Of a DNA stretch of 25,694 bases, positions 1 to 25,694 are shown piece after piece (positions within the stretch are counted from its first letter, which is position 1; every line of letters starts with the position of its first letter). A program made the position numbers and the translations under genes. A model generated the notes under the pieces. It was not told the origin of the DNA and searched no databases. It saw only the letters and a program-made list of their open reading frames with translations. Source of the stretch: a virus; the IMG/VR virus record IMGVR_UViG_3300032086_000415, positions 1-25,694 of that record; one strand, 5' to 3'.

Positions 1-499
1 TACTAGAACTACTGTAACCTGCAAAATCTGGATTATCATCTTTATCTTTATCATAGCCTGGAGGTCTAAAACTTGGAATACCAGCTGGTGTCATTTGACC
101 TGCACCACCTAATAATTTAAGTACGCCTGCTTCTTCAGGATTAATGTATGCTAACATTTCTCCTTCTGGCGCGGCTTCATTCAATGTTTTTGCGTTATCT
201 TTTAGCATGCTAGCTTGTGTCATATTTTCTATGTCTTCCATAGAAAAACCTTGTTGTAATAATTTAAGTATGGTTCTAAAATCTGAAGCATCTAGCTTTA
301 CTTCTTCCATGTTTTCCATGGCATCCTTCATAAAACCAGGCATTTCCTTTTCTTCTTCTGGTAATTTGTACATACCTCTAGTGCCCTTATTTATCATTTT
401 ATTGAGCAATGCTGCTGCTCCTTTAGGGGCTTCTTCGTTTCTCATTATTATATCTCCAGGGCTTACGGGGCCTGCTAGTTTATCCATACCTATAGCCAT
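1..499 (-). CDS. Partial hypothetical protein, probably virion-associated (runs off left edge)
   Basis: An uninterrupted reading frame starts at an ATG at 499 and is still open at base 1, giving about 166 residues of an incomplete protein that begins MAIGMDKLAGPVSPGD. The visible part is rich in Met, Glu and Lys, looks mostly helical (about residues 25-120), and then reaches a Gly/Pro stretch with LLGGAGQ, GIPSFRPPG and a Ser run. I do not recognise a domain. I recall similar N-termini, with an LLGGAG/GIPSF element, in long structural proteins of marine phages, but this is unverified. No Shine-Dalgarno sequence lies close to the ATG; a strong promoter candidate lies just upstream, so the mRNA may be nearly leaderless. 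The next in-frame Met is at codon 5. Confidence 0.75.
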   Translation of the reverse strand, partial: MAIGMDKLAGPVSPGDIIMRNEEAPKGAAALLNKMINKGTRGMYKLPEEEKEMPGFMKDAMENMEEVKLDASDFRTILKLLQQGFSMEDIENMTQASMLKDNAKTLNEAAPEGEMLAYINPEEAGVLKLLGGAGQMTPAGIPSFRPPGYDKDKDDNPDFAGYSSSS

Positions 500-507
500 A
501 TATGTAT

Positions 508-536
508 ATTATACTCCATTTTTATACGAATGTAAA
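508..536 (-). promoter_or_regulatory. Sigma70-like promoter candidate for the left-edge gene
   Basis: On the minus strand a -35 box TTTACA (536-531) is followed by exactly 17 bases and a perfect -10 box TATAAT (513-508). Transcription would start near 501, only 2-3 bases before the ATG at 499. The box pair lies in the gap after the stop codon at 545. Because the DNA is AT-rich, a chance match is possible, but near-consensus boxes with ideal spacing in an intergenic position are good evidence. Confidence 0.55.
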
Positions 537-553
537 GGGGGCAGCTACGCTCC
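533..553 (-). terminator. Imperfect GC-rich hairpin after the 122-aa gene
   Basis: The minus strand reads AAAGGAGC-GTA-GCTGCCCCCTTT, an interrupted stem (AGC with GCT, AAAGG with CCTTT, bulged Cs) that covers the stop codon at 545-547. The TGCCCCCT arm is shared with three other junction hairpins. It may be a weak terminator or a 3'-end stabiliser. Pairing is imperfect, so confidence is low. Confidence 0.3.
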
Positions 554-913
554 TTTTATACTATCGCTTATTTCCATGACAGAAACCAAGACATTTGCTG
601 GTTGTACTGAGGTATCTATCTTTAATATGTCAGCTGATTCCAATACAATCGGCCCATTGCCTGCAGCATCGACTGTCTTTTTAGTTGCGAAATCACTAGA
701 TGTAAAATGATTTATGGTCTGAGTTGCACTAGCGCTTGAGTCTGTTACTTTGACATCTACTGTGCCGCCTCCACCTGTGGTGTTATGAATTGTAAATGTT
801 TTGACTATGGCTGTAAACTGTATCAAAGTTGTAGAGGTTGGACAAGTATATATAGTCTGATCCGAACCTGTTGTTGTAACAGATTTTACTACGTTCTTAT
901 ACTGTATAGCCAT
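545..913 (-). CDS. Small beta-rich virion protein, distant relative of the 9027-9389 product
   Basis: A 122-residue protein starting MAIQYKNVVKSV. The ATG at 913 overlaps the stop of the upstream gene (TAATG), so I prefer it to a TTG at 928. The sequence is rich in Thr, Ser and Val, with alternating polar and hydrophobic residues typical of a beta sandwich. Its order of elements matches the protein at 9027-9389: a 'T-Cys-P/A' strand near the N-terminus (IYTCPTSTT), a central Ser/Thr/Asp strand pair, then 'LESADILKI' against 'LEEADIIKG'. A small structural protein, perhaps head- or tail-attached, is inferred from this likeness and from its place at the end of the structural block. No enzymatic motif is seen. 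Confidence 0.7.
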   Translation of the reverse strand: MAIQYKNVVKSVTTTGSDQTIYTCPTSTTLIQFTAIVKTFTIHNTTGGGGTVDVKVTDSSASATQTINHFTSSDFATKKTVDAAGNGPIVLESADILKIDTSVQPANVLVSVMEISDSIKGA

Positions 914-1101
914 TAGTTTAGAAACCAATTCATTGATCGTTGTTGATCTTGATCAGCGATCTTTACAGGTATCTCACCTTCTGAAGCATCGCGTAATCGT
1001 AGAATATTAATCAAAGCATCATATGTTCTAGCGAATACAGAATTTTTATTTCTTTCTTCGTATGATAACTCTGGGTATACTCCCTTACTAAATAAACTCA
1101 T
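913..1101 (-). CDS. Small hypothetical protein between virion genes
   Basis: A 62-residue protein beginning MSLFSKGVYPELSYEERNK. It overlaps its upstream neighbour by one base (TAATG at 1101) and its downstream neighbour by one base (TAATG at 913), so it is probably translated by coupling. It is charged and predicted mainly helical, with a central ARTYDALINILRLR segment and no signal peptide or membrane segment. I do not recognise a family. Its tight position between a large tail-type protein and a small beta-rich protein suggests a virion assembly role, which is an inference from context only. Confidence 0.7.
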   Translation of the reverse strand: MSLFSKGVYPELSYEERNKNSVFARTYDALINILRLRDASEGEIPVKIADQDQQRSMNWFLN

Positions 1102-2990
1102 TATCTTGTTCCGTCTGCCTGTCCTTCAGCTCTCCAAGTTCCAAGTCTCCAAGATGTGTCTGCTGCATCTGAAAAGTATTTAACTTGAAATGATCTGCCT
1201 CTAGAACGTAAATTTAATTTGGTAGTGGATGAAGTTAATGTAAAAGGTCCTTTGGTTGTTTCAGTTCCATTAGGATATCTTTTTGATTTCATCTGAAATT
1301 TAATTTGAGAACCTGAGAAGAAAGTGGTGTCTGGTATTATACGACTCATAAATATTAAGTTATCACCATTCTCATCGCCAGCAAAGAATCCAGTTTCTAC
1401 TGAAGCTTCTAGTGCTGATGTATTATCATTGACTCCGTTCTCATGCTCAAATACATTACCTGAAGAATCTGTAGCTAATGGGAACTCTTCTATATCAGAA
1501 TCTGTCCAAGCAGTTCTAACTAAAGAACCTATAGCCCAAGTATTATCCACGTAATTATAAATTACATAGTTTGTTATTTCTGTACTAGTTCCTGATGGAT
1601 AGAACCACCATACTTCTTGGAACTTAGTATTGACTGCGGCAAAAACTTTTTCTCTTTGTATGTTGTTTATATTATCAAACACTGTAGTTCTTACAGGACA
1701 TTCTAAAGTTTTAACTGCACCATCGTAAACATAAAAGTTATCTAGACCCATCCAGTATGCCAAACCTTCAACCATGCCAGGAGCTTTAGGTGCTAAAGAA
1801 CCTGATGCTTCACTGAGTTGTTGAAAAGAAAATGTAAATGGTGGACCCACAAATTGCATACTGTATAAATCCCTATCAGTCCAAACATACATTTGACCAC
1901 GACCTTTTGTAGCAGAAACTATTCTACTGCCTGTGCCTAATTTTTGTGAACCCGATGTATTAGTTATATCTGCGTTCCATGTAGATAAACTTTCTTGTGA
2001 AGAGAAACGAATTGTTGTTTCATCAAAATCTGTAGATCCTTGTGGGTTACAACCAAATACACAAATGTGTCTGTCTGGTGTAGATACTAACACTCTACCA
2101 GTTTTAGTTGGTATCTGTGTTGCGTCACCACTTAATGTATTAGTTACATAGTGTGCTAAAGTTACACCTCTGTAAGTAGAAGCTCCTGCCAAAAATGCAC
2201 TAATGTCAAAATAATATATGGTGTCTGTGCCATCTGCTGTAGAAGCTATTACGTCTTCACCAAAAGAATCAAATGACCATACTCTAGGTTCCAATACGAT
2301 ACCCGCTGCTATTGTTCTAGCTGTGCCCCATGTAGACAATGCGTAAGTTCCTGCACCCCAACCAAATCCTGTAGTAGCATCTGATGGTCCGTTGTTTGTT
2401 AAATATCTTACTGTGACTGTGCCACCACCTGATGTAGATCCTGATGAAGCTGTGCCTGATATACTACCTGTGCCCCCTGGAACTGCTGTTATGTTATAAC
2501 TGTTAGCTGTTAAAAATTCTACAAAATATTCACCAGCTGCAATTGTAACTCCGTCTGTAGTTCCTGATCCTACAGATTCTATTACTACTCTAGATTGAGG
2601 TGTTGTACTAGTCACTCCATGATTAGCATCTGTAACTGTGACAGTGCTACTACCTGTTGATCCTGTTGTAAAAGGATTTGACAGGGTTTGAGTATCTGTT
2701 CTAAAAGGTGTGATGTCATAAATAGCATCACCAAACTCCATGAAAACATGCGTACTTGTGCCGTAAAAATTAAATTTCTTACCAGTAGAATCTCGGTGAT
2801 TGAAGATAGATCTACATACTCCAGATAAAGTAGTGGAACTAAAAGCTTCTCTTTTTACCCAACCACCTATTTTTTCAGGAGCACCTTTTCTAAATCTTAT
2901 CTTGTCTGAATCAGTATATCTTAATCCTGCTTGATAATCCGTAATGTCTGTTACAACTCCCGCAGGAGCTGTTAGTTTGACCAAGGGCAT
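1101..2990 (-). CDS. Large tail/neck structural protein, P22 gp10-like in outline
   Basis: A 629-residue protein starting MPLVKLTAPAGVVTDITDY. The N-terminal 60 residues (ITDYQAGLRYTDSDKIRFR, then EKIGGW) match my memory of a conserved marine-phage structural family, often annotated as tail or phage stabilisation protein. The rest is Thr/Ser/Gly-rich with many short strands, including a low-complexity Gly/Ser/Thr stretch at about residues 105-200 and repeated aromatic WxxD-type segments (SLSTWNAD, YVWTDRDLY, EVWWFYPSG, YVDNTWAIG) that suggest a beta-propeller-like fold. P22 gp10 is a beta-rich tail-hub factor, so a similar role is plausible but unproven. It is preceded by a promoter/inverted-repeat region at 3009-3052, which suggests its own transcription start. 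The upstream GAAGG is a weak Shine-Dalgarno. Confidence 0.7.
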   Translation of the reverse strand: MPLVKLTAPAGVVTDITDYQAGLRYTDSDKIRFRKGAPEKIGGWVKREAFSSTTLSGVCRSIFNHRDSTGKKFNFYGTSTHVFMEFGDAIYDITPFRTDTQTLSNPFTTGSTGSSTVTVTDANHGVTSTTPQSRVVIESVGSGTTDGVTIAAGEYFVEFLTANSYNITAVPGGTGSISGTASSGSTSGGGTVTVRYLTNNGPSDATTGFGWGAGTYALSTWGTARTIAAGIVLEPRVWSFDSFGEDVIASTADGTDTIYYFDISAFLAGASTYRGVTLAHYVTNTLSGDATQIPTKTGRVLVSTPDRHICVFGCNPQGSTDFDETTIRFSSQESLSTWNADITNTSGSQKLGTGSRIVSATKGRGQMYVWTDRDLYSMQFVGPPFTFSFQQLSEASGSLAPKAPGMVEGLAYWMGLDNFYVYDGAVKTLECPVRTTVFDNINNIQREKVFAAVNTKFQEVWWFYPSGTSTEITNYVIYNYVDNTWAIGSLVRTAWTDSDIEEFPLATDSSGNVFEHENGVNDNTSALEASVETGFFAGDENGDNLIFMSRIIPDTTFFSGSQIKFQMKSKRYPNGTETTKGPFTLTSSTTKLNLRSRGRSFQVKYFSDAADTSWRLGTWRAEGQADGTR

Positions 2991-3008
2991 AGTTTTCCTT
3001 CGTTTAAA

Positions 3009-3029
3009 TAAATTAGCCCTTCTAATTTA
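3009..3029 (-). repeat. Inverted repeat at the promoter/start region (operator or terminator)
   Basis: An 8-bp perfect inverted repeat (AAAATTAG-type arms: minus strand TAAATTAG, loop AAGGG, CTAATTTA) covers the -10 box and the expected start of the promoter at 3024-3052. It could be an operator. It could also be a weak AT-rich terminator for the oxygenase cassette, although only a short T-poor tail (TTTAAACG) follows. Confidence 0.4.
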
Positions 3030-3052
3030 ACACGTTTTTACCTAATATTCAA
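3024..3052 (-). promoter_or_regulatory. Promoter candidate sharing the AACGTGTTA element
   Basis: The minus strand carries TTGAAT (3052-3047), a 17-base spacer ending AACGTGT, and TAAATT (3029-3024). The -35 box overlaps the TGA stop of the oxygenase gene above. The promoter before the Hsp20 gene has the same layout: TTGAAC, 17 bases ending AACGTGT, then TATACT. The nine bases AACGTGTTA are identical and sit at the same offset in both. The -10 match is only moderate, so the shared spacer element is the main argument. Confidence 0.5.
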
Positions 3053-3639
3053 GCCTTATCTACTGCAAAATTGTAAGCTAAAGTTATCCTAGATTTATCT
3101 AATTTGTGCTGTTCAACTGCATGGTGTATGTGACTTCTAAATATTAGCAGTTTTCCCTCAATAGATTCATGTGTAATATGTGCATACGGATCTTCTTTAT
3201 TGTATTTTAATTCTACCATATCCTCTACTGGGGATTTAAACCAGACTTTACTACCACCTTTTGGTGATTGTAAAAAGTATATAGCTGATAAAGCAGACCC
3301 TGTATGTATATGAAACTCTTGAAAATCTCCTTTGCCATACACATTAAACCAAGCATTCTCAGGTGCTACATTAGAACCTATGTAATTGCTGCCCATATAT
3401 TCTGCTACTTTACTAAATACCCATTGATGTAAATCTGCAAATGCTTCATCTTTTAATATATCGTAATCAGTATGTATGGTATTATAAGTCTTATTTGCTA
3501 GCCAACCTTCACCTCCAGGTTTAGTTTTTTCTTTTACTTCTAAACATCTTTTAACTAATTTATTTTTGATATTTTTATTATCTTTGTTAAGACTATAACC
3601 AATGCCTGTAGCAAAAAACTTCTCTGTTACTACTTGCAT
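3049..3639 (-). CDS. 2OG-Fe(II) oxygenase-type protein (HxH variant)
   Basis: A 196-residue protein beginning MQVVTEKFFATGIGYS. The C-terminal half has the layout of a double-stranded beta-helix dioxygenase of the small family often labelled 2OG-FeII_Oxy_5: an iron-binding H110-I-H112 after FQEF, the strand SAIYFLQSPKGGSKVWF, the distal histidine region IFRSHIHH (170-173) and R184 in SRITLAYNF as the likely 2-oxoglutarate anchor. In this family HxH can replace the usual HxD. The expected reaction is 2OG- and O2-dependent hydroxylation; the substrate is unknown. The start overlaps the previous gene by 10 bases. It is the last gene of the oxygenase/carbamoyltransferase cassette and is followed by a promoter candidate. 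Confidence 0.8.
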   Translation of the reverse strand: MQVVTEKFFATGIGYSLNKDNKNIKNKLVKRCLEVKEKTKPGGEGWLANKTYNTIHTDYDILKDEAFADLHQWVFSKVAEYMGSNYIGSNVAPENAWFNVYGKGDFQEFHIHTGSALSAIYFLQSPKGGSKVWFKSPVEDMVELKYNKEDPYAHITHESIEGKLLIFRSHIHHAVEQHKLDKSRITLAYNFAVDKA

Positions 3640-4088
3640 TTCATACCACCTACTGCTACTTTTTTATTTAGTTTAGATTGTAAACCCTCGTGTTGTATAT
3701 CTGCATCGAATACAACTAGTTTACCTCTTTTAGGTTTTGTAGTTATTACTTCATCATCTCTATAAAATACTGTGTCACCATCAGAATCATTTAGATAAAG
3801 TATAAATGATTTGTCTTCGTGTTCTTCATGGTTGTGACGATCTTGATAACCACCTTGAAAGTATTCTATTAAATGCATATGGTCAAAGTTATATTCTTCT
3901 AGTTGCAATTCTTTAACTAGCTTTGAATGCAATGTAGGATACAAAACATTGCCAGTTTGATATCCGTTTTGTGTTTTATTTTTTGCATTTCTTATTTCTA
4001 ATATTGGAGTTCGAGCTTTCCAATATTCTAATAAATCTAACAATTCATTAATTAGATCGTTGTTTTCTATACGTGTTACTTTAATCAT
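3630..4088 (-). CDS. Double-stranded beta-helix oxygenase-like protein, atypical ligands
   Basis: A 152-residue protein starting MIKVTRIENNDLINEL. It has the signature of a prolyl-4-hydroxylase-type fold: YFQGGYQDRHNHEEH (77-90), the strand SFILYLND with GDTVFYRDD, then RGKLVVFDADIQHEG with distal H133. The proximal metal motif reads H85-N-H87 rather than HxD. Where an arginine normally binds 2-oxoglutarate there are lysines (K142-K143 in NKKVAVGG). It could be an active variant, or a degenerate or regulatory partner of its neighbours. It overlaps the upstream gene by 8 bases and the downstream one by 10, so all four oxygenase-type genes appear co-translated. Confidence 0.7.
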   Translation of the reverse strand: MIKVTRIENNDLINELLDLLEYWKARTPILEIRNAKNKTQNGYQTGNVLYPTLHSKLVKELQLEEYNFDHMHLIEYFQGGYQDRHNHEEHEDKSFILYLNDSDGDTVFYRDDEVITTKPKRGKLVVFDADIQHEGLQSKLNKKVAVGGMKCK

Positions 4089-4689
4089 TTTTAAAATATT
4101 GAGGTAATCCTAAGAATGGTCTTGTATCATAAATATAATTTTTATCATCTGTAAAATGAAAAAATACTTGTGCACAATCATCTCCTTCAAAGGCATCTCT
4201 CCAGTGTTCTAATTCACAACCTCTGTACATTAGCATGTCTCCTGGATTTAAATTTACCTCTACCCCTTTCTTATTTTCTTTACCTGATGGTTCTAAATAA
4301 ATGGGCCACTCATCTCCTCCTATATTCATCGTTGTAGAAATTTTACACGATGGTCTATCTTTATGTCTTTTTAAGACATCCCCCTTTTTATATATTCTAT
4401 AATACGTGTAAGTAGAATACAAATTTAATTTACTTTCTTTTTCTAATATGGGTCTTATAGTTTTTTCTAATAACAAATCAAATATAGGATCACCATACAT
4501 ACCATATGTTTGAGGTACTTGCCTATCACCAAATGATCCATGATCTACACTAAAGTAAGTTATATATTTTTGTTCAAATTTAAATTTAGCAATGTTTCTT
4601 TGCAGTAACATATAATCATAAAGAAAGTTAGCAAACTTTGTATCTATTGCATTTGGTACAACTAAATAATTATCTTCTACAAAACTCAT
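4081..4689 (-). CDS. 2OG-Fe(II) oxygenase-type protein
   Basis: A 202-residue protein starting MSFVEDNYLVVPNAI. The ATG at 4689 overlaps the upstream stop (ATGA); an in-frame GTG at 4713 would add MVERKEFC but lies deeper in the previous gene, so I prefer 4689. The core is YYRIYKKGDVLKRHKD with H109-K-D111 as the HxD iron motif, followed by KISTTMNIGG, the strand WPIYLEP, a turn with LNPGDMLMY, and distal H162 in ELEHWRDAF. The arginine position appears to be taken by Q174 (CAQVFFHF), as in some phage members. I recall similar proteins in cyanophages. Hydroxylation of an unknown substrate is inferred. Confidence 0.78.
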   Translation of the reverse strand: MSFVEDNYLVVPNAIDTKFANFLYDYMLLQRNIAKFKFEQKYITYFSVDHGSFGDRQVPQTYGMYGDPIFDLLLEKTIRPILEKESKLNLYSTYTYYRIYKKGDVLKRHKDRPSCKISTTMNIGGDEWPIYLEPSGKENKKGVEVNLNPGDMLMYRGCELEHWRDAFEGDDCAQVFFHFTDDKNYIYDTRPFLGLPQYFKND

Positions 4690-5258
4690 ACAAAATTCTT
4701 TCCTCTCAACCACGCTACTGCTGAGTATCTAACCCCTTTGGTAACTGGCATAACTTTGTGCCATAGAAATGAAGGAAATACTACAAGGCTTCCTTTTGGT
4801 TTTATTTCTGAAACAGTTAACTCTTCTCCTGGTTTAACAACATTTGCGTTGCTTAACATAAAACTACCACCTTCGTATTCTGATGGATCACTTAAAGATA
4901 TTACAACTGATAACTTTCTAATTGTGTCACCATCTGAATTAAAATCATAATGCCAATCATAATGTTGTCCTGGTTTGTATTCTGTAAATTGGACTGCTTC
5001 AGATTTTTCGTACTGAAAGTTCCAACCAGCATTTTTGTTAGCTTCTGAAACAAATGGAAATATTAAACCATATAACCAATCTTCATCTATCCAAGAGATG
5101 TTTGAATTTCTAATTTCTAAATTTTGTTTAGCTGGGTCTGTATTGTCACCAGCTAATGCTACATCTAGCTTCTTATCTTTGCCTACTTTTATTATATCTT
5201 CACAAATATTGTTTGGCATGGCTTGATTAAAATACCAATAATTATAATTTAATATCAT
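4686..5258 (-). CDS. 2OG-Fe(II) dioxygenase, prolyl-4-hydroxylase superfamily
   Basis: A 190-residue protein starting MILNYNYWYFNQAMP. This is the most canonical oxygenase of the cassette: YKPGQHYDWHYDFN gives the HxD pair H103/D105, followed by KLSVVISLSDPSEYEGGSF, then GSLVVFPSFLWHKV with distal H167 and RYSAVAW with R177 as the 2-oxoglutarate-binding arginine. Length and order match P4Hc or PiuC-like enzymes, which hydroxylate with Fe(II), 2-oxoglutarate and O2. The start is behind a clear AAGGAG and overlaps the upstream carbamoyltransferase stop (ATGA). The substrate cannot be read from sequence; linkage to the carbamoyltransferase suggests that the new hydroxyl may be the carbamoyl acceptor. 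Confidence 0.88.
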   Translation of the reverse strand: MILNYNYWYFNQAMPNNICEDIIKVGKDKKLDVALAGDNTDPAKQNLEIRNSNISWIDEDWLYGLIFPFVSEANKNAGWNFQYEKSEAVQFTEYKPGQHYDWHYDFNSDGDTIRKLSVVISLSDPSEYEGGSFMLSNANVVKPGEELTVSEIKPKGSLVVFPSFLWHKVMPVTKGVRYSAVAWLRGKNFV

Positions 5259-5794
5259 ATTAACTCCTTACTTTCAGGCAGATATAAATAATCTATCGCA
5301 GATTGTTCAACTACATTCTTTGCATCTCTTAAAGTTTGTACAATAGGATAACCTGCCATATTGAATGAAGTATTAAATAATATTGGAATCTGTGTTAGGT
5401 TGTAAAATTCTTTTATTAAATCATAAAAGTTTTTATTTGTTTCTCTTTGCAGAGTTTGAACTCTACACGTACCATCTACATGTGTGATAGCTGGTATTAA
5501 AGATTGTTTAGATTTGATTACATCTACAGCATACATCATAAATGGTGACTCAGTTTGCTTACCTAAATCAAACCAATCTTTTGCGTACTCGTACAAAACT
5601 GTACCAGCAAATGGTCTAAACCATTCTCGTTTCTTTACTGTATTTACTTTGTCTTTACCATTAGGATTGGCTGGATTGTGTAATATACTTCTATTGCCTA
5701 ATGCTCTAGGACCTGATTCAGATGCTCCTTGAAACATAGCAATTATTTTATTATCTGCTAATAATTGTGCAACGTCTTTATGTGTTACGACCAT
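5255..5794 (-). CDS. Carbamoyltransferase C-terminal (YrdC-like) half, separate gene
   Basis: A 179-residue protein matching the C-terminal domain of NodU/TobZ/CmcH-type O-carbamoyltransferases. The signatures are FQGASESGPRALGNRSIL (21-38), WFRPFAG, ITHVDGTCRVQT (103-114) and LFNTSFN (139-145) before GYPIV. In TobZ this YrdC-like domain makes carbamoyladenylate from carbamoyl phosphate and ATP. Here it is encoded apart from the Kae1-like half: its ATG at 5794 lies 17 bases inside the upstream gene in another frame and has its own AGGAG about 10 bases upstream. The two halves together total about 540 residues, near the usual single-chain length, so a two-subunit enzyme is likely. A sequencing frameshift is less likely given the ribosome-binding site. 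Confidence 0.88.
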   Translation of the reverse strand: MVVTHKDVAQLLADNKIIAMFQGASESGPRALGNRSILHNPANPNGKDKVNTVKKREWFRPFAGTVLYEYAKDWFDLGKQTESPFMMYAVDVIKSKQSLIPAITHVDGTCRVQTLQRETNKNFYDLIKEFYNLTQIPILFNTSFNMAGYPIVQTLRDAKNVVEQSAIDYLYLPESKELI

Positions 5795-6866
5795 AGTATA
5801 TATTCTCCTGTTTTCTAATTGTCATATCTTTTGTCTCACCATGATATAACATCTTAGCTGCTCCCATTGAAGTTCCTGCATCGTTAGATAAAGGTTCTAT
5901 ATACAAAGAAACATCATCTGGTAACGATTTCATTATATCATAATTGGCTACGCAATTCAAGAAATAACCTCCACTCAAACAAACCTTTTTTGTCTTGGTT
6001 TTCTGTACCCAATCTAACACATATTTTTTTACATGCTTTTGAGTTTCTGTTTGTAAGGCATATGCAAAGTCTGCTCCAGCTTGAAAGTTATCTCTAGCTA
6101 AATCCATGTATGGATAATTTTTGTTATTAATAAACATTTTAGTTAGATTGTCATCTATATAAAAAAGTCTATTATTTAATTTACCATCTGTGTATATTGG
6201 CGGAACGCATTCATTAGGTTTGCCATAACTAGCCATACCCATAAGTTTACCAGCGTCCATATGTGCAAAGCCAAAAAATTCAGAGCTATGTCCAAATGCT
6301 TGAGCAGGACTCATGTGATTACTGACATGCATTCGACTATCTATATCTACTTTGCCTTTTATTTCTGTGGGATAACTTATGTGTTTTTCTAACAATTCAA
6401 AAGATGCTGGATAAGAACCTTGAAATACTGAAGTATGTTCTCTGCCATATACTCTTTGACCATCTAGTTTAAAGTAAACTTCTGAACCCATACCATCTAT
6501 AACTATACATAAAGCATCTTCAAAACCTGAATTGTAAAAACTGCAAGCAGCATGAAGTTGATGATGATGACTACTTAAGTCTGTAGTTTTGAATGGTTTG
6601 AATTTAAATGAGCGAGATAAATTATCTACAAGATGTGTAAATATATCTTTACCTTCCCAATAATCTATATCTTGTTTAGAGAAAGCTGCTATACCTAATC
6701 TGTCTATATGATCTACATACTTGGTTATTTCTAACATAGCATGTATAGGAAGACAGTCGTACTTTATTTTTGTTAATCTTTCGTTTTCTAAATGTAGTAA
6801 GACTTCACCATCTTTAACTAAACAGACAGAAGCGTTATGATTACGATTTATACCTAAGCAAATCAC
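5778..6866 (-). CDS. Carbamoyltransferase N-terminal (Kae1-like) half, NodU/TobZ family
   Basis: A 362-residue protein starting at a GTG (6866) that overlaps the upstream stop (GTGA). Motifs are GINRNHNAS (5-13), LENERLTKIK (26-35), the metal-binding SHHHQLHAACSFY with H101/H105 as the HxxxH pair, VIDGMGSE (122-129), GMASYGKP (210-217), LSGGYFLNCVAN (297-308) and EPLSNDAGTSMGAA (324-337), where D329 completes the metal site. In TobZ this ASKHA/Kae1-like domain transfers the carbamoyl group from carbamoyladenylate to a hydroxyl. The chain ends at residue 362, just where the linker to the YrdC-like domain would begin; that domain is the next gene. The acceptor is unknown. Confidence 0.9.
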   Translation of the reverse strand: MICLGINRNHNASVCLVKDGEVLLHLENERLTKIKYDCLPIHAMLEITKYVDHIDRLGIAAFSKQDIDYWEGKDIFTHLVDNLSRSFKFKPFKTTDLSSHHHQLHAACSFYNSGFEDALCIVIDGMGSEVYFKLDGQRVYGREHTSVFQGSYPASFELLEKHISYPTEIKGKVDIDSRMHVSNHMSPAQAFGHSSEFFGFAHMDAGKLMGMASYGKPNECVPPIYTDGKLNNRLFYIDDNLTKMFINNKNYPYMDLARDNFQAGADFAYALQTETQKHVKKYVLDWVQKTKTKKVCLSGGYFLNCVANYDIMKSLPDDVSLYIEPLSNDAGTSMGAAKMLYHGETKDMTIRKQENIYYGRNT

Positions 6867-7408
6867 GGAATAGTTACACCAATAGATAATTTTTTATCTG
6901 TTGTTTTAACCACCTCGTGTCTTGTAAATCTAGGAACTAACAAAGTATCATTAGCTTTTAATGTAACTTCTTCTCCAGAAACTAACCAATGTCCTGTTCC
7001 ATATATTTGTTTAACGACCACATCAAAGTCGTGTTCATGCGTAGTGTAACTTATTTTCTGCCCCCCTGGCTTGGCAAAAACAAAGTTTGCATTTACTGTA
7101 TCACCTACTAATTTTTTACAGATTAAATCTAATTCTCTTAATTCTTTTGTTAAATCTAACACACTGTTTAACACAGTCATAAAACCGTTGTCGTAATACT
7201 TCTTCCATTCTTCATAGACAAAGTAACCATCGTAACTGTAAAAAGGAAATACTAATATACCACTGCTATTTAATATTTCTACACCGTATTGACCCCATGG
7301 ATATTTTAAAGGCCATCGTTTTCTTATTTGCAAAAGATCCAATACATCATCTTCCTGTAACGGAATATGTAAGTCTTTTAATTCTTGTTCTAGTTTATTT
7401 AAATACAC
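6863..7408 (-). CDS. Cupin/JmjC-like protein with HEHD motif
   Basis: A 181-residue protein starting at GTG 7408, a few bases after AGGAG. The N-terminal 110 residues are helical and not recognised. The C-terminal 70 residues look like a cupin barrel: THEHDFDVVVKQIYGTGHW (H124, H126, D127, K133), then LKANDTLLVPRFTRHEV with H164, and a final SIGVTI strand. The H-x-H-D...H layout, with a downstream Lys and 'G-x-W', resembles JmjC/cupin_4 oxygenases (HxD...H), so an Fe(II) enzyme is plausible; a non-catalytic sugar- or metal-binding cupin is the alternative. It opens the carbamoyltransferase/oxygenase cassette directly after a terminator-like hairpin. Confidence 0.65.
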   Translation of the reverse strand: MYLNKLEQELKDLHIPLQEDDVLDLLQIRKRWPLKYPWGQYGVEILNSSGILVFPFYSYDGYFVYEEWKKYYDNGFMTVLNSVLDLTKELRELDLICKKLVGDTVNANFVFAKPGGQKISYTTHEHDFDVVVKQIYGTGHWLVSGEEVTLKANDTLLVPRFTRHEVVKTTDKKLSIGVTIP

Positions 7409-7426
7409 ACACTCTCCTGTAAAAGA

Positions 7427-7446
7427 GGGGGCAGTTTCCCACCCCC
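7427..7446 (-). terminator. GC-rich hairpin with T-rich tail after the glycine-rich gene
   Basis: The minus strand reads GGGGG-TGGGAAACTG-CCCCC followed by TCTTTT, ten bases below the stop of the glycine-rich gene. This is the most terminator-like of the window's GC-rich hairpins. It separates the adhesin gene from the oxygenase/carbamoyltransferase cassette and carries the shared CTGCCCCCT arm. Confidence 0.55.
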
Positions 7447-7455
7447 AGTGTTAGT

Positions 7456-8505
7456 TTAGCCTGATGTTGATTTCCATCTTCCTGCTTCAATTCTGTCGAA
7501 TACATCTTTTTGATTCCACATACCTGGAGCTATAAATGTTAATCCTGGAACAGCAGCTTCATGTATTACTACTTTACCGCTACCTCCATCTCCACCGTCT
7601 CTTGGTGGGGAGTTACCTCTTGGGTGACAAGCAGAACCTGCTCCACCGCCACCTCCGCCTGTATTGGCTGAAGCATCTGATCCGTTTGCATCTGTTCCAC
7701 CAGCACCAGCTCCACCTGGGCCAGCAGCACCGCCTGCTGTGTTACCTTTTACAGTACCACCTCCGCCACCGCCTGCAACAGTAGCTGAATAATTTCCTAC
7801 GTTAAATGGTGAACCGTTTCCACCGTTACCACCTCTACCTGGTTGAGATCCGTCACCGCCTGATAGACCAGCGCTACCAGCGCCACCACCTCCGCCAGAT
7901 CCTGAACCACCAGCTGGGCAAGTGTTTCCACCTGTTCTATCTCCACCTGCGTTACCTTGACCTGGTGCATTTGGAGATTCACCGCCTGCAGAAGAAGCTC
8001 CGCCTCCGCCTGATCCTCCTTGTTGAGGAGGGGCATTAGAACCGCCACCACCGCCTCCGCCACCTAAAGCTGTGTATGTTGTACCACCTGCTATAACGAC
8101 AGAGTTACCTCCTGGAGATCCTGCACTGTTTTGTACACCACCTGGAGTACCAGCTCCACCAGCGCCTACAGTTACAGGAACAGCATCCTGAGGAACTGCT
8201 ACTGCACTATTGCCTGGACTGTTGGTATTTGCACTATTAAAGAGAACGCCTCCGCCTCCTCCACCGCCACCTTGACGGTTGTTGTCAGCTCCAGCACCGC
8301 CGCCGCCTCCACCAGCAACAATTAATATGTTTGCTGTATTAGAAGCTTGGCCTGCTTGAAATGTACCTGACGAGTTAAATTGTGTAGTAGCTGCTGCTTG
8401 GTCTTGTGCATATCTAGTTACCTGAGATGGGCCTATTATCCCACCATTGTCTTTTGCAAAAGATGAAGAGCCTAAGTCTTTAGTTATTGTATTTACGCCT
8501 GCCAT
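7456..8505 (-). CDS. Glycine-rich putative adhesin / tail-fibre tip protein
   Basis: A 349-residue protein starting MAGVNTITKDLGSSSFAK. After a Ser/Thr/Gln N-terminus, an ANILIVAGGGGGG strand opens a long glycine-rich region (about residues 64-315) made of Gly runs broken by Asn, Ser, Ala and Pro loops. This is the pattern of glycine-rich phage domains that can fold as bundled polyglycine-II helices, as shown for the S16 gp38 adhesin. The C-terminus, APGMWNQKDVFDRIEAGRW, resembles the 'G-x-W ... AG-x-W' endings common on marine-phage tail proteins. Two Cys (in NTCPAG and SACHPR) lie in loops. A host-recognition role is inferred. The ATG follows GGAGTAAAT, and local G+C is well above its neighbours because of the glycine codons. 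Confidence 0.75.
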   Translation of the reverse strand: MAGVNTITKDLGSSSFAKDNGGIIGPSQVTRYAQDQAAATTQFNSSGTFQAGQASNTANILIVAGGGGGGAGADNNRQGGGGGGGGVLFNSANTNSPGNSAVAVPQDAVPVTVGAGGAGTPGGVQNSAGSPGGNSVVIAGGTTYTALGGGGGGGGSNAPPQQGGSGGGGASSAGGESPNAPGQGNAGGDRTGGNTCPAGGSGSGGGGGAGSAGLSGGDGSQPGRGGNGGNGSPFNVGNYSATVAGGGGGGTVKGNTAGGAAGPGGAGAGGTDANGSDASANTGGGGGGAGSACHPRGNSPPRDGGDGGSGKVVIHEAAVPGLTFIAPGMWNQKDVFDRIEAGRWKSTSG

Positions 8506-8514
8506 ATTTACTCC

Positions 8515-9009
8515 TTATATTTTAACCCATTCTAAATTAGATGCATCCCAATAAACTTTAAAATCTCCAAAAACAATATTGTCTTCTTCATCTAAAGAAT
8601 CTTCAGGACACTCACCTTCCCAACGAGTTTGACTTTCATCCCAATATCTATACACATCTTTTTGATCAGCTGTACCTTCTTTATAAAAAGTTGTGTTAGG
8701 TTCTGCAACTGGTGAATCGTATATTTTTGTAGAAGTATTGAATACCCAAGATGCAAATGGTTTTGGCATAATCCATTGATTATACGTATCGCTCCATTCA
8801 CCACCTATGCCAGCTAGAGTTCCAGCTTCATAAGTGCCGTCTTTACTATAAGATTTAAAACTTACTATATTGCCATCTGGACCTGAGCCTACGATGGTTT
8901 GACAAAACTTTGCACCCTTTGATTCATCAGGTGCATCAGAACTATCAATTACAATAGTGTTTACGACTTTGTTGGAAGAATCCAAACAAGCCCAATATGT
9001 ATCTGCCAT
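8515..9009 (-). CDS. Putative tail-fibre-associated protein
   Basis: A 164-residue protein starting MADTYWACLDSSNKVVNTIV. It is acidic, rich in Trp, Tyr and Asp, and contains PKPFASWVFNTSTKIYDSPV (about 82-101), an element I recall from cyanophage proteins linked to tail fibres, followed by YRYWDESQTRWEGE and a C-terminal VYWDASNLEW. The two W-D/E-S-x-x-W elements look like short repeats. No catalytic motif is present. It lies between a small beta-rich protein and the glycine-rich adhesin, consistent with a fibre or fibre-attachment component. The function is inferred. Confidence 0.65.
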   Translation of the reverse strand: MADTYWACLDSSNKVVNTIVIDSSDAPDESKGAKFCQTIVGSGPDGNIVSFKSYSKDGTYEAGTLAGIGGEWSDTYNQWIMPKPFASWVFNTSTKIYDSPVAEPNTTFYKEGTADQKDVYRYWDESQTRWEGECPEDSLDEEDNIVFGDFKVYWDASNLEWVKI

Positions 9010-9026
9010 ATTATAACTCGCTTAAA

Positions 9027-9389
9027 TTAATCTACTAAATCTTCGTATGATATTAAATATTCTAAATCGCCACTAGCAGATGCTCCACCTTTAATGATAT
9101 CAGCTTCTTCTAAATAGAAACCTGTATCTTTACTTATTAAAGCTAATGTAGAATCTGCAGGTACTGAAATAGTTTTTGCAATATGTCTATCATTTGATCC
9201 ATCTGATCTTACTGTCATTGTAACGTCTGCAGCACTTGATCCATCAATATTAGAAATTAATATAGTATTAATTTTATAAACATGATCCGCTGCGCAAGTT
9301 AACAATGCAGTAGTTGTTGTAGTGTCCAATGCTCCAGTAACAACTTTACCGTTGATTGTAGCTACGTTAACTATATTTGGTACAGCCAT
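9027..9389 (-). CDS. Small beta-sandwich virion protein
   Basis: A 120-residue protein starting MAVPNIVNVATINGKVVTG, with AAGGAGG seven bases before the ATG. It is Thr/Ala/Asp-rich with regularly alternating strands: TALLTCAADHVYKINTILISNIDG (about 28-51), ADVTMTVRSDGS, ISVPADSTLALISKDTGFYLEEADIIKG (75-102) and DLEYLISYED. I recall this layout in small structural proteins near fibre genes of marine phages. The protein at 545-913 shares the general plan. A role in tail or head decoration is inferred from position; nothing indicates an enzyme. Confidence 0.7.
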   Translation of the reverse strand: MAVPNIVNVATINGKVVTGALDTTTTTALLTCAADHVYKINTILISNIDGSSAADVTMTVRSDGSNDRHIAKTISVPADSTLALISKDTGFYLEEADIIKGGASASGDLEYLISYEDLVD

Positions 9390-9408
9390 TGTATATCCTC
9401 CTTATTGG

Positions 9409-10323
9409 TTAACCAAAGACAATAGCCATTGCTATTGCTTTACCTGTTGTGAACAAAGCAGTTTGTCCATCCAACAAATTTAATTCAGTAGCAGTTGATG
9501 TAACTAGAGTTCCCCCTAATTTCAAACCACCACTTGATCCGTCGTGTGTAGTAATATCTACAGTTACGTCTCCGTCTCCAGATGTATGACCTACAATAGC
9601 CATACCTTTTGTAACTGTTCCATCTACTTCTGCAACATAAAAGTCTAATCCACCTTCTTCACTACCCGCTGTAGCGTCTACTGCTTTACCTTCAATACGT
9701 GCAAACTCTTGATTGTTTTGATCTGAGTCATCTGCAAAGAAAGTAATAGTACCAGAAAGGTCACCATCTACACCAGCTGCACCTCTATCATTTATAAATT
9801 TTAAAGATCCTGCTGTTGCACCATTGTTTGTATTTTCAATGTTAATAAACGGTTGACTTGCTGATGAAGACGAAGCAGTTATGTTACCGCTTGCTGCAAG
9901 TGTAGTCGTTTGTAAATTAGCTAATGCGTTGTGTACTTCATCTGATCCGTCTACATAAATAGCCATGTCTTTACCTGCTGGTAGAGTTACTGTTTGAGCA
10001 GCACTACCTGCTTTTAAAGTTAGGATAGAGTTAGAATCATTAAGTACGAAATATGTTTTTTCTATGTTTGGAAAGGTAATGTTTTGTGTACTACCAGCTG
10101 AACCAGTGAATACTAAAACTTTATTACGACCATTTTCATCTGCATAAGATGTTGGTTCTGTTGTAAATGTTAAACTTACCGCTCCTGAAACTGCAACTGT
10201 AGCGATACCATCTGATGCGTCTTCGATACGATTCCAGTTATCATTTGTTTGTGCGCCCCAGGTTCCGTCATTCTCACCTGTTGCCATTAATCTTATACCA
10301 AGATTACTCCATGTTGATGCCAT
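9409..10323 (-). CDS. Tail-fibre-like structural protein
   Basis: A 304-residue protein starting MASTWSNLGIRLMATGEND. The N-terminal segment (SNLGIRLMATGENDGTWGAQTN) is a familiar opening of marine-phage fibre proteins, presumably the virion-attachment part. Residues 40-130 form a beta-rich domain (VFTGSAGSTQNITFPNI, then GKDMAIYVDG). The C-terminal half has Gly/Asp/Thr strands typical of fibre shafts and a late LVTSTATELNLLDGQTA element that recurs in many fibre proteins. No peptidase or endosialidase motif is seen. It sits two genes upstream of the glycine-rich adhesin, which fits a fibre role. Confidence 0.72.
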   Translation of the reverse strand: MASTWSNLGIRLMATGENDGTWGAQTNDNWNRIEDASDGIATVAVSGAVSLTFTTEPTSYADENGRNKVLVFTGSAGSTQNITFPNIEKTYFVLNDSNSILTLKAGSAAQTVTLPAGKDMAIYVDGSDEVHNALANLQTTTLAASGNITASSSSASQPFINIENTNNGATAGSLKFINDRGAAGVDGDLSGTITFFADDSDQNNQEFARIEGKAVDATAGSEEGGLDFYVAEVDGTVTKGMAIVGHTSGDGDVTVDITTHDGSSGGLKLGGTLVTSTATELNLLDGQTALFTTGKAIAMAIVFG

Positions 10324-10332
10324 TGTCTACCT

Positions 10333-10785
10333 CTACGCTATTCTTAAAATTGCTGTTGAAGCACCCGCTGCAGGAAATTCTACAGTAAACGTACCCCCTG
10401 ATACAGAAAAGTCTGCACCGAAATCTATAATCATAACAGCGGAGTTACTATCATTTGTATTATAAATGATTGCACCTCTTGTTGTAAACGTAGCACTTGT
10501 CCATGATGTATCTGCAAAATCTGTAAATGCTGTTGTTCCTGATGTGGTTGGATTTACATTTGTTAATGTATTTCCCCCTGATGAATAACCAGTTCCAGTC
10601 GTTTCGTCTGAATTACCAGTCACGTCAGAGTAATTAGTTGTTGCGGCACCATAAGTTCCTGAGATGCTAGCATTAGCTTTAAACAACGCTATTTTAAATG
10701 CATCAGCTCCGTTATTAAAATCATGATCCCCTTCGAGCAACTCCTTTTTAAAAGTTGTGCAAATTGCCGATGTTAAGCCTGCCAT
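10333..10785 (-). CDS. Conserved structural protein (tail type)
   Basis: A 150-residue protein starting MAGLTSAICTTFKKELLEG. The opening CTTFKKELLEGDHDF followed by FKIALFKANASI matches a family I recall from tail regions of many marine phages; the rest is a beta-rich Thr/Gly/Asn stretch (GTGYSSGGNTLT, then FADTSWTSATFTTRGAIIYN) and a C-terminal FTVEFPAAGASTAILRI. It is probably a virion protein of the tail or fibre base. The ATG follows AAGGGGAT. There is no motif that would suggest catalysis. Confidence 0.7.
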   Translation of the reverse strand: MAGLTSAICTTFKKELLEGDHDFNNGADAFKIALFKANASISGTYGAATTNYSDVTGNSDETTGTGYSSGGNTLTNVNPTTSGTTAFTDFADTSWTSATFTTRGAIIYNTNDSNSAVMIIDFGADFSVSGGTFTVEFPAAGASTAILRIA

Positions 10786-10788
10786 ATT

Positions 10789-11487
10789 TTATCCCCTTTT
10801 ATAAGTTCCCATTTCACCGCTGATAAATTCATCGGTTCGTTTTCTTGTTTGTTCCTGTCCTAAGAAGGTCTGTAACGCTCTATCATATAAAGCTTGATAC
10901 CTAGATCCTTGGTCAGCAGTTAATTTCATAAATGAAGCTGCCTCTAACAACGATCCATACAGTAACAAATCAGGAGCATAGTCGCCTAAATAACTATTAG
11001 CATTAGAACTACTTAGCCCCGTTGGTAGTATAGTATACCCTATTTCTAGTGTATAGTCAACATCTGCACGAGGAGAAAATAACCATTTCATACCTCTATC
11101 TGAAGCTGAATATGCCCCCTCTCCGTAAAGAGCATAGAACCTTGGAGTGCCTTGTAGATCTGAAACTCCTGCACTAAAATTCTGTGTAAACTCTCTTACA
11201 AATGATTGATCTTTTTCTTCTAAAAATTCACCTGTTAATATTTTTATATATCTTGTAACATATAAATCTTGTGGTAAATCTAGAAATGTATTATTAGCTG
11301 ATAATGTAGTTTCAATAGTTTTACGATAAGCTGATATATCTGCCTCCCTGAATATACGCATTTCTGCAAACTCAATGCATAAATCTATAGGCGCTACACC
11401 AGATCCAGTGGCCGCTGTAAACTCAGCAGCATCGTTTTCTAAGAAATCTTGTATCGCTTGTTTAAGTTGTACGTATGTTAGTGCCAT
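10789..11487 (-). CDS. Probable adaptor / head-tail connector-type protein
   Basis: A 232-residue protein. I choose the ATG at 11487 (MALTYVQLKQAIQDFLEND), because it overlaps the upstream stop as TAATG; a start at 11499 would add MGRL. The N-terminal helices, FIDLCIEFAEMRI-like region, LPQDLYVTRYIKI (about 75-87) and a late helical part (LLLYGSLLEAASFMK, YQALYDRALQTFL) resemble adaptor or tail-completion proteins in which several copies ring the portal. This is the second protein of such a type here, the first being at 12534-13232. A neck role is inferred. Confidence 0.65.
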   Translation of the reverse strand: MALTYVQLKQAIQDFLENDAAEFTAATGSGVAPIDLCIEFAEMRIFREADISAYRKTIETTLSANNTFLDLPQDLYVTRYIKILTGEFLEEKDQSFVREFTQNFSAGVSDLQGTPRFYALYGEGAYSASDRGMKWLFSPRADVDYTLEIGYTILPTGLSSSNANSYLGDYAPDLLLYGSLLEAASFMKLTADQGSRYQALYDRALQTFLGQEQTRKRTDEFISGEMGTYKRG

Positions 11488-12533
11488 TAATCGCCCCAAT
11501 CTCCTTTACCATATTGTCCTTGTCCATAAGGTGATTCATCTATTACAATGTTGATTATACCTTGTTGAGCTGTCATTGTCAACGTATCTTCACTAGCTCC
11601 CCATACACCATCATCATAAGCTTGTTCACCCCAACCACCTACTCCTGGAGCTGGTGCACCTATGCCAATTTGTACTTCACCAATGTTTGCTTGAACTTGA
11701 TCTTTACTAAATCCAAGATCGCCCCAAGCATTTTCACCCCATGAAACGCCTGATGGTGTTCTATCATTTTGATCTAGTGGTACATTGAAGTTTAATACTA
11801 CTCCACCATCTTGATCAACTCCATCACCTAGAATTGCTGAAGTTCCTTCTTGTGATACTACAGCACTTATCATTGGTACTACAGTTCCTTGTTGTGCAGT
11901 TGTTGTTATTTCATCTCTAGTATAAGGGAATGCTCCGTATAAATCTTCACCCCAAGAAATAGAAGTCATGTTAGGATCAACTATTACTGGTATGATAACT
12001 GTACCTTGTTGAGCAGTTGCTGCTAAACCTTGTGCATCTTCTTGACCACTTATGTTAACAGTTCCTTGTACCGCAGTAGCTTCTAATCCTTGTGCTTCTT
12101 CTGTAGGATTTATTATTACAGTGCCTATTGCAGATGTTGCAGCTAGACCTGATACAGTAACAACTTGTGGAACAACAACTTCGTTTGCACCATGTTGTGC
12201 AGACATAGATAAACCTTGTGCTTCTTCTGTTACTGATATTTCTACTGGTCTTAAAAATGCACCCGCAGCAAATGATACTTTGCCATGTAGAGGTCCTAAT
12301 CTTACTGTTGTAGTTTGACCTGCTAAATCGTTATCTGTTCTAGGTTTAAATAAAACATTACCCCTAGCACTCTTTAAATATTTTTGTGGTTCTAGTTGTG
12401 GGTGTTTAGGTGTGAACTCTGACTTGTCAACACGCATACCTGTCCACTCGGTACGTGCATTTTTATAAGGTCTTTTAAATCCTGTACGATCGTCTATGAA
12501 GACCGCATGTTTACCTTTTGCGTATTTAGCCAT
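11487..12533 (-). CDS. Repeat-containing structural protein
   Basis: A 348-residue protein starting MAKYAKGKHAVFIDDRTGF. The N-terminal 75 residues (GKHAVFIDDRTGFKRPY, then LEPQKYLKSARGN) match a domain I recall at the start of marine-phage structural proteins. Residues 103-327 hold imperfect repeats with the consensus E-E/D-A-Q-G-L-x-A-T-A-x-Q-G-T-V at 103-117, 127-139, 145-159, 165-179, 207-218 and 316-327. A second repeat type, S/G-W-G-E-x-x-Y/W-G, lies at 193-202, 264-273, 300-313 and 335-346. A fibrous or beta-solenoid virion protein is likely. Start and stop abut both neighbours (TAA-ATG and TAATG). Confidence 0.7.
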   Translation of the reverse strand: MAKYAKGKHAVFIDDRTGFKRPYKNARTEWTGMRVDKSEFTPKHPQLEPQKYLKSARGNVLFKPRTDNDLAGQTTTVRLGPLHGKVSFAAGAFLRPVEISVTEEAQGLSMSAQHGANEVVVPQVVTVSGLAATSAIGTVIINPTEEAQGLEATAVQGTVNISGQEDAQGLAATAQQGTVIIPVIVDPNMTSISWGEDLYGAFPYTRDEITTTAQQGTVVPMISAVVSQEGTSAILGDGVDQDGGVVLNFNVPLDQNDRTPSGVSWGENAWGDLGFSKDQVQANIGEVQIGIGAPAPGVGGWGEQAYDDGVWGASEDTLTMTAQQGIINIVIDESPYGQGQYGKGDWGD

Positions 12534-13232
12534 TTAGTAAACCTGTGGTTGTACGTAGAAACTTACTCTCTCCCTATCCTCATCTTTTGCTTTGGCCCAG
12601 TCTTCATCATAAAAAGGTTTTAATACCTGCAATCTATCAGGAGCTTTTTTCATAGCTAGCTCCACTGCTAAACCACTAATCAAAGCTGGTAAATATCTTT
12701 TTGGTATCTGTGGATTTTGTGAATACGTAGCAGATACATCTTCTGGATATTTAATTGACCAAGCAACAAACTGATAATATGTTTGATCTGGTATTGGCCA
12801 TAGATAAATTTTATGAGTTGCTGTACCGCTTGATGTGAATTGAGCATTTCTCTCTACAGAAAATTGAACTGGTTTACCTGTATCACTTTTTGTTGGTATT
12901 TGTAAATATTCGTCAAGACTTATTCTTTCTAAAGAAATGTCTTGTGGGCTACTAGCATCGGAGTTATCCCTAATTACTCCATCTAATATATCAAGATGAC
13001 TGCCTGCACTTACTGTAATATGATCTTGATCTTTAGTCATAGCTATTGTTTCTAAGTTTAATGTAAATAAATTTACACCATCGTTAACCCATTTTGTTAA
13101 TAATAGGTTTAAAGAACGTCTAGCTGTTTTTAAATCATAACCACTTTTAGTTTCTATTCCACAACGTTCATACGCTTCTTGTATTATTTCAGCTGTGTCT
13201 AGATTAAAAGTATGTGTACCAGAAGTGACCAT
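12534..13232 (-). CDS. Head-to-tail adaptor, P22 gp4-like
   Basis: A 232-residue protein starting MVTSGTHTFNLDTAEIIQEA, behind a clear AGGAGG. The N-terminal helices (AEIIQEAYERCGIE, then YDLKTARRSLNLLLTKWVNDGVNLF), the strand segment IYLWPIPDQTYYQFVAW and the late helices (YLPALISGLAVELAMKKAP) fit the P22 gp4-like tail accessory/adaptor family, which docks under the portal and starts tail assembly. P22 gp4 itself can also have muramidase activity, but I see no clear catalytic motif here. It is transcribed after the capsid genes, as expected. Confidence 0.75.
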   Translation of the reverse strand: MVTSGTHTFNLDTAEIIQEAYERCGIETKSGYDLKTARRSLNLLLTKWVNDGVNLFTLNLETIAMTKDQDHITVSAGSHLDILDGVIRDNSDASSPQDISLERISLDEYLQIPTKSDTGKPVQFSVERNAQFTSSGTATHKIYLWPIPDQTYYQFVAWSIKYPEDVSATYSQNPQIPKRYLPALISGLAVELAMKKAPDRLQVLKPFYDEDWAKAKDEDRERVSFYVQPQVY

Positions 13233-13241
13233 CTAGTCCTC

Positions 13242-13448
13242 CTATCCCATGAATACTGTTTTAATTAACCAAACAAATTGTGCAAAAACCATAACGCCAA
13301 CAGTCCATATAATTTTCTGTATACTATTAATTGCTTTTTCCATGTGCCATAAATCGTTACTCTTGATAGTATCTATCTTTTGATTTAACAATTTTAGCTC
13401 ACCTTTCATTTCGGTAATCTCTAGTTTATTGTTTATTTCTTCAGACAC
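13242..13448 (-). CDS. XhlA-like membrane protein (possible holin accessory)
   Basis: A 68-residue protein starting at GTG 13448, read MSEEINNKLEITEMKGELK. Residues 1-45 form a coiled coil with heptads (LKLLNQKIDTIKSND, then MEKAINSIQKI). Residues 46-66 form one membrane segment (IIWTVGVMVFAQFVWLI), ending KTVFMG. This layout, with a short amphipathic coil and a single C-terminal membrane helix after HMEKxI, is that of haemolysin XhlA-type proteins encoded beside phage lysis genes. A role in lysis or membrane attachment is inferred. No endolysin lies nearby, and no good Shine-Dalgarno precedes the GTG, so translation may depend on coupling to the gene ending at 13450. Confidence 0.62.
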   Translation of the reverse strand: MSEEINNKLEITEMKGELKLLNQKIDTIKSNDLWHMEKAINSIQKIIWTVGVMVFAQFVWLIKTVFMG

Positions 13449-13449
13449 G

Positions 13450-14064
13450 TTATGCTATAAATGATGTAAGACTTTCCATCTTACCTACTTCAAATTTAGC
13501 ATAAGCACCATTTGGAAATAATACTCCTTCATCTGGAACTGTGATATCTCTAGTTACAGTTGCTGAAGCTACAGTTCCTACTTTCATCAAGTTGGTTCCT
13601 GTTGGTGATCCGTCATTAAATTCAACCGTACCAGCTGCTGCATCATTTACAATGTATGCACCTTTTAATCTAATACGTCCTGCAAAAATTACGTCTGCTG
13701 CGCTATTGTTTATACCTGCAGAAACGTTTCCTGCGGCTGCACCACTAGCAGCAATTTGTGTTACTGTTTTAAAATAACTTGAACCAGTTGCAGTACCTGC
13801 GTTTGCCCCTGTTATAACCTCTGTTTGTGCGTCTCCATTTACGTCTGTGCCTGTAACAGTGAATGTTATACCACTGTCATTACCTGCACTTAAAATAGTG
13901 ACAATTCTTCCTGAAGATAAAGTTACTGATCCACCATCTGCTAAAGCTCCACCAAGGGTTAAGTTTCCTGCACCACTTACTGAAGCAGCACTAGAAATAC
14001 CATCGGCATCTAAAGCGGTAGTATCAGAGATAAACTTTGATCTTGTATCTGATTTTCCAACCAT
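13450..14064 (-). CDS. Beta-rich virion protein
   Basis: A 204-residue protein starting MVGKSDTRSKFISDTTALD, after AAGGAG. It is low in Cys, Trp and charged residues, and rich in Gly, Ala, Thr and Val: for example GSVTLSSGRIVTILSAG (about 45-61), ITFTVTGTDVNGDAQTEVITG (66-86) and TRDITVPDEGVLF near the end. The pattern is of an immunoglobulin-like or jelly-roll structural protein of the head or tail. I recall relatives in marine phages annotated only as structural. It is preceded by a promoter candidate and a leader hairpin. Confidence 0.68.
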   Translation of the reverse strand: MVGKSDTRSKFISDTTALDADGISSAASVSGAGNLTLGGALADGGSVTLSSGRIVTILSAGNDSGITFTVTGTDVNGDAQTEVITGANAGTATGSSYFKTVTQIAASGAAAGNVSAGINNSAADVIFAGRIRLKGAYIVNDAAAGTVEFNDGSPTGTNLMKVGTVASATVTRDITVPDEGVLFPNGAYAKFEVGKMESLTSFIA

Positions 14065-14088
14065 GTTAACTCCTTTTAATTGTTATGA

Positions 14089-14106
14089 GGAGGTTTTTAC
14101 ACCTCC
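14089..14106 (-). repeat. Leader hairpin GGAGGT-loop-ACCTCC
   Basis: A perfect 6-bp inverted repeat with a 6-base loop lies between the two beta-rich structural genes. With the promoter candidate just upstream the hairpin would form the 5' end of the transcript, where it could protect the mRNA. Alternatively it ends the upstream message, but no T-tract follows. Confidence 0.45.
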
Positions 14107-14110
14107 CCAT

Positions 14111-14139
14111 ATTATAACATTATCTTTCTACTGCTGCAA
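14111..14139 (-). promoter_or_regulatory. Promoter candidate before the 204-aa structural gene
   Basis: A perfect TATAAT (14116-14111) lies 17 bases after TTGCAG (14139-14134) on the minus strand, straddling the end of the upstream coding region. The -35 match is only three of six, so this is a moderate call. Confidence 0.4.
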
Positions 14140-14830
14140 ATACGTAATCAATTGTCATTGATTTTGCTGCGGCTTCACCGTTCTGAATACCAAAAGAAAT
14201 TGTCAGTTCTTCATCATCAGGTATATTTGTTAGTGTAGTTTCTTCTGCTACTAATGCATCATCAATAAATATTCTTACTGAACCATTTCCGCCATTACCT
14301 GTTGGGTCATAGTGAAATGCTACTGTTACGAATGTATCATCAGAGATAGTTGCTACTGAAGAGTTCGTAGTCGCAGTGTTGTTCTTTTCAATTAAATGAT
14401 CCATAGTTGCTGCACCATCTGCTTTGATAAAGAAAATACCATCAGTTGTATCTAATGGAGTAGTATCTGTGATACCTAATCCCATTACAAAATCTGATTG
14501 TGTTGCGTCACTTACTTTAAATTTAGCTTTAAAAAATAAATTTTTACCAGCTACGTATTTAAACGCTTCGCCTTTTAATTGTAAGAAATCTAAATCATTA
14601 TCAGCGGCATCATTTGTAATTAATAATGCACCACCAGCTTGTGAAGTTAGCGCTTCAGTAGCATCTCCTCCACCTGCTTCAGTTGTAGTGATAGTCCACT
14701 CGTCTGCATGATATGTGAAAAAATCGTTTGCATATGAATAATATTTAAACGGGTCTAAGTATGGGTACTCAAATAATGGATTCCCTGGAATCTGATTTGA
14801 TACTCCATTTCTAAAATGTGTAGTCGGCAT
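14120..14830 (-). CDS. Structural protein with lectin/jelly-roll-like pattern
   Basis: A 236-residue protein starting MPTTHFRNGVSNQIPGNPL, behind AAAGGAGG. After a Tyr-rich N-terminus (EYPYLDPFKYYSYANDFF) it shows strands typical of a concanavalin-like jelly roll: GGALLITND, LFFKAKFKVSDATQSDFVMGLGI (about 98-120), VTVAFHYDPTG and SVRIFIDDALVAEET (183-197), ending TIDYVFAAVER. Such proteins near the capsid gene are common in marine phages and may decorate the head or bind carbohydrate. The function is inferred from fold pattern and position, immediately after the major capsid gene. Confidence 0.68.
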   Translation of the reverse strand: MPTTHFRNGVSNQIPGNPLFEYPYLDPFKYYSYANDFFTYHADEWTITTTEAGGGDATEALTSQAGGALLITNDAADNDLDFLQLKGEAFKYVAGKNLFFKAKFKVSDATQSDFVMGLGITDTTPLDTTDGIFFIKADGAATMDHLIEKNNTATTNSSVATISDDTFVTVAFHYDPTGNGGNGSVRIFIDDALVAEETTLTNIPDDEELTISFGIQNGEAAAKSMTIDYVFAAVER

Positions 14831-14886
14831 ATGAACAGCCCTCCTTTAAGGCCAGTGAGATAAACTCACCATTCATGTTAGTTTGA

Positions 14887-14910
14887 GGGGGCACTCGTTA
14901 AAATGCCCCC
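14887..14910 (-). terminator. GGGGGCA/TGCCCCC hairpin after the major capsid gene
   Basis: A perfect 7-bp stem (minus strand GGGGGCA, 10-base loop, TGCCCCC) begins eight bases below the stop of the capsid gene, followed by TCAAACT rather than a T-tract. It probably ends part of the transcript or stabilises the 3' end of the abundant capsid mRNA. A second small hairpin (GTGAG/CTCAC, 14855-14869) follows before the next gene. Confidence 0.5.
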
Positions 14911-14918
14911 CTAGGTTT

Positions 14919-15827
14919 TTAGCTTGGGTTTGATGCCCAAATACCACGCCAGTCAGAGAACCCAAAAGAGTATCTCTCTCTAGCTTTGTATCTTACGTTT
15001 CCAGTTTCAAAGTCGCCTTCCATGGAAGTAGCAATTCCAGCTCTGTTGAACATTTTCATTCCGTGTGGAGAATCTGTTCTAATGAACCATCTTTTGCTGC
15101 CAGTAAATCTGTGATTTACGTGGTATCCACCAGGTAGCATACCTTTAGATACTAATGCATTCACATCGTTATCTGCAGTTGCTGGTCTGTATGGAGACGC
15201 TAATAGTCTTTCCGCAACGAATACTAACTGTCTTGGAATGTGTAAAGTTTTACCTTGAAGAGCCACTGGAATGTCTCTATCATCAGTAAAGCCTGCAATA
15301 CCAATTAACGCATCTTCCAAAGAAGTTTCTGAAAGTTCCGCTTGTGTAGTGAAAGTGTTCGCTTGAGTTGTACCACTTTGAAGTGGGTGCGCAGTTGACG
15401 CTAATACAACACCGTCTCCACCTAATTGAGTAGAGTCAAATGCTTTATTAAATACGCTTGCTGCTTTTGTTTGTTTAGCTGATGCCATTGATCTAGCTAA
15501 CGCTTTTGTAAGTCTAGTAGAAAGTTTATCATAAAGATTGTCTTCCATAGCTTCCTCAGTAATTGAGAATGCCATAGCGACAGTTTCATGATTATATCTT
15601 GCTACCCAACCTTCTCCAGTGTCAGCATAGTTTACAGCTTGACCTTCAAATTTTACAGAAGCTTCTCCAAAACCTGGAAAAAGAACTTCTTCTTCGAAGG
15701 CTCTATTTGATGTTTCCTCATCGAACAGCACGGCATGCTCGTTTTCGTATCTAGAATACTCTGTTCCGAAAATTGCATGTAACCCAGGTACTAGTTCTTT
15801 AAGGATTTGACCTCTTGATATAGCCAT
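14919..15827 (-). CDS. Major capsid protein (HK97-type fold inferred)
   Basis: A 302-residue protein starting MAISRGQILKELVPGLHAIF, behind AAGGAG. Features are GQAVNYADTGEGWVARYNHETVAMAFSITEE (about 63-93), the spine-like helix LSTRLTKALARSMASAKQTKAASVFN (102-127), then LIVP-like strands (LHIPRQLVFVAERLL) and the C-terminal KARERYSFGFSDWRGIWAS. The aromatic 'RYSFGFSDWRG' ending and mixed helix/strand layout agree with Mu gpT-like/HK97-fold major head proteins. Its place after the scaffold and before adaptors is the classic order. No protease or N-terminal delta domain is visible; the separate scaffold probably takes that role. Confidence 0.88.
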   Translation of the reverse strand: MAISRGQILKELVPGLHAIFGTEYSRYENEHAVLFDEETSNRAFEEEVLFPGFGEASVKFEGQAVNYADTGEGWVARYNHETVAMAFSITEEAMEDNLYDKLSTRLTKALARSMASAKQTKAASVFNKAFDSTQLGGDGVVLASTAHPLQSGTTQANTFTTQAELSETSLEDALIGIAGFTDDRDIPVALQGKTLHIPRQLVFVAERLLASPYRPATADNDVNALVSKGMLPGGYHVNHRFTGSKRWFIRTDSPHGMKMFNRAGIATSMEGDFETGNVRYKARERYSFGFSDWRGIWASNPS

Positions 15828-15845
15828 AGTTATTTACTCCTTATA

Positions 15846-16451
15846 TTACGCAATACCTGTAACGCCTGTAGCGCCCAAACGGTGTTGATGTGAATTGATT
15901 CTTACTAGAATGTCCATAGTAGTTCCAGCAGATGAGAAACTTAAATCAGTTTCAGCACTACCTAAAAGTTGTAGTGGGAAAGTGTTTGTAGTTGCTATCG
16001 TGCTAGAGTCTGCTACGAGACCACTCTTGAAAGTTACTGTTGAGCCTGATGGTGATGCTACGATTTGTAGGTTATTTCCAACGTTAGCTGCAGTTAATGC
16101 GCTAGACGCTTGATCTGCTTGGATCTTAAACAAAGTGTTTGGATCGTCATACACATAAGCTTTGAATTTAGCTTTAGCAACTGTGCTTGCTGGAATTGAA
16201 CGTACAAATTTAACGTCGCCAGTAGAATTGTCTGAGTATTCAGCTCCGAAGAAAACACCTACAACTGCACCAGGGGATGCTGATCCCATGTCAGTTACAA
16301 TGTTTCCAGAAGAATATTGTACTAAGTCGCCTTCAAAAAAAGCTGAAGGTGCTGTAGCTGCTATTCTATATCCGTTACCGTCACAGAAATTATTGGCTCT
16401 GATTGTTCCGCCAGTAGCTTGTCTTACTGGTTCTAATCCGTATCCTGCCAT
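15846..16451 (-). CDS. Putative head decoration / capsid-associated protein
   Basis: A 201-residue protein starting MAGYGLEPVRQATGGTIRAN, behind AAGGAG. The opening GLEPVR, followed by FEGDLVQYSSGNIV (39-52) and a beta-rich body with VVGVFFGAEY and AKFKAYVYDDPNTLFKIQAD (about 92-111), matches proteins I recall placed between scaffold and capsid genes in marine phages. Position and strand-rich composition suggest a head decoration or cement protein. No catalytic signature exists. It has 19 bases of spacing to the capsid gene and lies in the same transcript. Confidence 0.68.
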   Translation of the reverse strand: MAGYGLEPVRQATGGTIRANNFCDGNGYRIAATAPSAFFEGDLVQYSSGNIVTDMGSASPGAVVGVFFGAEYSDNSTGDVKFVRSIPASTVAKAKFKAYVYDDPNTLFKIQADQASSALTAANVGNNLQIVASPSGSTVTFKSGLVADSSTIATTNTFPLQLLGSAETDLSFSSAGTTMDILVRINSHQHRLGATGVTGIA

Positions 16452-16509
16452 AATTTTCTCCTTATTGCAAGTTAAAAGTTTATACGATTCTCAGAGCCAA
16501 TCTAATGAT

Positions 16510-16983
16510 TTACTCTTCGAACCTTGGTTTTTGTCCACCGCCTGTAGTGACAGAAGTTTTGGACTCGTCTCGAACTGGCATCGATGAATTTTGATTTTGC
16601 ATATATTCACTACTGTATGCTCTATCCATTTTTCTAGTTTGTTCGCGGTAAAACTCTTCTTTCTGTTCAACTAATTCTTTTGAGTTTTTCATAAGAATTA
16701 AATCGCCAGAACGAACAGTGCCCTCGTGTTTGCCAGCAGATAACACGTCAGCGTGATAGTCTCCCCCAAGTTCATTAGGTTGAACAGGCACGTAGCCTTC
16801 GCGTAATCTTTCGTGGACATTTGAGTCATCTGGATTATTCAACAATTCGTGTCTAACCCATATGTATTCCATGTCCGCTTCTTTTTTTGATTCAGGAATC
16901 TCTAATCTTTTTAGTGGTTCCCAAACCTTTTTTCGAGTTGCCGAAGCCCGACTTTTACGGCTTGTCTTAGTTGCTTGTGTCAT
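16510..16983 (-). CDS. Conserved head-region protein, basic N-terminus
   Basis: A 157-residue protein starting MTQATKTSRKSRASATRKKVW, behind GGAGG. The first 25 residues are strongly basic, the middle reads YIWVRHELLNNPDDSNVHERLREGYVPVQP (about 40-69), and GDLILMKNSKELVEQKEEFYREQTRKMDRAY forms a long helix. I recall similar WVR...NV..R..EGY.PV proteins beside scaffold genes in marine phages; the function is unknown. An internal head, scaffold-linked or assembly factor is an inference from its place between scaffold and decoration protein. Confidence 0.68.
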   Translation of the reverse strand: MTQATKTSRKSRASATRKKVWEPLKRLEIPESKKEADMEYIWVRHELLNNPDDSNVHERLREGYVPVQPNELGGDYHADVLSAGKHEGTVRSGDLILMKNSKELVEQKEEFYREQTRKMDRAYSSEYMQNQNSSMPVRDESKTSVTTGGGQKPRFEE

Positions 16984-16985
16984 TT

Positions 16986-17981
16986 CTAACCTCCCGCCTG
17001 TTGGCGCACTTTTTGTCGCGCATATTCCTGTAAGGAAACTCCTAGTCTGTTAGCCATATCAACTTCTGATTTGGTTAACTTAACTTGGTTTTTCCCGATA
17101 GCAGAGCGCGTTCCGCTCAAAACTGTTGGAACTTTTTTAGCTGCCTTAGTTTTAAACCTTTCAGGAAATTCATCCCTGATTCGAGAATCAAGTTCGTTAT
17201 AGTATTCATCAGCATTTGTTGAAGGTACAATACCTTCATCAACTAATTCTTTGTGAATAACCATAGCGGCTTGAGTCATTATCCGATCTTTAGTAGAACT
17301 ACCACCAAACCATTCATTTCGTTTTTGCCAATTTAAAGCTTTACGATCTGGAGCATAGTCTTGTTTACTTTGCTCTTTCTTTGGTTTATCTGTTTGTGGC
17401 TTTTCTTTTTCAACACCAGATTCAGCCCTTACTTTATACTGTTGTGCAATTAAAGTTTCTGCTTTGACTGAAGCTAAAGCATCTTGGGCTTTAATTTCTG
17501 AGTCAATATCTCCTGCTTCTTTTGCTGTTTTCAGTGCAGATAAGGATTGTTTCTCTTGAGCTTTTAATCTTTCTATGTACGAATTAATAGCCTGCAGCTC
17601 GGAATCCCTAGATTTAGTTTGAAGTTCAGTTCTTTCTGAAGTCCAAGATTGCTCTTGTTCTTGCAAATTTTTAAGTTGAGCTTCTAACTCTTTCTTTTCT
17701 TTAACAAGACGTTTGATTCTTTTCTCAGCCCTCTTGCCAAATTGTTTTTTATCTTTGGGTTCCTCGATATCATCAGAGCTTTCTGTATCTTCATCTTCAT
17801 CAGACGGTTCCTCGTCTTCAGATTCTTCTTCTACAACTTCTTCTGATTCGACTGGAGCCTCCTGTTCAGTTGGCTCTTCAGGTTTGGTTTGTTCCGTACC
17901 TTCAGATTCTTCTCCTGGAAGATCAACAATTATTTCTTCTTGCTCTTCCTGTATTTCTTCTTTTTTAGTTTCGTCTACCAT
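16986..17981 (-). CDS. Capsid scaffolding protein
   Basis: A 331-residue protein starting MVDETKKEEIQEEQEEIIVD with an excellent AAGGAGGT before the ATG. Residues 1-78 are extremely acidic (runs of Glu/Asp/Ser). Residues 79-190 form a charged coiled coil (KRAEKRIKRLVKEKKELEAQLKN region). A Lys/Gln linker at about 193-212 and a C-terminal basic domain follow, ending with LTKSEVDMANRLGVSLQEYARQ. An acidic, helical, elongated protein just before the decoration and capsid genes is the standard profile of phage scaffolds; the basic C-terminus would bind capsid subunits. A promoter candidate in the 74-base gap above suggests strong separate expression. Confidence 0.85.
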   Translation of the reverse strand: MVDETKKEEIQEEQEEIIVDLPGEESEGTEQTKPEEPTEQEAPVESEEVVEEESEDEEPSDEDEDTESSDDIEEPKDKKQFGKRAEKRIKRLVKEKKELEAQLKNLQEQEQSWTSERTELQTKSRDSELQAINSYIERLKAQEKQSLSALKTAKEAGDIDSEIKAQDALASVKAETLIAQQYKVRAESGVEKEKPQTDKPKKEQSKQDYAPDRKALNWQKRNEWFGGSSTKDRIMTQAAMVIHKELVDEGIVPSTNADEYYNELDSRIRDEFPERFKTKAAKKVPTVLSGTRSAIGKNQVKLTKSEVDMANRLGVSLQEYARQKVRQQAGG

Positions 17982-18024
17982 TAGACCTCCTTCGGTTGCG
18001 ATCCGCGTTTTTCGCTTGTCCTAT

Positions 18025-18053
18025 ATAATATACTAATATTATAATATATGCAA
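18025..18053 (-). promoter_or_regulatory. AT-rich promoter candidate for the head operon, with internal palindrome
   Basis: Between the co-chaperonin and scaffold genes the minus strand carries TTGCAT (18053-18048), 17 bases and TATTAT (18030-18025). The spacer contains the perfect 12-base palindrome ATATTATAATAT (18036-18047), which could bind a regulator. The extreme A+T content means chance matches are likely, but the gap placement before scaffold and capsid supports a promoter. Confidence 0.45.
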
Positions 18054-18055
18054 GT

Positions 18056-18385
18056 CTATTTATGTGATATTTTCGACGGATCTGGTACTACAGCTAGCAC
18101 TTCATCGTCATTAATCATCGAGTATTCTTCTCCTTCGTACTTGAATTTTAACCCAACATACTTAGCAGTAAGAACCCAATCACCTATTTTACACCACGAT
18201 TCGTTCTTATCATGATAACAATCAGATCCCATAGATATAACTTCAGACACAACACAAGAAAATTTAGCTGCTTCTCTTGAATCATCAGTTAATATTATGC
18301 CCCCTTTTGTTTTCTCTTCTACTTGCCTGGCTTTTAGTAAGACTCTAAAACCTGAAGGTTTTGGTAGCAATAATTGTTTAGACAT
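18056..18385 (-). CDS. groES: GroES-like co-chaperonin
   Basis: A 109-residue protein beginning MSKQLLLPKPSGFRVLLKA. I choose the ATG at 18385, six bases after AGGAGG, over an in-frame start at 18421. The Cpn10 hallmarks are PSGFRVLLKA at the N-terminus, EEKTKGGIILTDDSREAA (the mobile-loop region, 23-40), the barrel strands FSCVVSEVISMG, CKIGDWVLTAKYVGLKFKYEGEEY and the C-terminal MINDDEVLAVV. The family caps GroEL and aids folding; phage versions such as T4 gp31 replace host GroES for capsid protein folding. It lies just before the scaffold/capsid genes, in an operon with Hsp20. It is longer than host GroES by about ten residues, mainly around CYHDKNESW. Confidence 0.85.
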   Translation of the reverse strand: MSKQLLLPKPSGFRVLLKARQVEEKTKGGIILTDDSREAAKFSCVVSEVISMGSDCYHDKNESWCKIGDWVLTAKYVGLKFKYEGEEYSMINDDEVLAVVPDPSKISHK

Positions 18386-18584
18386 TGTTTGCCTCCTGTT
18401 TGTATAGTTTTTGATACTCATCTTTTACTCTAGATTTCATATCTTGCAAGGTATGTCCTATACCCAGCATATATTTGTATGAAGCAAAATCATCGGCACC
18501 CACACCAGATAGTTGATCTTTGTTGGCGTCTATTGCTTCATCCAAAGCCTTTAATAAATTGTCTTTTAATGTATTAGCGTTCAT
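18378..18584 (-). CDS. Small helical protein in the chaperone operon
   Basis: A 68-residue protein starting MNANTLKDNLLKALDEAID, behind ACAGGAG. It is almost wholly helical and amphipathic, in two blocks: residues 1-22, then FASYKYMLGIGHTLQDMKSRVKDEYQKL (33-60). I recall short proteins with this 'LKDNLLKALDEAIDANKDQL' opening in many marine phages, with no known function. It overlaps the start of the co-chaperonin by eight bases, so the two are probably co-translated. It might be a chaperone adaptor, but nothing in the sequence proves that. Confidence 0.68.
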   Translation of the reverse strand: MNANTLKDNLLKALDEAIDANKDQLSGVGADDFASYKYMLGIGHTLQDMKSRVKDEYQKLYKQEANNV

Positions 18585-18600
18585 GTCTCTCCTGTTGAAG

Positions 18601-18618
18601 GGGGCAGTTTTATGCCCC
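18601..18618 (-). terminator. GGGGCA/TGCCCC hairpin between Hsp20 and the 68-aa gene
   Basis: A perfect 6-bp stem with a 6-base loop (minus strand GGGGCA-TAAAAC-TGCCCC) sits six bases after the Hsp20 stop. It lacks a T-tract (CTTCAAC follows), so partial termination or mRNA processing/stabilisation between two genes of the operon is more likely than a full stop. Confidence 0.45.
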
Positions 18619-18624
18619 GTCCAT

Positions 18625-19035
18625 TTACTTAATGTCTACTGTTTTAGGTTTTTTCTCCTCTGGTACAATCTTTTCAATATATATTGAAAGTAAACCATTT
18701 TTTAGATTTGCATCTGTCACTATCATATCATCTCCTAATGCAAATGATCTGATAAATGATCTTTGTGAAATACCCTGATGCACTACATTTTTATCTTCAG
18801 TCTTTTCTTTTTTAATAGATTGTACTGTCATAGTATTGTCTGCATACTCCACATTAATATCTTCTTTACCAAAGCCTGCTACAGCCATTTCGACTACATA
18901 GTGCAAAGCATCTAATTTTTTGATATTGTATGGTGGGTAGTTTGGTGACTCAGTTTTTATATCCATGAGTCTATCTAGTATTGAATCGAACCCAACTGTA
19001 AATGGTCTGTAAGGTTCCCAATTTATAATATTCAT
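18625..19035 (-). CDS. Small heat-shock protein (Hsp20 / IbpA-like)
   Basis: A 136-residue protein starting MNIINWEPYRPFTVGFDSIL. The alpha-crystallin domain spans about 35-130: YPPYNIKKLDALHYVVEMAVAGF, EDINVEYADNTMTVQSIKKE, HQGISQRSFIRSFALGDDMIV, and the conserved NGLLSIYIEK (113-122). The N-terminal arm carries the FDSILDRL segment also seen in IbpA. These ATP-independent holdases bind unfolding proteins; phage copies occur in marine myoviruses and others. A strong promoter lies upstream (19086-19114), and CGGAGG precedes the ATG. It heads the Hsp20/68-aa/GroES-like operon. Confidence 0.88.
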   Translation of the reverse strand: MNIINWEPYRPFTVGFDSILDRLMDIKTESPNYPPYNIKKLDALHYVVEMAVAGFGKEDINVEYADNTMTVQSIKKEKTEDKNVVHQGISQRSFIRSFALGDDMIVTDANLKNGLLSIYIEKIVPEEKKPKTVDIK

Positions 19036-19061
19036 ATAACCTCCGTTAAGCGTTATGTTAT

Positions 19062-19079
19062 GATCCCATTATGGCGATC
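19062..19079 (-). repeat. Operator-like inverted repeat at the Hsp20 transcription start
   Basis: The imperfect palindrome GATCCCAT-T-ATGGCGATC (one unpaired base) covers the predicted +1 to +18 region directly below the -10 box. It could be a repressor site or, in RNA, a leader hairpin that masks nothing obvious. Confidence 0.35.
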
Positions 19080-19085
19080 GATGTT

Positions 19086-19114
19086 AGTATAACACGTTAT
19101 TTATTTTTGTTCAA
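19086..19114 (-). promoter_or_regulatory. Sigma70-like promoter of the chaperone operon
   Basis: TTGAAC (19114-19109), a 17-base spacer ending AACGTGT and TATACT (19091-19086) lie on the minus strand about 50 bases before the Hsp20 ATG. The -35 region is within the last codons of the gene above. The spacer/-10 junction AACGTGTTA is repeated at the 3024-3052 promoter. Confidence 0.65.
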
Positions 19115-19739
19115 GGAATTTATAAAAATAATTTGTATCATCACCTGCAGTCCATTTACTTACAGATTCTACATTATATTCTATAGTAGATACTTTAAAA
19201 TCTGGTTGCTTTGGTTCTGATGGTGTTAATGATTTATCATAAAACAAAGTTCTATTATTAGGTTGTGCTGCAAAATGTCCGTTATCTAATTCTATAATAT
19301 TAAAAGATTTATGTTCTGCAGGAACTTGTGAATAATTTATATTAGGTAAATTGTGATCTGCATGACAACTATCGATTGTAAATAAATATTCTCCTTGGTA
19401 CCATTGTTTTGCTGGTGACAAATATTTAGCCCTAGGTGGTACAGTTGTTTTTTCTATTACTGTTATGTGATAACTAAATGCATCCCAAAGTTCTAGTTCT
19501 TCTAATGGAAGATCATCTTTAACATCAGGGGAATTAACAAAAGCACTGATAGGGAGCTTATCATATAAAGCAGCATACTCTGGCAAATACGTTTCAAAGT
19601 AGAGCGCTCTACCCTGGATTGACTTAACAGTAGCCCAAACACCTTCTACAAATTCTCCATGTCCTTTTTGATGATCATATAAATATTGTTTCTTAACATA
19701 AACTTTTACAGGTGGTACGTTAGCAACTAAAAATGACAT
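19101..19739 (-). CDS. Conserved phage hypothetical protein
   Basis: A 212-residue protein starting MSFLVANVPPVKVYVKKQYLY. It is not a known enzyme to me, but many segments (HQKGHGEFVEGVW, LPEYAALYDKLPISAF, WYQGEYLFTIDSCHADHNL, EHKSFNIIELDNGHFAAQPNNR, and the terminal KWTAGDDTNYFY) match a conserved family I recall from cyanophages and pelagiphages. The pattern of strands with conserved W, H and D residues suggests a globular beta-rich protein rather than a filament. The ATG overlaps the stop of the upstream membrane micro-protein (TAATG). It lies between the basic small-gene block and the chaperone operon, and its own promoter is not seen. Confidence 0.75.
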   Translation of the reverse strand: MSFLVANVPPVKVYVKKQYLYDHQKGHGEFVEGVWATVKSIQGRALYFETYLPEYAALYDKLPISAFVNSPDVKDDLPLEELELWDAFSYHITVIEKTTVPPRAKYLSPAKQWYQGEYLFTIDSCHADHNLPNINYSQVPAEHKSFNIIELDNGHFAAQPNNRTLFYDKSLTPSEPKQPDFKVSTIEYNVESVSKWTAGDDTNYFYKFLEQK

Positions 19740-19834
19740 TACTTTTTAAACTTACGCCCTACAAAGAAAACAATTAAGTTTTGTATTGTGTTTAGTGTAA
19801 CCATTAAAAGTAACCACGCCTCCCATAACTCCAT
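19739..19834 (-). CDS. 31-residue single-span membrane protein
   Basis: A micro-ORF reading MELWEAWLLLMVTLNTIQN and ending VFFVGRKFKK. One hydrophobic segment (about residues 4-26) is followed by a basic tail, giving an N-out/C-in type small membrane protein. Its ATG abuts the stop of the basic protein above (TAG-ATG), and its stop overlaps the next start (TAATG), so it is in a coupled series. A holin-like or membrane-anchoring role is possible but not shown. Confidence 0.55.
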   Translation of the reverse strand: MELWEAWLLLMVTLNTIQNLIVFFVGRKFKK

Positions 19835-20128
19835 CTATTTAGTTTTGCCACGAGCTTTTTTTAAAGCTTCTTTGCCTCGTTTTGCAATCGCAGCTTGTTC
19901 TTTCTTGCCTGCAACTTTAGCACGTTGTTCTACAACAGTCAAGATTTGTATCTTACGTGCGTACGGTTTATTAATTCTTTTTACTTTAGCAACAGTAGCC
20001 CTAGCATCTGCAGGTGTTGCATACTTAATACTGACTGTATCTTTTGGATTCTCATCTGTATATAATCTACGATCAGAACCTTTTGGTTTTTTACCAGTAC
20101 CGACTTTTGGATCTTTTCTTTTTACCAC
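19835..20128 (-). CDS. Small basic conserved phage protein
   Basis: A 97-residue protein from GTG 20128, starting MVKRKDPKVGTGKKPKGSDRR. It is Lys/Arg-rich (pI clearly basic), with a Gly/Lys N-terminus, the conserved-looking RRLYTDENPKDTVSIKYATPADARATVAKVKRI (20-52) and a helical C-terminus ending KKARGKTK. I recall near-identical segments in marine phages, always of unknown function. The start overlaps the previous stop by seven bases. Nucleic-acid binding or packaging inside the head is plausible for so basic a protein, but is an inference. Confidence 0.72.
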   Translation of the reverse strand: MVKRKDPKVGTGKKPKGSDRRLYTDENPKDTVSIKYATPADARATVAKVKRINKPYARKIQILTVVEQRAKVAGKKEQAAIAKRGKEALKKARGKTK

Positions 20129-20406
20129 TTACTTCTATTTGCCCAATATGCCGCAGACATTTTACCTTTTGCAATATTTTTTGCATGTCTTGCTTTAAAA
20201 GATTTTCTTTTCTTTTTCATTCTATCAGACTCTCCTGCCTTTGGTTTGCCAGCAGTCTTTGCTCCTTGCTGACCATACCTAATTGTTTTAACTTTATCAC
20301 CTTCTTTAGCAACTACTATGTGTGACTTCTTAGGGTGATTAGGTGTACGCTTTGGTTTATTAAAACCTGTAACACCTGCTCGTTTTAATCTTGGATCTTT
20401 AGCCAT
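20122..20406 (-). CDS. Small basic conserved phage protein
   Basis: A 94-residue protein starting MAKDPRLKRAGVTGFNKPKRT. It is strongly basic; notable pieces are NKPKRTPNHPKKSHIVVAKEGDKVKTIRYGQQGAKTAG (16-53), KKKRKSFKARHAKNIAKGKMSAAYW (about 63-87) and a terminal NRSKW. I recall this protein as widespread in marine phages, without a tested function. The start overlaps the previous stop (TAATG). A DNA- or RNA-binding role is inferred from charge only. Confidence 0.75.
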   Translation of the reverse strand: MAKDPRLKRAGVTGFNKPKRTPNHPKKSHIVVAKEGDKVKTIRYGQQGAKTAGKPKAGESDRMKKKRKSFKARHAKNIAKGKMSAAYWANRSKW

Positions 20407-20645
20407 TATCTATACGCCCTTGTTTTCTTTGCAATCCCTTTCGGTTGCTTCACAAACTGTTTGCCCTTTTTTGTTCCTTTTCGCTTTGCCTTTGTCGTTG
20501 CCGCATACTCCGCAGATGACAGAGCTTTGATCGCTTTCTCGGGTAGATATCTTTCCCCAGTAACGCTTGACTTCTTCCCAGACTTCGTTCGCCATTTTTG
20601 TTTACCCCAGTCTTTTAAACTCTTTTGTGATTTAGCTAACGGCAT
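20406..20645 (-). CDS. Small basic conserved phage protein
   Basis: A 79-residue protein starting MPLAKSQKSLKDWGKQKWRTK. The central SGKKSSVTGERYLPEKAIKALSSAEYAATTKAKRKGTKKGKQFVKQP (22-68) is highly patterned and matches, in my memory, a family of unknown function found in phages and some large DNA viruses of algae. Very Lys/Arg-rich, no membrane segment. It starts inside the end of the upstream coiled-coil gene (14-base overlap). Nucleic-acid binding is a guess from composition. Confidence 0.75.
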   Translation of the reverse strand: MPLAKSQKSLKDWGKQKWRTKSGKKSSVTGERYLPEKAIKALSSAEYAATTKAKRKGTKKGKQFVKQPKGIAKKTRAYR

Positions 20646-20844
20646 CCCAGTGTCTCCTTATGACATCAAGTTTGTCTTCAGCATCTGCCACACTTCCCAT
20701 AAGTTTATCTATCTCCTCCAGGTGTTGGGGATGTTCCCCAATACCCACAGGATTTGACAAATAAATATTTATAGTAGCCTTTGCCTCAGCTATTTGAGCC
20801 TCATACTTTTTGCTAAGAGCATCTAGTATTTGTTGTTTATGCAT
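20632..20844 (-). CDS. Small coiled-coil protein
   Basis: A 70-residue protein starting MHKQQILDALSKKYEAQIAEA. Two helices flank a conserved-looking turn NPVGIGEHPQHLEEIDKLM (31-49), which I recall from cyanophage proteins. Unlike its neighbours it is about neutral to acidic. The ATG abuts the stop of the membrane micro-protein above (TAA-ATG). A hairpin of two helices that oligomerises is the likely form; function unknown. Confidence 0.7.
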   Translation of the reverse strand: MHKQQILDALSKKYEAQIAEAKATINIYLSNPVGIGEHPQHLEEIDKLMGSVADAEDKLDVIRRHWDAVS

Positions 20845-20949
20845 TTATAAAATAATTATAAGTGCTAATACGATTACAGCTATGCCTAGAATTTTTTCTT
20901 TTCTAGAACTGTCTTTAATCATACCCCAAACATTTTTTATCTTACCCAT
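20845..20949 (-). CDS. 34-residue single-span membrane protein
   Basis: A micro-ORF reading MGKIKNVWGMIKDSSRKEK then a hydrophobic helix GIAVIVLALIIIL to the end. Good AGGAG lies six bases before the ATG (inside the stop of the EF-hand gene). The basic N-terminus and C-terminal membrane helix suggest a tail-anchored protein with its N-terminus in the cytoplasm. Possible holin or membrane regulator; no close recognition. Confidence 0.6.
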   Translation of the reverse strand: MGKIKNVWGMIKDSSRKEKILGIAVIVLALIIIL

Positions 20950-20957
20950 GAGTACTC

Positions 20958-21104
20958 CTATTTCTTTTTCTTTTTCATTTTAAGCATCATAAAATCTTTT
21001 TTAGAAATTTTACCATCCTTGTTTGCGTCTATTTTTTTCTGCTTGCCCTTTAAAGGTTTTTTATTCTTTTTGGCAGCAGGTGTTTTCATTGCATATCCTG
21101 GCAT
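20958..21104 (-). CDS. 48-residue basic protein with a single EF-hand loop
   Basis: The micro-ORF reads MPGYAMKTPAAKKNKKPLKG, then a canonical-looking calcium loop D-A-N-K-D-G-K-I-S-K-K-D at residues 26-37 (positions 1, 3, 5 = D, N, D; Gly at 6; Ile at 8; acidic 12), followed by FMMLKMKKKKK. Apart from the loop it is almost all Lys. EF-hands bind Ca2+, usually in pairs, so a single loop suggests dimerisation or a dockerin-like structural role. The ATG overlaps the preceding stop (TAATG), and the gene is too short for common length cut-offs. Confidence 0.65.
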   Translation of the reverse strand: MPGYAMKTPAAKKNKKPLKGKQKKIDANKDGKISKKDFMMLKMKKKKK

Positions 21105-21298
21105 TATTTGTATCCTCCTCCAGCTTTTTTATAGGCTTTGGCCATTGCTTGCGCCTTACGCGCACTCCATTGTCCTGCACCCGTTCCATGTGAAGCTTGT
21201 GCTTTAATACGATTAAAGATTCGCTTCCTTAATCCAGGCTTAGTATAATTACCAGCTTGGTTAACTTTTGATTTACTTTTTGTTTTTGCTTTTGCCAT
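21104..21298 (-). CDS. Small basic protein with GQWSARKAQ...KKAGGGY motif
   Basis: A 64-residue protein starting MAKAKTKSKSKVNQAGNYTKP. The motif NYTKPGLRKRIFNRIKAQ (17-34) and the tail GAGQWSARKAQAMAKAYKKAGGGYK (41-64) match a short family I recall from cyanophages, other marine phages and some algal viruses; its role is unknown. Very basic. It starts 26 bases inside the preceding micro-gene and its stop overlaps the next start (TAATG). A nucleic-acid contact role is plausible. Confidence 0.75.
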   Translation of the reverse strand: MAKAKTKSKSKVNQAGNYTKPGLRKRIFNRIKAQASHGTGAGQWSARKAQAMAKAYKKAGGGYK

Positions 21299-21392
21299 TC
21301 TTTAACATTCCTTGTAAAGTTTTAGCTTGACCCGCATGAGTCTTTGAAGCTTTTTTCAATCCCTTAATTACTTTCTTAAGTTTCTTTTTCAT
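21273..21392 (-). CDS. 39-residue Lys-rich micro-protein
   Basis: The micro-ORF reads MKKKLKKVIKGLKKASKTHA and then GQAKTLQGMLKNGKSKNKK. It is an amphipathic, very basic helix. The ATG overlaps the portal stop (TAATG), and an AGGAG lies in the last portal codons, so it is clearly set up for coupled translation. I recall similar 'KKASKTHAGQAKTL' peptides behind the portal gene in other marine phages. No function known. Confidence 0.62.
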   Translation of the reverse strand: MKKKLKKVIKGLKKASKTHAGQAKTLQGMLKNGKSKNKK

Positions 21393-23800
21393 TAAACTCT
21401 CCTTACGGTTGTATTGATTATACCTTCAATATTAGAAGTCATATCAGCTGCAGCATCCATTCCGATCTGTGCTTCTTTTAACTTACGATCTTGATCTTTA
21501 TTTTCATCATCAATCATTAATTTACTTTCTTCTAAGTCCATTTTATCTTCATGTACTTTCATATCGTTCATTAATTTTTGTGCACGTAAAGCTAAATCTT
21601 TTCTTTGTATATCTAACTGTTCTTCAGCTGTAGTTTTATTTTCACCAGCCATAATTTTTTGTTTCTCTTCATCAAACTGATTTACTTTATCTGCAGCCTG
21701 TGCTGCCATTATTGCAATTTGATTTTCCATTTGAGGTGGCATCTGTTGACCAGCCATAATCATTTGTTGTGCTTGAGGATCTTGAATCATCTGTGCCATT
21801 TCTTGTTGATACTTTAATGCAAGGTGATCTTGTATATGCGACATTAATAATTGTTGCATAGCTGGATTACTTTTATACGCAGGGTTTTGTAAAAACATAC
21901 CATGTGTAACAATGTGTGCATCATGATTTTGATCAGGTCTTGGTTGTAAAGGTGCCCCCTTTAACGAAGCCATGTTCTCTGAAATAGGATCAGCAGTGAA
22001 AGGTTGTTGTTGTTGTTTTAAATATCTTTGTGGTTCGTCCACGCCCATCGCTGAAAACAATTCCATACCTATTTGCTCCATGTTGTAAGCAGCTGGGTTT
22101 TGTTGAGCGATGGACATGATGGCGTTTATTTTTGCGATCCTGTGTGCCTCAGTCGGCATATTAGGATCTGATACAGGAATTACATCAATACTTTTCAGAT
22201 TGAAATCTTTCCTAAATATCTGCTGTGCTCCACCTGCCACTTCGTAGGGATACAAATCAGGAAGAAACTCCGAATCTAATCTAGTTAGAATACGAAGATC
22301 TTTAGTCTGTGCGGCATGTAATCGTTTATGCACAGCATTGAACAGCTTTGAAGACTGCTCAAGCAGGGCCATGGTTGTGCCAACTGGCCCATAGTTTGTT
22401 GCATTTTCTACTACGTTATCAGTAGAGTCTGCAAACTGGGATGCGAGTTTAGACGCATAATCCATTAAATTAAATAAAGTTGATGATGGTTCTTTAAACG
22501 GAAGTATTTGTAAAGACTTTCCTAAATCACCAGCGGGTGCATTTACTTCTCTAAATTCACCTGGAGCAATAGGCTCGTCAGGTGCAAGGACACGTAAACC
22601 GTGAGCCTTGAAACCACCTGGCAAGTTCGCAAAGGTTCCAGCATCAATTAATTGACGCATAGAGGAAGTAGCTGTTTTAGTTAATCCACCAATTAAGTGT
22701 ATGTAACCGTAACCATAAAAACCTAAACCTGGAATCATTGTGTAATGCGTAAAGTACATTTTCTTTTTACGCATAGGATCATCTTCATCATAATTTCTTC
22801 TAATTGCTAAAACTGTTCCGTCTCCAGTCATGTGAACAATGTATGGTAATTTAATGCCATCTTGATCTTCATATCCAGGTAAATCTAAATTAGTATGCAT
22901 CTCTAATATTTCTACATAGTCATCATTTTCCCCTGGTTTAGAAACGCCTACAATTTCATCTGAAGTTTCATCAGCTGAACTTTGTTCTACTCCATAGTCT
23001 GCATCAATGTCTACATCTAAAAACATTCCTGCAATTTGCATTTTCTTAATTTCATTTTTAGATATTAAATATTTATGAGTATATCTTTCTGCACTTTCTA
23101 AATTAGAAGCAAAATAATCTACAAAAAAATCTTGTGCTTTGATAAATTCTGTAACTGGTCTTTGTAATGCAGGATTAAAAGAAGTTTTCTTAAACGCTGT
23201 TCCATATAGCGCTACATGAAATAACATCTTGTCTAACTCAGGGCCATACTCTGGCATTTGTATTTGTGTTTGCCAATTTAAAAATTGTCTTACACGATTG
23301 GCTTGTTCTAATTTAGGTTGAGTTTGTGTGCCCATAATTCTAGTTCTAACTGGGCCTTCAGTTGGAAATAATTCTTTATATGCTTTAGCTTGAAACTTTA
23401 CAACTGCTTGTGCAAGAACTGGGTGTGTAACACCACTTGCTCCTGGAAATGCACCAGCACCTTCATCATATTTCAAACCTAATAATTCTATACCTTCTTC
23501 AGCTATTTCATCATACTCTTCTCTTGATGATTTATCTCTATCGTAGCCTTCTTGTAAATTTTTTGAAACTTCTTGTACCTCTGCTTCAGACATTGTTTCT
23601 GCTAAGTTAGCATCGAAGTCCCCCGTCATCATAGGTTCTTCGTCCATGAGACCCATGGCTGTTGCTTCGTCGATTTCTTGTTGATCAGTTAAAGTTATTT
23701 CTGCTCCACCATCTGGTGTTTCAGTTACATCTTGATCGCTAGGCATGCTTGCAGATATTGCATCATCATCCTCTAATTCTATTCTTTTTTCTATAGCCAT
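21392..23800 (-). CDS. Portal protein
   Basis: An 802-residue protein starting MAIEKRIELEDDDAISASMPS, behind AAGGGGAT. The first 110 residues are acidic and linker-like. The core contains REEYDEIAEEGIELLGLKYD, PGASGVTHPVLAQAVVKFQAKAYKELFPTEGPVRT (about 120-154), FYGYGYIHLIGGLTKTATSSMRQLIDAGTFANLPGG (about 351-386) and SSKLFNAVHKRLHAAQTKDLRIL. From about 620 on it is Gln/Met-rich with a long helix (KTTAEEQLDIQRKDLALRAQKL). Length and order fit the long portal proteins of P22-like and related marine phages; twelve copies form the DNA channel. It lies directly after the terminase, with a 9-base gap. Confidence 0.87.
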   Translation of the reverse strand: MAIEKRIELEDDDAISASMPSDQDVTETPDGGAEITLTDQQEIDEATAMGLMDEEPMMTGDFDANLAETMSEAEVQEVSKNLQEGYDRDKSSREEYDEIAEEGIELLGLKYDEGAGAFPGASGVTHPVLAQAVVKFQAKAYKELFPTEGPVRTRIMGTQTQPKLEQANRVRQFLNWQTQIQMPEYGPELDKMLFHVALYGTAFKKTSFNPALQRPVTEFIKAQDFFVDYFASNLESAERYTHKYLISKNEIKKMQIAGMFLDVDIDADYGVEQSSADETSDEIVGVSKPGENDDYVEILEMHTNLDLPGYEDQDGIKLPYIVHMTGDGTVLAIRRNYDEDDPMRKKKMYFTHYTMIPGLGFYGYGYIHLIGGLTKTATSSMRQLIDAGTFANLPGGFKAHGLRVLAPDEPIAPGEFREVNAPAGDLGKSLQILPFKEPSSTLFNLMDYASKLASQFADSTDNVVENATNYGPVGTTMALLEQSSKLFNAVHKRLHAAQTKDLRILTRLDSEFLPDLYPYEVAGGAQQIFRKDFNLKSIDVIPVSDPNMPTEAHRIAKINAIMSIAQQNPAAYNMEQIGMELFSAMGVDEPQRYLKQQQQPFTADPISENMASLKGAPLQPRPDQNHDAHIVTHGMFLQNPAYKSNPAMQQLLMSHIQDHLALKYQQEMAQMIQDPQAQQMIMAGQQMPPQMENQIAIMAAQAADKVNQFDEEKQKIMAGENKTTAEEQLDIQRKDLALRAQKLMNDMKVHEDKMDLEESKLMIDDENKDQDRKLKEAQIGMDAAADMTSNIEGIINTTVRRV

Positions 23801-23809
23801 GTATCCCCT

Positions 23810-25375
23810 TTAGTAGAATTTTCTACTCTCCCTATTATAAATCTCTTGCTCTCGTTTGTCAAGCCAAGTATCAGCTCCATGTGAAACATACCCACCATTT
23901 CTCATCCATATCAATGCTTGTGTAAGTGTGTCCATATAATCATCATGAAGTCCTGCTGGAAAAGCTCTAGTTTCATCTATAACTTCCATAGCCCAATCTT
24001 TTTTAAAAGGGGCAAATATTCGTCTGTTATGAAACAAAGATGTTATAGAATATGCTCTAGCAACTTTATCTCTGTCTGGTTGAAACTCAAATATAGGCAA
24101 ACCTGTTAAACGTAAGTCTTGTATCAAGGATTGACCCGAAGCTTTCTTCTCTATCAGTATAGAATCTGGATTATGTTGATTATATTTTTTAACTGCTTTC
24201 TCTCTAAGTGTCGGATAATCCCATCTTCCTTTTTCTGCCCCCAATAATATTAAGTTAGGTATATCTAATCCTTTAGTAAACACACCCCATGTAGTTATCG
24301 CAGAATAATCTGCAGTTGTTCGTGTAGAAAATGCAGTATCCCATGATTGTATTATGTATTCACACTCAGGTGGGTCTGGATTCTCCCAGTTCTGCCACCA
24401 ATCTAGTTTTATTATGTTACCTTCTTCTGCAGATGGAGCTTGACCGTACAATGCATCAAATTTAAATGGGGGTGTATTGTTTTTTGTGCGGATTATTTCT
24501 TCAGTTGACCAATGAAATCCGTTTTTCTCGTCAGGTTCTGGCCAAAATGACTCACCTAACTGCAATTCTGTGTATTTTTCCGATAAATAACCCTGTTTAA
24601 TTAGTTTTTCACGCGCATCTTCTAGTTTTTCTAAAGAATCTGTAGTATTTAGGGCAGGAATACGCACAACTTCCCACGAATCTGACATAGGAGAGCTATC
24701 TTCTAAAGATAATAGGTGTCCAGCTAAGTCTCTTTCATGCCATCTTGTCATAACTATAACAACTTTACCACCAGGCATAAGTCTTGTACGCAATCCAGAA
24801 GCATACCACTCGTTTAGAGCCTCCCTTCTAGCTTTTGAAAACGCATCTTGCTCTGATATTGGGTCATCTATGATGGCTAAGTGTGCACCAAAACCTGCAA
24901 TACCAGATCCTGAACCAGCTGCGAGGAATGAACCTGCATCTTTACCTTTGTGTTGAAGACTCCAGCTGTTAGCAGAACGATTATCTTTACGAATGTTTAT
25001 TTGTGGAAAGATAGATTTGTATTGTGGGGTATTTACAATATCACGTATGGCGCGGCCGAACCTTGTTGCAAGATCATCACTGTGTGATACAGCAATCTCT
25101 TGCCAATATGGATTCTTACCCAGTGCCCATGCGGGAAAATATGTAGATGTTATTAATGATTTGCTTGAACGGGGGGCAACAAATACCATCAAACGGTCTG
25201 ACTCCCCACTTGCAATTTTCATTAGTTGATCACATAGCAATCTGTGATGCGGCCCAACACTAAAGGATGGGTTCATCAACATAACGAAAGCCAAGAGATC
25301 TTCTCTTGCTTGTTGTACGGCTACTCTGGTAGCGGCGTTTCTATCTTCTGTCGTTAAGGACATATACTTCGTCAC
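23810..25375 (-). CDS. terL: Terminase large subunit (packaging ATPase/nuclease)
   Basis: A 521-residue protein. The ATPase domain has a Walker-A-like APRSSKS (67-73, deviant from PRGSGKS-type loops), Walker B LAIIDDP (166-172) and the coupling motif MTRWHERDL (209-217). The RNase-H-like nuclease domain has WDTAF with D346, D356, E409 in LIEKKASG and the HDDYMDTLTQAL acidic pair (478/479). This enzyme cuts concatemers and pumps DNA into the prohead through the portal. The start is GTG at 25375; the ATG at 25363 (codon 5) is an alternative. The start lies within the small ORF upstream. No small terminase subunit is identifiable in this window. Confidence 0.9.
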   Translation of the reverse strand: MTKYMSLTTEDRNAATRVAVQQAREDLLAFVMLMNPSFSVGPHHRLLCDQLMKIASGESDRLMVFVAPRSSKSLITSTYFPAWALGKNPYWQEIAVSHSDDLATRFGRAIRDIVNTPQYKSIFPQINIRKDNRSANSWSLQHKGKDAGSFLAAGSGSGIAGFGAHLAIIDDPISEQDAFSKARREALNEWYASGLRTRLMPGGKVVIVMTRWHERDLAGHLLSLEDSSPMSDSWEVVRIPALNTTDSLEKLEDAREKLIKQGYLSEKYTELQLGESFWPEPDEKNGFHWSTEEIIRTKNNTPPFKFDALYGQAPSAEEGNIIKLDWWQNWENPDPPECEYIIQSWDTAFSTRTTADYSAITTWGVFTKGLDIPNLILLGAEKGRWDYPTLREKAVKKYNQHNPDSILIEKKASGQSLIQDLRLTGLPIFEFQPDRDKVARAYSITSLFHNRRIFAPFKKDWAMEVIDETRAFPAGLHDDYMDTLTQALIWMRNGGYVSHGADTWLDKREQEIYNRESRKFY

Positions 25376-25454
25376 CCCAAATCACAAGTTGCGTAAAAGC
25401 ATCTTGTGGAGGATTGTTCGGATCGTATATATCCAGATCTGGATTTAAAATCAT
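25341..25454 (-). CDS. 37-residue micro-ORF overlapping the terminase start
   Basis: Reads MILNPDLDIYDPNNPPQDAF and ends LVIWGDEVYVLNDRR. AGGAG sits seven to eight bases before the ATG at 25454; a farther in-frame ATG at 25484 overlaps the previous stop as TAATG and would add ten residues. It is acidic and Pro/Asn-rich, and overlaps the terminase start by about 35 bases, so it may serve mainly to couple terminase translation. No family recognised. Confidence 0.5.
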   Translation of the reverse strand: MILNPDLDIYDPNNPPQDAFTQLVIWGDEVYVLNDRR

Positions 25455-25483
25455 GCTCGTATCTCCTGTTACTTTTACTTGCA

Positions 25484-25687
25484 TTAAAACTTTTTATTAT
25501 AACTAATACCTATTTTATTTTTACCAACGTCTAGTGAAAATCCAGCGTCTTTCATTTTGCCAGCTACACCTTTTACTTTAGTATAGCCAGGTATTTTAGA
25601 TGCTGCCTTATCTGCTTTCTTCAAAACAATTTTCTTTAGTTCGTCTGCAGGATTGGTCATCTTACTATTGGTTGTTGTATTTGACAT
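25484..25687 (-). CDS. Small basic hypothetical protein
   Basis: A 67-residue protein starting MSNTTTNSKMTNPADELKKIV. Residues 10-30 form an amphipathic basic helix, followed by IPGYTKVKGVAGKMKDAGF and a C-terminal beta-hairpin-like FSLDVGKNKIGISYNKKF. It is basic, with no membrane segment. It precedes the terminase, where a small terminase subunit often lies, but it is short and shows no clear DNA-binding helix-turn-helix, so I do not assign that role. Only seven bases upstream are visible, so the start is supported by frame alone. Confidence 0.6.
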   Translation of the reverse strand: MSNTTTNSKMTNPADELKKIVLKKADKAASKIPGYTKVKGVAGKMKDAGFSLDVGKNKIGISYNKKF

Positions 25688-25694
25688 TATCTAC

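What the first reader, a model, noticed from the sequence alone, without database searches (positions are those of the whole stretch)
3049..7408. Cassette of a split carbamoyltransferase, four 2OG-Fe(II) oxygenase-type proteins and an HEHD cupin: a possible hydroxylate-then-carbamoylate pathway
Seven overlapping genes combine TobZ/NodU-type carbamoyltransferase halves with at least one canonical P4H-type dioxygenase (HxD H103/D105, H167, R177), two further HxD/HxH dioxygenase-type proteins, one atypical relative and a cupin. O-carbamoyltransferases need a hydroxyl acceptor, and 2OG oxygenases create hydroxyls, so the neighbours fit one pathway. Possible substrates are phage DNA bases (oxygenase-made hydroxymethyl pyrimidines decorated further are known in phages), the adjacent glycine-rich adhesin, cell-surface glycan or a metabolite. 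The substrate is not shown by sequence.
Basis: partly seen in the sequence, partly recalled or inferred. Interest (0 to 1): 0.85.

Follow-up and report, generated by a model that had tools for sequence, protein, structure and literature searches.

The report
Phage cassette predicted to decorate adhesin
A marine phage carries, next to the gene for a glycine-rich attachment protein, a block of enzymes that look able to add hydroxyl groups and then carbamoyl groups, and the same block recurs beside the same kind of protein in many unrelated marine phages, which suggests that these phages chemically tailor the protein they use to grip their host.

Summary
Seven overlapping minus-strand genes (3049-7408) encode a carbamoyltransferase (CT) split at its domain border, four 2OG-Fe(II) oxygenase-type proteins and a cupin. 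Profiles place three of the four oxygenases. The fourth, catalogued as 'ferrochelatase', keeps H117xD119...H170 in all 16 sequences compared and folds like a prolyl hydroxylase. The cupin folds over its whole length like JmjC protein hydroxylases (NO66, MINA53, YcfD), though with HxH...H instead of HxD...H. The split is real and under purifying selection.

Linkage is conserved. The OX4-OX3 pair sits beside a Gly_rich_2 (PF21722) protein in pelagic podoviruses, pelagimyoviruses and cyanomyoviruses (Fisher p about 5e-4 over whole genomes, two exceptions). The slot next to this protein holds interchangeable tailoring enzymes: carbamoyltransferase, sulfotransferase or tryptophan halogenase. Carbamoyltransferases were recruited there at least twice. 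The DNA-type carbamoyltransferases, beside thymidylate synthase, form other branches and lack this context.

Best explanation: post-translational hydroxylation and O-carbamoylation of the neighbouring adhesin. The components and their linkage are shown; the substrate and the order of steps are inferred. Main rivals are glycan decoration and an uncoupled cargo hotspot. DNA modification is less likely.

The parts
7456..8505 (-). Gly_rich_2 (PF21722) protein, 349 aa, about 31% Gly; predicted tail adhesin and proposed substrate
   Evidence: Pfam 75.8 bits against cut-off 24.3; same family next to CT/OX in P-RSM4, S-MS29, HTVC033P, L053, L159, L163; raised dN/dS 0.32-0.39
8515..9009 (-). 164-aa protein (phrog_7759) that travels with the glycine-rich protein; possible tail assembly partner
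   Evidence: syntenic with the Gly-rich protein in most loci
6863..7408 (-). CUP: cupin/JmjC-type protein with HxH...H (H124, H126, H164); probable fifth oxygenase
   Evidence: JmjC_2 20.6 bits, just under cut-off; AlphaFold pLDDT 90.7; NO66 Z 15.7, rmsd 2.8, 166 of 181 residues; triad invariant in 40 sequences
5778..6866 (-). CtN: Kae1-like half of the O-carbamoyltransferase
   Evidence: PF02543 83.7 bits; phrog_1601 positions 1-334; HxxxH (H101, H105) and D329 align with GdmN
5255..5794 (-). CtC: YrdC-like half of the O-carbamoyltransferase, with its own AGGAG ribosome-binding site
   Evidence: PF16861 209.8 bits; aligns with carbamoyltransferase 7xb6 and GdmN; conserved junction and SD
4686..5258 (-). 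OX4: P4H/PKHD-type 2OG-Fe(II) oxygenase (H103, D105, H167, R177); core of the cassette
   Evidence: PF13640 67.3 bits; closest solved relatives are PiuC-type PKHD hydroxylases; ligands invariant in 16 sequences
4081..4713 (-). OX3: 2OG-oxygenase-type protein wrongly catalogued as 'ferrochelatase' (phrog_2954); H117, D119, H170
   Evidence: no Pfam match at all, so none to ferrochelatase; AlphaFold pLDDT 81.7; Foldseek best matches P. putida P4H, E 1.4e-8; triad invariant in 16
3630..4088 (-). OX2: short, divergent 2OG-Fe(II) oxygenase-type protein
   Evidence: PF13640 30.8 bits against 27; the ligand pattern is less conserved among distant relatives
3049..3639 (-). OX1: 2OG-FeII_Oxy_5 / TIGR02466 protein (H110, H112, H173, R184)
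   Evidence: 57 bits against 27; TIGR02466 72.1 bits against 62.5; residues invariant in 7
1101..2990 (-). virion structural protein (phrog_3287) that closes the locus on the other side
   Evidence: follows the oxygenase block in related loci

Best explanation
The cassette is a late-expressed tailoring unit for the neighbouring glycine-rich tail adhesin. OX4 and OX3 (the conserved core), with OX2, OX1 and the JmjC-type CUP, hydroxylate side chains of the newly made adhesin, using Fe(II), O2 and 2-oxoglutarate. CtC (YrdC-like) makes carbamoyl-adenylate from carbamoyl phosphate and ATP. CtN (Kae1-like, metal-dependent) transfers the carbamoyl group to a hydroxyl, either one made by the oxygenases or a Ser/Thr already there. 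The decorated adhesin would have altered stability or receptor binding. Shown: gene content, family membership, predicted folds of CUP and OX3, the real and selected split, and conserved linkage to the Gly_rich_2 protein. Inferred: that the protein is an adhesin, that it is the substrate, the order of steps, the late expression, and the benefit to the phage.
For: 1. The gene beside the CT is a Gly_rich_2 protein in cyanomyoviruses P-RSM4, S-CAM8 and S-MS29, as it is (with CUP between) in the window; these are different phage backbones. 2. OX4-OX3 without CT lies next to the same kind of protein in HTVC033P, HTVC023P, HTVC008M and Mosig and in about 15 IMG/VR contigs, and again in phage contigs inside SAR11, Maricaulis and Flavobacteria assemblies. 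3. Over complete genomes OX3 lies closer to a Gly_rich_2 gene than expected: Fisher p = 4.8e-5 for 13 genomes, 5.2e-4 for 11 with two near-duplicates dropped. 4. The slot beside the glycine-rich protein is interchangeable: carbamoyltransferase (window, L163), sulfotransferase (L159, L053, L054), halogenase (L163); a sulfotransferase and a halogenase also occur in L022 and a halogenase in L023. Sulfotransferases, like CTs, need an acceptor such as a hydroxyl. 5. CTs of the adhesin context are not one clade (AU p = 0.010; tree), so CTs were recruited there repeatedly. 6. The nearest folds of CUP include protein hydroxylases NO66, MINA53, YcfD, FIH, JMJD5; those of OX3 include P. putida P4H, solved in complex with EF-Tu, and PHD2. 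7. No glycosyltransferase or sugar-nucleotide gene was found among the window proteins scanned.
Against: No chemistry has been measured. The Pro-Gly content of the window's glycine-rich protein is not above expectation, so collagen-style prolyl hydroxylation is not indicated. Syn30 and S-SCSM1 have OX3 far from any Gly_rich_2 gene. Tail-fibre loci are recombination hotspots, so adjacency need not mean coupling. CUP homologues elsewhere are not linked to CT (0 of 72 loci). CUP lacks the canonical HxD, and OX2 is divergent.
Confidence: 0.5

Rival explanations
1. The cassette decorates a glycan: either sugars attached to the phage tail fibre or the host's surface polysaccharide, for example to block superinfection. 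The CT carbamoylates a sugar hydroxyl, as NodU-type enzymes do.
For: Other marine-phage CTs sit beside a GT9-type heptosyltransferase-like gene and heptose-nucleotide genes in S-CAM1, S-SSM7, P-SSM5 and Sf-FS3. Iyer et al. 2021 (PMC7824862) read the S-SSM6a cluster as capsule decoration or a metabolite.
Against: The heptose-type CTs form a separate, well-supported clade in genomes that lack OX3. Neither the window nor the P-RSM4-type loci have heptose genes near the CT.
Confidence: 0.2
2. Uncoupled cargo: the tail-fibre end of the late operon is an insertion hotspot, and the oxygenases and the CT act on separate, unrelated substrates (host metabolites, 2-oxoglutarate balance, iron handling).
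For: 2OG oxygenases also occur elsewhere in these genomes, for example near uvsY/uvsW. Sullivan et al. 2010 (PMC3037559) proposed a nitrogen-stress role. Syn30 keeps OX3 in a replication region. Cassette GC is 0.314 against 0.369 for the window.
Against: The adhesin-OX4-OX3 core recurs in podo- and myoviruses with different backbones. Transferases in the slot share the need for an acceptor group such as a hydroxyl. All seven genes are under purifying selection.
Confidence: 0.15
3. DNA hypermodification: an oxygenase makes a hydroxymethyl base, and the CT adds carbamoyl as in 5-carbamoyloxymethylcytosine.
For: A phage carbamoyltransferase with this activity is known (PMC8670742). S-RIM44 and S-SCSM1 have CT next to thymidylate synthase.
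Against: No thymidylate synthase (PF00303 or PF02511) in the six nearest relatives, although these are fragments. In P-RSM4 and S-CAM8 the CT lies far from ThyX. The TS-linked CTs lie in other branches. None of the oxygenases matches Pfam's TET_JBP model. A weak OX3 profile match to Naegleria Tet-like dioxygenase (E 0.12) is not significant.
Confidence: 0.08
4. The cassette makes a small secondary metabolite, using the CT and oxygenases (elsewhere a halogenase too) as in antibiotic clusters.
For: Predicted for the jumbo cyanophage cluster by Iyer et al. 2021; the nearest solved CTs include antibiotic tailoring enzymes GdmN, the novobiocin carbamoyltransferase and TobZ.
Against: No scaffold-making enzyme in the window's cassette; tight linkage to a structural protein in otherwise different phages.
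Confidence: 0.07

Closest known systems
TobZ/GdmN/NovN/NodU O-carbamoyltransferases
   Same: Both domains and the metal-binding HxxxH...D are present.
   Different: Two separate genes cut between the Kae1-like and YrdC-like domains; phage-encoded; beside oxygenases and a structural gene rather than an antibiotic or nod operon.
Phage 5-hydroxymethylcytosine carbamoyltransferase (eLife 2021, PMC8670742)
   Same: Phage CT thought to work on a hydroxyl made by a partner enzyme.
   Different: The partner there is a thymidylate-synthase homologue; here oxygenases and an adhesin. The TS-linked CTs examined here lie in other branches.
S-SSM6a/S-SSM7 cluster predicted by Iyer et al. 2021 (PMC7824862)
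   Same: CT plus 2OG oxygenases plus cupin-like protein.
   Different: That cluster has heptose/sugar genes and two CTs, and its main CT belongs to another clade; it was read as metabolite or capsule decoration and no adhesin link was noted in the passage read.
HTVC023P-type pelagiphage 2OG + 'ferrochelatase' partner genes (Wittmers et al. 2022, PMC9599517)
   Same: The same OX-OX3 adjacency was reported: 'ferrochelatase' always next to a 2OG oxygenase.
   Different: There read as iron/heme metabolism; here OX3 is itself oxygenase-like and the pair sits beside the adhesin.
Viral prolyl/lysyl hydroxylases of structural proteins (PBCV-1 P4H, cited in PMC9301287; mimivirus L230, own knowledge)
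   Same: A virus hydroxylates its own glycine-rich fibre-type protein, in L230 followed by sugar transfer.
   Different: Eukaryotic viruses, collagen repeats and glycosylation rather than carbamoylation; no collagen-type Pro-Gly bias here.

Membership tests
NodU/TobZ-type O-carbamoyltransferase | Kae1-like N domain (PF02543) | tested here: met
   83.7 bits against cut-off 24
NodU/TobZ-type O-carbamoyltransferase | YrdC-like C domain (PF16861) | tested here: met
   209.8 bits against cut-off 27
NodU/TobZ-type O-carbamoyltransferase | metal ligands HxxxH and Asp of the Kae1-like domain | tested here: met
   H101, H105 and D329 align with GdmN
NodU/TobZ-type O-carbamoyltransferase | one fused polypeptide (usual, not essential for the reaction) | tested here: not met
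   two ORFs with 17-base overlap and own SD, same junction in the relatives; fused in the distant relatives S-CAM8 and P-RSM4. The claim is therefore 'split member of the family'
NodU/TobZ-type O-carbamoyltransferase | carbamoyl transfer from carbamoyl phosphate and ATP | not testable with these tools
   needs a biochemical assay
Phage DNA-base (5hmC) carbamoyltransferase | adjacent thymidylate synthase homologue | tested here: not met
   none beside the CT; no PF00303 or PF02511 match in the nearest relatives, which are fragments
Phage DNA-base (5hmC) carbamoyltransferase | groups with TS-linked CTs | tested here: not met
P4H-type 2OG-Fe(II) oxygenase (OX4) | HxD...H and 2OG-binding Arg | tested here: met
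   H103, D105, H167, R177 invariant in 16
P4H-type 2OG-Fe(II) oxygenase (OX3) | double-stranded beta-helix fold with HxD...H | tested here: met
P4H-type 2OG-Fe(II) oxygenase (OX3) | 2OG-binding Arg/Lys about 10 residues after the distal His | tested here: inconclusive
   invariant Q182 near there; invariant R172 and R120 nearby
Ferrochelatase (PHROG label of OX3) | match to a ferrochelatase family | tested here: not met
   no Pfam family at E up to 1
JmjC-type oxygenase (CUP) | JmjC fold | tested here: met
   NO66 Z 15.7; all 50 rows shown are JmjC proteins
JmjC-type oxygenase (CUP) | HxD/E...H iron triad | tested here: not met
   invariant HxH...H (H124, H126, H164) in 40 sequences; hence described as JmjC-like, not as a member
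Gly_rich_2 (PF21722) phage protein | profile match over cut-off | tested here: met
   75.8 bits against 24.3
S16 gp38-type polyglycine adhesin | sequence relation to a solved adhesin | tested here: inconclusive
   no PDB sequence match at E up to 1; low-complexity sequence
S-SSM6a-type metabolite/capsule cluster | sugar/heptose genes and halogenase with the CT | tested here: not met
   none found in the window

The most novel reading that the evidence does not exclude
Marine phages of several families share a modular adhesin-tailoring system. A conserved hydroxylase pair (OX4-OX3) plus exchangeable carbamoyl-, sulfo- or halogen-transferring enzymes rebuild the surface chemistry of a glycine-rich receptor-binding protein, as natural-product clusters tailor peptides, and phages swap these modules to change what they bind.
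Probability: 0.4. Interest if true: 0.88.

Novelty: new variant of a known kind. Interest (0 to 1): 0.7.

Why it matters
Marine phages carry many 2OG-Fe(II) oxygenases whose role is unexplained; published guesses are nitrogen stress, DNA repair, heme metabolism and secondary metabolites. If the oxygenases beside tail genes tailor the adhesin, the question becomes testable with one virion proteomics experiment on isolates already in culture. It would also mean that host recognition by these phages depends on modified residues that cannot be read from the gene, so adhesins predicted or expressed without their enzymes would be wrong.

Tried and rejected
- Frameshift artefact for the split CT: rejected. 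Conserved junction in the relatives, own SD, low dN/dS; other split CTs exist in S-RIM44, S-SCSM1 (C-half first) and L019.
- Collagen-like X-Pro-Gly target: not supported. PG counts equal expectation in the window protein, 6 against 6.0.
- Ferrochelatase for OX3: rejected.
- DNA endonuclease V for OX2: a PHROG label only; Pfam says 2OG oxygenase.
- CUP as a constant partner of CT: rejected; CUP homologues in 72 loci lack CT within the DNA held. The cupin-like gene of L163 is not detectably homologous to CUP.
- A single origin of adhesin-linked CTs: rejected at p 0.010, but L163 is a long branch.
- The glycine-rich protein found no sequence match among solved structures.
- Gene-order statistics inside 15-50 kb loci gave Fisher p 0.003; the whole-genome test is better.
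- The p-values treat phages as independent, which they are not fully.


Full report
WHAT IS THERE. The window is an IMG/VR virus record of 25,694 bases with a TerL, portal, major head protein and tail-gene order of a marine podovirus-like phage. The cassette lies at the end of the tail genes, all on the minus strand, in transcription order: glycine-rich protein (8505-7456), CUP (7408-6863), CtN (6866-5778), CtC (5794-5255), OX4 (5258-4686), OX3 (4713-4081), OX2 (4088-3630), OX1 (3639-3049), then a virion structural protein (2990-1101). Pfam confirms CtN, CtC, OX4, OX2 and OX1 above curated cut-offs. OX3 has no Pfam hit and matches phrog_2954, labelled 'ferrochelatase'.

THE SPLIT ENZYME. phrog_1601, a fused 528-residue CT, is covered by CtN (positions 1-334) and CtC (356-524), so the cut falls between the Kae1-like and YrdC-like domains. 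CtC has a clean AGGAG site before its ATG; the junction is preserved in the near relatives; dN/dS is 0.013-0.08 for CtN and 0.05-0.07 for CtC. HxxxH and the later Asp of CtN align with GdmN, and CtC aligns almost end to end with a solved carbamoyltransferase and GdmN. From established knowledge of TobZ, the YrdC-like part should make carbamoyl-adenylate and the Kae1-like part should pass it to a hydroxyl. Split CTs in S-RIM44 and S-SCSM1 have the C half first, so splitting probably happened more than once (inference).

THE OXYGENASES. OX4 keeps H103, D105, H167 and R177 in 16 sequences, and OX1 keeps H110, H112, H173 and R184 in 7. OX3 keeps H117, D119 and H170 in 16 sequences down to about 31% identity. 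Its AlphaFold model (pLDDT 81.7) matches P. putida prolyl-4-hydroxylase best in Foldseek (E 1.4e-8), and SnoN and PHD-type hydroxylases at Z 15-17. A 2OG-binding Arg is not obvious, so activity is not assured. CUP, thought to be a plain cupin, has a confident model (pLDDT 90.7) that aligns over its whole length with NO66 (Z 15.7, rmsd 2.8, 166 residues), and also with MINA53, YcfD, FIH and JMJD5. These are JmjC oxygenases, many of which act on proteins. Its metal motif is HxH...H, not HxD...H, so I call it JmjC-like.

LINKAGE. Using the window proteins as probes, I mapped about 60 loci. The OX4-OX3 pair is the constant core. It sits next to a Gly_rich_2 protein in podovirus-like contigs of the HTVC033P kind, in HTVC023P, HTVC008M and Mosig, in cyanomyoviruses P-RSM4, S-CAM8 and S-MS29, and in phage contigs assigned to SAR11, Maricaulis and Flavobacteria assemblies; a glycine-rich protein without a PF21722 match takes the place in S-MbCM6. 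Whole-genome PF21722 and phrog_2954 searches gave a distance test with Fisher p 4.8e-5, or 5.2e-4 after dropping two near-duplicates. Syn30 and S-SCSM1 are exceptions. Four genomes whose CT sits in a heptose island have no OX3 at all.

AN INTERCHANGEABLE SLOT. Between the glycine-rich protein and OX4, the window has CUP-CtN-CtC. L159, L053 and L054 have a sulfotransferase. L163 has a fused CT, an oxygenase, a cupin-like protein, a second oxygenase and a tryptophan halogenase. L041 and its kin have nothing. L022 has a sulfotransferase between OX3 and OX2-type genes plus a halogenase and a CT (its halogenase is called from similarity to the L023 gene that Pfam identified). Carbamoyl- and sulfotransferases both act on acceptor groups such as hydroxyls, which fits hydroxylation first.

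WHICH CT. Marine-phage CTs occur in three contexts: adhesin plus oxygenases; GT9-like/heptose genes; and thymidylate synthase. In the tree, the window CT groups with S-CAM8, P-RSM4, S-MS29 and L018, plus the out-of-context L016 and L017 (98/95). The main heptose type is one clade and the TS type lies elsewhere; L021-L023 are a second lineage beside OX4-OX3. One clade for all adhesin-linked CTs is rejected (AU p 0.010; L163 is a long branch).

HOW IT MOST LIKELY WORKS. The oxygenases hydroxylate the adhesin while it folds, and the two-part CT carbamoylates hydroxyls. The adhesin gene evolves faster than the enzymes (dN/dS 0.32-0.39 against 0.01-0.21), as expected of a host-contact protein. I put this at 0.5. 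Glycan decoration (0.2), uncoupled hotspot cargo (0.15), DNA (0.08) and metabolite (0.07) remain. The Pro-Gly count gives no sign of collagen-type prolyl hydroxylation, so the residues hit are unknown.

AGAINST WHAT IS KNOWN. The known phage CT acts on 5hmC and is paired with thymidylate synthase (PMC8670742). Iyer et al. read a jumbo-cyanophage CT/oxygenase/halogenase cluster as capsule decoration or a metabolite (PMC7824862). Wittmers et al. saw the oxygenase-'ferrochelatase' pairing and read it as iron/heme biology (PMC9599517). Sullivan et al. proposed nitrogen stress or DNA repair (PMC3037559). A viral prolyl hydroxylase acting on viral protein is known for PBCV-1 (cited in PMC9301287). 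I found no paper in the searched library that links these enzymes to the glycine-rich adhesin, but most subscription papers are not held.

VERDICT. It is a new variant of a known kind, with a direct proteomic test available on cultured phages.

Noticed in passing
window 4081-4713; phrog_2954 and phrog_3531 in cyanophages and pelagiphages: A widely used annotation, 'ferrochelatase', is attached to a prolyl-hydroxylase-like oxygenase family with an invariant HxD...H.
   Followed up: yes
window 3630-4088; phrog_274 and phrog_2297: PHROG labels 'DNA endonuclease V' and 'DNA endonuclease' match OX2 and similar small proteins that Pfam places among 2OG oxygenases; the label may be a misannotation in cyanophage records.
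   Followed up: partly
L062 7468-9089; L066 7428-11010: S-RIM44 has one and S-SCSM1 two tandem split carbamoyltransferases with the C half first, directly after ThyX: candidates for DNA-base carbamoylation in cyanophages.
   Followed up: partly
L061, L063, L065, L067: Cyanophage tail loci with a GT9-type heptosyltransferase-like gene (PF01075 match tested only in S-CAM1, at the cut-off), CT and heptose-nucleotide genes: possible carbamoyl-heptose decoration.
   Followed up: partly
L153 10965-20444 (S-CREM1): A collagen-like protein, a halogenase, several annotated 2OG oxygenases, a gene annotated JmjC and the OX3 homologue stand in one block after the tail fibre genes.
   Followed up: no
L016 3151-6249; L019 3224-3910: phrog_7084 proteins of unknown function flank or neighbour carbamoyltransferases in phages without the glycine-rich protein.
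   Followed up: no
window 18056-19035: The phage encodes a GroES-like co-chaperonin and an Hsp20 next to the head genes.
   Followed up: no
window 19101-19739: A 212-aa protein matches phrog_3704 labelled 'ferredoxin' strongly, yet has no Pfam match; the label looks doubtful.
   Followed up: no
L162, L169-L177: Contigs from bacterial assemblies encode OX3 homologues away from any glycine-rich protein; their neighbours could hint at the cellular substrate.
   Followed up: no
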